Below, piece after piece: positions 1 through 64,000 of a stretch of DNA of 64,000 bases. Source of the stretch: Arcobacter arenosus (GTDB taxonomy: Bacteria; Campylobacterota; Campylobacteria; Campylobacterales; Arcobacteraceae). The notes under the pieces are model-generated. The model searched no databases, was not told the DNA's origin, and was given only the letters and a program-made list of their open reading frames with translations. The stretch's first letter is position 1. Every line of letters begins with the position of its first letter. The translations under genes and the position numbers were made by a program. The stretch covers positions 62,001 to 126,000 of the forward strand of contig NZ_VANU01000004.1 in the NCBI RefSeq assembly GCF_005771535.1, read 5' to 3'.

Positions 1-344
1 ACTCTGTTATTGGAAGTGGAGCAAAAGTATTAGGAAACCTTGTAATAGGTAAAAATAGTAAAATTGGAGCAAATTCTGTAGTAATTTGCGATGTGCCTAA
101 GAACTCAACAGCAGTTGGAGTTCCAGCCAAAATCATAAAAAGAGAAGATAAAAATGGAAGACTTAATCATAGTGATCTTCCAGATATCAACAAAGAGATG
201 TTTGAATATCTATTAAAAAGAGTTGCCCTTTTAGAACATCATATGGATTCTTGTAAAGATGTTGATTTAGAAAAAGAGGAAAATGAATTAGAAAACATTT
301 ATACAAAATTCATTAAAGCAATGAATTCAATTGAAAAAAAGTAA
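1..344 (+). CDS. cysE: Serine O-acetyltransferase, C-terminal part (cut by window edge)
   Basis: The open frame runs in from the left edge (first full codon at base 3) and stops at 342-344. The translated start of the window shows hexapeptide repeats of a left-handed beta-helix (IGSGAKVLGNLVIG, KIGANSVV) followed by the typical serine acetyltransferase end VP-STAVGVPAKIIK. The family acetylates L-serine with acetyl-CoA, the first step of cysteine synthesis in the cytoplasm. After the helix there is a charged tail of about 55 residues with a heptad-like pattern (EYLLKRVALLEHHM), which may help oligomerise. The GTG at 93 is internal, not a start. Other hexapeptide acyltransferases cannot be fully excluded because the N-terminus is missing. 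Confidence 0.85.
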   Translation, partial: SVIGSGAKVLGNLVIGKNSKIGANSVVICDVPKNSTAVGVPAKIIKREDKNGRLNHSDLPDINKEMFEYLLKRVALLEHHMDSCKDVDLEKEENELENIYTKFIKAMNSIEKK

Positions 345-349
345 CCTAA

Positions 350-1093
350 TTGATTGAACTTTTACTTTTTGGATTAATTACAGGTTTTGTATCCGGCTTC
401 TTTGGTATTGGTGGAGGTACTATTTTAGTTCCAATGTTGATACTTTCTGGTTTTATTATCAAAGAGGCAATTGCAATCTCAATAATGCAAATGGTATTTA
501 GTTCAATATATGGTTCATTTTTAAATGCAAAAAAAGCCAAAAACATCTTCAAAGATGGTTTTATTTTAGGAGTTGGAGGGTTTGTAGGGGGTCTTCAAAA
601 TAGTTTTGTACACTCACTTGTATCAAATGAATTTTTACAATACTTATTTATTATAATAATTGTTTTATCAATTATCAAAATCTTTATCTCCCCTGCTCAA
701 TCTTCACAAGAAGTTAAGAATCATAGTAAAGCCTCGTTATTTATAATAGGTTTTATTGTAGGTATTATAGCTATGAGTATTGGTGTAGGTGGTGCTATTA
801 TGTTAATACCTCTTCTTGTAGGTGTTGCTAAGTATCCATTAAAAACTGCTACAAGTCTTAGTTTATTTTTTGTGATTTTTTCTTCAATTGCTGGATTTAT
901 TTCTTTATCTTTAGCAGGACAAATGCTTTTTTATGAAGGGTTTATAGTTGGTTTAGCTTCACTTGTTGGGGTATATTTTGGAATAAAAATAAAAAATACA
1001 ACACCTATTACTTCATATAAACAATCAATCTTATTTTTAAATTTCTTAATTTTAATTACAATGATTTATGATACTTTTTTTAAAGTCTCTTAA
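350..1093 (+). CDS. TauE/SafE (TSUP) family membrane permease
   Basis: This 247-residue protein is almost entirely hydrophobic, with about eight membrane segments. It carries the duplicated Gly-rich motif of the sulfite exporter TauE/SafE family, once near residues 13-24 (SGFFGIGGGTIL) and again near 144-155 (SIGVGGAIMLIP). The family moves sulfur-containing or other organic anions across the inner membrane; the substrate cannot be read from sequence. The start is a TTG five bases after the cysE stop, so the two are probably cotranscribed. The pairing with a cysteine biosynthesis gene fits a sulfur role, but that is inference. Confidence 0.85.
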   Translation: MIELLLFGLITGFVSGFFGIGGGTILVPMLILSGFIIKEAIAISIMQMVFSSIYGSFLNAKKAKNIFKDGFILGVGGFVGGLQNSFVHSLVSNEFLQYLFIIIIVLSIIKIFISPAQSSQEVKNHSKASLFIIGFIVGIIAMSIGVGGAIMLIPLLVGVAKYPLKTATSLSLFFVIFSSIAGFISLSLAGQMLFYEGFIVGLASLVGVYFGIKIKNTTPITSYKQSILFLNFLILITMIYDTFFKVS

Positions 1094-3441
1094 ACAATAT
1101 CCTTTAAAATAAAAGGAACTAGACCGCCATTTTTATATATTTGAATCTCAAATTCATTATCAAGTCTAAGTTTTAACTTTATTTGATATATTTGCTCCCC
1201 TTTATATATAAAAGCATCTAATTTTAAATCTTTTTTAATTTCACTATTTTTAATATTTATTGACTCATAACCTTTTAGATTTAAAGATTTAATATCATCA
1301 TCAATAAATTGTAAAGGCAAAATACCCATTTTAATCAAATCTTTTCTATGATTCTCACCAAATGATTTTGCAATTATTGCTTTTACTCCTAAAAGTTTTG
1401 TAGCTTTTGCTGCCCAATCGTTTGTTTCTCCGATACCATAATTTTCATCTGCTATTATGATTAAGTCTTTTTGAGACTGATGGACTCTTTTTGACTTTTC
1501 ATAAAAAGATATGATTTCACCTGTTTTGAAGTCTTTTGTAAATGCACCCTCCTTTGATACCATCATATTTTTTATCTCATTTGTATCAAAAGCACCTAAA
1601 ACCATCAGCTTACTACATCCTCTTCTATCTTCAAAGGTTCCAAAATCAAAAGATTTTACACCTTTTTCTTGAAGAAAATTTGCAACATTAATATATGGAG
1701 TTATTTGAATATTTGAAGAGATATATTTAGTTTTTATCTCATTATTAAATAAAGCTAGAATTTCACCATTTTCAATATTTATTTTATCTTTAAAACTCTC
1801 TTCTTTAAAAGGAAATACCTGTACAAAACTAGAGTCATCATTCCATGGAAAAGATTCACTTTTCTCAACTATAATATCTTGCCATTTTTCATTTCCTAAA
1901 AAAATATTTTTATAAATATCTTTATATAAAGTATCATCAATTTTTTCCAAATACCTTAGAACTTCACTATGCTCTGGCCATAATTCATTTGGATTCAATT
2001 TATCAAAAACCTTTAGTTTCATACTTCCTATTAAAGAATGAATAACAACCAAAGATGCTGACATAGTATAATTAAGTTTGATATTTTCATTAATATAATT
2101 ATTTTCTAAAGTCCCTGAACTAATTGAACAATCAGTTAATATATTAGGACTTAGTTTTTCTTCAATTTTTCCATTTGTGTTAACAAAATAAAAACCAATC
2201 CCTTCCAAATATTTTAATAAATCAAGATTTGCCAAATAATCATACACCGTTAAATCTGTTTTGAAAAAAGCTTTTATTTTTGAATCAATTCTAAAACCTT
2301 TTTCGTATGCTTTTTTGGCTACTAAAGCACAATGAATAATTAAAAATGGATTTAAAAAACCATTTGAAGTATCAATCAATGACAAGACTATATTTTTATC
2401 TTTAAAAACCTCATTTTTTAAATTAGGCATTACCCTTGGAAAAATATTACTTAAATCAAATTCTATACTTTCATCATATTCTAAATTGTTTTCCTCATTT
2501 AAAAAAAGTTTTTGTGTTTTTAAATATTTATCAACTAATTTACTAAAATCCTCATTTTGTCTAGTTTTATTGTAGTACAAAATAGTTTTTTCATCAATTG
2601 CAAAAAAAGAACATAAAGCCTTATAAGAAGAAGCCTTATTTAAAATTTTAGTTCTATTTTCTAGGGTTAAATATTTTAATCCGTCCCCATAAAATTCAAC
2701 AATTTTTTCATCTAAATTTGCGTTTTCTAAAACATCAAGTAAAACTTGTAAAAAATCTGATGATAATACTCCATCTTTTGGTTTTCCAACAACTTTTATC
2801 CCAACAACTTTTGGCAATTTAATTTTAAGAGGTAAGCCTAATATTGTCGCTAAAGCATCAATTGATTCTAATTTATGACCTAAAACTCCAAAAGAATTTG
2901 TCATATTATCTTTATAATCTGAGATAGCTATAGTTTCAGGAAATAAAAGAAACTTCTCTTCTATTTTTTCTATATGTAAAACAGTTGAAAGATATTCTAA
3001 ATTAATGGGATGAATTATTTTTGATCCTGGTGGGATAACTCTTAAGTTTGAAAAATTTTTGTCACACCATTTCGCAAGTTTATAGGTATCTTCATTTTCC
3101 TTCATATATTGAAGTAATAAATCAACACTAAGATTTAATTTTTTACTTTTTAGTTTTTCCTCTTTTAGTTTTGCAAGTTCTGCGAGTGTAGGGATAGCTG
3201 TATACTCTTTTAAAACTACCCTTGATGGATAAAAGTTTATAAATTCATCTTTTCTATTTGCAAATATATCTAAAATCTTTTTTGTTGTTAATTCATTTTT
3301 TGAATTTCTTATATTTGCTTCTAAAAGAATTTTCAAGGAAAGTGGTAATTTCTCTAATTTTGGGTTTTCATTTATTATTTTCTCTAAACTAAAATAAAAA
3401 AACCTTTCATTTTCAATTACAAAACTATCGATATATTCCAA
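1090..3441 (-). CDS. Degenerate aconitase-family protein (probable pseudoenzyme)
   Basis: The 783-residue frame is intact and collinear with AcnA-type aconitases (usually near 890 residues): LPLSLKILLEANIR at 32-45, VIPPGSKIIHPINLEYL at 135-151, FGVLGHKLESIDA at 184-196, RRGCSKLMVLGAF at 606-618, NDWAAKATKLLGVKAII at 674-690, MGILPLQF at 705-712. The expected catalytic positions are changed. The SCTNTSN motif reads SLIDTSN (354-360), so the first cluster cysteine is Leu355. Only one cysteine (C438) remains where CTTC is expected. DSH reads DYK (175-177). GSSRDW reads GETNDW (671-676). The arginine of ANIR is Glu622. It therefore probably neither binds a normal [4Fe-4S] cluster nor hydrates aconitate. 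It lies 73 bases downstream of a molybdenum-hydroxylase operon on the same strand. The comparison with the family is from memory. Confidence 0.8.
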   Translation of the reverse strand: MEYIDSFVIENERFFYFSLEKIINENPKLEKLPLSLKILLEANIRNSKNELTTKKILDIFANRKDEFINFYPSRVVLKEYTAIPTLAELAKLKEEKLKSKKLNLSVDLLLQYMKENEDTYKLAKWCDKNFSNLRVIPPGSKIIHPINLEYLSTVLHIEKIEEKFLLFPETIAISDYKDNMTNSFGVLGHKLESIDALATILGLPLKIKLPKVVGIKVVGKPKDGVLSSDFLQVLLDVLENANLDEKIVEFYGDGLKYLTLENRTKILNKASSYKALCSFFAIDEKTILYYNKTRQNEDFSKLVDKYLKTQKLFLNEENNLEYDESIEFDLSNIFPRVMPNLKNEVFKDKNIVLSLIDTSNGFLNPFLIIHCALVAKKAYEKGFRIDSKIKAFFKTDLTVYDYLANLDLLKYLEGIGFYFVNTNGKIEEKLSPNILTDCSISSGTLENNYINENIKLNYTMSASLVVIHSLIGSMKLKVFDKLNPNELWPEHSEVLRYLEKIDDTLYKDIYKNIFLGNEKWQDIIVEKSESFPWNDDSSFVQVFPFKEESFKDKINIENGEILALFNNEIKTKYISSNIQITPYINVANFLQEKGVKSFDFGTFEDRRGCSKLMVLGAFDTNEIKNMMVSKEGAFTKDFKTGEIISFYEKSKRVHQSQKDLIIIADENYGIGETNDWAAKATKLLGVKAIIAKSFGENHRKDLIKMGILPLQFIDDDIKSLNLKGYESINIKNSEIKKDLKLDAFIYKGEQIYQIKLKLRLDNEFEIQIYKNGGLVPFILKDIV

Positions 3442-3476
3442 TTTATAACCCTTTTAAAACTATTTGTAAAAATTAT

Positions 3477-3504
3477 CTAATCATTATAATAAAGATTTGA
3501 TTAG
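3477..3504 (-). terminator. Possible hairpin terminator after mocA
   Basis: The 73-base gap between the MocA-like gene and the aconitase-like gene holds inverted arms CTAATCA (3477-3483) and TGATTAG (3498-3504), followed on the minus strand by ATAATTTTT. The loop is 14 bases and contains a TATAAT-like hexamer on the minus strand. The site could therefore be a weak terminator, a promoter with an operator, or both. Confidence 0.3.
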
Positions 3505-3514
3505 TTTTTAAAGT

Positions 3515-4090
3515 TTATAAATCTAAATATGTACTTATATCTTCTTTTGTATCAATATCAATAGCCTCTTTTTTTTCTAATTTTATTGTAGGAGCATTGT
3601 TTTTTACCAAAATTGATTTAGCTCCTTTATCCCCTTTTAGTTTTAGTAAGCTTGGATAATATTTTTTAGAAAAAATAGCTGGAACTGTTGCTAAACTTCC
3701 ATATTTTGACCCAATTAAAGAGTCTTTTTCCAAGTTTTCAATTAGTTTTTCAAAATGAGACAATGGTATAAAAGGTTGATCACATAACATGATTAAACAT
3801 CTATCATACTCTTGTATTTGCTCTATACCAAAACAAATACTACTAGCAATACCATCTTGAAATCTTGGATTTACAGCAATTGCGATTGGATAATCGATTA
3901 TCTCCTCAACAATAGTTGTTGCTTTATGACCTAAAACTACAGTTACATTGTCACTTATTGATAATCCTTTTTCAATAACAATTTTTATTAAACTTTTATT
4001 TTTATATTTAATTAATTGTTTAGGTTTTCCTAATCTACTTGAGGTACCCGCTGCTAAAATTAAAACTGCTAAATCTTCAACTTTTTCCAA
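3515..4090 (-). CDS. mocA: MocA-like molybdenum cofactor cytidylyltransferase
   Basis: This 191-residue protein is a MobA/MocA-type nucleotidyltransferase. It has the N-terminal nucleotide-binding loop LILAAGTSSRLGKPKQL (10-26) and the metal-binding region LCDQPF (102-107). MocA transfers CMP to molybdopterin-Mo to make the MCD form of the cofactor used by xanthine-dehydrogenase-family hydroxylases; MobA makes the MGD form. The position decides for MocA: it starts at the base directly after the XdhC-like gene's stop and lies in the operon of a molybdenum hydroxylase. No other molybdenum cofactor genes are in the window. Confidence 0.85.
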   Translation of the reverse strand: MEKVEDLAVLILAAGTSSRLGKPKQLIKYKNKSLIKIVIEKGLSISDNVTVVLGHKATTIVEEIIDYPIAIAVNPRFQDGIASSICFGIEQIQEYDRCLIMLCDQPFIPLSHFEKLIENLEKDSLIGSKYGSLATVPAIFSKKYYPSLLKLKGDKGAKSILVKNNAPTIKLEKKEAIDIDTKEDISTYLDL

Positions 4091-4873
4091 TTATAATTTC
4101 CCATTTTTATTTGCTTCTATTTGTGAACAAATAGAAAGAGCTATTGATTCAGGAGTATAACTTCCAATATCTATTCCAATTGGAGCAAAAAATCTTTTTT
4201 CATTTTCTAAGTTAAACTGCTCTTTTTTTCTTTTTGCATTGTTTTTATTTCCCATTAATCCAATATAACTTATATCTGTTTTTAATAAACTCTCCAAATA
4301 AGTATCATCTGTTTTAGGATTATGACTTAAAATTACAGCTGCGTCATAATTAAAAAGATTTAAACTTTTTATATCTTCCAATTTTTCTAAATTGATTAAT
4401 TTATCAGCTTCTTTACAAAACTGTTTTTTTAAGTTAACATCAATTATAGTTGTTTTCCAACCCATTAAATTTGCCATTGATATTAAAGAACTTATATGAG
4501 CCCCACTTCCAAAAATCAATAGGGAAAATACTTTATTTATATATTTGCCAATCCCTTCATACATATTTTCATAATAAAAAGGAATAGTCCTATATTTACT
4601 ATTTCCATGTCCAGAACTTGGGTCTTTTGTAATTGATTCAAAAACTATTTCTTCTTTTAAATTTAAGGCATCTTTTGAATTCTCTTTTACTTTTTCTTGT
4701 AAAAAACCACTTCCTAATACACCTGCAAACTCAAAATTTGAGTTTACAAGCATTAAAGTTCCTTTTTTAGAAAAAGTTGAACCAGTTGTCTTTTCAACAT
4801 AGGTTAAAGCAATATCTAGTTTTCTTTCTTTTGAATTAGCTAAAAACCTATGTAATTGTTTATTTGAAAACAT
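4091..4873 (-). CDS. XdhC/CoxI family molybdenum hydroxylase maturation factor
   Basis: The 260-residue protein has the two parts of XdhC proteins. The N-terminal part carries a Gly-rich stretch (GVLGSGFLQE, 51-60), and the C-terminal Rossmann-like part carries LLIFGSGAHISSL (118-130) and the end motif APIGIDIGSYTPESIA. XdhC proteins bind sulfurated molybdenum cofactor and insert it into the apo-hydroxylase. Many family members have GGC in the first Gly-rich motif; here it reads GSGF, so a cofactor-contacting cysteine may be absent. It sits between the large hydroxylase subunit and the MocA-like gene with gaps of 3 and 0 bases. Confidence 0.85.
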   Translation of the reverse strand: MFSNKQLHRFLANSKERKLDIALTYVEKTTGSTFSKKGTLMLVNSNFEFAGVLGSGFLQEKVKENSKDALNLKEEIVFESITKDPSSGHGNSKYRTIPFYYENMYEGIGKYINKVFSLLIFGSGAHISSLISMANLMGWKTTIIDVNLKKQFCKEADKLINLEKLEDIKSLNLFNYDAAVILSHNPKTDDTYLESLLKTDISYIGLMGNKNNAKRKKEQFNLENEKRFFAPIGIDIGSYTPESIALSICSQIEANKNGKL

Positions 4874-4876
4874 TGT

Positions 4877-7021
4877 TTATCCAAGTTTTATTGGGAAATT
4901 AGTATATCTTTTTCCCGTTGCATCATATAAAGCATTAATTACTGCTGCAAACATAGGAGGAACTCCAACTTCACCAATACCACCAATTTTTTCACCTGAA
5001 TTGATAATCTCAACATTTATAGATTCAGGAGCATCTTTAATTCTATTTACCTCATAATCATAAAAATTGTTTTGAACTGTTGCCCCATTTTCTAAAGAAA
5101 TTTGTGCATACTTAATATATCCAATAGTAAAATTGATACACCCTTCAATTTGGTTTTCAATTCCCAATGGATTTATAGCCATACCACAATCAACTGCACC
5201 CCATACATTTTGTACTTTAAAATCATTGTTTTCAACTTTAACTTTTACAACATATGCAACGATACTTCCAAATGATTCAGCAATAGCTACACCATAACCA
5301 CTATTTTTCTCCCTATTGTACCAATCTGATTGTTTAGCAACATTTTCTAATAATTTTACAAATCTAGGACTTTTTAGATTTTTAATTCTAAAATCAAGGG
5401 GATCAATACCAGAAGCAATAGCAGCTTGGTCAACTATATTTTCAACAACAGGTGCTGAAGTTGTATGTCCAACAGATCTCAACCATAATACCGGAACAGG
5501 GGAATCTGGACAAAAGGCTTTTAAATCATGATTTGCAATATTATATGGATGGGTTTCTAAACCTTCCCTTTGTGTTGCATCAATACCATCTTTATACATA
5601 AACCCTTCAAACATTGTCCCTTTTGTCAAAGACTGATTAATAACATCTGCTTTAAAAGCTGTAATATAACCATTTTCATCAACTGCCATTTTTGCTTTAT
5701 TTACAGTAAGAGGTCTATAATAACCCATTTTAATATCATCTTCTCTTGTCCATAAAGTTTGTATTGGCCATTTTTCATCTTTTGCAACCAAAACAGCATC
5801 AATAACAAAATCACTAGCTGGGTTTGCTCGTCTACCAAAACTTGAACCTAAATAATTGTTATAATACTCTACATCCTCAGGTTTTATACCTAAAATTTTT
5901 GCACAAGTTCCTCTATAAAGTGTTTGAAATTGACCACCCACAGACATAAACGCCTTACTACCTTGATGATGAACAGTACAATTTAATGGTTCCATTGGTG
6001 CATGGGCCAAAAATGGAAAAGTATATTGTGCCTCAACTACTTTTTTAGCATTTTTAAAAGCTTCATTTGTATTACCATCTTTTTTCATAATTGGCAAATC
6101 ATCTTTATCAAAATAGCTTATATATTCTTTTTCCAAATCTTCAGAACTAACTTTCCCAAAATCACCTTTATCCCATTTTACTTCAACTTTATCAATTGCC
6201 ATTTTTGCTTGATACCAATGTTCAGCAATAATTGCTATTTTTTCATTTGAAAGTTTTTTAATCTTTAAAATCCCTGGCATGTTTTTTGCTTTAGAATCAT
6301 CATAACTGATAATTTTAGCTCCAAAAGATATAGGTTGAACAAGTGCTGCATATTTCATATTAGGTAATCTAACATCAATACCAAATTTAGCTTGACCAGT
6401 AATTTTTTCTTCCACTTCTAAAGGATGTCTTTTTATTCTTTTCCCAATTAAAGTATGTTCTTTAGCACTTTTTAGTTTTACATCATTTGGAAGTTTCATA
6501 TTTTTTATATCTTCAATTAAAGAACCATATGAAAGTTTTTCTTTTGTTTTTTTATTGATTACAAAAGAATCTTTTGTTGATACATCATACATTCTTACTT
6601 GCCATTTTTTTGCAGCAGCACTTTTTAACATATATCTTAAAGTAGCCCCAACTTGTCTTACTCTTTGTTGTTGAGTTTTAATACTCATAGACCCACCAGT
6701 TAACATCATTGGCATTCCAGGAATATTAAATACATCATTCACAGGAGCTGGTTCAAAAATAATTTCATCCCAAAAAGCATCAAGTTCATCGGCTATACAC
6801 ATAGCAATACCAGTATAAGCTCCCTGCCCCATTTCAACTTGTCCAAGATAAAAAGTAATTGTATTATCTTTATCAATTTTTATAAAAGCGTTTGGTTCAA
6901 TAACTTCACTTTTTTTCTCTACTTTAGAAGCCATACCTTTTGTTGGCAGATTAAACCCTACAATAAAAGCTGAACTTAAAAGGGCACTATTTTTTACAAA
7001 ATCTCTTCTATTTAAACTCAT
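4877..7021 (-). CDS. Molybdopterin-binding subunit of a periplasmic xanthine-dehydrogenase-family hydroxylase (IorB-like)
   Basis: This 714-residue protein starts with a twin-arginine signal (NRRDFVKNS, residues 4-12, then a hydrophobic stretch), so the folded enzyme is probably exported by Tat. The body matches aldehyde oxidase/IorB-type large subunits: LGQVEMGQGAYTG, a central LGSSFGRRA motif, and near the end GGIGEVGVPP (680-689), whose Glu684 corresponds to the catalytic glutamate of the family. The family hydroxylates aromatic heterocycles or aldehydes with water as oxygen donor; the substrate is unknown. The partner [2Fe-2S] subunit ends one base upstream, and maturation genes follow. 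There is no FAD subunit or cytochrome nearby, as is usual for the two-subunit isoquinoline-oxidoreductase type. Confidence 0.88.
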   Translation of the reverse strand: MSLNRRDFVKNSALLSSAFIVGFNLPTKGMASKVEKKSEVIEPNAFIKIDKDNTITFYLGQVEMGQGAYTGIAMCIADELDAFWDEIIFEPAPVNDVFNIPGMPMMLTGGSMSIKTQQQRVRQVGATLRYMLKSAAAKKWQVRMYDVSTKDSFVINKKTKEKLSYGSLIEDIKNMKLPNDVKLKSAKEHTLIGKRIKRHPLEVEEKITGQAKFGIDVRLPNMKYAALVQPISFGAKIISYDDSKAKNMPGILKIKKLSNEKIAIIAEHWYQAKMAIDKVEVKWDKGDFGKVSSEDLEKEYISYFDKDDLPIMKKDGNTNEAFKNAKKVVEAQYTFPFLAHAPMEPLNCTVHHQGSKAFMSVGGQFQTLYRGTCAKILGIKPEDVEYYNNYLGSSFGRRANPASDFVIDAVLVAKDEKWPIQTLWTREDDIKMGYYRPLTVNKAKMAVDENGYITAFKADVINQSLTKGTMFEGFMYKDGIDATQREGLETHPYNIANHDLKAFCPDSPVPVLWLRSVGHTTSAPVVENIVDQAAIASGIDPLDFRIKNLKSPRFVKLLENVAKQSDWYNREKNSGYGVAIAESFGSIVAYVVKVKVENNDFKVQNVWGAVDCGMAINPLGIENQIEGCINFTIGYIKYAQISLENGATVQNNFYDYEVNRIKDAPESINVEIINSGEKIGGIGEVGVPPMFAAVINALYDATGKRYTNFPIKLG

Positions 7022-7022
7022 A

Positions 7023-7478
7023 TTATGCTCCTTTAGAAACAGATGAAATTGCTGTTAATATTTTATTATAAGTACCACATCTACAAATATTTCCATCCAT
7101 AGCTGAGATAATCTCATCTTTTGATGGCTTTGAATTTGACTTTAATAATCCTGCAGCATTTACAAGTTGCCCCGATTGACAATATCCACATTGTGCAACA
7201 TCGTGTTCTCGCCATTGAATCCTTAAAGCATTTAACTCTTTATCTTCTTTATTTTCAATAGTTGTGATTTTTTTGCCATATGCTTTGCTTATAGGAGTTG
7301 AGCAACTTCTAATTGCTTGATTATCCAGTAATACAGTACAGGCTCCACACATACCAACACCACATCCAAACTTAGTTCCAGTAAGGTCTAAGTAATCTCT
7401 TAATACCCAAAGTATTGGGGTGTCTTGAGGAATATCTTTTAATTCAAATCTTTTTTCATCAACAAATATATAATTCAT
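7023..7478 (-). CDS. [2Fe-2S] subunit of molybdenum hydroxylase (IorA-like)
   Basis: The 151-residue protein carries all eight cysteines expected for the small subunit of this family: C39, C44, C47 and C59 (plant ferredoxin-like cluster) and C97, C100, C132 and C134 (four-helix cluster, CGYCQSGQ and ICRCGTYN). It passes electrons from the molybdenum centre to an outside acceptor. It has no signal of its own and is expected to be co-exported with the Tat-tagged large subunit (known for the family). AGGAG lies seven bases before the ATG. It is the first gene of a four-gene operon with gaps of 0-3 bases. Confidence 0.92.
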   Translation of the reverse strand: MNYIFVDEKRFELKDIPQDTPILWVLRDYLDLTGTKFGCGVGMCGACTVLLDNQAIRSCSTPISKAYGKKITTIENKEDKELNALRIQWREHDVAQCGYCQSGQLVNAAGLLKSNSKPSKDEIISAMDGNICRCGTYNKILTAISSVSKGA

Positions 7479-7633
7479 ATTTACTCCTAATTTCGAAATC
7501 TTACCACTTTATTCTATGAAAATTTAAAAAAAACCAATAGAACAATTATCTATATCAATTGCCTAATACTCCAAATCTATTAAATTTGATAATCAATTTA
7601 AATATCATTTTTAATAAAAACTTAAGTTATCTT

Positions 7634-8524
7634 CTAATTGTAAATATATACAAAATCTGATTTATTAATATCTATTTCTAAATCTTCTTTCTCTGAAATT
7701 TTTTCATTAGAGATTGTTAAAAAAGGAAGATTACTTAATCTAGCAAATCTTAATGGAATACCCAAATCATATTCAATATGCATAGAACCAACAAAAACCA
7801 ACAACTTGTCTTTTTTAGTTTTTAAAACTTTTTTTGAAAGTTCAGCAACATTGTTAGCCATAAAACTATCCCAAGCAACCTGAACTCTATACATTCTTTC
7901 CTCACAAGGTTCATTAGTTTCATTTGGCATTTTTTTACAATGATTTAAATATGGCATAACTAATTTTTGATGGGCATTTACATTTAAATCTAAAGAATCA
8001 TAAAAATCTTTTTCAGCTTTAGACATATCTTTTGTATTTTTAGTTGATATTTTTTTTCTTTCTTCTGTTGTAAGATTGATTCCATATAATCTTCCACCAT
8101 TTTTCTTTACAGTTTCATAAATAGGTTCTAGATACTCCCACTTAAATTTAGTAAATTTATCCCACTGTCTTTCCTCTTTTAATTTTTTTGAATCTATCTT
8201 ATCACTTGTATACTCTTCTAATATCTTATCGTGGCTTGGAGAAAACCATTCATTTGCTAAATTAAGTTTATATCCATTTTTATCCATCTCTTTTAGCAAT
8301 TCATTAAAAAATTCATGGGTTTTTTTAGTATTATGATGGTCACCAACAAATATTATAGGATAGTGTTCAAATTGTTTTACAAGGATTGAAGTATTAATCA
8401 TTTTTCCCTCTTTATTTGAAAAAATACCCTCCTCCTTTTTCAAATCATAACTTAAAACCAAATCTTTATTAGAACAAGCGGTAAAAACAAATAGTGTAAA
8501 TATCAGTAAAAAAACATTTTTCAA
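7634..8524 (-). CDS. ChaN-like (haem-binding uptake, Tiki superfamily) lipoprotein
   Basis: I place the start at TTG 8524 because AAAGGA lies six bases before it and the product then begins LKNVFLLIFTLFVFTAC, a clean lipoprotein signal with the cysteine at position 17. An upstream ATG at 8557 would add eleven residues. The mature part has the ChaN/DUF399 pattern: IIFVGDHHNTKKTHEFF, LANEWFSPSHDKIL, and VFVGSMHIEYDLGIP near the end. ChaN is an outer-membrane lipoprotein that binds haem and is linked to iron uptake; Tiki relatives can be metalloproteases. No iron-transport gene is adjacent, so the role is uncertain. Confidence 0.8.
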   Translation of the reverse strand: MKNVFLLIFTLFVFTACSNKDLVLSYDLKKEEGIFSNKEGKMINTSILVKQFEHYPIIFVGDHHNTKKTHEFFNELLKEMDKNGYKLNLANEWFSPSHDKILEEYTSDKIDSKKLKEERQWDKFTKFKWEYLEPIYETVKKNGGRLYGINLTTEERKKISTKNTKDMSKAEKDFYDSLDLNVNAHQKLVMPYLNHCKKMPNETNEPCEERMYRVQVAWDSFMANNVAELSKKVLKTKKDKLLVFVGSMHIEYDLGIPLRFARLSNLPFLTISNEKISEKEDLEIDINKSDFVYIYN

Positions 8525-8690
8525 AATTAATCCTTTAAATAACAAAAAATGATACAAACCATACTCTTAAAAAGAGATATCTTAAAAAGTTTCATTTGAT
8601 TTGTAAGGTATAAATAAACTTCAAGTTTAAAGTTTTTTTAGTATATATAAATAGTAGTTGAAATTACTACATATTAATAAACTATTATGA

Positions 8691-8696
8691 TATAAT
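8691..8696 (+). promoter_or_regulatory. -10 box of uvrA
   Basis: A perfect TATAAT followed by GCGC lies 31 bases before the uvrA start. No good TTGACA is present, which is normal for the vegetative promoters of Campylobacterota. The ribosome binding site is weak (TGGA). Confidence 0.6.
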
Positions 8697-8727
8697 GCGC
8701 CCTTAAAATTTTTTTAATGGACTATTT

Positions 8728-11544
8728 ATGACTGATACAATTAAAATATACAATGCAAAAGAAAACAACTTAAAAAATATAAATTTAGAGATTCCAAAAA
8801 ATAAACTTATTGTTTTTACTGGTCTTTCAGGTTCTGGAAAATCGACGCTTGCTTTTGATACACTTTATGCAGAAGGGCAAAGAAGATATATTGAATCTCT
8901 TAGTGCTTACGCTAGACAATTTTTAGATAAAGTTGGTAAACCTGATGTTGAAAGGATTGAAGGATTAACTCCTGCAATTGCAATTGACCAAAAAACAACT
9001 TCTAAAAACCCAAGGTCTACAGTTGGAACTATCACTGAGGTTTATGACTACTTTAGACTTTTATATGCAAGGGTAGGAAAACAGCATTGTCATAAATGTG
9101 GAGAACCAATCTCTCAAATGAGTGCAAGTGATGTAATTGATCAAGTTTTAAAACTTCCAGAAAATTCTAAAATTGTTATATTAGCCCCATTAATCAATAG
9201 AAAAAAAGGAACCTTTGCAGATTTACTTGATAGCTTAAGAAGTAAAGGTTATGTAAGAGCCATGATTGATGGAGTTATGGCAAGACTTGATGAAGATGTA
9301 GAGTTAGAAAAAAATAAAATGCACACTATCAAAGTTGTAATTGATAGGGTTGTAGTAAAAGAGGAAAACAAAGATAGAATTGCTCAAGATGTCGAAAAAG
9401 GTTTAAAAGAATCATTTGGAGAACTTGAAGTTGAAGTTATGAACCATGAAGAAGTTGGAGTAGATAAACATATCCATTACTCAGAACATATGGCTTGCTT
9501 TGATTGTAAAATCTCTTTTGAACCTTTAGAGCCATTATCTTTCTCATTTAACTCACCAAAGGGTGCTTGTTCTTCTTGTGATGGTTTAGGTATTAGATAT
9601 GCTTTAGATATGAAAAAAGTTGTAAATGAAGAACTTCCATTAGAAGATGGTGCCATTAAAATTATATATGGATTTAATAAAGGTTACTATTTTAAAATGC
9701 TTATTGCCTACTGCCAAGGGGCGGGAATAGATACAACAATCCCTTTCAAAGAGTTACCAGAACATCAACAAAAATCTATTTTACATGGCGGTATTGAAGA
9801 AGCAAAATTTGTTTGGAAAAGACATAATCTTACAAGAAAATGGGAAGGTATTGTTAAAATTGCCTATGACATGATAAAAGATGAAAAAGATATGGCTGAG
9901 TTTATGACTGAAAAAAAATGTTCAGATTGTAATGGAAATAGATTAAAACCCTCTTCTCAAAGTGTATATGTTGCTAAAAAAACTATTTCAGATGTGATAA
10001 ATAAACCAATTGAAGAAGCCCATGCCTTTTTCCAAGATGAAAAAAACTTTGAATACCTAAGTGAACAAAATAAGATGATTGCTGCTCCTATTTTAAAAGA
10101 GATAAAAGAGAGAATCTTCTTTTTAAATGATGTTGGTCTTGGATATATAACCTTAGGAAGAGATGCAAGGACTATTTCAGGAGGAGAAGCTCAAAGAATT
10201 AGGGTTGCTTCACAAATTGGTTCAGGATTAACAGGAGTTATGTATGTTTTAGATGAACCATCAATTGGACTTCATGAAAGAGATACAAGTAAACTAATAA
10301 AAACATTAAAAGCCTTACAAGAAAAAGGTAACAGTGTAATTGTAGTTGAGCATGATAAAGAAACAATTGAAGCTGCTGATTTTATTGTTGATATTGGTCC
10401 AAATGCAGGGAAATATGGTGGAGAAATTGTTTTTGCAGGAACATTAAAGCAGATGAATAAAGCTAAAACTTTGACTGCACAATATATGAATGGAAAGAAA
10501 AAGATAGAATATCCACACAATAGACCACAAGAAGAGTTTATAGAAATAAAAAATGTAAATATCAATAATATTGAAAACCTTGATGTAAAAATACCATTAA
10601 AAAATCTATGTGCAATTACTGGTGTTAGTGGAAGTGGTAAATCATCACTTATTTTACAAACCCTACTTCCTGTTGCAAAAGAGTTATTAAATCATGCAAG
10701 AAAAGTAAATAAGGTTGATGGGGTAGAGATTCAAGGCTTAGAAAAGCTTGATAAAGTTATATATCTTGATCAATCTCCAATTGGAAGAACACCAAGATCA
10801 AACCCTGCAACATACACAGGTCTAATGGATGAGATTAGAACACTTTTTGCAAAAACAAAAGAAGCAGAGATAAGAGGATACAAAATAGGTAGATTCTCAT
10901 TTAATGTTAAAGGTGGTAGATGTGAAAAATGTCAAGGTGAAGGTGAAATAAAAATTGAGATGCACTTCTTACCAGATATTATGGTTAAATGTGATGATTG
11001 TCAAGGACATAGATATAATGCTCAAACACTTGAAATCCTTTATAAAGGTAAAAACATTTCAGATGTACTTAATATGAGTGTAGATGAAGCCTTAGAATTT
11101 TTCCAAAAAGTTCCTAAAATAAAAGCAAAACTTCAAACACTAGCTGATGTTGGACTAGGATATATAACCCTTGGCCAAAATGCAGTTACCCTTTCAGGTG
11201 GAGAAGCGCAAAGAATTAAATTATCAAAAGAACTTAGTAAAAAAGATACCGGAAACACTTTATATGTATTGGATGAACCAACAACAGGACTTCATTTTGC
11301 TGATGTTGATAGATTAACAAAAGTATTACACCATCTAGTGGAAGTTGGAAATTCTGTTCTTGTAATTGAACATAATCTTGATGTTATTAAAAACTCTGAT
11401 TGGGTTATTGATATGGGACCAGAGGGAGGAAGTAAAGGTGGAAAAGTTATTGCTGAGGGCACACCTGAAGAGTTAGCAAAAACACATAAAGAAACCTCTT
11501 CTTACACAGGATATTATTTAGATAAAGAATTAAATGGTAAATAA
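8728..11544 (+). CDS. uvrA: Excinuclease ABC subunit A
   Basis: The protein is 938 residues, the usual UvrA length, with two ABC ATPase halves. Walker A motifs are GLSGSGKST (32-40) and GVSGSGKSS (632-640). Both signature motifs (SGGEAQRI) and Walker B motifs (VLDEPS and VLDEPT) are present. Zinc-binding cysteine pairs CHKCGE, CFDCK...CSSCDG and CEKCQGEG...CDDCQG are intact. UvrA dimers scan DNA, recognise bulky lesions and load UvrB for nucleotide excision repair in the cytoplasm. The last eleven bases overlap the next gene, which indicates cotranscription. Confidence 0.98.
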   Translation: MTDTIKIYNAKENNLKNINLEIPKNKLIVFTGLSGSGKSTLAFDTLYAEGQRRYIESLSAYARQFLDKVGKPDVERIEGLTPAIAIDQKTTSKNPRSTVGTITEVYDYFRLLYARVGKQHCHKCGEPISQMSASDVIDQVLKLPENSKIVILAPLINRKKGTFADLLDSLRSKGYVRAMIDGVMARLDEDVELEKNKMHTIKVVIDRVVVKEENKDRIAQDVEKGLKESFGELEVEVMNHEEVGVDKHIHYSEHMACFDCKISFEPLEPLSFSFNSPKGACSSCDGLGIRYALDMKKVVNEELPLEDGAIKIIYGFNKGYYFKMLIAYCQGAGIDTTIPFKELPEHQQKSILHGGIEEAKFVWKRHNLTRKWEGIVKIAYDMIKDEKDMAEFMTEKKCSDCNGNRLKPSSQSVYVAKKTISDVINKPIEEAHAFFQDEKNFEYLSEQNKMIAAPILKEIKERIFFLNDVGLGYITLGRDARTISGGEAQRIRVASQIGSGLTGVMYVLDEPSIGLHERDTSKLIKTLKALQEKGNSVIVVEHDKETIEAADFIVDIGPNAGKYGGEIVFAGTLKQMNKAKTLTAQYMNGKKKIEYPHNRPQEEFIEIKNVNINNIENLDVKIPLKNLCAITGVSGSGKSSLILQTLLPVAKELLNHARKVNKVDGVEIQGLEKLDKVIYLDQSPIGRTPRSNPATYTGLMDEIRTLFAKTKEAEIRGYKIGRFSFNVKGGRCEKCQGEGEIKIEMHFLPDIMVKCDDCQGHRYNAQTLEILYKGKNISDVLNMSVDEALEFFQKVPKIKAKLQTLADVGLGYITLGQNAVTLSGGEAQRIKLSKELSKKDTGNTLYVLDEPTTGLHFADVDRLTKVLHHLVEVGNSVLVIEHNLDVIKNSDWVIDMGPEGGSKGGKVIAEGTPEELAKTHKETSSYTGYYLDKELNGK

Positions 11545-11896
11545 TAATATCTTTACCCAAACAACATCTATTGAAAGATTTATTTATGCAATTGAAAATA
11601 ATATGTTTGTTCAAGCCCATGAATTACTTGAAGATGATTGGAGAAATTATAAAAATATCTATAAACAAACAGATAATGAAATTTATTGGATTAAAGCAAA
11701 AGCAGTTCAAGGTCTTATAAATGGAGCAACTGCTTTAGCTTTATATTTTGATAAAAAAAGACCTCATAGCTATGAAAAAATCTGGAAAGTTTTTGAAAAA
11801 TATGAACCACTATTAAAAGAATCGGGTTTAGAAAATTTAGAGAAATATTTTTATGCAAGAGATTTATTAATAAAAATCAATAGCACAATCAAGTAG
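11534..11896 (+). CDS. DUF309 domain protein
   Basis: This 120-residue all-helical protein has the DUF309 signature: a histidine and acidic cluster in AHELLEDDWRNY (residues 28-39), followed by a second helix with KAVQGLINGATAL. DUF309 proteins are small and conserved and have no established function. The start overlaps uvrA by eleven bases, so translation is probably coupled; whether it works with UvrA is unknown. Confidence 0.8.
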   Translation: MVNNNIFTQTTSIERFIYAIENNMFVQAHELLEDDWRNYKNIYKQTDNEIYWIKAKAVQGLINGATALALYFDKKRPHSYEKIWKVFEKYEPLLKESGLENLEKYFYARDLLIKINSTIK

Positions 11897-11907
11897 CTAA
11901 ACTACTT
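11891..11907. terminator. Short bidirectional hairpin between convergent genes
   Basis: Inverted arms AAGTAG (11891-11896) and CTACTT (11902-11907) with a five-base loop overlap the stop of the DUF309 gene and lie just before the end of the convergent gene. The stem is only six base pairs. Confidence 0.35.
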
Positions 11908-12319
11908 AACTTAATTCAGCTGCTTGTTCTGCTTTAGCTTGTGCTATAAAATAAGCTTTGAGTTTCATCATCTCATCAGTTGGAAACTGACTTTCAGACT
12001 CACCCCTTACAGCTTTTACAAAAAAATCTTTAGAATCGTTGTTAAAACCAAAATTTAAATTAGTAAGTACTACTTCTTGATATTGCGCAACATCTTGTGC
12101 AGTAACCTCTTTAGTTTCACTTGCTTCTGAAACTTCATTATTTATTTCATTTGAAGAAGAAGACTCTTCTACATTTTTAAAAAAAGAATCTTTGGCAATT
12201 TGTTTTGCCTCATCACCACTTTTTAGTTTTGCAATTTCATTTGAAGGTTGTATTTGCTGAATTAAAATCTGTTGATTATCAGCATACTGATTCATATTAG
12301 AAATCAATCCATATTCCAT
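11906..12319 (-). CDS. Conserved-looking hypothetical protein, acidic, cytoplasmic
   Basis: The 137-residue product has no signal peptide or membrane segment. It has a Gln-rich N-terminus, a low-complexity Ser/Glu middle (around 51-70) and a helical C-terminus ending in AQAKAEQAAELS. The start is firm: AGGAGGT lies four bases before the ATG. I do not recognise a domain. Its style (flexible N-terminus, helical end) resembles the other unknown protein at 17208-17891, but I see no clear sequence match. Confidence 0.6.
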   Translation of the reverse strand: MEYGLISNMNQYADNQQILIQQIQPSNEIAKLKSGDEAKQIAKDSFFKNVEESSSSNEINNEVSEASETKEVTAQDVAQYQEVVLTNLNFGFNNDSKDFFVKAVRGESESQFPTDEMMKLKAYFIAQAKAEQAAELS

Positions 12320-12437
12320 GACTACCTCCTTTTTTTATTATTATACAAAAAAATTGTTTTTTTTGTCAAAAAAAAAACCATTTTCATCATTTTTTTGGTA
12401 TTATACGTTGTAAATTTTTATAACAAAGGAGTAGTGA

Positions 12438-12497
12438 TTGGAAGATAGTTCCCAGAGGTGCAGTTTAGTAAATAAAGGTGTAAAATGGATGTATTAA
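12438..12497 (+). CDS. Possible 19-codon leader peptide ahead of the CNNM gene
   Basis: A good ribosome binding site AAAGGAG (12425-12431) is followed six bases later by TTG 12438, opening a 19-codon frame that reads MEDSSQRCSLVNKGVKWMY and stops at 12495-12497, a few bases inside the next gene. The next gene has its own AAAGGTG site inside this frame. The arrangement fits a translated leader that controls or couples to the membrane protein, but a frame this short can arise by chance. Confidence 0.3.
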   Translation: MEDSSQRCSLVNKGVKWMY

Positions 12498-13534
12498 TAT
12501 TTCTATTTATACTTGTAATAGGCACGTCATTTTTATGTTCTGTTTTAGAATCAGTTATTCTATCTACGAATTTTAGCTATATCTCAGTAGTTGAAAATGA
12601 AAATCCAAAAACTGGAAAACTTTTAAAAGAATTAAAAACAAATATTGATCAATCTATAGCTTCAATATTGATTTTAAATACTATTGCAAATACTTTAGGT
12701 GCGACAGCCATTGGTGTTCAAGCTCAAAATGTATTTGAAGGTGATGCAACATTAGTAATGATTGTTTCAATCGTATTAACTTTTGCAATATTATTTGTTG
12801 CAGAGATTATTCCCAAAACAATTGGTGCAGTTTACTGGAAGCAATTAGCTCCAATAAGTGCAAGTTTTATTAAGGCATTTGTATTTTTAACTTATCCAAT
12901 AATTTTAATTACACAATTTGTAACTAAAAAAATTAAAGGAAAAGAAAATTCTGACTCATTATCAAGAGAAGAACTAATTCATACTACACTATTAAGTGAA
13001 GAAGAAGGTGTTATTGGAGATTTAGAATCAGATATTATTGAAAATACTTTAACATTAAACGAAATAAAAATAAAAGATATTTTAACTCCAAGATCTGTTA
13101 TGTATGCAGTTGAAAAAGATACTATAATTAAAGATATTTTAGAGGATAAAAGAACTTATAAATTTTCAAGAGTTCCTGTATATGAGGGGACAATTGATAA
13201 TATAATTGGAGTTATTTTAACAAAAAAGCTTTTTAAACAAGCAATTAAAAACGAGACATCGAAAATTGAAGCGATTATGAAACCTGTATTTGCTTTAAAC
13301 GAAAATATTCCTGTTGGAAAAGCTTTAAATAAATTTATTGAAAAAAGAGAACATATGTTTGTTGTTCTTGATAATTATGATCAAACTGAAGGAATTATTA
13401 CTTTAGAAGATTGTATTGAAACACTTTTAGGCTTAGAAATTATGGATGAGTCTGATACTACAGCTGATATGAGAAGATTAGCACTAAATAAAATGAAAGC
13501 AAAAAGAAAAGAGAGAGCAAGCAAAGGAGCTTAA
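12485..13534 (+). CDS. CNNM/HlyC (DUF21 plus CBS pair) membrane protein
   Basis: This 349-residue protein has an N-terminal DUF21 region with about four membrane segments (residues 1-150, including VAEIIPKTIGAVYW) and a cytosolic CBS pair from about 195 to 325 (DILTPRSVMYAVE, EGIITLEDCIETLLGLEI). The C-terminal CorC/HlyC transporter-associated domain is absent. Relatives (CorB, CNNM, YfjD) act in magnesium or cobalt export or homeostasis; older names call them haemolysins. It ends in a basic tail. It appears to be a single transcription unit with its own promoter (TATTAT at 12399-12404). Confidence 0.85.
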   Translation: MDVLIFLFILVIGTSFLCSVLESVILSTNFSYISVVENENPKTGKLLKELKTNIDQSIASILILNTIANTLGATAIGVQAQNVFEGDATLVMIVSIVLTFAILFVAEIIPKTIGAVYWKQLAPISASFIKAFVFLTYPIILITQFVTKKIKGKENSDSLSREELIHTTLLSEEEGVIGDLESDIIENTLTLNEIKIKDILTPRSVMYAVEKDTIIKDILEDKRTYKFSRVPVYEGTIDNIIGVILTKKLFKQAIKNETSKIEAIMKPVFALNENIPVGKALNKFIEKREHMFVVLDNYDQTEGIITLEDCIETLLGLEIMDESDTTADMRRLALNKMKAKRKERASKGA

Positions 13535-13541
13535 GCTCTCT
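13512..13541 (+). terminator. Rho-independent terminator-like hairpin after the CNNM gene
   Basis: Arms AGAGAGC (13512-13518) and GCTCTCT (13535-13541) surround the stop codon and run into TTTC. The loop itself contains the palindrome GAGCTTAAGCTC. Confidence 0.4.
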
Positions 13542-13588
13542 TTTCTTAACAAGACAACTACAAATAACTTTTAATTTACTTTTTTTGA

Positions 13589-13594
13589 TATAAT
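13589..13594 (+). promoter_or_regulatory. -10 box of the HerA-type ATPase gene
   Basis: TATAAT preceded by a T-run lies 28 bases before the ATG at 13622; AAAGG is the ribosome binding site. Confidence 0.55.
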
Positions 13595-13621
13595 TCGTCA
13601 CTAAACTTTTAAAGGCTTATT

Positions 13622-15994
13622 ATGAGTAGCACATTTAATTATGAAAACCTTAAACTTTTTTATATAGGAAAAGAAAAAGTAGATGAAAGATTAATCCCAT
13701 TAGTTTATAAAAATAAACAACTCACAACACATGCAGCAATTATTGGTATGACAGGAAGTGGGAAAACAGGACTTGGTATTTCATTACTTGAAGAAGCAGC
13801 TATTGATAATATTCCTTCTATAATTATTGATCCAAAAGGTGATATGGGCAATTTATTATTAACATTTCCCAAATTGAGAGCAAAAGACTTTGAGCCCTGG
13901 ATTGAAGAACAAGATGCTATTAATAGCTCTATGAGTGTTACTGAACTAGCACAAAAGACGGCTTCTTTATGGGAAAATGGTCTTCTCAATGATTTTCAAA
14001 ATAAAGATAGAATAGAGAAATTAAAAAATAGTGCAGATTTTACGATTTATACTCCAGGAAGTACCTCAGGAGTTCCTGTATCTGTCTTAGCATCTTTTAA
14101 AGCCCCATCAAAAGAAATTTTAGATGACGCAGATATTTTAAATCAATTAGTTAATTCAACTGTTTCTTCATTACTTTCTTTAGTTGAAATAAAAGAAAGC
14201 AGCTCTTCAAAGGAGCATATTTTATTATCTTCAATTTTTATGGACTACTACTATCAAGGAAAAGATTTAAGTTTAGAAGAACTCATCTCAAATATTGTAA
14301 GTCCTCCTTTTAAAAAAGTAGGAATATTTGACTTATACACTTTTTTTGCTTCTGAAGATAGATTAAAATTCGCATTAAAACTAAATTCAATTATTGCAAA
14401 CCCATCATTTAAAACATGGATTGAAGGTGAGCCTCTAGATATATCTAAAATGTTATATGACGAAAATGGAAAAGCAAAAGTATCAATTTTTTCTATTTCC
14501 CATTTAAATGATTCTCAGAGGATGTTCTTTGTATCTCTTTTATTAAATCAAATGGTAGCTTGGATGAGAAGACAAGAGGGAACAAGTTCATTAAAAGCTT
14601 TACTTTATATGGATGAGATTTTCGGATACTTTCCACCATCAAAGAACCCTCCTACAAAACAACCAATGTTAACACTTTTAAAACAAGCCAGATCTTTTGG
14701 TGTAGGAGTTATTTTATCAACACAAAATCCAGTTGATTTAGATTACAAAGGTTTATCAAATATTGGAACCTGGTTTATTGGTAGATTACAAACAAAACAA
14801 GATAAAGAAAAAGTTATTGATGGGTTAACAACAGGAGCCAATTCAAACCTAGATAAAAAAGAGCTTTTTGATTTATTATCTAAACTTGAAAAAAGAAATT
14901 TTATAATGAAAAATATTCATGAAGATACAGTAAAAGTTTTTAAAACAAGATGGGTTTTGTCATATTTAAAGGGTCCTATATCTAAAGAAGATATAAAACA
15001 ATTGATGTCTGAAAAAATCAAAAAAACATTAATAAAAAATAAAGAAGAAACTGATGATAAAAAATCTTTAAGAAGAAACCTTGATAATTCTAATAATAAC
15101 ATAAAACCAATAGTTCCAAATGAATTAGAAGAATTATACTTATATAAATCACAAAGTGATTCATACCAAATGCAACCTTATCTTTTAGCTTCTTCAGAAA
15201 TAAATTTTTATAGTGCAGCTAAAGATATTGATTTAAAAAAACAGATCATTGAAAAAATTTATTTAGATGAAACAAATTTAGAAGTAAACTGGGATGACAA
15301 TGAATTACTAAAAGAAAAAGAGTTTACTAGAAATGAAAAGATAAACTCTTCTTACTATAATCTTCCAAATTTTATGTTAAACATAAGAGATTTAAAAGAA
15401 ATCCACAAAGATTTTACTAATAGAATCTATAAAAATAATGTTTTAATTCTTTATAAGAATAAGCCATTAAAATTACTATCAAAACAAAATGAATCATTAG
15501 AAGATTTTAAAATTAGAATCCAAGATAGATTAAATGAAAATATTGATGAAGAAGTAGAAAAACTTCAAATAAAATTTCAAAGAGATGAAAAAAGATTAGA
15601 AAATAAATTAAATGATTTATATGTAAAACTTGAAAGAGAAAAAGACCAAGCAACAGCAAAAACAACTGATACCTTAATATCAATTGGTTCTTCTATTTTA
15701 GGTGCATTTTTTGGTAAATCTTCATCAAATAGAACAAATATTGGAAGGGCAGCAAGTGGTATTAAAAATGCTTCAAAAGTATTAAAAGAAAGAAAAGATG
15801 TAAAATTTGTTGAATCAGAAATAGAAGAGGTTTCAAATGAAATTTCTTCTTTAAATCAAAAACTTAAAATAGAAATTGAAAAAATAAAAGAAGCGTTTAA
15901 CTTCAATAACTATGAAATAGAAGAAGAAAAAGTAAAATTAAGAAGAAAAGATATTTATAATGTATCAATTTCACTTTTATGGGAAGAGGTTTAA
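13622..15994 (+). CDS. HerA/DUF87-type ATP-binding protein with coiled-coil C-terminus
   Basis: This 790-residue protein has an N-terminal FtsK/HerA-like ATPase. Walker A is GMTGSGKTG (42-50), followed by IIDPKGDMGNL, and Walker B is YMDE (D331, E332). A sensor-like stretch STQNPVDLDYKGLSNIGTW follows, as in HerA-like hexameric translocases. Residues from about 630 to 760 are strongly charged and heptad-like (long coiled coils), interrupted by a short hydrophobic Gly/Ser stretch near 685-710. HerA proteins pump DNA with NurA in archaea and drive several bacterial defence systems; no nuclease gene is adjacent here. It overlaps no upstream gene and is followed one base later by a HugZ-like gene. 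The function is not known. Confidence 0.8.
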   Translation: MSSTFNYENLKLFYIGKEKVDERLIPLVYKNKQLTTHAAIIGMTGSGKTGLGISLLEEAAIDNIPSIIIDPKGDMGNLLLTFPKLRAKDFEPWIEEQDAINSSMSVTELAQKTASLWENGLLNDFQNKDRIEKLKNSADFTIYTPGSTSGVPVSVLASFKAPSKEILDDADILNQLVNSTVSSLLSLVEIKESSSSKEHILLSSIFMDYYYQGKDLSLEELISNIVSPPFKKVGIFDLYTFFASEDRLKFALKLNSIIANPSFKTWIEGEPLDISKMLYDENGKAKVSIFSISHLNDSQRMFFVSLLLNQMVAWMRRQEGTSSLKALLYMDEIFGYFPPSKNPPTKQPMLTLLKQARSFGVGVILSTQNPVDLDYKGLSNIGTWFIGRLQTKQDKEKVIDGLTTGANSNLDKKELFDLLSKLEKRNFIMKNIHEDTVKVFKTRWVLSYLKGPISKEDIKQLMSEKIKKTLIKNKEETDDKKSLRRNLDNSNNNIKPIVPNELEELYLYKSQSDSYQMQPYLLASSEINFYSAAKDIDLKKQIIEKIYLDETNLEVNWDDNELLKEKEFTRNEKINSSYYNLPNFMLNIRDLKEIHKDFTNRIYKNNVLILYKNKPLKLLSKQNESLEDFKIRIQDRLNENIDEEVEKLQIKFQRDEKRLENKLNDLYVKLEREKDQATAKTTDTLISIGSSILGAFFGKSSSNRTNIGRAASGIKNASKVLKERKDVKFVESEIEEVSNEISSLNQKLKIEIEKIKEAFNFNNYEIEEEKVKLRRKDIYNVSISLLWEEV

Positions 15995-15995
15995 A

Positions 15996-16472
15996 ATGTT
16001 AAAAGAGTTTATCAGTTCATTTAAAAGTTGTGTTTTATCAACCATTGATGAAAAAGGAAATCCTTTTACAAGTTATGCTCCTTTTATTATTAAAGATGGA
16101 AAATACTATGTTTATATTAGTTCAATGGCTAAACATACCCAAAATCTTGATTTACATAAAAAAGTTGCATTATTTTTTGTTGAAGATGAAATTAGTTGTG
16201 AAAATATTTTTGGTAGAAAAAGAGTAGTTTTACAATGTAATTCAAAAAAACTTCAAAGAGATACTGAAAGTTTTGAAGAACTTGTAAATATTTTTGAAGA
16301 GAAACATGGTTCTACTATGAAAATGTTAAAGTCTATGAAAGATTTTTCATTTTATGAATTTGAAGTTTTTGACGGCGAAGCTGTATTTGGCTTTGGAGAA
16401 GCCTATAATGTAGGTGGAAAAAATTTCGATGAATTAGTTGAAAGAAAAGGATTAAGTGGCCATAAGAAATAA
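15996..16472 (+). CDS. HugZ-like / pyridoxamine-5'-phosphate-oxidase-fold protein
   Basis: The 158-residue product begins MLKEFISSFKSCVLSTID. I choose ATG 15996 because GGAAGAGG lies seven bases upstream; a TTG or other start further upstream would overlap the ATPase gene. The split-barrel flavin/haem-binding fold is shown by VLSTIDEKGNPFTSYAPF, YYVYISSMAKHTQNLD and KVALFFVED. In Campylobacter and Helicobacter, HugZ/ChuZ proteins of this type break down haem to release iron; other members bind FMN or F420. This form is shorter than full HugZ (about 250 residues), so a haem oxygenase role is only possible. It is probably cotranscribed with the ATPase. Confidence 0.75.
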   Translation: MLKEFISSFKSCVLSTIDEKGNPFTSYAPFIIKDGKYYVYISSMAKHTQNLDLHKKVALFFVEDEISCENIFGRKRVVLQCNSKKLQRDTESFEELVNIFEEKHGSTMKMLKSMKDFSFYEFEVFDGEAVFGFGEAYNVGGKNFDELVERKGLSGHKK

Positions 16473-16481
16473 ATTCTTATG
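16461..16481. terminator. Bidirectional hairpin between HugZ-like gene and pdxH
   Basis: Perfect 8-bp arms CATAAGAA and TTCTTATG with a five-base loop lie across both convergent stop codons, so one hairpin can end both transcripts. Confidence 0.5.
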
Positions 16482-17118
16482 GTGCTAATCTCTCACATTT
16501 CCAAGTATTATCATCTTGTAAAGTATAAACAAATCTATCATGTAATCTATTCTCTCCACCTTGCCAAAACTCAATTTTAAATGGTTTTACAATATATCCT
16601 CCCCAAAAATCAGGGAATGGTATTTCACCTTTTATAAATTTGTTTTTTATCTCATTAAATTTTGCTTCAAGTAAAGACCTAGAACTAATAACTTCACTTT
16701 GATGGGAAACCCAAGCACCAATTTGACTACCTTTAGGTCTAGATAAAAAATATTTTAAAGACTCTTTTGTAGAAATTTTTTCTATACTTCCTTCTATTTT
16801 AACTTGTCTATCTAATTCTAGCCAAGGGAATAACATTCCCGCATAAGGATTTTCTTCAATATCAACCGCTTTTTTTGATTTATAATTAGAGAAAAAGACA
16901 AAACCATTTTTATCAAAAATCTTCATTAAAACAGTTCTTACACTTGGAATTTTATTATTTCCAACTGTTGCAAGGGCAAAAGCGTTAGGTTCAGTAAGTT
17001 TTGCATCAAGAGCTTGTTGGAACCATAACTCAAATTGTACCATTGGATCGGGATTTAAATCTTTTTCATCAAGACCTTTTTTTCTATATTCCCGTCTCAT
17101 AGATGTTGCATCAATCAA
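16477..17118 (-). CDS. pdxH: Pyridoxine/pyridoxamine 5'-phosphate oxidase
   Basis: The 213-residue protein matches PdxH over its whole length: MRREYRKKGLDEKDLNPDP, RTVLMKIFD, FFSNYKSKKAVDIEENPYAGMLFPW, SRPKGSQIGAWVSHQS, and the C-terminal WQGGENRLHDRF...WKCERLAP. It is the FMN-dependent oxidase that makes pyridoxal 5'-phosphate. The N-terminus is complete, with ATG at 17118. It faces the HugZ-like gene, a distant fold relative, which may be coincidence. Confidence 0.96.
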   Translation of the reverse strand: MIDATSMRREYRKKGLDEKDLNPDPMVQFELWFQQALDAKLTEPNAFALATVGNNKIPSVRTVLMKIFDKNGFVFFSNYKSKKAVDIEENPYAGMLFPWLELDRQVKIEGSIEKISTKESLKYFLSRPKGSQIGAWVSHQSEVISSRSLLEAKFNEIKNKFIKGEIPFPDFWGGYIVKPFKIEFWQGGENRLHDRFVYTLQDDNTWKCERLAP

Positions 17119-17207
17119 TTTGTTTTCCTAATGTTAATATTTATAATTTTAACATTTTTAAATGTAAGTTTGTAGGGGATTTTTGAATATAGAAGCAGAA
17201 ATAAAAA

Positions 17208-17891
17208 TTATTCTTCTATTTCTGCTGTAGATTGAGATTCTAATTCTTTTTGTGAATCTGTTTTTAAAAGCTCTTCGATTTTTTCATCTATTATTGTTAA
17301 GGTCTCTTTTTGTGTTTGATATGAAATTTCAGGTAATGTTTCACCCCACATCTTTTCAGCCTCTTCAAAACCTTGAATAACACCTCTTCTTGCTTCTTGT
17401 AATGCTTCTACATTATCTCCTGCTAGATTTATAACAAAAGAACTAACTCTTTTTGATGTTTCTGAAATACCAAAAAAACCTTCATCAGAAACTAATTGTT
17501 TTGCTTCATCTGCAGATAATTCAGTAATAGGTTTACCATCATAACCAATAGATTTTAAGGAAAAACCTCCATCAATCTCTTTTCCAGATAAAAAGTTATA
17601 GACATCTTCATTATTGATAATGTTCATTAATGAACTTTGAGCTGAAGTATTTCCTTGAGAGTATTCAACACTTTTTATGTTTAAAAATACTTTCAAGCTT
17701 TCCATTGAAATTGAAACATTAACTGCAGAATTATGAATTTTACTTTCATTATTTGCGGGGTCATATATCTTATGGCCTTCTAAAGGATTTTGAACCTTAT
17801 TGTGTTCAGCCACTTTTTCATAAGCTTTTGCTTTTTCAGCTTGAAATGTACTATTTAACTGATTATCAACATTTAAACTAATTGCATCCAT
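17208..17891 (-). CDS. Hypothetical protein, DUF5610-like C-terminus
   Basis: The 227-residue product has no signal peptide. Its N-terminal quarter is disordered and charged. A central helical region includes SMESLKVFLNIKSVEY, and the C-terminal part has ARRGVIQGFEEAEKMWGETLPEISYQTQKETLTIIDEKI, which resembles the DUF5610 pattern of a Gly-x-Glu-Glu-Ala helix followed by a Thr-containing helix. Proteins of this type are found in flagellated Gram-negatives but their role is unknown. The start has AAGGAG upstream. The domain call is from memory. Confidence 0.55.
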   Translation of the reverse strand: MDAISLNVDNQLNSTFQAEKAKAYEKVAEHNKVQNPLEGHKIYDPANNESKIHNSAVNVSISMESLKVFLNIKSVEYSQGNTSAQSSLMNIINNEDVYNFLSGKEIDGGFSLKSIGYDGKPITELSADEAKQLVSDEGFFGISETSKRVSSFVINLAGDNVEALQEARRGVIQGFEEAEKMWGETLPEISYQTQKETLTIIDEKIEELLKTDSQKELESQSTAEIEE

Positions 17892-18027
17892 TTCAAACTC
17901 CTTATTATATATTATCTAACTTTACTATTACATTTCTTAAAATTAGCTTATAAGATAATCTTTATTTATATAATATTTAGTTTTATCTTTAATTTTATTT
18001 CTATATTTTATTTTAGTTTTTTTTCAC

Positions 18028-18033
18028 TATAAT
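18028..18033 (+). promoter_or_regulatory. -10 box of the L,D-transpeptidase gene
   Basis: TATAAT is preceded by a long T-rich tract (TTTTAGTTTTTTTTCAC), the usual Campylobacterota promoter form, 24 bases before the chosen ATG. Confidence 0.55.
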
Positions 18034-18056
18034 ATTTGCGATTAGGGGAAACATTA

Positions 18057-19841
18057 ATGATTAGATTTTTTTATTTTTTATTATTTACAACAATTTATAC
18101 ATATGCAAACACCTCAAGTTATACAACTAATGAACAATATGTTTTTGAAGAGAATCAACAAAATAAAAGCTTTACACCACTAGAAAATGATTTTTTTAAA
18201 AAAGAAATAGAAACAGAAATAAAAAAATTATTAAAAACAAAAAATCCTTCTAAGCTAAGTTATAGATTAACAAAAAAGTATTACAAAAATCATAATTATA
18301 ATCCATTTTTTATATCTGATAAAGGGATAAAAAATATAACCTTTGAACTTCTTACAATTATTAAAAAAGATGAAGTTTTAAAACCTTTTATCTCTAAATT
18401 TTTTGATATTGATTCAATTGAGAAACAAATTAATCTAATTAATCAAAAAACTCTTGATGCAAAAGAGTTAGTAAAATTAGATTTTATGATGATTTCTACT
18501 TATCATATTTATATGAGACACCTATCAAATGGTATTATTGATTGGGAGAAGTTTGAAGAAGACCTAGCAAAACTTGAAGAAGAGGAAGAGATAATTGCAA
18601 AATGGCAGAGATATAAAGTTTTTACTAATTATAGAAAACTTCTTTATAAAGCTGTTGAAAATGATGATATCTCTTTAGCAATTGATAAAACAAACTACAC
18701 TTTCCCTAAAGTAAAAGAGTTATCAAATACTATTAATAAATACGAAGAGATTAAAAGAAATGGTGGTTTTGTAAAAATTCCAGAAATTAAATACTCCCTA
18801 AAAAAAGACAATTATTATTCACAAATTTATCATTTAAGACAAAGGCTTTATCAAAGTGGTGACTTAGCAAATGTAGATTGTCAAATAGAAGATAAAATTG
18901 ATGAAAACAAAAAATTAAAAAGTTGCTATGAGTATTTTGATAATTCAGTTTTTGAAGCAGTTAAAAAATTTCAAAAAAGACATGGACTATTTGATGATGG
19001 AATTGTTGGTAAAAATACAATTAAATGGTTAAATCTATCAATAGATGATAGAATAAAAACCATTAGATTAAATCTTGAAAGAATGAGATGGCTACCAAGA
19101 AACCTTGGAGAAAAATACATAATTGTTAATATCCCTGATTTTCAACTAAAAATGTATAATAACTCTGAAAAGATTTTAGATATGGCTGTAGTTGTTGGAG
19201 AAAGAGAACACCCTACTCCAATCTTTAGCCATAAAATATCAACTGTAGTTTTAAACCCTTATTGGAGAATACCTCAAAGAATTGTAAGGCGTGAAATAAT
19301 CCCAAAACTTGTAGAAGACTCTATGTATTTAGTTGAAAATGAGATTAAAGCTTTTGAAAACTGGGATCATAAATCAATGGAATATGATGTATCTGCTGTG
19401 GATTGGAGTATGTATTTAGACAATGAATTAATTGGTACTAGTGAATCTGCCCCAATGAGATTTATTCAAATCCCAGGAGAAAAAAATCCTTTAGGAAGAA
19501 TGAAATTTTTATTTCCAAATAAATATTCGGTATATCTTCATGATACACCAGCAAAATCTTTATTTAAAAAATCCTCAAGAGCTTTTTCCCATGGATGTAT
19601 TAGAGTTTCAAAGCCACATGAATTATTAAAAGTAATTGCAGATGAAGATAAAACTTTTAAATATGAAGAGGCACAAGAGATTTTGAATGATATAGAGAAA
19701 AAAGACTTAGATTTAAAAAACAAAATTCCTGTTCATATAGTTTATTTAACCTCTTGGATTGATGAAGAGGGGAATATCCAATTTAGGGATGATATTTACA
19801 ACTATGATAAGATGCAAATAAAACATATTTATGAAAATTAA
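18057..19841 (+). CDS. YcbB-type L,D-transpeptidase
   Basis: I place the start at ATG 18057, with AGGGGAA seven bases upstream, so the 594-residue product begins MIRFFYFLLFTTIYTYA, a signal peptide for export to the periplasm. A peptidoglycan-binding domain follows (KKFQKRHGLFDDGIVGKNTIKWL). The YkuD catalytic domain contains SHGCIRVSKP, with His512 and nucleophile Cys514. The long N-terminal scaffold, the capping subdomain and overall size match YcbB/LdtD. The enzyme forms 3-3 crosslinks in peptidoglycan or attaches other peptides to it. It is a single gene, convergent with the next one and overlapping it by four bases. Confidence 0.92.
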   Translation: MIRFFYFLLFTTIYTYANTSSYTTNEQYVFEENQQNKSFTPLENDFFKKEIETEIKKLLKTKNPSKLSYRLTKKYYKNHNYNPFFISDKGIKNITFELLTIIKKDEVLKPFISKFFDIDSIEKQINLINQKTLDAKELVKLDFMMISTYHIYMRHLSNGIIDWEKFEEDLAKLEEEEEIIAKWQRYKVFTNYRKLLYKAVENDDISLAIDKTNYTFPKVKELSNTINKYEEIKRNGGFVKIPEIKYSLKKDNYYSQIYHLRQRLYQSGDLANVDCQIEDKIDENKKLKSCYEYFDNSVFEAVKKFQKRHGLFDDGIVGKNTIKWLNLSIDDRIKTIRLNLERMRWLPRNLGEKYIIVNIPDFQLKMYNNSEKILDMAVVVGEREHPTPIFSHKISTVVLNPYWRIPQRIVRREIIPKLVEDSMYLVENEIKAFENWDHKSMEYDVSAVDWSMYLDNELIGTSESAPMRFIQIPGEKNPLGRMKFLFPNKYSVYLHDTPAKSLFKKSSRAFSHGCIRVSKPHELLKVIADEDKTFKYEEAQEILNDIEKKDLDLKNKIPVHIVYLTSWIDEEGNIQFRDDIYNYDKMQIKHIYEN

Positions 19842-21016
19842 GAAAGAGGTTTAAAACTTTTTAAACTCTCTTTTAATTGTTTTATATAATCTAACTCTAA
19901 AAAATACTCAGGTTTTACAAGATACTTCATAAATCTAACTTCAGCATTTGTAAAACCATCTAACTCTTTATCTTTTATAGAGGTTTCTTTAGTGGTTATT
20001 CTAACTCTTTTTAGTTTTCCATTTTGGTTTTTTACATAAAAAACTAAATCAAAATCTTTTGTATTTATTTTTTCAATAGTTACAAATACATTTAAAATAT
20101 AATCTGAATATGAAGGTACAAGCTTTAAAAACTCATCAATATCTAAAAAACCTATATAAAGTTTTGTATAAATACCAAAATATAAAGAGAGTTTTTTTGA
20201 TTTAAAAAAGTTTAAATCCACAAAACCTTTTTCTCTACTTTTTTTAAATATCCACTCTAAAGTTTGAAAATATATAAATTTTGAATGTCTTATTGTATAT
20301 GCTTCTATAAATTTTTCATGGGTATATGGTGTTTTAAAATTACGTTTTTTTCTATTAAAAACAAGTTGTTTTAGAAGTTCATCATCATTTAAATCTTTTG
20401 TAATCCAAATAGTACAATATTGAGGAAACCTTTTTAATCCAACTGTACCTTGTGTTAATATTATTAAAGCTCTAATATGAAACTTAGGAAATAAAACCTT
20501 TAATAAGGCATATTTTTTTTCTAGTCTTTTATTTAAACTTACTGTTTTTTTTGAAGTACTCATCTCTACAAAATAAAGTGCATCATTAGTAAAAAAAAGT
20601 GCATCAAATTCACTTATATCTTTATAATTTGATTTATAGGCAATTTGTAGTTTTTTGTCAATCATCAAACCTGTTTTATAAAATTTATCTATTCTATTTT
20701 GGTGAGGGCCTTTTAAAACAAACTTTGTAATAAAATCATTATGTAAGGCATATTCCAAAAGTAGTTCATATATGATGTTTTCAAAAACTTCACCTTTAAA
20801 ACTATTATAAGTGGCAATATCCTCTAAAGGTATCTCTTTATTTTCTGATTTTAATAGGGGTTTTACATTTCTTGAATCATATTTATAGAAGAATAGATGT
20901 TCTTTAATTTTTGTTGTGTCTAAATTTTTTATTTCATTTGATATTTTTAACTGCTGCAAATCACTTAACTTTCTTTCAAAACCTTTAATTTTGGGGATTA
21001 TATCTAAACTCATCAA
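19838..21016 (-). CDS. Unrecognised protein with PD-(D/E)XK nuclease-like motifs
   Basis: The 392-residue protein has no signal or membrane segment. The middle carries a pattern typical of the PD-(D/E)XK fold: a helix with Glu76 (GEVFENIIYELL), then EFDALFFTNDALYFVEM with Asp138 and Glu151, followed by Ser153 and Lys156/Lys157, and a helix with basic residues (LNKRLEKKYALLKVLF). The lysine of the motif is displaced, as in some variant members. The C-terminal half is beta-rich and lysine-rich and I cannot assign it. The gene is alone on its strand, divergent from the lipoprotein gene at 21072. The nuclease reading is inference; it could also be an inactive fold relative. Confidence 0.5.
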   Translation of the reverse strand: MMSLDIIPKIKGFERKLSDLQQLKISNEIKNLDTTKIKEHLFFYKYDSRNVKPLLKSENKEIPLEDIATYNSFKGEVFENIIYELLLEYALHNDFITKFVLKGPHQNRIDKFYKTGLMIDKKLQIAYKSNYKDISEFDALFFTNDALYFVEMSTSKKTVSLNKRLEKKYALLKVLFPKFHIRALIILTQGTVGLKRFPQYCTIWITKDLNDDELLKQLVFNRKKRNFKTPYTHEKFIEAYTIRHSKFIYFQTLEWIFKKSREKGFVDLNFFKSKKLSLYFGIYTKLYIGFLDIDEFLKLVPSYSDYILNVFVTIEKINTKDFDLVFYVKNQNGKLKRVRITTKETSIKDKELDGFTNAEVRFMKYLVKPEYFLELDYIKQLKESLKSFKPLS

Positions 21017-21071
21017 GTTTGTAAAGTGAATTTAAATAAATAAAAATATAATTATTTAAAATAAAAAGAAA

Positions 21072-21599
21072 ATGGATTATATGAAACATATCGTAGTTTT
21101 AATTATTATAGTTTTTACTTTTACAGCTTGTGGTACAAAACAAATTATAAAAAATGAGGTTTTAGAACAAAAAGAGAATAATGTTTCTAAACTCTATTCT
21201 AAAGTTATATCTTTATCTGAAGATATAGATAAACAAGAGGCTAAAAAGTTTTCACAAGAGGTTATTTTCTTCTCGAAAAAATTAGCCTTTGAATATGAGG
21301 TTCAAACCCCTGCTTTAATACACAATACCTTAATCAACTTAGGTTTAAAACAAAGGGGACTTTGTTATCATTATGCTAATGATTTATTAAGTTTTCTTAA
21401 AAGTAAGAACTTTAAAACTATAAACTTTAAAAAAGTTATTGCAAAAAGAGGTGAATATTTTGAACATACTGCCTTAATTTTGACAAGAGATGATATTAAA
21501 TTTGAAAATGCTATTATATTTGATGCTTGGAGAGATTCAGGTGAACTTTTTTTTAGTAGTATAAAAGATGATAATAGATACAAATGGGAGTTAAAATAG
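21072..21599 (+). CDS. Lipoprotein with Cys-His-Asp papain/transglutaminase-like triad
   Basis: The 175-residue product has a signal peptide ending in FTFTAC with the lipidated cysteine at residue 20. A second in-frame ATG four codons later is an alternative start. The mature part contains Cys98 in RGLCYHYANDLL, His132 in EHTALILT and Asp151 in IIFDAWRDSG. The order and setting are like those of papain-like or transglutaminase-like enzymes. It may therefore be a lipid-anchored periplasmic peptidase or amidase, but the family has no described role that I know of. It ends at the base before the next gene's ATG, so the two are cotranscribed. Confidence 0.65.
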   Translation: MDYMKHIVVLIIIVFTFTACGTKQIIKNEVLEQKENNVSKLYSKVISLSEDIDKQEAKKFSQEVIFFSKKLAFEYEVQTPALIHNTLINLGLKQRGLCYHYANDLLSFLKSKNFKTINFKKVIAKRGEYFEHTALILTRDDIKFENAIIFDAWRDSGELFFSSIKDDNRYKWELK

Positions 21600-22289
21600 A
21601 TGAAAAAAAATATATTAATCACAGGTTGTAGTTCAGGACTTGGACTTGCATTAACAAACTATTATTTAGATAAAGAGTATATTGTTTATGGAATTAGTAG
21701 AACTAAACCAAATATAGAAGATAAAAATTTTATTTTTAAAAAATATGATTTATCAAAAATTGAACTTATAAATCAAGAACTAACTGCATTTTTATCACAG
21801 GTAAAAGAGTTTGAAGTGGTTTATTTAAATGCTGGAATGTTAGGTGGAATTAAAATCTTAAAAGATTTATCATGTGATGAAATAAAAGAGGTTTTAGATT
21901 TAAATGTTTTTGCAAATAAAGAACTTCTTGATATATTAAGCCCTATGCAAATAAATACAATAATTGGGATATCATCAGGAGCGTCAGTTAAAGGGTCTAA
22001 AGGCTGGGGAGCATATTCACTTTCAAAAGCTAGTTTAAATATGTTACTTTCACTTTATTCAAAAGAGATGTTAGATACAAAAATTCTTGCAGTTGCTCCA
22101 GGGGTTATTGAAACACCAATGACTGATGTTATTAGATTTGATGTAGATGATAATATTTTTACCTCGGCAAAGGTTTTAAAAGAGGGAGAAATCCAACAGC
22201 CACTTGATGCAGCTGCTAGATTAGACGAAGTTGTAAAAAGAGCTGATGAGTTTGAATCAGGCTCTTTTATTGATGTAAGAAATATATAA
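21600..22289 (+). CDS. Short-chain dehydrogenase/reductase
   Basis: The 229-residue protein is a classical SDR with the NAD(P)-binding TGCSSGLG (8-15), the NAG motif (LNAGMLGG) and the catalytic Ser with YSLSK (Tyr-x-x-x-Lys). The tail PGVIETPMTDVIR follows. It is a cytosolic oxidoreductase resembling sepiapterin-reductase-like or general 3-oxoacyl-reductase-like SDRs; the substrate is unknown. It starts immediately after the lipoprotein gene's stop, with the upstream gene's end providing the ribosome binding site GGGAG. Confidence 0.88.
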   Translation: MKKNILITGCSSGLGLALTNYYLDKEYIVYGISRTKPNIEDKNFIFKKYDLSKIELINQELTAFLSQVKEFEVVYLNAGMLGGIKILKDLSCDEIKEVLDLNVFANKELLDILSPMQINTIIGISSGASVKGSKGWGAYSLSKASLNMLLSLYSKEMLDTKILAVAPGVIETPMTDVIRFDVDDNIFTSAKVLKEGEIQQPLDAAARLDEVVKRADEFESGSFIDVRNI

Positions 22290-22293
22290 AATT

Positions 22294-23550
22294 TTATATT
22301 CCCTTTTCTTTTTTGATTTTTTTGATATTTGATAACATCAAAATTGAAATAACTAAAGCTATTAGGAAAAATCCTGAAAATACATATAATGTTTGAGAAT
22401 AGCTTCCTGTTATATCTTTTACAATTGAGATGATTAATGGACCAACTAATCCTGCAGCTGCCCATGCTGTTAAGATATACCCATGGATAGCACCTAATTC
22501 TTTTGTTCCAAAAATATCACCAATATAAGCTGGAATTGAAGCAAAACCTCCACCATAACAACTCATAATAAAATATAAAATCACTTGAAAAACAACAATT
22601 TCAGTGATTGAAGGTAACATATAAAAAGCAACCGCTTGTGTTGCAAAAAATATTATATAAACAACTGGTCTTGTTAAAAGGTCAGATAATGAAGCCCAAA
22701 AGATTCTCCCTGCACCATTAAATATACCCATTAAACCAACTGCCGCGGCTGCTGCGATTGCTGAGATACCAACTACTTCTTGAAGTAAAGGAGAAGCAAC
22801 TCCAATAATTGCAATACCACAAGTCACATTTATAAATAACATCAACCATAAACCATAAAACCTTGGAGTCTTAATAGCTTCATTAACCGTTAAATTTGCT
22901 AAATCTTTTTTTAGCTTTTTCTTACCAGATTCAATTTTCTTTTTAAATTTTTCTGGCATAAAATCCTCTTCTGGTTTTTGCAAATAAAGTGCAGATAAAA
23001 ACATAACTACAAAATAAATGGCACCCAAAATGAAAAAAGTATTTGAAATTCCAACTTTTTCAATTAAAATTTTAATTGTAGGACCCCAAATAGCCGATGC
23101 AAAACCAAATCCCATAATTGCTAAACCAGTAGCCATTCCTCTTTTATCAGGGAACCACTTTACTAAAGTTGAAACTGGCGAAATATAACCAATACCTAAA
23201 CCACATCCCCCTAATACTCCATAAAAGAAATATAAAAGTAGTTTTGATTCCATTAAGATTGCAAGCCCAGAACCCATAGTACCTAACCCAAATAATGAAG
23301 CAGCAATTAATGCTGATACCCTAGGTCCATTTTTTTCTACAAATTTTCCCATAAGTGCGGCAGATAATCCTAAAAAGAAAATTGCAACACTAAAAGCAAT
23401 AGTTACATCAGTTAAGTTCCATTGCATCTGTTCTTGTATTGGTTTTACATACACACTCCATGCATATACAGAACCAATACAAATATGTACACCAACAGCA
23501 GCAAGTGCCATTAGCCATCTATTTTTTTCAATCATTAATTTATTCCCCAT
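22294..23550 (-). CDS. OFA-family (oxalate/formate antiporter-like) MFS transporter
   Basis: The 418-residue protein has twelve membrane segments and OFA-family features: GSVYAWSVYVKPI near the first segment, the MFS loop motif GKFVEKNGPR after segment 2, and GIGYISPVSTLVKWFPDKRGMATGLAIMGFG. The family exchanges or imports small carboxylates such as oxalate, formate or pyruvate; the substrate cannot be fixed here. It lies on the same strand 80 bases after sstT, separated by a hairpin, and converges with the SDR gene. Confidence 0.88.
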   Translation of the reverse strand: MGNKLMIEKNRWLMALAAVGVHICIGSVYAWSVYVKPIQEQMQWNLTDVTIAFSVAIFFLGLSAALMGKFVEKNGPRVSALIAASLFGLGTMGSGLAILMESKLLLYFFYGVLGGCGLGIGYISPVSTLVKWFPDKRGMATGLAIMGFGFASAIWGPTIKILIEKVGISNTFFILGAIYFVVMFLSALYLQKPEEDFMPEKFKKKIESGKKKLKKDLANLTVNEAIKTPRFYGLWLMLFINVTCGIAIIGVASPLLQEVVGISAIAAAAAVGLMGIFNGAGRIFWASLSDLLTRPVVYIIFFATQAVAFYMLPSITEIVVFQVILYFIMSCYGGGFASIPAYIGDIFGTKELGAIHGYILTAWAAAGLVGPLIISIVKDITGSYSQTLYVFSGFFLIALVISILMLSNIKKIKKEKGI

Positions 23551-23613
23551 AAGTAAAATGAAAAAAGATTTTATCTATATTTTTTATTAAAAAGCTAAAA
23601 GAAGGGAATTAGT

Positions 23614-23639
23614 AAGAACTAAGCCTAAGCTTAGTTCTT
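23614..23639 (-). terminator. Hairpin at the end of sstT
   Basis: Perfect 10-bp arms AAGAACTAAG and CTTAGTTCTT with a six-base loop include the sstT stop codon. There is no long T-run on the minus strand, so it may stabilise the 3' end rather than terminate efficiently. Confidence 0.4.
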
Positions 23640-24839
23640 TTGATGACATGCAGCAGTAAAAAGTACATCTGTTGAAGAGTTAAGTGCGGTTTCCATTGAA
23701 TCTTGTACAACCCCAATAACAAAACCAATTGCAACAACTTGTAGTGCAATATCATTTGATATTCCAAATAATGAACAAGCTAAAGGAATTAGAAGTAATG
23801 AACCCCCTGCAACACCTGAAGCACCACAAGCAGCAAGAGCTGATATAACTGAAAGTAGTAATGCAGTCCCTATATCTACACTCATACCTAAAGTATGAAC
23901 TGTTGCCAATGTTAAAACAGTAATAGTAACAGCAGCCCCTGCCATATTTGTAGTTGCTCCCAATGGAATTGAAATAGAATATGTATCTTCATTTAAATTT
24001 AGTTTTTTACAAAGATCAAGATTAACAGGTATATTTGCTGCACTACTTCTTGTGAAAAATGCAGTAATTCCACTTTCTCTTAAACAAGTAAATACAAGAG
24101 GATATGGATTAGATTTAGTTTTAATAAATACAATTATAGGATTAACAATCAAAGCAATAAATAACATAGTACCAACAAGTACAAGTAATAGTTTTGAATA
24201 ACTTAATAAAGCTGCAAAACCTGTTTGAGCAAAAGTATTTGCAACAAGACCAAAGATTCCAAATGGTGCTAGTTTAATAATAAATTTAACAATTTTTGTA
24301 ATTCCTGTAGAGATATCAAAAAATACTTTTTTTGTTTCTTCTGCACTATAGTGCATTGCAAAACCAATAGCAATTGCCCAAACTAAAATACCTATAAAAT
24401 TACCTGTTTGTAAGGCATTTACTGGATTATCAACCATATTAAATAAAACAGTTTTTAAAACATCAATAACACTGTCAGGAGGAGTTAAAGCCTTTTGTGA
24501 AGCCTCAATAAGAACAAGTTCAACAGGGAAAAAATAACTAGCAAGAACTGCAATTAATGCAGCCAAAAATGTACCAATTAAATAAAGAATAACAATAGGT
24601 TTCATGCCTGTTTGAACACCCACTTCTTTAGTTGCTATTGCAGTTGCAACTAAAACAAAAACCAAAATTGGAGCAATTGCTTTTAATGCACCAACAAATA
24701 ATGTACCTAAAATAGAAAATGACATGGCCAAATCCTTTGAAACCATGGCCACGACAACACCCAATATAATACCTACAAAAATTTGTAGAACTAAGTTACC
24801 ATTTGCATATTTTGCAATGATACCACTATTACTTTGCAT
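23631..24839 (-). CDS. sstT: Serine/threonine:sodium symporter
   Basis: The 402-residue membrane protein matches SstT of the dicarboxylate/amino acid:cation symporter family: [17 protein letters not shown], the re-entrant serine-rich loop [43 protein letters not shown] and [20 protein letters not shown] near the end. It imports serine and threonine with sodium across the inner membrane. AGGA precedes the ATG by seven bases. The other member of the same superfamily in this window (50701-51942) is of the GltP type. Confidence 0.93.
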
Positions 24840-24949
24840 ATGTAATCCTAATAATAAAATTTTAAACCTAAGGATTATATCTAAGAAAGTTTTTACTTTT
24901 TATTATGAAAGTTATAGATTAATTGTATATTAGTTTCATTTATTGAGAT

Positions 24950-25852
24950 TTATTTTTCAAATATCAAATTTTTTAAACTTTTATCTTCATTATTTGTTTT
25001 AAAGGTTTCCATATTTTGCAATTTTTTAAGATATTTAAAACTTGGTGCATTTTCACTAAACAGATTCAATATAAAGTTTGTATCTAATTCTGGAGCATTC
25101 AAACAAGATAAAACTATACACTCTTTACTAGCTAAATCATCTAATCTTTTAATTATCTTTTCATAATCTTTAGTTGCAGCAAAACTTCCTTTTTGAAAAG
25201 ATGGTGGGTCGATTATAATTAAATCATAGGGTGCTTCTTTTTTAATTCTGCTCCAAGACTTTAAAATATTATAAGGCATAAATTTAACTTTTTTTGTATC
25301 ATGATTATTTAAATGATGATTTTTTCTTCCTATACTTAAAGCCCCTTTACTCATATCAACATTTACCACTTGTTTTGCACCACCTTCAATGGCACAAACA
25401 GAAAAAGCACAAGTATATGAAAAAAGATTAAGGACGTTTTTTTCTTTTGAATTCTCTTTAACAAATTCTCGCCCTATTTTCATATCAGGAAAAATTCCAA
25501 TATTTTTGTTTGAAAAATTTATTGAATATTTCAAACCATTTTCAATAGCTACCTCTTCACTTTTTACTTCACCAAAAATAATATCACTGGGAGCTTTCTC
25601 TTCATATCTTCTTTGAACAATAAATGTCTTAAAATCAAACTCTATTGCAATTTTTTCTAAAAAATCAATAATCTCTTTTTCTTCATCAACTTTCTCAAAA
25701 AAAGATGTAAAGAGAATCTTATCAATGGAATCAACTGTTAAAAAGTTAAATCCATCATAAAAATTTCCTCGTCCATGAAAAACTCTTTTCATTTCACAAC
25801 ACTTATCTTCTAAATTTTTTTCAATAATATTTTTAAGAGTCTCTAAATCCAC
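24950..25852 (-). CDS. RlmI/RlmK-type class I SAM methyltransferase
   Basis: The 300-residue protein has a class I methyltransferase core: motif I NLFSYTCAFSVCAIEGG, then VNVDMSKGAL and the N-x-P-P-like motif IIDPPSFQKG. This is the layout of the 23S rRNA (cytosine-C5) methyltransferases RlmI and RlmK C-terminal part. The PUA domain of RlmI is not evident at the N-terminus. It starts with GTG 25852, sharing one base with the stop of the upstream MarR gene (TAGTG), so its translation is coupled to the regulator. The target RNA is inferred only from family. Confidence 0.8.
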   Translation of the reverse strand: MDLETLKNIIEKNLEDKCCEMKRVFHGRGNFYDGFNFLTVDSIDKILFTSFFEKVDEEKEIIDFLEKIAIEFDFKTFIVQRRYEEKAPSDIIFGEVKSEEVAIENGLKYSINFSNKNIGIFPDMKIGREFVKENSKEKNVLNLFSYTCAFSVCAIEGGAKQVVNVDMSKGALSIGRKNHHLNNHDTKKVKFMPYNILKSWSRIKKEAPYDLIIIDPPSFQKGSFAATKDYEKIIKRLDDLASKECIVLSCLNAPELDTNFILNLFSENAPSFKYLKKLQNMETFKTNNEDKSLKNLIFEK

Positions 25853-26280
25853 TAATTTTTTACCTTTGAATTTAATATCTCAAATATAATTTCTTGAGAT
25901 TTAATAAATTGATTTAGCTCTTTAAACCCTAGTTTAGTAGCGATTTCTTCTTGAATTTCTTGAATATATTTATTGGCAACTTCAATAAGTTCTTCACCTT
26001 TTTTTGTAAGTTTTACAATCTTTTCTTTCTTATTATCAGAAGATTCAAAACAAATATAGTTAGATTGTTCAAGCCTTTTTAAATTTTTATGCATAGCCTG
26101 TCTGGTATATCCAAGTTTTAAAGATAGATTACTAATTGAGATATTTTCAAATTCTACTATATAAGGGAAAATAGTGATTAAAGAGTTTGTTAAATCCTCA
26201 AATCCCTCATCTTGGAGTTTTTTAACAATTAAATCATTAAAAATTTTACTTGTTTCTAAAGATAAAAAACATATTGACAT
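25852..26280 (-). CDS. MarR-family transcriptional regulator
   Basis: The product is a winged-helix protein: IVEFENISISNLSLKLGYTRQAMHKNLKRLEQSNYI is the DNA-binding helix-turn-helix, followed by the wing and a long C-terminal dimer helix. I place the start at ATG 26280, with AGG seven bases upstream (142 residues), rather than at a TTG at 26298 that overlaps the divergent promoter's -35 box. It is divergent from a YdhR-like gene across about 67 bases that hold a strong promoter and inverted repeats, so it probably regulates both itself and that gene. The ligand is unknown. Confidence 0.82.
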   Translation of the reverse strand: MSICFLSLETSKIFNDLIVKKLQDEGFEDLTNSLITIFPYIVEFENISISNLSLKLGYTRQAMHKNLKRLEQSNYICFESSDNKKEKIVKLTKKGEELIEVANKYIQEIQEEIATKLGFKELNQFIKSQEIIFEILNSKVKN

Positions 26281-26291
26281 TGTAAACCTAG

Positions 26292-26320
26292 TTGACAAAA
26301 TTTATTTTTTTTGTTAATAT
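26292..26320 (+). promoter_or_regulatory. Sigma-70 promoter of the YdhR-like gene
   Basis: TTGACA (26292-26297), a 17-base spacer and TAATAT (26315-26320) form the best -35/-10 pair seen in the window. A second TTGACA lies 20 bases upstream. Confidence 0.6.
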
Positions 26321-26333
26321 CAAAAAAATTAAC
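26313..26333. promoter_or_regulatory. Possible MarR operator
   Basis: Inverted half-sites GTTAA (26313-26317) and TTAAC (26329-26333) overlap the -10 box and the ribosome binding site region of the divergent gene, a usual place for a MarR operator. The match is short. Confidence 0.3.
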
Positions 26334-26347
26334 AGGAGAATAATAAC

Positions 26348-26665
26348 ATGAAATACCTTTTACAGTTGGACTTCCCATATAATGGACCATTTAAAAATGA
26401 AATGTATGAAGCGATGAAAGAACTTGCAAAAGATATTGCAAATGAAAATGGACTTGTATTTAAACTTTGGACTGAAAACGAGGAGCAAAAAGAAGCTGGT
26501 GGTATATATGTATTTAATAATACTGATGATGCAAATAGATATTTAGATAAACATACTAAAAGATTAGCAAGTTTTGGAATTGAAGGTATTAAAAGTAAAC
26601 TTTTTAATATAAATGAAGAACTAAGTATTTTAAGTAAAGCTACATTTTTAAAAGATATGGATTAA
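26348..26665 (+). CDS. YdhR-like monooxygenase-fold protein
   Basis: The 105-residue protein resembles YdhR-type putative monooxygenases (dimeric alpha/beta-barrel fold). The features are an N-terminal beta strand YLLQLDFPY, the helix EMYEAMKELAKDIANENGLVFKLWTENEE, then GGIYVFNNTDDANRYLDKHTKRLASFGI. The fold is used for quinol oxidation or detoxification; the activity here is not known. AGGAG precedes the ATG. It is controlled by the promoter above and is probably a target of the divergent MarR regulator. Its stop overlaps the end of the convergent gre gene by four bases. Confidence 0.8.
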   Translation: MKYLLQLDFPYNGPFKNEMYEAMKELAKDIANENGLVFKLWTENEEQKEAGGIYVFNNTDDANRYLDKHTKRLASFGIEGIKSKLFNINEELSILSKATFLKDMD

Positions 26666-27144
26666 TCAAATTCATATCTTTTTATATCAATAATTTCATA
26701 CTCAAAAACTTGGTTGTTTATTGTAAACTCAAATTCTTCACCAAGTTCTTTTCCAAGTAAAACCTTACCTAATGGGGATTTGTTTGATATTTTATATTCA
26801 TTTGGATTTGTTTCAAAAGTACCTACAATTATAAAAGTTTTTTCCTCTTCCTTATCTAAATCTAAAACTTTAACTTCTGAACCAAAATTTACTTTTTCGT
26901 GGGGTATTTTTGATGTTTCAACTACAGTTGAATTATTTATAATTTTTTCTAAAAACCTAAGTCTTTTATCAAGGTTTCTAATCATCTCTTTGGCTGAAAT
27001 ATATTCTGCATTTTCACTTCTATCACCATGTTGTGCAGCTATCTCTTTTTCTTTTACCCAATATGGTTTTTCAACCTCAGCTAATTGCTTAAACTCTTTT
27101 ACGAATCTTTTATATCCGAACTCTGTTATTAACTCTTTTTGCAT
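26662..27144 (-). CDS. greB: GreA/GreB-family transcript cleavage factor
   Basis: The 160-residue protein has the N-terminal coiled-coil with the acidic tip (HGDRSENAEYISAKE, residues 39-53) and the C-terminal FKBP-like domain (SPLGKVLLGKELGEEFEF). These factors enter the secondary channel of RNA polymerase and restart stalled complexes by cleaving the 3' end of the transcript. The N-terminal lysine-rich start and YWVKEKEIAAQHGDRSENAEY look more like GreB than GreA; the choice between them is moderate. Confidence 0.88.
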   Translation of the reverse strand: MQKELITEFGYKRFVKEFKQLAEVEKPYWVKEKEIAAQHGDRSENAEYISAKEMIRNLDKRLRFLEKIINNSTVVETSKIPHEKVNFGSEVKVLDLDKEEEKTFIIVGTFETNPNEYKISNKSPLGKVLLGKELGEEFEFTINNQVFEYEIIDIKRYEFD

Positions 27145-27158
27145 TTTGTATTATAACA

Positions 27159-27178
27159 AAAATACACCTTTGTATTTT
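27159..27178. promoter_or_regulatory. Inverted repeat between greB and nagZ
   Basis: Perfect 8-bp arms AAAATACA (27159-27166) and TGTATTTT (27171-27178) with a CCTT loop lie in the 62-base divergent gap. The site could be an operator for the recycling operon or a hairpin in its leader; nothing else in the gap stands out. Confidence 0.3.
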
Positions 27179-27206
27179 GCTAATCTTAGCTATACTTCTA
27201 AGTAAT

Positions 27207-28220
27207 ATGGAAAATTTAAAACAACTTTTATACAAAATGCTTATTATTGGATTTGATGGTAAAGATATTCTCAATAATAAAAAATTAATTACAAATATAC
27301 AAAATGGTTTAGGTGGTGTAATACTTTTTGATCATTATATTGATGACAAAACAAAATCTAAAAATATACAATCACCCCAACAAGTAAAAAAACTAAATAA
27401 ATCACTTCAATCTATTAGTGAAAGCCCTTTAATAATTTGTATAGACCAGGAGGGTGGAAAAGTTGCTAGATTAAAAGAAGAAAAAGGTTTTAACATAACT
27501 CTTAGTGCAAAGGAGATTGCCTCTTTAGAAGAAAAAGATGCAAAAAAAGAGTATGAAAATCTTAGCTTTCAACTTAAAAACCTTGGTATAAACTGCAATT
27601 TTGCTCCCCTAGTAGATTTAGGAATAAACAAAGAATCTAAAATAATTTATGGTTTAGATAGAGCTTATGGTGAAGATAGTGAACAAGTGGTTAAATATGC
27701 CCAAATTTTTATGGATGCTTTAAGTAAAAATCAAATAATTTCTGTACTTAAACATTTTCCTGGTCATGGTAGTGCAAAGGGTGACAGCCATGAAGGTTTT
27801 GTTGATATAACTAAAACTTGGGATGAGATAGAACTAATTCCATACAAAAAACTTTTACATAAAACAAAGATGATTATGAGTGCTCATGTTTATAATGGAA
27901 AAATAGATGAAAATTATCCAGCAACTTTATCTTTCAAAACTAATACACAACTTCTAAGAAAAGAACTTGGGTTTAATGGTGTTTTAGTAACTGATGATTT
28001 ACAAATGTTAGCAATAAAAAAACACTATAAAAAAGAAGAGACTATTGAATTAGCTATTAACTCAGGAGCTGATATTCTCATGTACTGTAATCAATTAAGC
28101 AATGATGATACAGATGAAACAATAGATATGATGATGCATTTAGTTCAAAACAAAAAAATCTCAATTGATAGAATCAAAGAAGCTAACCATAGAATAAATA
28201 GATTACTTGAAGGTATATAA
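27207..28220 (+). CDS. nagZ: Beta-N-acetylhexosaminidase (GH3)
   Basis: I place the start at ATG 27207 (337 residues); an upstream TTG at 27177 would add ten hydrophobic residues. The GH3 domain has IDQEGGKVARL, the family loop KHFPGHGSAKGDSHEGF with the catalytic Asp-His dyad, and the nucleophile Asp in VTDDLQMLAI. NagZ is cytosolic and cuts GlcNAc from anhydro-muropeptides during cell wall recycling; no signal peptide is present. It is the first gene of a five-gene block that runs with overlaps to murU. Confidence 0.93.
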   Translation: MENLKQLLYKMLIIGFDGKDILNNKKLITNIQNGLGGVILFDHYIDDKTKSKNIQSPQQVKKLNKSLQSISESPLIICIDQEGGKVARLKEEKGFNITLSAKEIASLEEKDAKKEYENLSFQLKNLGINCNFAPLVDLGINKESKIIYGLDRAYGEDSEQVVKYAQIFMDALSKNQIISVLKHFPGHGSAKGDSHEGFVDITKTWDEIELIPYKKLLHKTKMIMSAHVYNGKIDENYPATLSFKTNTQLLRKELGFNGVLVTDDLQMLAIKKHYKKEETIELAINSGADILMYCNQLSNDDTDETIDMMMHLVQNKKISIDRIKEANHRINRLLEGI

Positions 28221-29704
28221 TGCAAGCTGGTTTTTCATTTATTGATTGGTTTATATTTATTGCTTATTTAATAATTTTACTTTTTTTAGCCTCTTATCTC
28301 TCAAACAAAAACATAAACTCATCTAGGGAGTTTTTTACAGCTAAAAACTCTTTTGCTGCTTTACCTGTTGCCCTATCACTTCTAGCAACAGCTCAATCAG
28401 CGGCAACTTTTTTAGGTGCTCCTGAGTTTTCTTATAGATATGATTTAACCTTACTTGGATACTCTATTACATCTTTATTAGCAATATATATTGTTGTTAA
28501 AGTATTAATTCCAAAACTTTATGAGATGAAAGCAATAAGTGTTTATGAACTGCTTCAAGAAAGATTTGGAGGGAATAGTAGACGTGATGTTGGAATAATG
28601 TTTTTAGTAGGAAGATTATTTGCAAGTGGGGCAAGACTTTATATGGCAGCACTAGCTTTAAGTATGATACTTTTTTATGATATTAGTTTAGTTCATGTTA
28701 GCTTTTCTGTAATATTACTTACCCTTGGTGCACTAATTTTTACTTATTTTGGTGGGATTAAATCTGTAATCATTAGCGATATACTTCAAATAATAGTTTA
28801 TTTAGGAGCAGGAATAGCTGTAGTTATTTATCTATATTTATCATTAGCTATGGATTTTAGCCAAATTTTCCAAACTCTAAGTGAAGCTCAAAAATTAAAA
28901 TATATCGATTTTGAATTAAGTTTTACCAATGAGGGTAAATTTAATATCTTTTCTCTTTTAACAGGTTATATGCTTTTAAATATAGCAGCCTTTGGTCTTG
29001 ACCAGGATTTAGCCCAAAGGGTTTTATCTTGTAAAGATAAAAAACAAGCAGGATTTTCACTTTATGGAGCAACCCTTTTAAGTATCCCTGTATCAATCCT
29101 ATTTTTAAGTATTGGATTACTTCTATTTTTATATTATCAAGAGCATACAATAAGTCAAAAATTTGCAGGGGAGAGTATCACTATTTTTATGTATTATATT
29201 TTAAATGAGATGCCAAATGGACTAAAAGGTTTTGTAACTATTGGAGCTATTGCTGCAGCACTTAGTAGTACAAACTCTGTTTTAGGAGCAATGAGTAGTG
29301 TTGCCATTGAGGATATATATAAGCCATATAAAATTAAACATAAAAAGAATATTGATGAAACCCATTTTGTAAAAACTGCAAAAACTTTTGTTTTAATATT
29401 TGCTTTCTTACTTTCGTTAATGGCTATTCTTAGTTTTATAATACATAGTAACTCTTCAATTCCACTTATTAGTTTTGCCCTTGGAGTTATGGCATATGCA
29501 TATAGTGGGTTACTTGGAGTTTTTGCAAGTGCCCTTTTTACAAATAGAGGAAATGCTAAATTAATCCCTTATTCTCTATTTATTGGGTTTGCAAGTGTTT
29601 TTTGTATGCAAGGATATACTTTTGGACTAAATATTGGTTTTGCTTGGCAATTAGTAATTGGAACAACACTTTCATTTGGAGTAATGCAACTTGGTAAAAA
29701 ATGA
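28220..29704 (+). CDS. Sodium:solute symporter (SSS family) in the muropeptide recycling operon
   Basis: The 494-residue protein has about thirteen membrane segments and the SSS signature (SREFFTAKNSFAALPVALSLLATAQSAATFLGAPEFSYRYDL; later GAIAAALSSTNSVLGAMSSVAIEDIYKPY). Its ATG shares one base with the nagZ stop, and it overlaps anmK by fourteen bases. The family imports sugars, amino acids, sialic acid and other solutes with sodium. The position between nagZ and anmK suggests that it imports MurNAc, anhydro-MurNAc or an anhydro-muropeptide, a job done elsewhere by AmpG; this is inference. Confidence 0.88.
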   Translation: MQAGFSFIDWFIFIAYLIILLFLASYLSNKNINSSREFFTAKNSFAALPVALSLLATAQSAATFLGAPEFSYRYDLTLLGYSITSLLAIYIVVKVLIPKLYEMKAISVYELLQERFGGNSRRDVGIMFLVGRLFASGARLYMAALALSMILFYDISLVHVSFSVILLTLGALIFTYFGGIKSVIISDILQIIVYLGAGIAVVIYLYLSLAMDFSQIFQTLSEAQKLKYIDFELSFTNEGKFNIFSLLTGYMLLNIAAFGLDQDLAQRVLSCKDKKQAGFSLYGATLLSIPVSILFLSIGLLLFLYYQEHTISQKFAGESITIFMYYILNEMPNGLKGFVTIGAIAAALSSTNSVLGAMSSVAIEDIYKPYKIKHKKNIDETHFVKTAKTFVLIFAFLLSLMAILSFIIHSNSSIPLISFALGVMAYAYSGLLGVFASALFTNRGNAKLIPYSLFIGFASVFCMQGYTFGLNIGFAWQLVIGTTLSFGVMQLGKK

Positions 29705-30794
29705 TTTATATACTAAACTTTATATTGGAGTTATGAGTGGAACTAGTCTTGATGGCATAGATATAGCTTTATGTAAAATAGATGAAAATAGTATACAAAC
29801 TTTACAAACAAAAGAGTATCCCTTTGATAAACAGATTAAAGAAGATGTTTTAAAAACCATTTCAAATCCTATAACTTTAGAGTTTTTAGGTACGTTAAAT
29901 CATAAATTAGCTCTTATGTATACAAATGCAATAAAAAATTTTTTGAAAGAGTTTGAAGTTAAAGCTGAAAAAATTATAGCTATTGGTCTACATGGACAAA
30001 CTATCTGGCATTCTCCAAATAAGCCCTACCCTTTTTCAATGCAATTAGGAGATGGTTCATTTGTGGCAAAAAAACTTCAAATTGATGTAGTAAATGATTT
30101 TAGAAGTGGGGATATAGCAAATAATGGTCAAGGTGCACCTTTAACTCCTGCTTTTCATAAATCTTTATTTGATGATAAACAAACAGCAGTATTAAATCTT
30201 GGTGGAATTGCAAACATCACTATTTTGACAAAGGAATATTTAGGTTTTGATATTGGCGTTGCAAATATATTAAGTGATTACTGGATACAAAAAAATCAAA
30301 AAACCCCTTTTGATAAAGATGGTGTATGGGCTAAAAGTGGAAAAGTAAATGAAGAACTTTTAAGAGTACTACTAGATGACCCTTATTTTAAAAAACTTCC
30401 CCCTAAAAGTACAGGCAGAGAGTATTTTAATGCTTCATGGTTAGAAGATAAACTAAAAAACTTTTCTTCTATAAATGCAGTTGATATACAAGCAACACTT
30501 TTAGAATTTGTTAGTATTCCTATAATTGAAGCATTAAAAACAAAAGAGATAAAAAGATTAATTGTATGTGGTGGTGGTGCCCAAAATAAATATTTAATGG
30601 AAAAACTTTCAAATAGACTAAATAAAATAAAAGTAATAAAAAGTGATGAACTTGGAATAGATAGTAACTTCTTAGAAGCAATTGCCTTTGCATGGTTAGC
30701 TTTTAAAAGAATCAATCACCAAGCTATTGATTTGTCAGCAATTACAGGTTCATCAAAACCAACTATTTTAGGAGCAATTCATGGAAAAGATTAA
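29691..30794 (+). CDS. anmK: Anhydro-N-acetylmuramic acid kinase
   Basis: The 367-residue protein matches AnmK throughout: YIGVMSGTSLDGIDIAL near the start, GLHGQTIWHSP, QLGDGSFVAK, NLGGIANIT, GFDIGVANIL and VCGGGAQNKYLMEKL. It opens the 1,6-anhydro ring of anhydro-MurNAc and phosphorylates it to MurNAc-6-phosphate in the cytosol. The start is a TTG inside the end of the symporter gene with GGAG upstream. It overlaps amgK by fourteen bases. Confidence 0.96.
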   Translation: MVKNDLYTKLYIGVMSGTSLDGIDIALCKIDENSIQTLQTKEYPFDKQIKEDVLKTISNPITLEFLGTLNHKLALMYTNAIKNFLKEFEVKAEKIIAIGLHGQTIWHSPNKPYPFSMQLGDGSFVAKKLQIDVVNDFRSGDIANNGQGAPLTPAFHKSLFDDKQTAVLNLGGIANITILTKEYLGFDIGVANILSDYWIQKNQKTPFDKDGVWAKSGKVNEELLRVLLDDPYFKKLPPKSTGREYFNASWLEDKLKNFSSINAVDIQATLLEFVSIPIIEALKTKEIKRLIVCGGGAQNKYLMEKLSNRLNKIKVIKSDELGIDSNFLEAIAFAWLAFKRINHQAIDLSAITGSSKPTILGAIHGKD

Positions 30795-31743
30795 AGAGTT
30801 TTTAAAAGATACTTCCTATGAAAATTTTACCATTGAAGTTGCTTCTAGTGATGCTAGTTTTAGAAGATACTTTAGATTAAAAGATAAAAATAAGAGTTTT
30901 ATTTTAATGGATTCATCTTTAGAAAAATCATCTTTAAAACCTTTTATTAAAGTAACGAATCTTTTATTAAGTGTAAATTCCCATGCTCCAAAAATCGTTT
31001 TTGAAGATTATGAAAAAGGTTTTCTGATTTTAGAAGATTTAGGCTCTTTAAATCTACTTGATAAATTAAACAAGGATAACTTTAAAACAGTTTACAAAAA
31101 ATGCATAGATGAAATTATTACTATGCAAAAAATTGATGCAAAAGATTTACCTTTATATGATGAAGCTTTTTTAAAACAAGAGATGAATTTAATGAAAGAG
31201 TGGTTTTTAAATAAATATTTACAAAAAAATCTAAATAAAGAAGAGATTGAGGTTATTGAAAAAAGTATTGATTTAATAGCAAAAAAAGTGCTTTCTCACC
31301 CTCAAGGAGTATTTGTACATAGAGATTTTCATTCACGAAATATTATGTTTTGTGAACCACTTGGAATAATAGATTATCAAGATGCTATGAATGGTTCTAT
31401 TGTATATGATTTAGTATCCTTACTAAAAGATTTATATATAAAATTTAATCCAAAAGATATTGAAAAATTGGCACTTTATTTCAAAGAACAAAAGAGACTT
31501 AAAATAAGCGATGAAGAGTTTTTACAATGGTTTGATTTTATGGGATTACAAAGACATATAAAAGTTTTAGGTATTTTTGCAAGACTTTATATAAGAGACA
31601 ACAAAAATGGATATTTAAAAGATTTACCACTTACTTTAGAATATGTGCTTGAAAGTTTAAAAAAATATCCAGAGCTTAATGAACTTTATGAAATATTATC
31701 AAAGGTAAAATTACCATGCCAGCCCCAAATATTACAGCATTGA
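30781..31743 (+). CDS. amgK: AmgK-type MurNAc/GlcNAc anomeric kinase
   Basis: The 320-residue protein has the aminoglycoside-phosphotransferase fold with the catalytic loop VFVHRDFHSRNIMF and the metal motif GIIDYQDAM. It resembles AmgK, which phosphorylates MurNAc at C1. The assignment is supported by the murU gene overlapping its end by 28 bases; the same amgK-murU pair makes UDP-MurNAc in Pseudomonas and related bacteria. AGGAG lies before its ATG inside anmK. Confidence 0.92.
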   Translation: MEKIKEFLKDTSYENFTIEVASSDASFRRYFRLKDKNKSFILMDSSLEKSSLKPFIKVTNLLLSVNSHAPKIVFEDYEKGFLILEDLGSLNLLDKLNKDNFKTVYKKCIDEIITMQKIDAKDLPLYDEAFLKQEMNLMKEWFLNKYLQKNLNKEEIEVIEKSIDLIAKKVLSHPQGVFVHRDFHSRNIMFCEPLGIIDYQDAMNGSIVYDLVSLLKDLYIKFNPKDIEKLALYFKEQKRLKISDEEFLQWFDFMGLQRHIKVLGIFARLYIRDNKNGYLKDLPLTLEYVLESLKKYPELNELYEILSKVKLPCQPQILQH

Positions 31744-32360
31744 TACTTGCAGCTGGCAGAGGTGAAAGGATGAAACCTTTAACTAATACCACTCCAAAAC
31801 CACTTTTAAAAGTAAAAGATAAAGCTTTAATACAGTGGCATATTGAAAAGTTAATCGCAAAGGGATTTACAACAATAATTATAAATATTGCATATTTAGG
31901 TGAGCAAATTATAGAAAAATTAGGTGATGGTTCAAAGTGGGGAATTAAAATTATATATAGTGATGAAAGACAAAGTGGTGCTTTAGAAACAGCAGGTGCT
32001 ATTATTAAATCACTGCCCCTTTTAAGTGAAACCTTTTTAGTTGTAAATAGTGATATATGGTGTGATTATGATTTTGATATAAATTTCAAACTAAATAACT
32101 CTTTAGCTCATCTAATATTAGTACCAAATCCTAAACACAATCCAAATGGAGACTTTAAATATAAAGATTCTTTTTATACTTTTAGTGGCATTGGATATTA
32201 CAGTAAAAAGATTTTTGAAAATATGAAAATAGAAAAAAAAGCTTTAGGACCACTTTTAAAAGAACTTGACGCTCAAAATAAAATCAGCTATGAACTTCAT
32301 AAAGGTATCTGGAGTGATATAGGTACCCCAGAACGTTTAGAGTTAGCCAATAGTTTGTAA
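31716..32360 (+). CDS. murU: MurNAc-1-phosphate uridylyltransferase
   Basis: The 214-residue nucleotidyltransferase has LILAAGRGERMKPLTNTTPKPLL near the start and the metal-binding VVNSDIW. MurU converts MurNAc-1-phosphate to UDP-MurNAc, feeding peptidoglycan synthesis and bypassing the fosfomycin-sensitive MurA step. It is shorter than RmlA/GlmU enzymes, as expected. It is the last gene of the operon, and its end overlaps that of the convergent HAD gene by 18 bases. Confidence 0.93.
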   Translation: MPAPNITALILAAGRGERMKPLTNTTPKPLLKVKDKALIQWHIEKLIAKGFTTIIINIAYLGEQIIEKLGDGSKWGIKIIYSDERQSGALETAGAIIKSLPLLSETFLVVNSDIWCDYDFDINFKLNNSLAHLILVPNPKHNPNGDFKYKDSFYTFSGIGYYSKKIFENMKIEKKALGPLLKELDAQNKISYELHKGIWSDIGTPERLELANSL

Positions 32361-33164
32361 GTATTTAGCTACTGCATCTTCATCATTTGTATAAGATGAA
32401 ACATAAGTAGCTATTTTTTTTAGTTCTTCATGGGCATTTGAAACAGCAACACTAGTTTTTGCCAACTCAAACATTCCCATATCATTTAAATTGTCACCAA
32501 AAACTGTAAAATCTTTATAATCAATTTGCATCAATTCATGTACAGTTTTTAAACCATGGGCTTTATCAGCATCTTTATGTAAAATTGTTAGAAAATAACA
32601 TCCCATATAAGCTTCAGGAGCTAAAATAGATTTAATTTCATCTTTAAAAACTGTATGAAGATTTTCTTGTAATTGTTGTAATTGCTCTTTTGTAGAGAAA
32701 TAAACTATTTTAAAATTCTCTTTCATTGCTTTTATATTGTTAGATTCTTGAAGATTATCATCCATATGATATCTTTTTATCAACTCATTAGTATAACTAT
32801 TTCTTTGTTTTGGATATAAAAAAGCCTCATTAAGATTTTTATCTTTTAGGGATAAAACTACAGGATAGATTCCAAGTTTTTTTCCACACTCAATAATCTC
32901 ATTTCCAATCTCTTGGGATAAAATTTTCATATCTAAAATCTTTTTTTCAGGAGATACTATTAAAGAACCATCTAATAAAATCATTGGTGCGTTTGTATTA
33001 AGTCCTTTTAAAAACTGCTCGCTTTTTTTGTAACTTCTAGCTGTAGCAATACTCATAATATGTTTTTTAGACATATTATTCCAAGTGTTTAAACTATAAG
33101 AGCTAATAGATAAGTCATTACGTAAAAAAGTGTGGTCAAGGTCAGTTAAAAAAAGTTTAGTCAT
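32343..33164 (-). CDS. Cof-type HAD-IIB phosphatase
   Basis: The 273-residue protein has HAD motif I FLTDLDHTF (Asp8, Asp10), a large C2-type cap and motif IV FGDNLNDMGMF, the layout of Cof/YbiV sugar-phosphate phosphatases. The substrate is not set by sequence. It converges on murU with overlapping ends. Because the recycling operon lacks a recognisable MurNAc-6-phosphate phosphatase, this enzyme is a candidate for that step. Known MupP is a different HAD subclass (Gph-like), so this would be a non-orthologous replacement. Confidence 0.85.
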   Translation of the reverse strand: MTKLFLTDLDHTFLRNDLSISSYSLNTWNNMSKKHIMSIATARSYKKSEQFLKGLNTNAPMILLDGSLIVSPEKKILDMKILSQEIGNEIIECGKKLGIYPVVLSLKDKNLNEAFLYPKQRNSYTNELIKRYHMDDNLQESNNIKAMKENFKIVYFSTKEQLQQLQENLHTVFKDEIKSILAPEAYMGCYFLTILHKDADKAHGLKTVHELMQIDYKDFTVFGDNLNDMGMFELAKTSVAVSNAHEELKKIATYVSSYTNDEDAVAKYLQTIG

Positions 33165-33282
33165 AATTATCCTTCAAATCAATTTTGACAGTTTATTATT
33201 ATGCTACTTTATTTTCTTTTATATAAATTGAAAAGATAGTTTCACTAAAAAATTAGTGAAACTAAAAATGGTGAAAGAGAGA

Positions 33283-33846
33283 TTAAACTGCACCCATAAG
33301 TTGTTTTGAGCTTTCCCCTACAAAAGTTAACATCTCTTCATATGAGGCACTTGTTTCTTCTACATCAGTCCCAACCAATTCCTCATATACTGCTTCAATT
33401 TTTTCTTCTTGTTTTTTTAATCTTTTCATATCTGATTTATCTAAATCTGCTAGTTCTAAAAGTTCATTCCAAACAGAGCTTTCATCTAAAGGAAATGCCG
33501 TAAATTTAACACCTTCATACTCAAAAGTACCAGCTTTTTCTAAATCAGTCACATATAATAGATATAAACCACCTGATACTAAAAAATCTTTATATTTCTC
33601 TACTAGTGGTGCTAAGTCATGAAAACTTTCTAATTCACAAGCAAAAAACTTCATTGTATCATCAAGAATAGTAATTACTTGTTTTGCTTGAATCTTAGGA
33701 GGAAGTTTTCTATCAGGAGAGATTTGTTTTCCAGCTTCTACTATCAAAGCTCCTCTATATCCATATGTACCATCACTTAGTACACCTTGAAATGATGGTT
33801 GCCATGCTAATTCATTTTCCTTTAAAAACTCTACGAAATTTGCCAT
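33283..33846 (-). CDS. Hypothetical cytosolic protein, acidic
   Basis: The 187-residue product has no signal or membrane segment. The N-terminal two thirds look like an alpha/beta domain (GALIVEAGKQISPDRKLPPKIQAKQVITIL, then FLVSGGLYLLYVTDLEKAG). The C-terminal 60 residues are helical and strongly charged (KSDMKRLKKQEEKIEAVYEELVG). I do not recognise a family. It is a single gene with its own upstream region; no function is proposed. Confidence 0.65.
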   Translation of the reverse strand: MANFVEFLKENELAWQPSFQGVLSDGTYGYRGALIVEAGKQISPDRKLPPKIQAKQVITILDDTMKFFACELESFHDLAPLVEKYKDFLVSGGLYLLYVTDLEKAGTFEYEGVKFTAFPLDESSVWNELLELADLDKSDMKRLKKQEEKIEAVYEELVGTDVEETSASYEEMLTFVGESSKQLMGAV

Positions 33847-33911
33847 TTTTATTCCTTGTATTTATATTTGTTTAATATAATGCAAGAAATATTCCTTAAG
33901 ATATTTAAACG

Positions 33912-35468
33912 CTACATAAATCTTTCAAAGCTTTTTGGATATGGAGTATTCAACAAATCACCTTTTTGCATAGGTGGAAACAATTCATCATATCTTTTAT
34001 ATGTAGTCTGGTCTAATCTTCTAAAAATATGTGTTCTATTTAGTTTGTGTGGATTATCAAGTCCTGCTGAAGCAATAATCTCAATAAAACTCTCTAAAGT
34101 TACTTCATGAAAATTTGCAACTCTTTGTTTTTTATCTTCAACTACAAGTCCTTTTGATAATCTCATATCTTGTGTAGCAACACCTGTTGGACAAGTGTTT
34201 TTATGACATTGTAAAGCCTGAATACATCCAAGACTTAACATCATTCCTCTAGCACTTGCTACTAAATCTGCTCCAAGGGCAAACACTTTAGCAATATCCA
34301 TACCATTTAAAATCTTTCCAGAAGCAACAACTTTTATCTCATCTTTTAAATTAAATCCATTTAAACAATCAACTACAAAAACCAAAGCCTCTCTAAGTGG
34401 CATACCAACAGAGTTTGTATATTCCAAAGGAGCAGCCCCTGTTCCACCTTCTCCACCATCAACAGTTATAAAGTCTGGTCTAATATTGTGTTGAACCATT
34501 GCTTTACAAATATCTATAAACTCCTCTTTTCTTCCAACACAAAGTTTAAATCCAACTGGTTTTCCTTCACTTAAATCTCTTAATCTTTTAATAAACTTTA
34601 AAAGTCCTAAGCTTGAATTAAAAGTGCTGTGAGTTGGTGGGGAATCAACTTTAGTATGAGGTTTAACATCTCTATCTTCAGCTATCTCAAGGGTGTTTTT
34701 ATTTGCTGGTAAAATCCCACCATGTCCAGGTTTTGCACCTTGTGAAAGTTTGATTTCAATCATTTTTACATTTTCATTTAAAGCTTTTTTTGCAAATTTT
34801 TCTTCATGAAAATTTCCATTTTCATCTCTACAACCAAAATACCCAGTTCCAATTTGCCATATTAAATCGCAATTTGATGTTAGATGATATCTACTTAATC
34901 CACCCTCACCTGTATTTAAAACAAATTTTCCAATTTTTGCCCCATGACCTAAAGCCATAATTGCATTTGCACTTAAAGCTCCAAAACTCATAGCAGAAAC
35001 GTTTAAAATAGATGCATTATATGGGATTTTACAATCACTCCCACCTATTAATACCCTTGGGCTTAAGTCTAAATCATGGGCTTTTAAAGCATTTAAAGAG
35101 TGCCCTATCCATTCGTAACCCTCTTGATAAACATCCATTTTTGTTCCAAAAGGTATAGTGCTTTGTTGTTTTTTTGAACGTCTATAAACAACACTTCTTG
35201 CTTGTCTATTAATTGGCACACCATCTATATCTGATTCAATAAAATATTGTCTAATAGGGGGTCTAAGTTCTTCTAAAACCCATCTTATACGTCCAATTAC
35301 AGGGAAGTTTCTCCATAAAGCATGTTTAGTTTGTTTTGTATCATAAACACCAACTGCAATTATAATTGCAAATATCAAAGCAAGCCATAGAAATGACAAA
35401 TCAATAATAGAAAGAATAATTATAAAAATAGAACCAAAAATGATGATTTTTTGAAATAGTTTAGGCAT
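33912..35468 (-). CDS. FMN-binding glutamate-synthase-family protein (GltB-like, membrane-anchored)
   Basis: The 518-residue protein begins with two membrane segments (about 5-40) and then has the FMN/alpha-barrel domain of glutamate synthase from about 150 to 470 (MSFGALSANAI, NTGEGGLSRYH, GQGAKPGHGG-type KLSQGAKPGHGGILP, TVDGGEGGTGAAP). The cysteines of the 3Fe-4S cluster are conserved with the right spacing: C415, C421, C426. No glutaminase domain is present, so it is not classical GltB. Stand-alone proteins of this type are common but their reaction is not established. Confidence 0.88.
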   Translation of the reverse strand: MPKLFQKIIIFGSIFIIILSIIDLSFLWLALIFAIIIAVGVYDTKQTKHALWRNFPVIGRIRWVLEELRPPIRQYFIESDIDGVPINRQARSVVYRRSKKQQSTIPFGTKMDVYQEGYEWIGHSLNALKAHDLDLSPRVLIGGSDCKIPYNASILNVSAMSFGALSANAIMALGHGAKIGKFVLNTGEGGLSRYHLTSNCDLIWQIGTGYFGCRDENGNFHEEKFAKKALNENVKMIEIKLSQGAKPGHGGILPANKNTLEIAEDRDVKPHTKVDSPPTHSTFNSSLGLLKFIKRLRDLSEGKPVGFKLCVGRKEEFIDICKAMVQHNIRPDFITVDGGEGGTGAAPLEYTNSVGMPLREALVFVVDCLNGFNLKDEIKVVASGKILNGMDIAKVFALGADLVASARGMMLSLGCIQALQCHKNTCPTGVATQDMRLSKGLVVEDKKQRVANFHEVTLESFIEIIASAGLDNPHKLNRTHIFRRLDQTTYKRYDELFPPMQKGDLLNTPYPKSFERFM

Positions 35469-35525
35469 AAGAAAGTCTCTTTTTTCTGTTTATTATACAA
35501 AAAATAGATTAAGTGAAGGATTCAC

Positions 35526-35945
35526 CTAGTTACAAGTTTCATTACTACCTTCACATACTCCAATTTTTTTTGTAGTACTGATATTTAAATTTAAAGACTC
35601 ATTTAACTTTTCTATATCAAATCCACAGATGTTACTTTCACCTGCAATAATCAAAGGTCTTTTTATCAAAATTGGATCACTAATCATTTTATAGATTAAT
35701 TGTTCTTTTGTTATTGAATTTAGGTCTATCTCACCTTTTTTTATTTTTGGAGCAGATTCATTTACAATCTCATGTTTTTCCAATCCAATAAAAAATGACT
35801 CTAAAGTTTTTTTATCCCATTTTGTATCAAGTATTGATTTAACTTCAAGTTCAAGTCCATTTTCTTTTAGAAGCTCTTTTTGTTTTTTATTCCCTAAACA
35901 ACCTGGTTTCTCATAAAAAACAATCTTTTTTTTAACATAAAACAT
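35526..35945 (-). CDS. ArsC/Spx-like nitrogenase-associated protein
   Basis: The 139-residue protein is thioredoxin-like with IVFYEKPGCLGNKKQKELL (active Cys16, CxxN rather than CxxC) and ISDPILIKRPLIIAG...CGFD, the pattern of the nitrogenase-associated ArsC-like family often found in nif clusters. There is a 20-residue tail with two further cysteines (VCEGSNETC). No nif genes are in the window. It could act as a redox protein or be unrelated to nitrogen fixation. The family call is from memory. Confidence 0.75.
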   Translation of the reverse strand: MFYVKKKIVFYEKPGCLGNKKQKELLKENGLELEVKSILDTKWDKKTLESFFIGLEKHEIVNESAPKIKKGEIDLNSITKEQLIYKMISDPILIKRPLIIAGESNICGFDIEKLNESLNLNISTTKKIGVCEGSNETCN

Positions 35946-36049
35946 CTTGACTCCTTAATTCTAATAATCCATATGCAAATATCATGCCTTTAATTGTTTA
36001 CGGTATTATTTTTGCATATAATACTTTTTTTCAATTACAAAGGTATTAC

Positions 36050-37222
36050 ATGCTTTCAAAATATTCATTCGGAACTTACAGAACAACTTATCAAAATCCA
36101 ATTCATAAAGAAGCATTAAATTATGCTTTAGATAATGGAATTACACATATTGACACATCATCAAATTATATGCATGGTGAAGCAGAGATTATGATAGGTC
36201 AAGTAATAGAAAACCGAAATAGAGAAGATTTTACTATTGTTTCAAAAGGTGGATATATACAAGGTGAAAACCTAAAAAGAGTTATGGAAGGTTTTAAGGT
36301 TGAAGATTTAGTAAGATATGATGAAAGCTGTTTTCATAGTATACATGAGGAGTTTCTAGAAGATCAAATCAATAGAAGTTTAGAGAGATTAAAAACAGAC
36401 TATATAGATGTATATTTACTCCACAATCCTGAATACTACTTATTAAAAGAGATAAAAGTTGGTATGACAGAACAAGCTATTTTAAAACACCATGAGATTA
36501 TGCAACAAAGAATAAAAAAAGCCTTTGCCTTTTTAGAATCAAAGGTTAAAGAGGGAAAAATAAAAGCCTATGGAATTAGTTCAAATTCCTTTGCAAAAAA
36601 AAGAATCAATTATCACTTTTTAGAATATAGACACTTAATAAATTATGCAAAAGAGATTGCTGGGGATAATCACCATTTTAAAGTAATACAACTTCCAATG
36701 AATATGTTTGAAAATGAGGGGGAAGAGTGTGCAAAATGGGCCTATGAAAATGGTTTAGAAGTTCATATTAATAGACCCTTAAATGCAATGAAAGATGATA
36801 AAATGATTAGGCTTGCTTCATATGAAGAGTGTATAAACTATGATTCCCTTTTATCACAAATTAGAGAGATAAATAATGATGCTTTTCAAGAGGTTATTGA
36901 CCAAATTTTAAAAATAGAAAATGAATATAGGTGGGCAGGTGATGTTGATGATATTATTGAATACCAAGTAATCCCTTATATTGTTCAAAATATCAATCTT
37001 GACCCTGTTTATTTCCAATTAGTTGACAACTTTTTAAACTGCTACAAAAGTAATATAAAAAGTAGAATTTCAAAAGAAGTTGCAAAAGAACTAAATATAA
37101 ATGGTCCAATAGATGGTGTTGCTTTAAAATATTTAGAACAAAAAGAGTATATTACAAGAATACTTGTTGGGATGAGAGATAAAAGATATGTAAAGAAGAT
37201 TTTAGATTACTCTAAAATCTAA
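36050..37222 (+). CDS. Aldo/keto reductase family protein
   Basis: I place the start at ATG 36050, with AAAGG upstream, so the product begins MLSKYSFGTYRT; an upstream start would add a stretch with no homology. The 390-residue protein has the AKR barrel motifs: HIDTSSNYMHGEAEIMIG (catalytic Asp and Tyr), a lysine in FTIVSKGGY, the histidine in DVYLLHNPEYY and KAYGISSNSF. It is longer than most AKRs, with an extra helical C-terminus. NADPH-dependent carbonyl reduction is the family reaction; the substrate is unknown. Confidence 0.88.
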   Translation: MLSKYSFGTYRTTYQNPIHKEALNYALDNGITHIDTSSNYMHGEAEIMIGQVIENRNREDFTIVSKGGYIQGENLKRVMEGFKVEDLVRYDESCFHSIHEEFLEDQINRSLERLKTDYIDVYLLHNPEYYLLKEIKVGMTEQAILKHHEIMQQRIKKAFAFLESKVKEGKIKAYGISSNSFAKKRINYHFLEYRHLINYAKEIAGDNHHFKVIQLPMNMFENEGEECAKWAYENGLEVHINRPLNAMKDDKMIRLASYEECINYDSLLSQIREINNDAFQEVIDQILKIENEYRWAGDVDDIIEYQVIPYIVQNINLDPVYFQLVDNFLNCYKSNIKSRISKEVAKELNINGPIDGVALKYLEQKEYITRILVGMRDKRYVKKILDYSKI

Positions 37223-38098
37223 TCTTTTACTATCCCTTTTTTTATACCATTGTAGTAGGATATATGAGATTATAATAGCTGCAATGGTTCTAATTACTAC
37301 AACCATAGTAAAATCAGCTCCAAATATTACAAACAATAAAGTATCCTCAATAACAGCATGACAAATCATCAAAAATGTACCTATATAGAAAATATCATCC
37401 TTAGAGATATTTCCACTTTCAACCTCTTTTATTAAAATTCCAGCTCCATATGTAATACCTAAAATTATACCAACGGTTATAGAAAAGCCTTTACTAACAT
37501 TTTTTTGTGATTGTTTAATAAAATTCCTACTTTTTATAAAATCCATCAAAAAAATCAATACTGTAATTAAAATAATTACGGTGATACTCAATTCAATTGA
37601 ATTTAAAATAGAATTTTGCAATAAATCAACGATATTTTCATATGTTTGTTTTTCAAATACTTTATCTGTCAAACTTGCACTAAAAAAATTTGCAGGCATC
37701 AATGAAGTAAAAAAAGCAACTATAAAAGCACTTATTATCCTAAGGGTATATGAATAGAAATTACCTATTCCAATTTTTTTCATAATCACTCCCTCAACAG
37801 GAAGAGAATGGGCAATACCTACAAATACAGCCAAAATTGACCACTGATGAATACTTAAATCCAATGGCGCAGCAAAGGCAACAGAAGCATAAACATTTAA
37901 AAACATTCCACTAATAATAGCTAGTGATGTTTCTGGCGGTAAACCAATTATTGAAGTAAATGGTTCAATTAAAAAACTAATATAAGATAAAGTGTTATAG
38001 TAAAATAATATATCAGCAATTATATAAATTGGAATAATAAGTTTTAAAACTATCCACGCACTTTTTAATGACGATTTGAAACTTTCTTTATAATTCAT
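37202..38098 (-). CDS. Gate-domain (nucleoside recognition) membrane protein
   Basis: The 298-residue protein has about seven or eight membrane segments and the duplicated Gate-domain pattern found in nucleoside-recognition, YjiH and spore-maturation SpmA/B proteins (ISGMFLNVYASVAFAAPLDL, AVFVGIAHSLPVEGVIMKKIG). The substrate is unknown. It is two bases downstream of the dehydrogenase gene and probably in one operon with it; its end overlaps the aldo/keto reductase gene by 21 bases. Confidence 0.75.
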   Translation of the reverse strand: MNYKESFKSSLKSAWIVLKLIIPIYIIADILFYYNTLSYISFLIEPFTSIIGLPPETSLAIISGMFLNVYASVAFAAPLDLSIHQWSILAVFVGIAHSLPVEGVIMKKIGIGNFYSYTLRIISAFIVAFFTSLMPANFFSASLTDKVFEKQTYENIVDLLQNSILNSIELSITVIILITVLIFLMDFIKSRNFIKQSQKNVSKGFSITVGIILGITYGAGILIKEVESGNISKDDIFYIGTFLMICHAVIEDTLLFVIFGADFTMVVVIRTIAAIIISYILLQWYKKRDSKRLDFRVI

Positions 38099-38100
38099 AA

Positions 38101-39060
38101 TTAATCTAATCCATTTACAATATTTATTGGTTTTTTACCATCTAGTACTCTTTTTACATTTAAAGCAGCTTTTTGTCTCATCTCAAAGTATGCTTTATCA
38201 CTATAAAAAGCAGAATGGGGATTGATTATAAATCTTCCATCAAGCCATTTTTCTTTTGCCTTCCAAGCTTCAATTATCTTACAACTTTGAGGTGGTTCAC
38301 TTGGAAGTACATCTAAACTAACACAATTTAAATGTCCAGATTTTAAGGGTTCATAAAATACATCTAAATCTTTAACAATAGCACCACGTGCTGTGTTTAC
38401 AAAAGAACTTCCTGGTTTCATTTTAGAAATAAACTCTTCATCAATCATTGCATTTGTTTGTTTATTTAAAGGTGCATTTATAGAGATGATATCGCAAGTT
38501 TCAAGAAGCTCATCAAGATTATCAAATCTTTTTGCACCAAGCATTTTTTCAGTACCACTTGATAAATATGGGTCATAAAAATGTGTTTGAAATCTTAGAG
38601 CATTTGCTTTTAATAAAACACTTCCACCAATTCGCCCTGCTCCAATAACTCCTAGTTTATAATCACTTGTTCTTTTGATATATTTTAATGTGTTTGTTTG
38701 CCATGAGCCATCATCATACTCTCTACACTGATAATCATATCTAGTAATTCCACGGGCAATATTCATAATCATCGCAATTGCTGTATCACTTACTTCATCT
38801 GTCCCATAATCAGGAGTATTTGAAGCATAAATCCCTTTTGATTTGATATACTCTAAATCTTGAAATACATCATAACCTACCCCATATCTAACTAAAGCTT
38901 TTAGATTTGGCAATTTATCAATATATTCATTTGTAATTTTATGATGCCATACTAATAGTACTTCAATCCCCTCATGTAGTTCAGGTGATAATTCATCCCC
39001 TAAAACCTCTTTTTCTATATCAGGATTTGTAACTTTATCTGTTATATAAACTCTTTTCAT
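38101..39060 (-). CDS. D-2-hydroxyacid dehydrogenase (CtBP-like)
   Basis: The 319-residue protein has the two-domain hydroxyacid dehydrogenase layout with the NAD-binding GVIGAGRIGG, the catalytic arginine in NTARGAIVKD, the glutamate region and the histidine in IINPHSAFYSDKA. It resembles the C-terminal-binding-protein-like subgroup. The substrate is unknown. It is followed at two bases by the Gate-domain transporter, which suggests uptake and oxidation or reduction of the same small acid, but this is inference. Confidence 0.9.
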   Translation of the reverse strand: MKRVYITDKVTNPDIEKEVLGDELSPELHEGIEVLLVWHHKITNEYIDKLPNLKALVRYGVGYDVFQDLEYIKSKGIYASNTPDYGTDEVSDTAIAMIMNIARGITRYDYQCREYDDGSWQTNTLKYIKRTSDYKLGVIGAGRIGGSVLLKANALRFQTHFYDPYLSSGTEKMLGAKRFDNLDELLETCDIISINAPLNKQTNAMIDEEFISKMKPGSSFVNTARGAIVKDLDVFYEPLKSGHLNCVSLDVLPSEPPQSCKIIEAWKAKEKWLDGRFIINPHSAFYSDKAYFEMRQKAALNVKRVLDGKKPINIVNGLD

Positions 39061-39136
39061 AATATCTCCAAAATATCTATAAATATTAGATTGATATTTT
39101 AGTTAAAAAATGCAAAAAGAAAAGAATTTTTATACC

Positions 39137-39166
39137 CTAGTTCCCAAGCTGGAGCTTGGGAACTAG
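39137..39166. repeat. REP-like palindrome 1 (family A)
   Basis: Perfect 14-bp arms CTAGTTCCCAAGCT and AGCTTGGGAACTAG surround a GG loop. This is the longest stem of the five related palindromes around the transposase gene. A broken half (GAACTAG) follows at once. Confidence 0.8.
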
Positions 39167-39206
39167 TTGAGAACTAGAAATTATAAATCATTTAAATTGT
39201 TATTAA

Positions 39207-39214
39207 GGGGGGGG
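39207..39214 (+). repeat. Homopolymeric tract of eight G
   Basis: This is the only G run of this length seen in the window. It lies 35 bases before the ATG at 39250 and just ahead of an AT-rich -10-like stretch, so a change in its length would change promoter spacing. In Campylobacter, G tracts of about eight or more vary in length and switch genes. Confidence 0.7.
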
Positions 39215-39249
39215 AATAAAATATTCATAAAACCTTTGGAGTTATTATA

Positions 39250-39759
39250 ATGGATAAAAAAACAATTGCAAGTATGGGATTAGTTGGATTATTAGGGACT
39301 GGATGTTCAGTAAATGGAGTTAAACCTTTAGATTTAAATGGAAAAACTTTAATTACTTATAATGTAAAAGATGAGGCTTTACAAAAGTCAAAATATTCTA
39401 TTGATGAAAATGGTGTTTTAGTTGGGAATTATGTTTTAAAAGAATACCCAAGAGATTCTTCATTTAATTCAGGTCTTGGAGGAATTGAGTATAATAAAGC
39501 ATTAAAAGAGATTGGTTGTGATAGTTTAAATGCTGTTAAATGTATTGAAAAAAATTTACCAACAAATGCTTTTTTTGAAAAAGATGGAGTTAAATCATAT
39601 ATTTTACCTCAAGAATTTGCAAATAAATTATGGGATGCAGTTGAGAAATATAATAAAAAATCAAATGCTATGAGTGGAGGAGATTCATCATCATCTAGTT
39701 CATCATCAGGAGGTTCCAGTGGTGGAAGTTCTGGTGGTTCTAATGGAGGAGGAATTTAA
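39250..39759 (+). CDS. Small putative lipoprotein with Ser/Gly-rich tail
   Basis: The 169-residue product has a short N-terminal hydrophobic segment and a lipidation-like cysteine at 19 (LLGTGC; the position three before the cysteine is Gly rather than Leu, so the lipobox is imperfect). The mature part (20-140) has two further cysteines (90 and 98) and no family I recognise. Residues 142-169 are almost only Ser and Gly (eight Ser in a row, then repeats of GGSS), encoded by TCA and GGA/GGT triplets that could slip. GGAG precedes the ATG. It is the only gene between the D-2-hydroxyacid dehydrogenase and the transposase. Confidence 0.65.
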   Translation: MDKKTIASMGLVGLLGTGCSVNGVKPLDLNGKTLITYNVKDEALQKSKYSIDENGVLVGNYVLKEYPRDSSFNSGLGGIEYNKALKEIGCDSLNAVKCIEKNLPTNAFFEKDGVKSYILPQEFANKLWDAVEKYNKKSNAMSGGDSSSSSSSSGGSSGGSSGGSNGGGI

Positions 39760-39820
39760 TTAATTACTTTTAAATTAAGAATTAATTTTATTATTTTCTT
39801 TTTTGGTATTTTTTTCCTCG

Positions 39821-39842
39821 TTCCCAACGTCTCCGTTGGGAA
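39821..39842. repeat. REP-like palindrome 2 (family B)
   Basis: Arms TTCCCAACG and CGTTGGGAA (9 bp) with a TCTC loop, flanked by CTCG on the left and TGAA on the right. Shares the TTCCCAA core with family A but differs in the inner part of the stem. Confidence 0.7.
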
Positions 39843-39894
39843 TGAATACTTAAATAAAAACTTTCAGTTTATTAACTTTAAACTCACATATGAA

Positions 39895-39916
39895 TTCCCA
39901 AGCTGTAGCTTGGGAA
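39895..39916. repeat. REP-like palindrome 3 (family A)
   Basis: Arms TTCCCAAGCT and AGCTTGGGAA (10 bp) with a GT loop, followed by CTAGTGTTGGTGACTGGAGC, a tail shared with the copy after the transposase gene. Confidence 0.75.
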
Positions 39917-39948
39917 CTAGTGTTGGTGACTGGAGCTACTCACTCTCG

Positions 39949-39970
39949 TTCCCAATGTCCTCATTGGGAA
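39949..39970. repeat. REP-like palindrome 4 (family B)
   Basis: Arms TTCCCAATG and CATTGGGAA (9 bp) with a TCCT loop, again preceded by CTCG and followed by TGCA. A half-copy (AATTCCCAAC) lies at 39981-39990. Together these elements fill the 318-base stretch between the lipoprotein gene and the transposase gene; the rest of it is AT-rich spacer. Confidence 0.7.
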
Positions 39971-40077
39971 TGCATATATTAATTCCCAACTACAAAAACA
40001 TTACAATATGTAATCAAATTAATTATATTTCCTATTATTCGCTAAACTTTAATATCAAATCATAAAAAGGATAGCAA

Positions 40078-40611
40078 ATGGGAAGAAGTAGATATAAAGT
40101 TTTTGAAGAAACTTATCCACATTTTGTCACTTGCACAGTGCTTCATTGGATACCTATTTTTACAAGAATTGAAAGTACAAATATCATATTTGAATCTTTA
40201 AAATACCTACAAAAAAGTGATAATTTAAAAATCTACTCCTATGTAATACTTGAAAATCATCTTCATATGATAATAAGTAGTGATGATATTTCAAAAACTA
40301 TGAAAAAATTCAAATCTTTTACAGCTAAAGAACTTATCAAACTTCTTCAAAAATCAAATGCTAAAACCATTCTTGACCAACTTGCTTTTTATAAAAAAGC
40401 CCATAAAACACAAACCACATATCAAGTTTGGCAAGAAGGGTTTCAACCAAAACTTATAAAAGATGAGAAAATGATGATTGAGCGGATTAATTATATTCAT
40501 AATAATCCTATAAAAAGAGGATATATTGAGAAGGCTAAACATTGGAGATATAGTAGTGCAAGAGATTATGAAGATATAGAAGGATTGATTGAGGTTGAAA
40601 GATTCATATGA
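40078..40611 (+). mobile_element. REP-associated tyrosine transposase (RAYT, Y1/HUH)
   Basis: The 177-residue protein is a Y1 HUH transposase of the IS200-like REP-associated type. It has the metal-binding HLH (H61, H63) after YVILENH, the WQEGFQPKLI segment, and the catalytic tyrosine Y139 in ERINYIHNNPIKRGY. ATG 40078 follows AAAAAGG at 40064-40070. RAYTs cut and join single-stranded REP palindromes and are usually single-copy, resident genes rather than active insertion sequences. REP-like palindromes lie on both sides here, and one overlaps the neighbourhood of its stop codon. No terminal inverted repeats or target duplications are visible. Confidence 0.88.
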
Positions 40612-40612
40612 A

Positions 40613-40634
40613 TTCCCAAGCTGAAGCTTGGGAA
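40613..40634. repeat. REP-like palindrome 5 (family A)
   Basis: Arms TTCCCAAGCT and AGCTTGGGAA (10 bp) with a GA loop start two bases after the transposase stop. The tail CTAGTGTTGTGACTGGAGC is shared with palindrome 3, and a half-copy (AGCTTGGGAACTAG) follows at 40651-40664. Confidence 0.8.
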
Positions 40635-40697
40635 CTAGTGTTGTGACTGGAGCTTGGGAACTAGTGGAAAAAATACAAAAAGTAAAGAAAAATCAAC

Positions 40698-41411
40698 CTA
40701 GTCTATAAGTTTATTTGCAAGTTTTTCTATGACTTTTTTTTGTAGTATATGAATATCACTGTGTTTTATCCAAACTTTTACTTTTTGATTATAGTACTCA
40801 AGTATTAAAGAATGAATCTCATCTTTTTTCTCTTCTACTTGTTTTAAGAACTCTTTTAATTCACTCTCATCATACTCTTCAAAATCTTGTAGTTTTAGAA
40901 ATAAAGATTCTTTATATTCATTATCTATAAATTCGCTACTTCTTTTTATAAACTTAGTAGCTTCTATCTCATCTGCTTTGATATCATTCCACTTTCTACC
41001 TGTTTTAAGTTGGTCAATTGCAACAGGCAAAAAAACAGGAACTATGTCTAATACTTGATTTAACTCAGTAAAATCATTATCAACCATTGCCCTAAAAAGC
41101 ATTCTAGTTCTATTTCTAATTTTTACTCTTAGATTATCTTTTTTTATCACATCATCATTTAGTAATTGAAACCTTCTAAGAGCAGGCAGTTTTGAGTGAT
41201 TAAAAGCCATAATTGATACTAAAGGTTCGACATCTGCAATTTGTTCTTCACAAGAACCATTTGGTCTACAAAAAGCCCAATAAAGTCTTGCTTCCATGTC
41301 TGGATGCTTTAAGTATTTTTCATCCCCAAGTGCTTCAAAATCATCCTCATCTTTTAACAATTCCACTTCATCTTTATAGGTCAAATTGAATAACTCTTCC
41401 AAAACTTTCAA
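40698..41411 (-). CDS. Unknown protein of a MoxR-VWA operon
   Basis: The 237-residue product is acidic, helical and cytosolic, with a C-terminal coiled-coil-like stretch (FLKQVEEKKDEIHSLILEYY). I do not recognise a domain. The annotated TTG start lies very close to an AGAGG; a second TTG three codons later has better spacing. It overlaps the VWA gene by about 38 bases, so it belongs to the MoxR-VWA unit and may be its substrate or adaptor. A function is not proposed. Confidence 0.6.
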   Translation of the reverse strand: MKVLEELFNLTYKDEVELLKDEDDFEALGDEKYLKHPDMEARLYWAFCRPNGSCEEQIADVEPLVSIMAFNHSKLPALRRFQLLNDDVIKKDNLRVKIRNRTRMLFRAMVDNDFTELNQVLDIVPVFLPVAIDQLKTGRKWNDIKADEIEATKFIKRSSEFIDNEYKESLFLKLQDFEEYDESELKEFLKQVEEKKDEIHSLILEYYNQKVKVWIKHSDIHILQKKVIEKLANKLID

Positions 41412-42594
41412 ACCTCTTTATATTTTTTTTCTCACTTATTATAAATAGTGTCTTGCAAACTAAACTTTCATGCATCTCAAATTCACCATCTGTTAAAACC
41501 ATTAATAAATTATCACTTCTAATATCACTTGATTTTTTTAGATATCTTAATAGTTCGTCAAAATTGGTTCCACCGTCACTTTTAGGGATAAAAAGTTCCT
41601 TTTCTATCAAAGGATTAAAAGAATCAAATGAAATAATATACTCCTCTTTAACCTTTAAGTCAAAAGGCAGTACTTGTACTTTATACTCATAAAAACCTTC
41701 ACAAACATCTTTTACAACACCCAAAAATTTCTTATATTCATCAAGTGTAACACTAGAACTACTATCAAGGGCAATAAAAACCTCTATCATCTCATCATTT
41801 TTTTTACTTCCAGGTAGATATAAATCATTATGAATAAATTTTCTATTTGGTCTTGAATATGTTGTAGTTTTTTCAAATAATGAAGCAGTTAAATACTCTT
41901 TTAGTGTATCTTGTAAAGATATCTCTGGCTTTATCAAAGTATCAATTTCTATTTGCATCCCTTGATACTCTTTTGAACTCTTTTTAGCAATAGAAAGTGC
42001 TTGGATTATAATTCCATCTAGTTTTTCTCTATCACCATCATTGGTTTTATCATCATTTACTTCTTCTAAATCCATCTTTGATTTATCATAGATATAAGCT
42101 TTTAACTTACCATTCTCTTTTGGTTTAGTTTTTATCTCATCATCTTTTTTTTCTTCTGAAGAACTTTTATTATTTTCTTCTTCTTTTCTAAGTATCTCAT
42201 ACACCTCTTCAACACATTTATTTTCTAAATCTAAATCTAGCATTTCATCTAATGGCATTTTTCCAATTTTTGAAAAGCTCGATAAAACTAAGTTAGTAAC
42301 TAAATCACTAGCTTGATTCCAAAGTTTTTGTTCCCTAGTTTTTTGTCGAAAGGGGTGTTTTAAAACTATATGTAATAGTGTGTGAGCGTAAAGATAACTT
42401 ATCTCATCATTAGAATATTTTTCTAGCTTTTTTATATCAACAGATATCTCTTTGCCATTAGTTTGAAAAGCACTATATTTATTTTTTCTAAAATTTGTAG
42501 GAATTGATAATGCTAATACCGAAAGAAAAGGATGATTAAATAAAAAATTAATTCTTATTTTCTTAAAAACTTCATCATATGATATACTCACCAT
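41374..42594 (-). CDS. DUF2201-type protein with VWA domain
   Basis: I place the start at ATG 42594, with GGAG upstream, giving 406 residues. The N-terminal part has H-x3-H-x4-H (H71, H75, H80; HTLLHIVLKH), like the putative metallopeptidase region of DUF2201, but the Glu usually following the first His is Thr, so peptidase activity is doubtful. After a charged linker the VWA domain has the MIDAS residues: DSSSS from Asp277, GGTNF, and TDG with Asp369. VWA proteins of this type work with a MoxR ATPase to insert metals or remodel complexes. It overlaps the ATPase gene by 20 bases. Confidence 0.8.
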   Translation of the reverse strand: MVSISYDEVFKKIRINFLFNHPFLSVLALSIPTNFRKNKYSAFQTNGKEISVDIKKLEKYSNDEISYLYAHTLLHIVLKHPFRQKTREQKLWNQASDLVTNLVLSSFSKIGKMPLDEMLDLDLENKCVEEVYEILRKEEENNKSSSEEKKDDEIKTKPKENGKLKAYIYDKSKMDLEEVNDDKTNDGDREKLDGIIIQALSIAKKSSKEYQGMQIEIDTLIKPEISLQDTLKEYLTASLFEKTTTYSRPNRKFIHNDLYLPGSKKNDEMIEVFIALDSSSSVTLDEYKKFLGVVKDVCEGFYEYKVQVLPFDLKVKEEYIISFDSFNPLIEKELFIPKSDGGTNFDELLRYLKKSSDIRSDNLLMVLTDGEFEMHESLVCKTLFIISEKKNIKRFESFGRVIQFDL

Positions 42595-43582
42595 ACCGCT
42601 CCATCCAAGCATCAAATTCTTCAAGTTCTACTATATTTTCATCTTTGACTATTAAATCTTTTATTAGCATCACATTAAACTCAACGGGAAGATGTTTTGC
42701 ATATTTAAATAGATTTTTTCCTTGAGTATTGTCTTTATACTTTTCAATAATAGCTGCACATAAAGCATACAAGGCGCTAGGTTCATTTGGTACAATATCA
42801 CTTTGCCCATCTAAAATAGCATCTATATTAGGTAGTGTTTTATAAACCTTTACAAAAGAGATAAACTCAATTCCAGCACTAAAACCTACTGCACCATATA
42901 CAATTGGGTGAATTCCATTTAAATTTTCATTTCTTTTTAAAATATTTGATAACATATTCCAAGCTCTTGGTGTACAAAAAGCAGGATTTGTTTCAGTTGA
43001 ACTTGGAACTTCAGTACTAAGTAAATCTGGCCTAAAGCCTAAAAATCCTATGATAAATGGATGGATATCATTTTTGATTGCCCAAATTTTAAAGTCATCA
43101 TATTTAGCTTCTAAAACAATATGAACCATTCTATTAATTAGTGGACTAGGAAGTTTAAAAACAATCCCCTTATCATCTATTTTATTTCCAGCACAAACTA
43201 TTCTCCAAGCTTTTGGGAGTATATACTCCCCTATTTTTCTATCTAAAACTAACTGATAAATAGCTGCTTGTACTGATAGTGGAGCTGAGTTTAACTCATC
43301 TAGGAATAAAATACCTTTTGAGTTCTCATCTGAGGGTAAAAAAATAGGAGGCATCCATTTTGTTTGATTATTTGAGATTGTAGGGATTCCTCTTAAATCA
43401 ACCGCATCAAGTTGAGAAAGTCTTACATCAATCAATTCTAAATCATTTTGTAAAGCTATATCATTTACAATATATGATTTACCTATTCCGGGACTTCCAT
43501 GTATAAAACAAGGGATATCAGCATCTATTAAGGATTGTAGTTGATTATATAACTCTATAGTACCAATTGCAGGAGTAATCAT
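42575..43582 (-). CDS. MoxR-family AAA ATPase
   Basis: The 335-residue protein has an AAA+ core with Walker A GSPGIGKS (29-36), Walker B ILFLDE (Asp95, Glu96), and the sensor and arginine region (RIVCAGNKIDDKG, FKLPSPLINRMVHI). MoxR ATPases act as chaperones with VWA partners. It is the first gene of a three-gene overlapping unit and lies seven bases after the hemerythrin gene on the same strand. The client is unknown. Confidence 0.9.
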   Translation of the reverse strand: MITPAIGTIELYNQLQSLIDADIPCFIHGSPGIGKSYIVNDIALQNDLELIDVRLSQLDAVDLRGIPTISNNQTKWMPPIFLPSDENSKGILFLDELNSAPLSVQAAIYQLVLDRKIGEYILPKAWRIVCAGNKIDDKGIVFKLPSPLINRMVHIVLEAKYDDFKIWAIKNDIHPFIIGFLGFRPDLLSTEVPSSTETNPAFCTPRAWNMLSNILKRNENLNGIHPIVYGAVGFSAGIEFISFVKVYKTLPNIDAILDGQSDIVPNEPSALYALCAAIIEKYKDNTQGKNLFKYAKHLPVEFNVMLIKDLIVKDENIVELEEFDAWMERYGEYII

Positions 43583-43588
43583 TTAAAA

Positions 43589-43981
43589 TCATCCTTTTTT
43601 AAATTGTTTTAAAAAACTAGCTAAATCGCTATCCATACTTATTAGATGTAAATCAAACCAATCTGGAAGTTTCTGTTTATAATAAGCTTTTAATAGTTGT
43701 TTGCCTATTGAAGTATTACTTTTTTCCAAAAAGAATTGCATTTCGTGTAATACTTTTTGATGCTCTTCTTTATGCTCCCTTGAAGTTGGATAATTAAATT
43801 GATCCATTTGTGATTCTTCATAAGAAAAATGTCTTTTTGTATGTTCGAATAACTCTTTTGTTTTATTTATTATACTACCAATTGAATTGTAGTCTGCGCC
43901 ATTATATATTTGAACAAACTCTTTATGAATCTCATCCATTTCATTGTGTTTTAGAAGATGCTTATTATCTTGAAATTCCAT
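43589..43981 (-). CDS. Bacteriohemerythrin
   Basis: The 130-residue protein has all seven di-iron ligands with the expected spacing: H19, H51, E55, H70, H74, H112, D117. Such proteins bind oxygen and serve in storage, sensing or delivery in microaerobic bacteria. It lies just upstream of the MoxR gene on the same strand, with six bases between, so it may be cotranscribed with it; a functional link is unproven. It is divergent from sfsA. Confidence 0.92.
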   Translation of the reverse strand: MEFQDNKHLLKHNEMDEIHKEFVQIYNGADYNSIGSIINKTKELFEHTKRHFSYEESQMDQFNYPTSREHKEEHQKVLHEMQFFLEKSNTSIGKQLLKAYYKQKLPDWFDLHLISMDSDLASFLKQFKKG

Positions 43982-44086
43982 ATTTTTCTTACCATTTTTT
44001 ATAGGCTTCTATGCAATAACTATACCTCCTTAAAAAAAACTCTTTTAAACAATATTTTGTATAATGCATTTTTTAAAGGAATAACA

Positions 44087-44785
44087 ATGAAATTTGAAAA
44101 ACTTATACATGGTAAATTAATAAAAAGATACAAAAGGTTTTTAGCTGACATAGTTTTAGATGATGGAAGTGAAATAACAGCCCATGTACCAAATAGTGGA
44201 GCAATGACAAGTTGCATTGAAGACAATTGTGATGTATGGATAACACACCATGATAATCCAAAAAGAAAATTAAAATATACCCTTGAACTTACAAAAATGG
44301 GAAAAGAGTTAATCTGTACAAATACAGGTGTTGCAAATAAAATTGCAATTGAAGCAATTGAAAATGGCGTAATAACTGAATTACAAGGTTATGATAATCT
44401 AAAACCAGAACAAAAATATGGAAATCAAAATAGTAGAATTGACATCTTATTGTGGAATAATGATAGTGATAAGAAATGTTTTGTCGAGATTAAAAGTGTA
44501 AGTTTAAATCTAGGGTCTACTTTAGCATTTCCAGATGCAAAAACAACTAGAGGTCAAAAACATTTAGAAGAATTAAGAGATATGGTAAAAGAGGGACATA
44601 GAGCTGTTATGCTTTATATAATACAAAGAACCGATTATCTTCCTTTTAGAATAGCCTATGAGATAGATAAAAAATATAATGAAATTTTTGAAGAGGTTAT
44701 AAAACAAGGCGTTGAAGTTTTAGTTTACCAATCTTCTATAAATCATGAAGAGATAAAAGTGTTTAAAAAAGTTAAGTTTAAATAG
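44087..44785 (+). CDS. sfsA: SfsA family protein
   Basis: I place the start at ATG 44087, with AAAGGA five bases upstream (232 residues); the open frame extends further up but only into a non-coding leader. The protein matches SfsA: RYKRFLADIVLDDG, HVPNSGAMTSCI, KYTLELTKMGK, NTGVANKIA, YGNQNSRIDILL, CFVEIKSVSL and FPDAKTTRGQKHL. SfsA has an OB-like N-terminal part and a PD-(D/E)XK-like C-terminal part. It binds DNA and affects sugar fermentation genes, and its exact role is not settled. Confidence 0.93.
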   Translation: MKFEKLIHGKLIKRYKRFLADIVLDDGSEITAHVPNSGAMTSCIEDNCDVWITHHDNPKRKLKYTLELTKMGKELICTNTGVANKIAIEAIENGVITELQGYDNLKPEQKYGNQNSRIDILLWNNDSDKKCFVEIKSVSLNLGSTLAFPDAKTTRGQKHLEELRDMVKEGHRAVMLYIIQRTDYLPFRIAYEIDKKYNEIFEEVIKQGVEVLVYQSSINHEEIKVFKKVKFK

Positions 44786-44862
44786 AAATAACACAACAAA
44801 ATATAATAAACTATAAGATTTTCTTAACATTTTTTATTAAAAATTGCTTAAGTTTCATAAGA

Positions 44863-44868
44863 TATAAT
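44863..44868 (+). promoter_or_regulatory. -10 box of the small membrane protein gene
   Basis: TATAAT in the context AAGATATAATTATG lies 30 bases before the ATG 44898; AAAGG (44883-44887) is the ribosome binding site. Confidence 0.5.
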
Positions 44869-44897
44869 TATGAAAAAATCATAAAGGTTAGTTATAT

Positions 44898-45107
44898 ATG
44901 AATAAGTTTGACAAATTTAGAAGCTTTTGTAGAAAGTTTAGAATTATTATTGGAGTGGTTCTAATTGCTATTGGTTTCTTTACAGGAATTGTATGGTTCT
45001 ATTTAGGAATTATTCCGTTAATTGCCGGTATTGTTGACTTTTGCCCAACATGTATGATTAGTAAGAAATGTACGCCAAAAAACTTACAACAAGAATCTCA
45101 AGCTTAA
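44898..45107 (+). CDS. DUF2892/YgaP-like small membrane protein
   Basis: The 69-residue protein has two membrane segments (about 17-33 and 36-48) with a G-rich turn and then FCPTCMISKKCTP, the DUF2892 ending with cysteines. Related domains sit at the end of rhodanese YgaP. The role is unknown. Its stop lies in a hairpin shared with the convergent sugar dehydrogenase gene. Confidence 0.75.
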   Translation: MNKFDKFRSFCRKFRIIIGVVLIAIGFFTGIVWFYLGIIPLIAGIVDFCPTCMISKKCTPKNLQQESQA

Positions 45108-45119
45108 TTGCTTGAGATT
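45094..45119. terminator. Bidirectional terminator hairpin
   Basis: Perfect 10-bp arms AATCTCAAGC and GCTTGAGATT with a TTAATT loop cover both convergent stop codons; TTTATAAATATTT follows on the plus strand. Confidence 0.55.
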
Positions 45120-46192
45120 TTATAAATATTTCCACTATCAGTTGAAATAAAAAGTTCTCCATTTTTAGATTCAACTATATTTCTCATCCTCTCCCTTATG
45201 TTTTCTAGAAATCTTTCTTCTTTAACTAAAGATAAATCTTCACTAATTTCAACTTTATTTAAATGTCTTAATTTTAAAGCTGTAGCTAAAATTTTTCCAT
45301 CTAATGATTTAAAAAGTTTACCATTATAAACAATAAGTGAACTAGGAGCAATTGATGGTATATAGACTTTTTTAGGTTGTATCATCCCTTTTTTATGTGT
45401 CCCCTCTCCCACATCTAAAGGTGCCCAATACTCTTTTCCATATGAAATAACTGGCCAACCATAATTTTTCCCTTTTTCAATTAAATTGATTTCATCTCCA
45501 CCTCTTGGACCATGCTCAATACTCCATAAACGTTGAGTTTTTTTATCATAAAAAATTCCTTGTGGATTTCTATGACCATAACTATAAATTTCAGGAAGTT
45601 TTCCTCTACTTTTAACAAAAGGGTTATCACTAGGGATACTACCATCTAAATTTAATCTAATAATGGTACCTGCATGATTTGTTAAATCTTGAGCATATTT
45701 CCTAACTCCCCTATCTCCTATAGAAAAAAACAGGTGACCATTTTCATCAAATGTGATTCTACTACCAAAATGAACATTCTTATCTGTAGCAGAATCACTA
45801 ACAAACAAATCTTTAAAATTTATAAGTTTTTCTCCATCGAATTTAGCACTTGCTAGTGTTGTAACACCTTGGTTATTTATAGATTTTGAATAAGTAAAAT
45901 AAAAAGTTTTATCAGTATCAAAATTTGGAGATTTTTTAACATCCAATAGACCACCTTGACCATGATTATGAACATCAATTTTACCTATTAATGGTTTTAA
46001 TTTTAAAGTGTCTAATTCTAAAACTAATATGTTACCAGCTTTTGTTGTAAGAATCATTCTTTTATCATCTATGAAGTCTATTCCCCATATTATCCCAAGA
46101 TTTGTTTCTATTTTATTTATTTCAAATTTTTCGTCAGCAAATAAATTTATAGAGATAAAAAGAGTTAAGATGATTTTTAGTAAGTATTTCAT
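45104..46192 (-). CDS. PQQ-dependent sugar dehydrogenase-like protein (YliI type)
   Basis: The 362-residue protein starts with a signal peptide (MKYLLKIILTLFISINLFA) and is a periplasmic six-bladed beta-propeller of the glucose/sorbosone dehydrogenase family: VHNHGQGGLLDVKKSPNF, FGSRITFDENGHLFFSIGDRG, SYGHRNPQGIFYD, EHGPRGGDEINLIEKGKNYGWP. It probably binds PQQ and oxidises aldose sugars. No PQQ synthesis genes are in the window, so the cofactor may be taken up or the enzyme may be apo. Confidence 0.9.
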   Translation of the reverse strand: MKYLLKIILTLFISINLFADEKFEINKIETNLGIIWGIDFIDDKRMILTTKAGNILVLELDTLKLKPLIGKIDVHNHGQGGLLDVKKSPNFDTDKTFYFTYSKSINNQGVTTLASAKFDGEKLINFKDLFVSDSATDKNVHFGSRITFDENGHLFFSIGDRGVRKYAQDLTNHAGTIIRLNLDGSIPSDNPFVKSRGKLPEIYSYGHRNPQGIFYDKKTQRLWSIEHGPRGGDEINLIEKGKNYGWPVISYGKEYWAPLDVGEGTHKKGMIQPKKVYIPSIAPSSLIVYNGKLFKSLDGKILATALKLRHLNKVEISEDLSLVKEERFLENIRERMRNIVESKNGELFISTDSGNIYKISSN

Positions 46193-46280
46193 TATAAACT
46201 CCTTAACATTGAATAATTAATTTTATGATTAAAAAGTTAAATAAGAATTAAGTGAAAAAAAGTAAATTCAAAATTTCAAA

Positions 46281-46306
46281 AAAGTAGCTTCTTTAAAAGC
46301 TACTTT
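46281..46306 (-). terminator. Terminator of the alpha/beta hydrolase gene
   Basis: Arms AAAGTAGCTT and AAGCTACTTT (10 bp, loop CTTTAA) overlap the hydrolase stop; on the minus strand the stem runs into TTTTTTG, a classical intrinsic terminator. Confidence 0.6.
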
Positions 46307-46997
46307 CTTTTATCCATGATTTTATTAAGTCAGATAATAATTCAGGAGTTTCTAAAGGAAGCATATGAGAAGTACCCTCCCTTGATATTACTTCAATATT
46401 TGTATGTTCTTTTTTTATTTTTTTAAGGGATTCATGATTTATAAGTCTGTCATTTAATGAATAAAAAAACTTAATAGGGAATTTTAAAGAAATTAACTGC
46501 TTATAAATATCATCTCTTTTAAATGTACTTTCCATTTGAACATTATAAACATCTTTTCCCATAGAAGAAAACATATCCTGCACTAATGCAATTAGCTCTT
46601 CATTATCTCTATTTGATTCTTCTAATAAAGATTGAGTTTTTTTGTAAGATAAACCTTTAAATCCTAAATTGTTCATTTGTTGCAAGGTTAGTTTTCTTTT
46701 TTCAATTTCATCTTCATTCATTGAACTAGGAGTCCCAGCAACAAGCATTAGTTTTTTTATCTTTTGGGGAAACTTTGTAGCAAAATAGCATGCGGTATAT
46801 CCACCTAAAGAAAAACCTAAAAGATTAATCTTTTCATCCTCTATTTGTTCATTTAATTGTTTTACGGATTGATCAAAATCACAAGTATGGGGTAAAGGTA
46901 AATGTATTAGTTCATAATCATCTAATAAAGGTATAAGTTTACTCCATAATCTTTCATCTGTCATAAGACCAGGAAGTAAATATATTTTTTCTTTCAT
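46293..46997 (-). CDS. Alpha/beta hydrolase
   Basis: The 234-residue protein has an alpha/beta hydrolase fold with oxyanion loop LLPGLM, nucleophile elbow GFSLGGY (Ser63), an Asp in FFYSLNDRLI and a C-terminal His in GTSHMLP. It is cytosolic. It resembles small esterases such as BioH-type carboxylesterases, but the substrate is unknown. It lies 65 bases downstream of the IclR regulator on the same strand. Confidence 0.85.
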   Translation of the reverse strand: MKEKIYLLPGLMTDERLWSKLIPLLDDYELIHLPLPHTCDFDQSVKQLNEQIEDEKINLLGFSLGGYTACYFATKFPQKIKKLMLVAGTPSSMNEDEIEKRKLTLQQMNNLGFKGLSYKKTQSLLEESNRDNEELIALVQDMFSSMGKDVYNVQMESTFKRDDIYKQLISLKFPIKFFYSLNDRLINHESLKKIKKEHTNIEVISREGTSHMLPLETPELLSDLIKSWIKESSF

Positions 46998-47062
46998 TTT
47001 CTATCCAGTGTATAATAATTTTTTTGTCTTTAGTTTTTATCAAAATTTTTATTAAAACTTTA

Positions 47063-47797
47063 CTAACAAATAATATTATATCCTTCAACTAAAGATGAAA
47101 TCTCTTTACCTAGTAAATTTAATTTTTCCATTGTAAGTCGTTCTTTAGTACCAGATATTCCCACTGCACCAATTAATATATTTTCATGGTTAAATAAAGG
47201 AACAGCCGTACAACACATATTATCTTGGAATTCACTATAATCAATAGAATATCCATTTTTCTGAACATCTTCTAAAGTCTGATTTAGTTCTTCCAAATTT
47301 TTTATTGTATTATGAGTATATTGATTTAATTTTAAATTTTCTAAACTATAGTTACCAAATGCAAGTATTGATTTACCTAAAGCACTCGTATGTAAAGGTG
47401 TTTGAAGACCTATATTATTTCTAGTTTTAAGCTTTCTAGAACTATTATCAACTTGATTTAAATATAAAACTTTATTGTTATCAAAAATACCTAAATAAGC
47501 ACACTCATTTGTCAGTTTTGATATCTCTTCTAATAGTGGTTTTGTTTTTTGAACAAGAAGTTGTATTTTTGTTTTTTTATTTTGTTCATTCTCTAAGCTT
47601 TTGGGAATAATCTCATTTGAATCATCTAAATATTCAATATAATCTTCATTGGATAATGTCTGTAAGATTCTTGACATAGTACTTTTATTTATATTCATTT
47701 TACTACAAAGAGTAGAAGCTTGAATAGGTTTTCCATAATTTACAATCTCTTTATAAACTTGTAAACCCTTAGATAGAGATTTCAAAGAATCTGACAT
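47063..47797 (-). CDS. IclR-family transcriptional regulator
   Basis: The 244-residue protein has an N-terminal winged helix (STLCSKMNINKSTMSRILQTLSNEDYI) and the C-terminal ligand-binding GAF-like domain (QTPLHTSALGKSILAFG, CCTAVPLFNHENILIGAVGISG) of IclR regulators. It is in the same direction as the DJ-1 gene upstream and the hydrolase gene downstream, so it may control both; a perfect 13-bp palindrome sits between it and the DJ-1 gene. Confidence 0.9.
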   Translation of the reverse strand: MSDSLKSLSKGLQVYKEIVNYGKPIQASTLCSKMNINKSTMSRILQTLSNEDYIEYLDDSNEIIPKSLENEQNKKTKIQLLVQKTKPLLEEISKLTNECAYLGIFDNNKVLYLNQVDNSSRKLKTRNNIGLQTPLHTSALGKSILAFGNYSLENLKLNQYTHNTIKNLEELNQTLEDVQKNGYSIDYSEFQDNMCCTAVPLFNHENILIGAVGISGTKERLTMEKLNLLGKEISSLVEGYNIIC

Positions 47798-47808
47798 TAT
47801 AATCCTTT

Positions 47809-47838
47809 ATGCAAAACTAATAAAAATTAGTTTTGCAT
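47809..47838. promoter_or_regulatory. Perfect 13-bp palindrome before the IclR gene
   Basis: Arms ATGCAAAACTAAT and ATTAGTTTTGCAT with an AAAA loop lie between the DJ-1 gene and the IclR start, with AAGGA just after the palindrome on the minus strand. There is no T-run after it, so an operator or an mRNA hairpin hiding the IclR start region is more likely than a terminator. Confidence 0.5.
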
Positions 47839-47843
47839 ATTTT

Positions 47844-48404
47844 CTATAAAAGTTCGTTAAATTTTGCTAACCAAGCAGGATGTGCAGGCCAAGCTGCTGC
47901 TGTAACTAAATGTCCATCAACATAAGCATCTTCAAAACCAATATCAACCCATGTTCCACCATTTGTATTAATATCAGGTGCACAAGCTGGATAAGCTGAA
48001 CAAGTTTTATCTTTTACAATACCAGCTGCAACTAAAACTTGTGCTCCGTGGCAAACTGAAGCAATTGGTTTTTTCTCATTATCAAAATGTTTTACCATTT
48101 CAATAACTCTTCCATTAAGTCTGATATACTCTGGTGCTCTACCCCCTGGAATTAATAAAGCATCATATTTTGTTTCATCAATTTCATCAAAAGAAGCGTT
48201 TAATGTAAAATTGTGTCCAGGCTTTTCAGTATATGTCTGGTCACCTTCAAAATCATGAATTGCAGTTTTTATTTGCTCCCCTGCTTTTTTATCTGGGCAA
48301 ATAACATCAACTTCATGACCTAACATTTTCAAACATTGAAAAGGCACCATCAATTCATAGTCTTCTACAAAGTCACCAGCAATAATTAATATCTTTTTTG
48401 ACAT
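47844..48404 (-). CDS. DJ-1/PfpI family protein
   Basis: The 186-residue protein has the flavodoxin-like DJ-1/PfpI fold with the reactive Cys118 in the nucleophile elbow SVCHGAQVL, followed by His119, and the conserved acidic residue Glu14. Family members are proteases, glyoxalases or stress chaperones. It is upstream of the IclR gene on the same strand, and a short palindrome lies before it. Confidence 0.88.
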
Positions 48405-48487
48405 CTCACTCTCCTATAATTAGATTTAGTTAATCTTATAGAAAGTGAATTTAATTGTAAACTTAGTAGAAAGATTAGTTTAAAATA

Positions 48488-48504
48488 GTTTCACTATATG
48501 AAAC
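48488..48504. promoter_or_regulatory. GTTTCA/TGAAAC palindrome upstream of the DJ-1 gene
   Basis: GTTTCA (48488-48493), a five-base gap and TGAAAC (48499-48504) lie in the 106-base gap between the DUF3095 gene and the DJ-1 gene. It could be an operator for the nearby IclR regulator or the end hairpin of the DUF3095 transcript. Confidence 0.3.
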
Positions 48505-48510
48505 ATAATT

Positions 48511-49647
48511 TTAATTTATCTCTTCTAACCTTTTTTTATATGCCTTTGCTGCAATTGCATATCCGCCATTTGTAGTATCCACAAAATGGATGTGTTTACC
48601 ATGTCTTTCAAAAATCAAACATGTCATAAGTGCATGTTTTGACTTATTTATTCCATAAACAAGTTTTTTATTTTGGTACTCTTTTTCCAAATACTCTTCA
48701 AGTTTTTCCATCTGTTTATTACTAATAGAAAAAACCATTCTTACTATATTGTCGAACTTTTCAATATCTGTTGTTGAGATGATTCTTTTTTTATAATTTT
48801 CCCACTCACCAATTTTAAACTTCATTAAGAAAAGCCCTAAAAAATTTATAACTCTTAATTTAAATAAATTAAGCATTTTACCTAATGATGATTTTGATAA
48901 AAAAGAAGCTTCAACATTTAAATCTTTAGCCTTAAAACTTAGTAGCAATTTATTTTCATCAATTGGATGTCTTGAATTAGAATCACCAATAATTTTTTCA
49001 ATATTTTCTAAAACCTCTTTATAATCTTTTTCATTAGGACATTTTAAAATAAATGACAAAGTCTCATCCTTTGACGATTCAATATAAGACCATCTGCACT
49101 CTAAACCTTCTAAATCTAACTCATAAAATTCATCTTTTTTATCTTTTATATGAAATTTATCATCAAGTTTTAGAAGATAATCAAAATAGTCTAAGCCCTC
49201 CCCTTTTATCAAAGCTTGTTCATGGTTTTGTGTAGGTTTATATTTAGCTATAAAAATCTCTTTTTCAAAACTTGAAAGTTTTTCTAAAGATATAGATCCA
49301 ATTCTAAGCTCTAAGCCATAAGCCTCTTTTGCCATTTCCCTAACTGCAACTAAAGCACGCCTAGAACCTTTATAAGCACGCCTTGGTACTAAAATAAAAG
49401 CACCATCTCCACCAAAGATATAAGGAAGTTCTAAAGTTCTATCAACATTTAAAACAGAAATAATACTCATTGCACCAAGCATATTTATCTCTTTGTATTT
49501 TCCTTTTTCAATATTTTTTGTAGAATCTTTCACATCAGTTGCAAAAAGGTGCCAATCATTTGGTACTTTTGTATAAATATCAGAGTTTGATAACTCTGTG
49601 AAATCACTTATTGATTTAAGATTTTTATAAAAATAATAAGTTGCCAT
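48511..49647 (-). CDS. DUF3095 protein with class III nucleotide cyclase-like motifs
   Basis: The 378-residue protein matches DUF3095: NDWHLFATDVKDSTKNIEKGKYKEINMLGAMSI and FGGDGAFILVPRRAY. The acidic residues Asp38 and Asp81 occupy the places of the two metal-binding aspartates of class III cyclases, so it may bind a nucleotide and metal. The second half has no clear match. It is cytosolic and lies eleven bases downstream of a truncated globin gene on the same strand. Enzymatic activity has not been shown to my knowledge. Confidence 0.75.
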   Translation of the reverse strand: MATYYFYKNLKSISDFTELSNSDIYTKVPNDWHLFATDVKDSTKNIEKGKYKEINMLGAMSIISVLNVDRTLELPYIFGGDGAFILVPRRAYKGSRRALVAVREMAKEAYGLELRIGSISLEKLSSFEKEIFIAKYKPTQNHEQALIKGEGLDYFDYLLKLDDKFHIKDKKDEFYELDLEGLECRWSYIESSKDETLSFILKCPNEKDYKEVLENIEKIIGDSNSRHPIDENKLLLSFKAKDLNVEASFLSKSSLGKMLNLFKLRVINFLGLFLMKFKIGEWENYKKRIISTTDIEKFDNIVRMVFSISNKQMEKLEEYLEKEYQNKKLVYGINKSKHALMTCLIFERHGKHIHFVDTTNGGYAIAAKAYKKRLEEIN

Positions 49648-49658
49648 TTAACTCTTTT

Positions 49659-50099
49659 TTAATTTATTGGTTCAGGAGTATTAATCATCCAAATAGAAAA
49701 AATATCAACATAATCCCAAAACGACTTCTTTTCCTCTTCACTTAAATTTGTTTCCTCAATCGCTTTTGCAAACATCTCCAACCAAACTACCCTTGCACTA
49801 GGAGTAATTTTAAAAGGCATATGCCTTGCTACCATTCTAGGAGCTCCTCTACTTTCATTAAAATACTTTGGTCCTCCACAAATTTGAATAAAAAAATCTG
49901 CTGAGTGTTTTTTTGCCATTGCCAAAGATTGTTCATTTTCAGGGAAAAGATCTTTAATCTTACTTTCTACTAATAAATCATAGTGTCTACTTATTAAATT
50001 TCTCATACCTTCTTCTTTTAAAGTTGCTAATATTATTGGATTTGGAAGGCTTACATTTGGTCTGTTTCCCATTGAAGTTTCTGAAATAGTATATTGCAT
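49659..50099 (-). CDS. Group II truncated globin-like protein
   Basis: The 146-residue protein has a truncated-globin fold: ISRHYDLLVESKI (helix B, Tyr40), QICGGPKYFNESRGAPRMVARHMPFKI with the proximal His93, and VVWLEMF (Trp106 at position G8), which fits group II (TrHbO-like) better than the group III Ctb of Campylobacter. It would bind haem and oxygen or NO in the cytosol. It is cotranscribed with the DUF3095 gene. Confidence 0.85.
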   Translation of the reverse strand: MQYTISETSMGNRPNVSLPNPIILATLKEEGMRNLISRHYDLLVESKIKDLFPENEQSLAMAKKHSADFFIQICGGPKYFNESRGAPRMVARHMPFKITPSARVVWLEMFAKAIEETNLSEEEKKSFWDYVDIFSIWMINTPEPIN

Positions 50100-50219
50100 T
50101 TAATTCCTTTTTTGATTTGTAAAAATATACACTTTTAATAATTTATAAATTATATGAAAATAAGGTAAATTAAAAAATTAAACAAATTTTGATAAAATTT
50201 AAAAAAACTTGGAAATTTA

Positions 50220-50609
50220 ATGAATACAAAAAATCTTTTTATATTATCTTTTATTGCTATACTTACAACATACTATTTTATTCTGGGCATTGATAAATCA
50301 ATTCAACTTATAAAAGATGAATATCTTTCAATACTAGCATTGATTGTAATTCTTTTAAGTCTTTTATTTTTTAAATTAAAGCTAAAAGGTCATCAAACTA
50401 TAAACTTTATTCAAAATAATCAATTTTCTTTAAAATCAACAATTTTATTTTTTTTAGTATTCCAAGTTGTTGACTATTATTATGAAAATGGATTTATAGG
50501 AATGATTTCACAATGGTTTTTATATTGGATAATGGGACTTATTGCAATAACATTAATGGAAACTATAAACTGCTATAAAAACTACAAATATCTAAAAAAC
50601 AAGCCTTAA
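50220..50609 (+). CDS. Small hypothetical inner membrane protein
   Basis: The 129-residue product has about four membrane segments (roughly 5-24, 34-52, 70-88, 96-115) and no family I recognise. It is a single gene, 91 bases before the glutamate symporter gene on the same strand, but with a separate AAAGGA and promoter-like sequence before the latter. No function is proposed. Confidence 0.6.
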   Translation: MNTKNLFILSFIAILTTYYFILGIDKSIQLIKDEYLSILALIVILLSLLFFKLKLKGHQTINFIQNNQFSLKSTILFFLVFQVVDYYYENGFIGMISQWFLYWIMGLIAITLMETINCYKNYKYLKNKP

Positions 50610-50700
50610 GTATTAAATTAAACTTAATTTTTTTATTAGTACCCACTTTTAAGCCACTTCATAATTATAAAATTATCTAAATGTATTTAAAGGATAATTA

Positions 50701-51942
50701 ATGAAAGAAAAATCATTATTGAAAAATGTTGGTGTGCAAATCATTATAGCAATGGTTTTGGGTACCATTGTTGGTATAGTAATGGGGAAAGATGCGTCTA
50801 TTTTTGCACCATTGGGAACAATATTTATTCACCTAATTAAAATGCTTGTGATACCTTTGATTGTAATCTCAATTATCTCTGGTGCTGCAAATTTAAGTGA
50901 TAGCCCAAGTGCAGGTAAAGTTGGAATTGGAACAATTGCTTTTTTCTTAGGAACTTCTGCTTTTGCTGTTGCATTAGCATTAATAGCTGGTGAAATTTTT
51001 AAACCAGGTGTAGGACTAGATTTAAGTAGTGTAACTCATATGTTCTCTGACCAATATGCAGACAAAGGTGCTCTTCCAGGGGCAATGGAAACACTTATTG
51101 GTATGATTCCAACAAATATTTTCCAATCACTAATGGATGCAAACATCTTACAAATTTTGGTATTTTGTTTATTTTTTGGTATAGCAATTTCTAAAATTCC
51201 AAATGAAAAAAGTGCTCCTTTAATTAATGGTTTAGAGGGAATGATTCAAGCTTTAATTTGGATGGTAACAATCGTTATGATGTTAGCACCAATTGGTGTA
51301 TTTGGTCTTATGGCTGATTCTATTGGTACTTATGGATTTGATATGTTAGGATTAGTTGCTAAACTATTTATAGTTTATATAGGTGCACTTCTAGTTTATG
51401 GATTTATTTTTTATCCACTAATTATAAAACTATTTTCTAATACTTCTGTAAGAGATTTTATTGGTGCTATGAAAAAACCTCAAATAGTTGCTCTTTCGAC
51501 TGCTTCATCTATGGCTACTCTTCCTGTTACAATGAAAACTTGTGAAGAGGATTTAAATGTTTCAAAATCTACTTCATCTTTTGTTTTACCACTTGGAGCT
51601 ACAATTAACATGAGTGGAAATGCAATCTATTATGGACTTGTGGCTATTTTCTTTGCACAAATGTATAATATTGATTTAGGTTTAGCAGGATATGCTGCAA
51701 TTATTTTTACAGCTACTATTGGTGCTATTGGACAAGCAGGTGTTCCAGGTCCTTCATTTTTAGTTGTTGCTGTTTTACTTGCTGCTGGAATTCCAATTGA
51801 AGGTTTACCTTTATTATTTGCCCTTGATAGGATTTTTGATATGACGAGAACTGCTTTAAATATAACAGGTGACGCTGTTTGTGCAGTGGTTATTGATAAT
51901 TTAAATGAAAAACAAGACAAACTTCAATCAGTTGAAGTTTAA
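50701..51942 (+). CDS. gltP: Dicarboxylate/amino acid:cation symporter (GltP type)
   Basis: The 413-residue protein has the DAACS fold: HLIKMLVIPLIVISIISGA, the serine-rich loop PQIVALSTASSMATLPVTMKTCEE, the substrate-binding LPLGATINMSGNA, and ALDRIFDMTRTALNITGDAVCAVVI near the end, which carries the Asp and Arg contacts for acidic amino acids. It imports glutamate, aspartate or C4-dicarboxylates with sodium or protons. AAAGGA precedes the ATG. Confidence 0.92.
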   Translation: MKEKSLLKNVGVQIIIAMVLGTIVGIVMGKDASIFAPLGTIFIHLIKMLVIPLIVISIISGAANLSDSPSAGKVGIGTIAFFLGTSAFAVALALIAGEIFKPGVGLDLSSVTHMFSDQYADKGALPGAMETLIGMIPTNIFQSLMDANILQILVFCLFFGIAISKIPNEKSAPLINGLEGMIQALIWMVTIVMMLAPIGVFGLMADSIGTYGFDMLGLVAKLFIVYIGALLVYGFIFYPLIIKLFSNTSVRDFIGAMKKPQIVALSTASSMATLPVTMKTCEEDLNVSKSTSSFVLPLGATINMSGNAIYYGLVAIFFAQMYNIDLGLAGYAAIIFTATIGAIGQAGVPGPSFLVVAVLLAAGIPIEGLPLLFALDRIFDMTRTALNITGDAVCAVVIDNLNEKQDKLQSVEV

Positions 51943-51945
51943 ATA

Positions 51946-51970
51946 AAAGAAGAGATCAACTCTCTTCTTT
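51946..51970 (+). terminator. Terminator of gltP
   Basis: Perfect 10-bp arms AAAGAAGAGA and TCTCTTCTTT with a TCAAC loop start three bases after the stop codon. Confidence 0.55.
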
Positions 51971-52072
51971 GTTAGCTCTTTTAATTACAATATTTAATAT
52001 AAAAGTAAAATGTAAACTTTAATTAAATCTACTTGATGTATACTGACTTAGAATATATTTTAGGTATTTTAA

Positions 52073-53986
52073 ATGAAAACATTAAATGCATATTTCAATG
52101 ATATTGAAAATCTTGAAAAATTTATAAAAGATAACGCCATTGAAGATTCTTCAAAACTTTTAATTCAAGTTTTCACCCATGAAAACAACTCTTCATTTAT
52201 AAAAAATATCACAAATTTTTTTTCAAAAAACTTCCCTTTATCTTCCTTAATAGGCTCAACAACAGATGGAGAGATAAAAGATGGTTTAGTAAGTACTAAT
52301 ACAACAGTAATAAGCTTTACAATTTTCGAACAAATAACTTTAAAAACTGAAATTACAAATCAATTTGATAACCACTTCCAAGTAGGAAAAGATATAGCAT
52401 CTAAAATAATACAAGAGGATACAAAAGTTATAATATCTTTTATTGATGGCTTATTAGGAAATGGTGAAGAGTATATCAAAGGGATAGAGTCAATTGATAA
52501 AAATATTATTGTTGCAGGAGGACTTGCTGGTGATAATGCAAAATTTGAAAATACTTATGTTTTTACAAAAGAAAAAATATATACAAAAGGTTTTGTAGCA
52601 GTATCTTTAAGTAGTAAAAATTTAAATGTTAATACTGATTATAGTTTTAATTGGGTTCCCATTGGACAAAAATTAAAAATCACAAAATCAGATAAAAATG
52701 TAGTTTATACTATAAATGATAGAACTGCATTAGAAACATATGCATATTATTTAGGTCATGATATAAGTAAAAATCTTCCATATGTAGGAATTGAATTTCC
52801 TCTAATAGTTGAAAGAAATGGTATACAAATAGCAAGGGCAGTGATTGCAAAAAATGATGATGGTTCTTTAGTATTTGCAGGGAACTTAAATGTTGGAGAT
52901 GAAGTAAGTTTTGGTTATGGAAATTGTAATGAGATACTAGATAAAACACAATTTCATATTGATAAAATTTCTTCTAAACCAGTTGAAAGTATATTTATCT
53001 ATTCATGTATGGCAAGAAGAAGATTTATGCCAGATAAAATTGAACATGAAACACTTATATATAATGATTTAGCTCCTACAAGTGGTTTTTTTACTTATGG
53101 AGAGTTTTTTAGTGAGAAAGACAATAAAGAGCTTCTAAATCAAAGTATGACAGTTTTAGCTTTAAGTGAATCAGAAAATATCAATAATAAAAAACTTACA
53201 GTAGATATAAAAAAAGGAGCAAGCTCAACAGTTCAAGCTTTATCACACCTAATCTATGTATCAACAAAAGAGCTTCAAAGGAAAGATGAAATTATGATTT
53301 CCCAGTCAAGAAATGCTGCTATGGGTGAGATGTTAAATATAGTTGCCCACCAATGGAGACAACCTTTAAGTTCTATTTCAATGATTGCTAATAATGCCTT
53401 AGCTGATTTAGAATTAGATAGCTTAGATAATAATTCCCTTGAACAGTATCTTAAAAATATACAAAAGAAAGCACTGGATTTATCAAATATAATCAATGAT
53501 TTTAAAAACTATTTTAAAACTAGCGATAAAAAAGAGGAGATACTATTAAAAAAACTTTTTGATGATACAAAAGATATAATAAATGCAAATCTAGAAAACA
53601 ACAATATAGAACTAATTATACAAGAAAATGATAAGGACATAATTGTTACTGTTTATAAAAGAGAATTAATGCAAGTTCTTCTTAATCTTATAAACAACTC
53701 AAAAGAAGCATTTACATCACAAGAAAAATTAAAAAAAGCTATTATAATATCTGTAAAGGAATCAAATCAAAATATTATTATAAGTGTTTGTGACAATGCA
53801 GGTGGAATAAATGAAAAGATTATTGATGAAATATTTAACCCATACTTTAGTACAAAAAATGAACTAAATGGGACTGGTCTTGGACTTTATATGAGTAAGA
53901 TAATTATTGAAAAATATATGCAAGGTACAATAACAGCAGAAAATAGAAAATATGGTGCTTGTTTTAATATTTTATTAAGAAAATAA
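52073..53986 (+). CDS. Orphan cytosolic FIST-domain histidine kinase
   Basis: The 637-residue protein has an N-terminal FIST_N domain (about 25-210, VAGGLAGDNAKFENTYVF) and FIST_C (about 215-365, SCMARRRFMPDK), then a HisKA helix with His426 in NIVAHQWRQPLSS, followed by HATPase boxes (LINNSKEAF, CDNAGGINEKI, GTGLGLYMSK). There are no membrane segments, so it senses a cytosolic ligand; FIST domains are thought to bind small molecules such as amino acids. No response regulator is adjacent. Its neighbour gltP, on the same strand but behind a terminator, makes amino acid sensing an attractive guess. Confidence 0.9.
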   Translation: MKTLNAYFNDIENLEKFIKDNAIEDSSKLLIQVFTHENNSSFIKNITNFFSKNFPLSSLIGSTTDGEIKDGLVSTNTTVISFTIFEQITLKTEITNQFDNHFQVGKDIASKIIQEDTKVIISFIDGLLGNGEEYIKGIESIDKNIIVAGGLAGDNAKFENTYVFTKEKIYTKGFVAVSLSSKNLNVNTDYSFNWVPIGQKLKITKSDKNVVYTINDRTALETYAYYLGHDISKNLPYVGIEFPLIVERNGIQIARAVIAKNDDGSLVFAGNLNVGDEVSFGYGNCNEILDKTQFHIDKISSKPVESIFIYSCMARRRFMPDKIEHETLIYNDLAPTSGFFTYGEFFSEKDNKELLNQSMTVLALSESENINNKKLTVDIKKGASSTVQALSHLIYVSTKELQRKDEIMISQSRNAAMGEMLNIVAHQWRQPLSSISMIANNALADLELDSLDNNSLEQYLKNIQKKALDLSNIINDFKNYFKTSDKKEEILLKKLFDDTKDIINANLENNNIELIIQENDKDIIVTVYKRELMQVLLNLINNSKEAFTSQEKLKKAIIISVKESNQNIIISVCDNAGGINEKIIDEIFNPYFSTKNELNGTGLGLYMSKIIIEKYMQGTITAENRKYGACFNILLRK

Positions 53987-53996
53987 TATTTATATA

Positions 53997-54464
53997 TTAA
54001 TTTCTAAGTGTTGCTATAAGCCTATTTGAATCCTTTAAAAAACCAAATACATCATCTATTGATTTTACTAAAATATCTGAACTTAAAAGGGTTTTAGTAC
54101 ATAAACCTTCATCTTGTAAAATTGCAATTCCTAAAATACTATTCTTTAACATCAAAACATCATTTCTACCATTACCAACACTTAAAACAGTATTACATCC
54201 CAAACTCTTTATAAACTCTAATTTATCTTGGTCTTGATTCTGTTTTCCTATTATTATAACTTCACAGTTTGTATTTTCTAACTCTTTTTTTACACTTCCA
54301 TAGGTATCTGCTGTGATAACATAAAATTTAAAATCTGATGACATTTTATTAATATTTGTAGAAACATTTTCAAGAAGTTTTCCATCAACTGCAATTGTTC
54401 CATTATAATCAAATACAACACTTTTTATATCAAAAGCTTCTCTTCCTGGAATTTCAATTCTCAT
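53997..54464 (-). CDS. Small HAD hydrolase (soluble P-type-ATPase-like)
   Basis: The 155-residue protein has HAD motif I VVFDYNGTIA (Asp19; the second position is Asn as in DxNGT proteins of this group) and motif IV VGNGRNDVLML. It has no cap domain, so it could act on large substrates or proteins; the group is annotated as soluble P-type ATPase. Eleven bases separate it from the trmO-like gene upstream on the same strand. Confidence 0.82.
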   Translation of the reverse strand: MRIEIPGREAFDIKSVVFDYNGTIAVDGKLLENVSTNINKMSSDFKFYVITADTYGSVKKELENTNCEVIIIGKQNQDQDKLEFIKSLGCNTVLSVGNGRNDVLMLKNSILGIAILQDEGLCTKTLLSSDILVKSIDDVFGFLKDSNRLIATLRN

Positions 54465-54475
54465 ATTTATCCTAC

Positions 54476-54952
54476 TTATTCAAATCTTTTATCAGAACGT
54501 TTATTTATAACATCCTCAGCACTAGCTTTTAGCCATCCTGATTTACTATCTTTAACACCATCAAATTTTTCAATAAATGGTTTTATATCTAAAAGAGGTG
54601 TTCCATCTAAAACATCTATGCCATCCACATAAACTTTGTTATCTTGAACACTTTTTAATTTTACAATTGATAAACCTATATGGTTTGGTCTAAGTGGTGA
54701 CCTTGTTGAAAAAACTCCTCTTTTTTGAGTATCCATAAAAGGAGTTACTATTAATTCTTCCCTTTTTACTTCATGAAAACTATAAATCAAATAAATATGA
54801 CTAAAGCCATCTAAATCTTTTAAGCCTGCACTTAACTCTTCATCAAGGATAATAATCCCTTCTACATCTTTTGCACCCTTTGGTTGAATTGGCATATCTT
54901 CTATTGATTTAAAAGGTGTTTTTATTGTTCCTATTGGTTTTATATTATGCAT
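54476..54952 (-). CDS. TrmO-like tRNA methyltransferase (YaeB/TsaA domain)
   Basis: The 158-residue protein matches the YaeB/TrmO domain: PIGTIKTPF, FSHIYLIYSFHE, FMDTQKRGVFSTRSPLRPNHIGLSIVKL, VYVDGIDVLDGTPLLDIKPF. TrmO adds a methyl group to threonylcarbamoyl-adenosine 37 of some tRNAs. It lacks the C-terminal extension of E. coli TrmO (about 235 residues), as do many short homologues, so the substrate is less certain. Its start overlaps the upstream kinase-like gene by eight bases. Confidence 0.85.
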   Translation of the reverse strand: MHNIKPIGTIKTPFKSIEDMPIQPKGAKDVEGIIILDEELSAGLKDLDGFSHIYLIYSFHEVKREELIVTPFMDTQKRGVFSTRSPLRPNHIGLSIVKLKSVQDNKVYVDGIDVLDGTPLLDIKPFIEKFDGVKDSKSGWLKASAEDVINKRSDKRFE

Positions 54953-55922
54953 TTTCTAATCTCTTTAAATATATTAAGGCTCTATTTGTAACTGCTTGGC
55001 TGTAAGTATTTATCTTAAAATGTTCTGGACTCCAACCTTTTAAAAATCTTTTAAAATCTGCCCAAGATAAACAAAAGAGCATTCTCCACTCATCTTCAAC
55101 ATCTTGAGGATCAATATCTGGATGATAAATCTCTATAGCCTTATGCAATTCATCAAAATAAATATCTTTTATAAACTCTTCTAAATCTTCACAATCTTCT
55201 GGTTCAACAGCACTACTCATAAAATATGCCAAATCTTTCATACCACAACCATGACCAACATATTGAAAATCAACTGCGGCACATTTTGTAACTATTCTAT
55301 TAAAACAAAAATTTGCTAGTTTTGCATCCCCATGAACTATTGTTTGATATTTTGTGTTTTTAAGTATTTCATCTATAGTGTTTGCATATTGCTTTAATTC
55401 ACAATCTTCAAGTCTTTCAAACTCATCTGGTCTTGTTTCAAGATGCCAGTAAGTTCCAGTCTTCCAAAGTAGTTCATTTTTTACATTTAAATATTTAGCA
55501 TGAAAATTTGCAAGCCAAGATAAACAAACTTTTAAATGGCTTTCATTTGCATTTAAAGTTGTATCTGTAAGTTCAATATCTGCTAAATCTTCCATTACTA
55601 TTAGATATTCATTCTCTGTTTTAAAAGTTTTTAGCCCTTGGGGAATTCTGCATCTTTCATCAACATCTTTACTAAAGTTTTCATACCAATTAACTTCAAC
55701 TTCATAGGAGTGAAGTTTTCTTTGATGTGAAAAATCAGTATTCCATCCTCTTGGATGAAGTTCAGGTTTTGGAAGTTTTATATGTTTTACAATAACTTTT
55801 TTTAATTCAAATTTTAATCTTACTAGTTCACCATATCCACTCCAAAGAGTTTGGATGATTTCCTTTGAAATTAATTCACCAATATCTAAGTCATTGCCAA
55901 TATTTTGATATAAAGAGTTCAT
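54945..55922 (-). CDS. APH/EcKinase-like phosphotransferase
   Basis: The 325-residue protein has a kinase-like fold with the catalytic loop IVHGDAKLANFCF and the metal motif AAVDFQYVG, as in ecdysteroid-kinase-like and aminoglycoside phosphotransferases. The N-terminal lobe includes VKHIKLP and EYLIVMEDL. The substrate is unknown. It is the first gene of a unit running through the trmO-like and HAD genes. Confidence 0.82.
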   Translation of the reverse strand: MNSLYQNIGNDLDIGELISKEIIQTLWSGYGELVRLKFELKKVIVKHIKLPKPELHPRGWNTDFSHQRKLHSYEVEVNWYENFSKDVDERCRIPQGLKTFKTENEYLIVMEDLADIELTDTTLNANESHLKVCLSWLANFHAKYLNVKNELLWKTGTYWHLETRPDEFERLEDCELKQYANTIDEILKNTKYQTIVHGDAKLANFCFNRIVTKCAAVDFQYVGHGCGMKDLAYFMSSAVEPEDCEDLEEFIKDIYFDELHKAIEIYHPDIDPQDVEDEWRMLFCLSWADFKRFLKGWSPEHFKINTYSQAVTNRALIYLKRLENA

Positions 55923-55946
55923 AGTTAAGCATTATATTTAAAATAA

Positions 55947-55980
55947 AGTCAATAAATACTAATACAAGTAATTATTGACT
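55947..55980. promoter_or_regulatory. Inverted repeat between EthD and phosphotransferase genes
   Basis: Arms AGTCAATAA (55947-55955) and TTATTGACT (55972-55980) are perfect 9-mers 16 bases apart. The site is downstream of the EthD gene and upstream of the phosphotransferase gene, both on the minus strand; terminator or operator. Confidence 0.3.
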
Positions 55981-55988
55981 AATTAAAT

Positions 55989-56300
55989 CTAAATTTTTAC
56001 TTTACTTATTTGGATAATAGGGTTTGAATTGGTAAAGTTTGGTAAATCATTCATGATTTTATCTGCATGGGGAGTAAATGCTTCTTGAAAAGCTTCCACT
56101 GATTCAAATGTTAAATGAGTCATAACAACATAAGGAATCTCTTGACCTGGAATTGCATTTGCTAATCCATAATCAATATTTGAACCTTTTAAAACATCAC
56201 CAATTAACTCACCTGCCATTGGAATATGAGTATCTAAATAATAATCCATATCGAACTTAATATCTTCACCGTTTGGGTATAAAATACTTACTCTAACCAT
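55989..56300 (-). CDS. EthD-family protein
   Basis: The 103-residue protein matches EthD (dimeric alpha/beta-barrel): VSILYPNGEDIKFDMDYYLDTHIPMAGELI at the start and TFESVEAFQEAF later. EthD is needed for some ether-degrading P450 systems, but most homologues have unknown substrates. GGAG precedes the ATG by six bases. It is a single gene. Confidence 0.88.
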   Translation of the reverse strand: MVRVSILYPNGEDIKFDMDYYLDTHIPMAGELIGDVLKGSNIDYGLANAIPGQEIPYVVMTHLTFESVEAFQEAFTPHADKIMNDLPNFTNSNPIIQISKVKI

Positions 56301-56367
56301 TTTCTCTCCTTAGTAATCATGTATTAAGATTAGTCTAACCAATTTTTTTAATAAAAACAATAGTTAT

Positions 56368-57243
56368 TTACTGTTTTTTGGGAAAGTTAGAACTAACTAA
56401 AATACCACCAAAAATTACAAGCAAAATACCTATAAATGTAGTTAAATCGGGGAAAGCATCACCTAAAATAATTCCAAATCCTATAGAAAATGGAATATTT
56501 GTATAACTAACTACTCCAATAATACTTGCTTTACTTACACTATATGCCCTTGTAATAAACCACTGTGAACCAGTAGAAATAATAGCCATAAAACCAATTA
56601 AAGCCCAAATAATAGGATCTGTATAAAGTTTAAATTCAAATATATTTGTAGTAAAGTATAAAATTAAAGGGATAAACATACCAACACCCATAAAGGAAAG
56701 CATTATAAGTCTAGCATCATAGATATCTTTAATTCTTTTGATTGTTGCATAAGCACAAGCAGCAAAAAAACCACCCATTACTCCTAAAACATGTTCAAAT
56801 GAAAACTCAATTCCAAAGGGTTTCATTACAAGTATAATTCCAATAAATCCAATAATAAGAGCAAAAAAGGTTTTTAAACTAATACTCTCTTTCATTAAAT
56901 AGTATGCAAGTATTGTTACAAAAAAAGGTGAAGTTCTATTTAATACTACTGCCTCACCTAAAGGTATTGTTGCAATGGTATAAAAAAATAGTGCCATTGC
57001 CAAAGCTCCAAATAATCCCCTTAATAATAGTAAATGTACCTTTGATTTATCAAAGGCTACATTAAATTTTTTTAGTGTAAACAGTATGATAAAAACACCA
57101 AGTAAGTTTCTATAAAAAACTATTTCCAAAGGGTCCATACTTGCAGATAAGTATTTTGCAACGGCTCCATTAAGTGCTCCTAAAACTGAACTTGTAAGCA
57201 TAAAAAGCACACCTGTATCTATTAATTTTAATCTTTCACTCAT
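56368..57243 (-). CDS. EamA/DMT-family transporter
   Basis: The 291-residue protein has ten membrane segments and the duplicated EamA domain (VLGALNGAVAKYLSASMDPLEIVFYRN; IPLGEAVVLNRTSPFFVTILAYYLMKESISLKTFFALIIGFIGIILV). The family exports or imports metabolites such as amino acids or riboflavin; the substrate is unknown. It starts 14 bases downstream of the end of hrpB on the same strand. Confidence 0.9.
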   Translation of the reverse strand: MSERLKLIDTGVLFMLTSSVLGALNGAVAKYLSASMDPLEIVFYRNLLGVFIILFTLKKFNVAFDKSKVHLLLLRGLFGALAMALFFYTIATIPLGEAVVLNRTSPFFVTILAYYLMKESISLKTFFALIIGFIGIILVMKPFGIEFSFEHVLGVMGGFFAACAYATIKRIKDIYDARLIMLSFMGVGMFIPLILYFTTNIFEFKLYTDPIIWALIGFMAIISTGSQWFITRAYSVSKASIIGVVSYTNIPFSIGFGIILGDAFPDLTTFIGILLVIFGGILVSSNFPKKQ

Positions 57244-57257
57244 ATAATCTATTCTCT

Positions 57258-59774
57258 TTATTTATTCATATTTTTTTTGGTTTTATTTGTAGCAATTGCT
57301 TCATATGGATTATCTGGCCAATAATGTTTCTTATATTTAGAAAATAACTCTTTTTTTACCTCAGCATAAGAGTTTTGCCAAAAACTTTTAAGGTCGTAAG
57401 TTATTTGAATAGGCCTTAAAGCTGGACTTAAAAGATGTATTTGTAGAGCAACTTTCCCATTTAAAATTTTTGGTGTTTCGTGAAGTCCAAAAACCTCTTG
57501 TATTTTAACTTTTAATATTGGTGTTTGGATATTGGTATAATCTATTTTGATATTTGAGCCACTTGGCACCCTTAATGAACTAGGAGCTAAAATATCAATT
57601 TCTTGCTGTTTTTCCCAAGGAATTGATGAGAGTAAAATAGTATAAATATCCAAAGTTTCTAATTGCTTAATTGACTTAACATCATCTAAATATGGTTTTA
57701 ACCAAACTTCAATAGATCTAAGTAAATCTTCATCTTTAAAACTTACAAACTCGTCATTTATATATTCATTTATAAAATTGACTCTATTTTTTAAATCAAT
57801 TGCCTTTTTACTCCAAGTCAAAAGTTCTAAACCCTCTTTTTTTATAAGTTCACAAAAAAGCATAGAAAAATCTATATTATTATCATTTGCAATTGCTCTT
57901 GAAGTAAGTTCAACTTTATAAAAATTGGTAACTTCCCTTATGTCAAACCTATTTGACTCTTTATTATATGCAATAGTTTGCTTTCTTTGTATATATTCAT
58001 TGAAATACTCTTGAATCAATTCAAGTGATATTTTAACAGCATATGAGATATATGAATCTTTATTTTGTGCATTTAATATTGGTGTTACTAAAAATCTTTC
58101 ATTAAACAAACTATCTTCAATATTTATTATTGCACCTTTTCCATTACTTAATTTATATCTATTACTATTTTTCCCTCTTTGCTTTGCTAATCTATCTGGA
58201 TAAGCAAAAAGAAGTAATACACTTAAAATCTTTTCATCTACTCTTTTTTTAGCTTTTTTTACTTCCTCAAAAGAGTTTAATTTTTTAAATAAAAACTTAG
58301 CTTGTTTTAAAATATTTGAAGCTAAATATTTATTTATAAAATGACTTTCTATATCATTTTCATATAAATGAACAAATCTAGAATAGATATTACTATCATT
58401 AAAACTGTTTTTAAAAATATCTTTTTCATTTAATAATGTAGCTAAAATTGTCGCTTCATAGGCATATCCTAACTCATTTGCTTTTAATATCATAATGGCA
58501 AATCTAGGATGTATTCCAAGGGATAATGCTTTCTCTCCTAACTTTGTTATCTCAAAGTTCTCATCTAACATTTTCAACTCTTGAAGCACTAATTTTGTAC
58601 TTTGTTCAATTTCCGTTGAGGGATAATCCAAAAGTTTTAACTCTTTTGTATCTTTTATACCCCATAATGAAACTTCAAGGAAAAATGAACTTAAATCAGT
58701 TCTTAAAATTTCTGGTTTTGTTGTCTCTTGTAATATCTTTTTTTCATGCCAAAGTCTATAACACTTTCCATCACTTAATCTCCCTGCACGCCCTGCTCTT
58801 TGTACTACAGAATCTTTTGAGATAAAAGTAAGGTTTAGATGATTCATACTTGTTAAATAGTTGTAAGAAGATTGTTTTTCTAATCCTGAATCTATAACAA
58901 CTCTAACACCTTCAATAGTCAATGATGTTTGAGCAATATTTGTAGAAAGGATTATTTTTCTTTTTTCACTTTTTATTAAAGCTTTATCTTGTTCTTCTTT
59001 ATTTAATGCAGAATATAAAGGTAAAATTTCAATATCACTCTTTTTATTTTTTAGTTTTTCATTTAAACTAATTTGCAAATTTTTTATCTCTTTAGAACCT
59101 GCTAAAAAAACTAATATATCTCCATTATTCTCTTCCAATGCTTTTAAAGTTGTATCGCAAAGTAAACTATTTATTGTTTTAAAATCAGGCTGTTTTATAC
59201 TCTCTTTTAAATATATATTTTCAACATCATATATTTTTCCCCTTGAACTTATAACAGGGACTTGTCCTAATAAATTTACTAACTCCTTAGAGTTTAGTGT
59301 TGCAGACATAATCAAAAGTTTTAAATCATCCCTTAATAATTCTTGAACTTGTAAAGATAAAGCAAGGGATAAATCAGTATGGATACTTCTTTCATGAAAC
59401 TCATCAAAGATAATCATAGCTACATTTTCCAAAGCTTGGTCAGATTGAAGTTTTCGCACTAATATAGCTTCTGTTACAATTAGAAGTTTTGTTTGTTTTG
59501 AGAAACAACTCTCCATTTTAACCTGATATCCAATAGTTTGTCCAAGATCTTCACCTAAAAGTTTTGACATCTGCCTGGCAACCATTCTAGCTGCAACACG
59601 TCTAGGTTCAAGCATTATAATAATCTTATCTTCTAGCCATGATTCTTTTAGAAGTGAAAGAGGAACAACTGTACTTTTTCCAGCTCCTGGTGGAGCTTCT
59701 AGTATAACTGTAGAGTTTGTATTAAGAGTGTTTTTTATATCATTTAATACTTCATATATAGGTAGATTTTTCAA
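57258..59774 (-). CDS. hrpB: ATP-dependent RNA helicase HrpB
   Basis: The 838-residue protein is a DEAH-type helicase: Walker A EAPPGAGKST (25-34), DEFHERS, SATLN, and in the second RecA domain STNIAQTSLTIEGV with VQRAGRAGR. The C-terminal HrpB domain with SSIPWEKQQEIDILAPSSLRVPSGS and the last YDLKSFWQNSYAEVKKELFSKYKKHYWPDNPY confirm HrpB. The role in E. coli is poorly known. It lies five bases after the DEAD-box gene and is probably cotranscribed with it. Confidence 0.95.
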   Translation of the reverse strand: MKNLPIYEVLNDIKNTLNTNSTVILEAPPGAGKSTVVPLSLLKESWLEDKIIIMLEPRRVAARMVARQMSKLLGEDLGQTIGYQVKMESCFSKQTKLLIVTEAILVRKLQSDQALENVAMIIFDEFHERSIHTDLSLALSLQVQELLRDDLKLLIMSATLNSKELVNLLGQVPVISSRGKIYDVENIYLKESIKQPDFKTINSLLCDTTLKALEENNGDILVFLAGSKEIKNLQISLNEKLKNKKSDIEILPLYSALNKEEQDKALIKSEKRKIILSTNIAQTSLTIEGVRVVIDSGLEKQSSYNYLTSMNHLNLTFISKDSVVQRAGRAGRLSDGKCYRLWHEKKILQETTKPEILRTDLSSFFLEVSLWGIKDTKELKLLDYPSTEIEQSTKLVLQELKMLDENFEITKLGEKALSLGIHPRFAIMILKANELGYAYEATILATLLNEKDIFKNSFNDSNIYSRFVHLYENDIESHFINKYLASNILKQAKFLFKKLNSFEEVKKAKKRVDEKILSVLLLFAYPDRLAKQRGKNSNRYKLSNGKGAIINIEDSLFNERFLVTPILNAQNKDSYISYAVKISLELIQEYFNEYIQRKQTIAYNKESNRFDIREVTNFYKVELTSRAIANDNNIDFSMLFCELIKKEGLELLTWSKKAIDLKNRVNFINEYINDEFVSFKDEDLLRSIEVWLKPYLDDVKSIKQLETLDIYTILLSSIPWEKQQEIDILAPSSLRVPSGSNIKIDYTNIQTPILKVKIQEVFGLHETPKILNGKVALQIHLLSPALRPIQITYDLKSFWQNSYAEVKKELFSKYKKHYWPDNPYEAIATNKTKKNMNK

Positions 59775-59779
59775 GATAT

Positions 59780-61021
59780 CTATCTTAGTCCTTGCTCTCT
59801 TAACTTATCTTTTTTACTTTTTCTTTTACCCTTTACTGGGGCATTCCCTTTTTGTTTTGTAGTATTTAAAACAGTAAAATCAAAGCCATCTATTTGCTCT
59901 TTTGTTATATTTAATTTATATCTTTTTTCTATTAGTTTGAAGTGGTTTAGATTTTCATTATCTAAAAAAGATATTGCTGTTCCAGTTTTCCCTGCTCTCG
60001 CTGTTCTACCTATTCTATGGATATAATCTTCCGTACTTCTTGGCAAATCAAAATTAACAACACAATCTATATCATCAATATGTAAACCTCTTGAAGCAAT
60101 ATCAGTAGAAAACAAAATATCTATTTTTTTATTTTTAAAATCATTAAGGGTTAAATTTCTTTCCTCTTGGGTCAAATCCCCATGAAAAGACTCAGCTTCA
60201 AAGCCTTTTTTTATAAACTTATTTGCTATATTATCTGCAGCTCTTTTATTTGCCATAAAAACTAAAACTGATTTGAAATTGTGTTCTTTTATTAGGTATC
60301 TTAAAAGTTCACTTCTATCCTCTTTTTTTACAAATATTGCCCTTTGAGTTATCTCTTCCACATGGGTACTTGCATCTTCAACTTCTACTTTTATAGCTTT
60401 AGTAGTTATCTTTGAAGCTATATCAATAACTTTTGGTGAATATGTTGCAGAAAATAACAGATTTTGTCTTTGCTTTGGAATAATCTTTAAAATCTCGTCA
60501 AGCTCTTGAACAAAACCTAAATCTAACATCTTATCAGCTTCATCTAAAACAAAATATTCAATGGTGCCTAAATCAATTTGCTTTTTACTTATAATATCTA
60601 GCAATCTTCCAGAAGTTGCAACTACAATATCACACCCTTTTTGTATCTTTAAAAGTTGATCTCCTATTTTTTCTCCACCTATAACTGAAACTATAGAAAG
60701 TGGTTTTGAGAAAAACTTGCTTAATGTTGAAAAAGTCTGTGCAATTTGTAGAGTTAATTCCCTTGTAGGAGCTAAAACCAAAACTTTTATCTTATCTTTT
60801 TTCTGGGCTTTTTTCTCTGACTTGTTTTCTTTTAGTGCTTCAAGAATAGGGATTACAAAACTAGCTGTTTTTCCACTCCCTGTTTTTGCCTGAGCCATAA
60901 TATCTTGTTTTGTTTTTACAAGTGGTATAACTTTTGTTTGTATAGAAGTTGGTGTTTTATAGTTATTTTTTTCTAATGCTTTTGTAAGTTCTGAAGATAG
61001 ATTGAATGTATCAAATGACAA
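59780..61021 (-). CDS. DEAD-box RNA helicase (RhlE-like)
   Basis: The 413-residue protein has the full set of DEAD-box motifs: the Q motif region YKTPTSIQ, AKTGSGKT, APTRELTLQ, DEAD in VLDEADKMLD, SAT and HRIGRTARAG, plus a short basic tail (KGKRKSKKDKLREQGLR). It unwinds or anneals RNA, acting in ribosome assembly or RNA decay. The basic tail and length fit RhlE-like proteins. hrpB follows directly. Confidence 0.93.
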   Translation of the reverse strand: MSFDTFNLSSELTKALEKNNYKTPTSIQTKVIPLVKTKQDIMAQAKTGSGKTASFVIPILEALKENKSEKKAQKKDKIKVLVLAPTRELTLQIAQTFSTLSKFFSKPLSIVSVIGGEKIGDQLLKIQKGCDIVVATSGRLLDIISKKQIDLGTIEYFVLDEADKMLDLGFVQELDEILKIIPKQRQNLLFSATYSPKVIDIASKITTKAIKVEVEDASTHVEEITQRAIFVKKEDRSELLRYLIKEHNFKSVLVFMANKRAADNIANKFIKKGFEAESFHGDLTQEERNLTLNDFKNKKIDILFSTDIASRGLHIDDIDCVVNFDLPRSTEDYIHRIGRTARAGKTGTAISFLDNENLNHFKLIEKRYKLNITKEQIDGFDFTVLNTTKQKGNAPVKGKRKSKKDKLREQGLR

Positions 61022-61079
61022 GATTTTCCTTTTTGTTTATTATATAAAGAAATCTCTTAATAGCTATATTTTATAGCAA

Positions 61080-62057
61080 TTATAATACCTTTTTTAAGTA
61101 AGTAACACATACTTTTCCTAATTCTTTTTGAAAATTAACACGATCAAAACCTTCTGGATCTTGTGCAATTATTCCTAATTTTGATTTTAAAAAATTGGGA
61201 TAAGATGTTAAAAATGAATAATGTCCAGCATTAGGAATCTTTTTGTAAGTCAATATACTCTTCTTTTCAAGAATATCTTTAATTACTTTAGAGTTATACT
61301 TTTCAGTTAATTCACTATCTTTTTCAGGCACAAGTAATAATGTAGGTATATTAACATCAGCTAAGGAATTCTTAGATAAAAATACAGCTCCCACAGGAGC
61401 CATCAATATTTGTGCTTTTATTCTAGTATCTTTTGAACTAATCTTTATCTCTTGTGTTAAAAGTTTTTCAAAAACTGGTTTACAATAAGGATCAAGAAGA
61501 GATGACTCTCTCTTACATAAATCAATTAAATCCTTATTCTTAGCAATTGCACCTGAAACAACAAGTGCAGTATATCCACCAATGGAGTGTCCTAAAACAG
61601 CGATTTTATTATTGTCAATATGAGTACTTAAACTATTCATTGATAGAACTTTATCAATTGATGATGATATTTGCTTTGGTCTATTCATATAATTTTCAAC
61701 CTTACCTTCAAATGAATTATCTAAATAGTTATTTTTGGGATGTAAAGGCATAACAACAATAAAACCATTAGTAACCAATGAAATAGCTATATCTTTATAT
61801 GATAAGTTACTACTTCCTGAACCATGGGATAAAACTGCTAAAGGGAATCTCCCCTCTTCAACTTTGCCACCTATTGCTACATTTAAAGTAAAGGGACCAA
61901 AAGTTACTGGTTTTGGTTTTGATGAAGTTGGATATAGTACTACCATTGAAAATCCATCTTTTAAAACATTATCTACTTTACGAAAACCAACATCATGTGC
62001 ATTTAATGATACAAATGTAAATATTAATAAATTTATGGTTATTTTAAGATATTTCAA
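61080..62057 (-). CDS. Exported alpha/beta hydrolase (PAF-acetylhydrolase/dienelactone-hydrolase-like)
   Basis: The 325-residue protein starts with a signal peptide (MKYLKITINLLIFTFVSLNA) and is probably periplasmic. LSHGSGSSNLSYKDIA forms the oxyanion hole, the nucleophile elbow is LGHSIGGY (Ser158), the Asp lies in VPEKDSELTEKY and the His in NAGHYSF. The long loop after the start resembles predicted lipases and PAF-acetylhydrolase-like enzymes. Substrate unknown. Confidence 0.85.
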   Translation of the reverse strand: MKYLKITINLLIFTFVSLNAHDVGFRKVDNVLKDGFSMVVLYPTSSKPKPVTFGPFTLNVAIGGKVEEGRFPLAVLSHGSGSSNLSYKDIAISLVTNGFIVVMPLHPKNNYLDNSFEGKVENYMNRPKQISSSIDKVLSMNSLSTHIDNNKIAVLGHSIGGYTALVVSGAIAKNKDLIDLCKRESSLLDPYCKPVFEKLLTQEIKISSKDTRIKAQILMAPVGAVFLSKNSLADVNIPTLLLVPEKDSELTEKYNSKVIKDILEKKSILTYKKIPNAGHYSFLTSYPNFLKSKLGIIAQDPEGFDRVNFQKELGKVCVTYLKKVL

Positions 62058-62068
62058 TTATCAAATCC

Positions 62069-62857
62069 TTATTTCTTTTTTTTATAAGGATTTTTTAGTG
62101 CCTTTATTGAATACAATAATGGGACTTGTTGACCTTTAAAAATCATCTGATAGCCCATATTTGGTACTAACTCTAAACCATCAAAGCAGTTGTATGGACT
62201 ATAGGGATACTCATAAAATGACTCTATAGTTAAACCTGCGCCAATTAAAGCATTTATCACCTCACTTATTGGATGGGACCAAGTAACTACCGTTGATGTA
62301 GAGCCATCACAATTTTCTGTATAAGTACCTTCATCTTCCACATCAGGTTGTGCATTTGTAAAATAAGAGTAACCAGATAATAAATCAGTAAAACTATGGA
62401 ATTCTACTAAATGAAACTCTCCACCAACTTTTAATGAGTTAGCAATAGTTTTTGCCCAATCAACTAAATTAGGTAACCAGTTTAATACTCCATATGAAGT
62501 AAATACTATATCAAATTTTTTCATATTTTTTTGTCCAAATTCAATAACATCACTTTCAATAAAGTCAGCTTTTAATCCTAAGGTACACTTTAATTGATTA
62601 GCTTCTTTAATTGCATCAGAAGACAAATCAACACCTGTAACCTCTGCCCCTAAACGAGCCCAAGACAAAGTGTCTTGACCAAAATGACACTGAAGATGTA
62701 ATAAAGATTTTCCTTTTACATTTCCAACTTGTTTCAGTTCCACTACATTTAATGAACACTTACCATTTTTAAAAGATTCTACATTATAAAAGTCTGATTC
62801 AAGATGTATTTTAGTTCTTTTATTCCATGCTTCTTTATTTATACTTAAATAATCCAA
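62069..62857 (-). CDS. Class I SAM-dependent methyltransferase
   Basis: The 262-residue protein has motif I LLHLQCHFGQDTLSWARLGAEVTGVDLS (with the acidic residue in VTGVD), then VFTSYGVLNWLPNL. The N-terminus YLSINKEAWNKRTKIH is typical of a common small-molecule methyltransferase group. Substrate unknown. It lies eleven bases upstream of the hydrolase gene on the same strand. Confidence 0.88.
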   Translation of the reverse strand: MDYLSINKEAWNKRTKIHLESDFYNVESFKNGKCSLNVVELKQVGNVKGKSLLHLQCHFGQDTLSWARLGAEVTGVDLSSDAIKEANQLKCTLGLKADFIESDVIEFGQKNMKKFDIVFTSYGVLNWLPNLVDWAKTIANSLKVGGEFHLVEFHSFTDLLSGYSYFTNAQPDVEDEGTYTENCDGSTSTVVTWSHPISEVINALIGAGLTIESFYEYPYSPYNCFDGLELVPNMGYQMIFKGQQVPLLYSIKALKNPYKKKK

Positions 62858-62951
62858 TCTCTCTCCTATATTAATTAAACATTATCATTTTGTCCTAAAA
62901 ATTTTAAGCGCAAGTAATTTAATTGTTTCAATAAATTTACATTTATAAATC

Positions 62952-63299
62952 TTATTCACCATTTAAAACAGACATAACAGTAGCCCTACTAGTTTTTAAT
63001 TCAGATGTGATTTTATTTATATTTATATCACCATTATCATTGTAATATTCTTCATCATCTAACATTCTTAAGATTTCATCTTTTTTATCAAGTATCTCCT
63101 GAGAACTATCTCTTTTAGCAAATTTAAAATCCTCATGACTCATAGTTTTCATAGCTTCTAAATCTCTTTTTATAGTTTGAACTGTAACCTTTAGCTCTTT
63201 TGCTAAATCTTTTGGGTCTTCAATTCCTTGTAAAATTAAATCTCTTATGGCAATTCTTCTTGTTTTCATTTTTCTTCTACGATGATATGAGATTTTCAT
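62952..63299 (-). CDS. Small protein with two helix-turn-helix motifs
   Basis: The 115-residue basic protein has one HTH-like stretch near 26-48 (DPKDLAKELKVTVQTIKRDLEAM) and a second near 93-114 (NINKITSELKTSRATVMSVLNG), joined by an acidic linker. It resembles a small DNA-binding regulator but no family is recognised. The start ATG 63299 overlaps the stop of the upstream kinase gene (ATGA); a second ATG at 63269 with a purine-rich site upstream is an alternative. Both genes are probably one unit. Confidence 0.6.
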   Translation of the reverse strand: MKISYHRRRKMKTRRIAIRDLILQGIEDPKDLAKELKVTVQTIKRDLEAMKTMSHEDFKFAKRDSSQEILDKKDEILRMLDDEEYYNDNGDININKITSELKTSRATVMSVLNGE

Positions 63300-64000
63300 T
63301 TACTATCCTCATTTTTACTTGATAAACTTATAAACCATAACTTACAAATATGTTTATAAATATTTATATACGATTCAAGTTTTAAGATATCATTTTTTGT
63401 AAAAGTTTTTAGATATTTTTTCAATAAATATCTTTTTTCTCTTTTTTCTAAGTTAAATTCTACACTAATAGTTGCAAGATCAAAAAAAGCATCATTTAAG
63501 CCAGCATATTCCCAATCAATAAATTTAATATCTTTTTTAATAAAAAGGATATTTTTAGGATTTAAATCGTGATGGCATATAACTAATCTCTTTTTATATT
63601 TTTCTAAATTCTTCAACTCTTTTTTACATATTTTTAGACTATTTTTTGCCTCTTTTGTTTTTAGATGTTGATATTTTTTTAGCTCATTTTTTAAATTTAA
63701 TTGTTTTGACTTAATCTTAATATTATGAAGTTTTTTTATTGTTTTGATTAAAACTTTTAAATTCTCTTTTTTTAAATTCCTCTTATGATTACCTTTTAAA
63801 AAGTTATAAATCATAAAAGTTTTATTTTTGTCAAGATAAATAGGCTTTGAAGCAATACCTTTTTTATAAGCTTTATTTTGAATTTTATACTCAAAACCTC
63901 TACTTATATTTACACTTTTATCACTACTAAACTCCCTTAAAACATAAGTGTTTTTTGAAGTTTTCAATTCATAACTTATATTGCAAAAACCCTGATTTCT
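63296..64000 (-). CDS. Choline-kinase-like phosphotransferase (cut by window edge)
   Basis: The gene runs off the right edge: the frame stays open from TTG 63967 to 64000 and reads GFCNISYELKTSKNTYVLREF, the nucleotide-binding N-terminus of choline/ethanolamine-kinase-like proteins, so the TTG is internal. The catalytic loop is ICHHDLNPKNILF and the metal site is FIDWEYAG. The family phosphorylates choline, ethanolamine, thiamine or sugars. Lysine content is unusually high. It is coupled to the HTH gene by an ATGA overlap. Confidence 0.82.
   Translation of the reverse strand, partial: RNQGFCNISYELKTSKNTYVLREFSSDKSVNISRGFEYKIQNKAYKKGIASKPIYLDKNKTFMIYNFLKGNHKRNLKKENLKVLIKTIKKLHNIKIKSKQLNLKNELKKYQHLKTKEAKNSLKICKKELKNLEKYKKRLVICHHDLNPKNILFIKKDIKFIDWEYAGLNDAFFDLATISVEFNLEKREKRYLLKKYLKTFTKNDILKLESYINIYKHICKLWFISLSSKNEDSK

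Follow-up and report, generated by a model that had tools for sequence, protein, structure and literature searches.

What role is left for an aconitase whose active site has been removed? The question is raised by a gene in the window (the whole stretch of DNA analysed, 64,000 nucleotides) that encodes a full-length protein of the aconitase family without the catalytic residues or the iron-sulfur cluster ligands. We will use the term "pseudo-aconitase" for this protein and its orthologues. The gene and its surroundings are as follows:

350..1093, plus strand: tauE/safE-type gene, last of the ubiX-coaD-tmk-hisS-speA-cysE-tauE operon
1090..3441, minus strand: pseudo-aconitase gene, 783 aa, with a TTG start at 3441 and the stop codon at 1090-1092
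1306..1683, minus strand: domain 4 core of the pseudo-aconitase (Aconitase_C, residues 587-712), 94 bits, above the Pfam cut-off
3449..3455, minus strand: Shine-Dalgarno-like AAAAGGG, 7 nt upstream of the pseudo-aconitase TTG
3515..7478, minus strand: molybdenum hydroxylase operon (MocA-like, XdhC-like, Mo subunit, 2Fe-2S subunit)
8728..11544, plus strand: uvrA, the conserved opposite flank of the locus

An earlier note on this DNA had described a full-length, unbroken aconitase-family frame at 1090-3441, and the 783-aa frame is indeed present, with the correction that it lies on the minus strand; its final sense codon reaches down to 1093. The Pfam Aconitase model covers residues 63-337 with 150 bits, above the cut-off, Aconitase_C matches the domain 4 core, and by its domains and fold the protein belongs to the aconitase superfamily. 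The best family model is AcnA (NCBIfam NF006757 and TIGR01341), which spans the whole protein with 516 bits (cut-off 686) and gives a second score of 513 bits (cut-off 945), while the AcnD model TIGR02333 reaches 270 bits against a cut-off of 1420. The nearest solved sequences are those of IRP2 and IRP1, and PADLOC returned no match. The start, the Shine-Dalgarno sequence and upstream elements are conserved among the orthologues, with a TTG at the homologous start position in 28 of 34. The domain 4 core is also well conserved among them, with invariant R606, N625, K630, D637, E642, S693, L702 and G706.

The window protein has been aligned with E. coli AcnA, AcnDs of the same family, AcnAs of other phyla, and the orthologues. 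In mitochondrial aconitase numbering for the reference residues, unless stated otherwise, the altered motifs are:

2914..2922, minus strand: DYK, residues 174-176, in place of DSH (D165-S166-H167)
2347..2370, minus strand: TSNGFLNP, residues 358-365, in place of SCTNTSNP; the first cluster cysteine, C358, is Ser359
2146..2184, minus strand: low-confidence loop, residues ~420-432, at the deleted CTTC segment (C421, C424)
2092..2118, minus strand: SGTLENNYI, residues 442-450, in place of SGNRNFEGR; R447 and R452 are gone
1576..1578, minus strand: Glu622 at the Arg of ANIR (E. coli AcnA R725, IRP1 R728)
1414..1431, minus strand: GETNDW, residues 671-676, in place of GSSRDW; the catalytic base S642, S643 and R644 are gone

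The alignment bears out the earlier reading of DYK, GETNDW and Glu622. The SCTNTSN motif is altered as claimed, but the orthologues place the cysteine position at Ser359 and not at Leu355. The reported loss of one CTTC cysteine understates the change: the deletion takes out the entire segment (~498-509 in E. coli AcnA) and both cysteines with it, and none of the three [4Fe-4S]-binding cysteines is left. H101 of the DHS motif (D100/H101) and D568/H569 of TTDHIS have been lost as well. The positions of Ser642, R447, R452 and R644 are taken by Glu, Leu, Tyr and Asn. In total, 4 of the 20 usable active-site columns are retained; a 21st, Arg580, varies among active enzymes and was dropped. Motifs hidden at shifted positions, which the earlier note had named as a possible refutation, are ruled out by the alignment with orthologues and active enzymes.

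The genome encodes four aconitase-domain proteins: the pseudo-aconitase, AcnB, AcnD and a 428-aa LeuC-like protein. The true AcnB (1411 bits) and the true AcnD (1507 bits) lie elsewhere in the genome and are intact, so the TCA and methylcitrate steps are covered. The acnD gene is followed by a frame of about 398-399 aa, which we take to be prpF from the known acnD-prpF arrangement. AcnD is present in about 80 of 104 genomes, in carriers and non-carriers of the pseudo-aconitase alike, and its co-occurrence is therefore uninformative. One genome (G048) encodes, beside a pseudo-aconitase and AcnD, an additional AcnA-like protein of 882 aa in which the main motifs are intact (L142:1929-4574); it is closer to the AcnAs of other phyla and was possibly acquired horizontally. 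In Arcobacter, AcnB is the TCA-cycle enzyme, and apart from AcnB and AcnD no such protein is mentioned in the genome paper of Arcobacter butzleri (PMC2147049).

Orthologues with an open frame, 36–51% identical to the window protein, are found in 34 of the 104 genomes of the same family (Arcobacteraceae), and two further genomes of the 104 hold remnants. At the genus level, 15 of 16 genomes are carriers. No pseudo-aconitase was found outside the Arcobacteraceae in a 397-genome sample of the class. When 84,980 species genomes were scanned, the only carriers were Arcobacter-type bacteria, namely Poseidonibacter lekithochrous, P. ostreae and several Arcobacter and Campylobacterales MAGs; the next-best matches are 25-29% identical AcnAs, and those checked (several) have intact motifs. 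The pseudo-aconitases group together to the exclusion of AcnA and AcnD (support 100). Their pairwise distances correlate with those of hisS (r = 0.74), speA (0.71) and uvrA (0.68), in agreement with vertical descent. The mean distance is 0.54 versus 0.12 for uvrA, and the gene evolves several-fold faster than its neighbours. Selection is nevertheless purifying: dN/dS lies between 0.055 and 0.22 in ten close pairs, below 1 in each, though usually higher than in the neighbouring housekeeping genes. In 32 genomes, with an average difference of 12% between their uvrA proteins, frames of ~780-860 codons remain open.

Wherever both sides of the locus can be seen, the pseudo-aconitase lies between the ubiX-coaD-tmk-hisS-speA-cysE-tauE operon and uvrA. 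It is convergent with tauE, and in the window the 3' ends overlap by 4 bp; close or overlapping ends of these two genes recur across many genomes of the genus. Within the operon, speA, which lies upstream of the window (L049:4768-6564), likewise has a TTG start in each of the 15 genus genomes examined, going by the longest-frame call. An insertion hotspot flanked by conserved housekeeping genes lies beside the pseudo-aconitase, mainly on the uvrA side (3442-8727 in the window; L035-L049 and L067-L086), and its cargo differs by genome. The molybdenum hydroxylase operon, to which the earlier note had drawn attention, is part of this cargo. Among the genomes examined it occurs at the locus in the window genome only, and synteny rules out a tie with the pseudo-aconitase; the two are accidental neighbours.

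Taken together, these observations agree with the proposal that several Arcobacteraceae share a conserved pseudoenzyme clade, since the losses are shared, the frame is kept under purifying selection and a single syntenic site is occupied. A lone decaying gene, the alternative that the homologue search addressed, is not what was found; there are 34 orthologues with low dN/dS, though decayed copies exist. The pseudo-aconitase is a conserved non-catalytic protein under selection, and we hold this with high confidence.

The residues appear to have been lost in a certain order. The catalytic base Ser642 is kept in one of the 34 orthologues with two changes by parsimony, which places its loss near the base of the family. 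Other residues with low retention are H569 (2/34), D568 (5/34), R452 (4/34), R447 (6/34) and H101 (8/34). C358 is kept in 20 of the 34 (seven changes), C421 in 12 (four changes) and C424 in 4 (four changes); several changes per cysteine indicate that the cluster was lost repeatedly and later than Ser642. All three cysteines persist in three orthologues (G007, the least altered member, G083 and G075) on both sides of the tree. Judged from the residues, none of the 34 orthologues has a functional active site. On the other hand, W646 is kept in 32 and E262 in all 34. Across the 34 pseudo-aconitases, retention is 0.42 for active-site columns versus 0.57 for the remaining columns that do not vary among active enzymes, a modest effect (permutation p = 0.036); in the window protein the values are 0.21 versus 0.48. 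Newly invariant positions specific to the family, among them Asp637 and Glu642, sit in domain 4, and conservation is concentrated in the structural core and domain 4 while the cleft drifts.

In two members (G011 and G013) domain 3 is gone altogether (roughly E. coli residues 372-598), and domains 1, 2 and 4 are kept. The two in-frame deletions are:

L048:8359-10374: domain-3-less relative, 671 aa
L047:8347-10215: domain-3-less relative, 622 aa

The two members stand apart in the larger tree, though not in the smaller one, and going by the larger tree the losses may be independent. Decay has gone further elsewhere. One copy (G088) has internal stops, one (G089) is a C-terminal remnant next to an unrelated inserted gene, and a third, in a MAG (L117), has frameshifts and an internal deletion. 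In G089 a small TIR-domain-like gene (L134:10671-11213) stands in place of the 5' part. One genome of the same genus (G004) has no gene and a clean 124-bp tauE-uvrA junction. Three decayed copies and one clean loss mean that the pseudo-aconitase is dispensable; it is useful, not essential.

The shape of the protein has been predicted with one AlphaFold2 model from a shallow alignment of the 34 members (pLDDT 84.4, pTM 0.85) and compared with one control model, that of AcnD from the same genome (20 sequences, pLDDT 79). The window model resembles open, RNA-bound IRP1 (3snp and 3sn2; TM 0.83-0.84, rmsd 4.1-4.3) much more than closed, cluster-bearing IRP1 (2b3x; TM 0.60, rmsd 10.8) or mitochondrial aconitase (TM 0.45-0.47, rmsd 11-12), and its TM-score with IRP2 (6vcd) is 0.85 by target length. 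The AcnD model shows the opposite preference, with TM 0.86 and rmsd 4.7 for closed IRP1, 0.67-0.70 for mitochondrial aconitase, and TM 0.69 and rmsd 8.9 for open IRP1. The contrast between the two models is the one expected if the window protein is cluster-free and AcnD carries a cluster. The top Foldseek match for both is a model of the AcnA-IDH complex (PDB 9a4j). As to whether the cleft is retained, for which the earlier note had suggested a fold prediction, the cleft-bearing domains are kept in all full-length members, and their predicted arrangement in the window protein is open, like that of the IRP1-RNA complex.

When IRP1 loses its cluster, domain 4 can move outward and the core becomes accessible to RNA (PMC7181819). 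IRP2 lacks both the cluster and aconitase activity (PMC4056636), and apo-AcnA of M. tuberculosis binds IRE-like RNA (PMC7527780). The residues of IRP1 in contact with the IRE are S371, K379, T438, N439, S681, P682, R713, R780, D781 and W782 (PMC4184891). The window protein keeps only S681, R713, D781 and W782 of these, and it has no residue at the Lys379 position. Across the orthologues, Ser681 (27/34), Pro682 (27/34), Trp782 (32/34) and Arg712 (34/34) are mostly kept, and Arg780 (10/34), Asn439 (7/34), Thr438 (11/34) and Arg713 (9/34) are mostly lost. The Arg728 position is mostly Lys, and Glu in the window protein. No shift to basic charge of the kind that could indicate RNA binding was seen; the pI is mostly 5-6, acidic like that of AcnA. 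The IRP1-like RNA-binding role suggested earlier thus gains from the predicted open conformation and loses from the change of most RNA-contact residues.

Based on these observations, we propose that the bacterial pseudo-aconitase has lost catalysis and probably acts as a binding protein or regulator in an open, cluster-free form. A family-specific AcnA paralogue, inherited vertically, would have become non-catalytic near the base of the family (Arcobacteraceae), with Ser642 and D568/H569 going first; the iron-sulfur cluster ligands would then have been lost repeatedly while the four-domain fold was kept. By analogy with apo-IRP1 and IRP2, the inability to bind the cluster and the predicted open form suggest that the protein may be a dedicated binding protein held permanently open and cluster-free. 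Binding or regulation as the function, and a macromolecule as the partner, are what we infer from this analogy. A macromolecular partner (RNA or protein), which domain 4 and the domain 1-2 core would touch, is favoured since no new conserved set of residues has arisen in the cleft and domain 3 is dispensable.

That the partner is RNA is possible, and we suggest it tentatively. A narrower form, in which the protein would be a dedicated, non-switchable "bacterial IRP2", locked open, acting only as an RNA-binding post-transcriptional regulator and arisen independently of the animal one, is doubtful. Still less can be said for a counterpart of IRP1/IRP2 that binds IRE-like hairpins through the same contact residues, which we consider improbable: the predicted open form resembles the IRP1-RNA complex, the M. 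tuberculosis precedent exists, and Ser681, Pro682, Trp782 and Arg712 are retained in most or all orthologues, but the remaining contacts are mostly lost, the Lys379 and Arg728 positions are changed in the window protein, and domain 3, which bears the loop contacts, is dispensable. With most IRE-contact residues lost and two relatives lacking domain 3, the literal IRP1 mechanism is doubtful. The protein could also bind other proteins, either as a scaffold or as the regulatory subunit of some metabolic complex in which, for example, isocitrate dehydrogenase, citrate synthase, AcnB or AcnD takes part. Contacts would then be made through the outside of domains 1, 2 and 4 and not through the cleft. 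The conservation of the structural core and domain 4, the drifting cleft, the deletable domain 3 and the Foldseek match to the AcnA-IDH complex are consistent with such a role. No neighbouring or co-conserved partner gene is seen except housekeeping genes, however, and AcnD is distributed without regard to the pseudo-aconitase, and we regard the scaffold as rather unlikely.

Two readings without a macromolecular partner are less likely than one with it, and each has only a slim chance of being right. Other catalysis, or the sensing of a citrate-like metabolite, through a remodelled cleft would explain why the cleft-bearing domains and E262 persist in all full-length members and why three members keep all three cysteines. 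The former active-site positions, however, hold E, K, N, I or gaps depending on the member, with no new conserved polar set, and domain 3 is missing from two members. This free variation also disfavours one of the roles put forward in the earlier note, the binding of a different ligand in the old site. A slowly eroding AcnA relic, functionless or disappearing, would account for the high divergence, the repeated motif loss, the domain 3 deletions, and the decayed and lost copies. Against it stand the long frames maintained over the divergence seen in uvrA, dN/dS far below 1 in each close pair tested, and the conserved start, Shine-Dalgarno sequence and upstream elements.

Moonlighting of aconitases is known, and so are pseudo-aconitases of animals (IRP2). 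The literature searched, the coverage of which was partial, yielded no bacterial example spanning a whole clade, and no bacterial paralogue with permanent loss of catalysis in many species. In the pseudo-aconitases graded stages of this loss are visible: the catalytic serine first, then the cluster cysteines repeatedly, then domain 3 in two members. This ordered series lets one ask what the aconitase fold does once freed from its chemistry. It also corrects an annotation, as such genes are otherwise labelled aconitate hydratase and counted as part of the TCA cycle.

Comparison with known systems places the pseudo-aconitase as follows. AcnB shares the aconitase domain and has another architecture. 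AcnD (2-methylcitrate dehydratase) belongs to the same superfamily, with about 30-32% identity to the pseudo-aconitase, but keeps all motifs, has a closed predicted fold and is followed by the putative prpF. The AcnA/IRP1 type is closer, with end-to-end homology, the same domain order and the best family model, although the pseudo-aconitase scores below the cut-offs, lacks the catalytic Ser and the three cluster Cys, and forms its own clade. Its predicted open domain arrangement resembles that of apo, RNA-bound IRP1 (3snp, 3sn2); unlike IRP1, it is not a switchable enzyme, and most of the IRE-contact residues are changed. IRP2 (6vcd) is an animal protein with known IRE binding; like the pseudo-aconitase, it is an aconitase homologue without cluster or activity.
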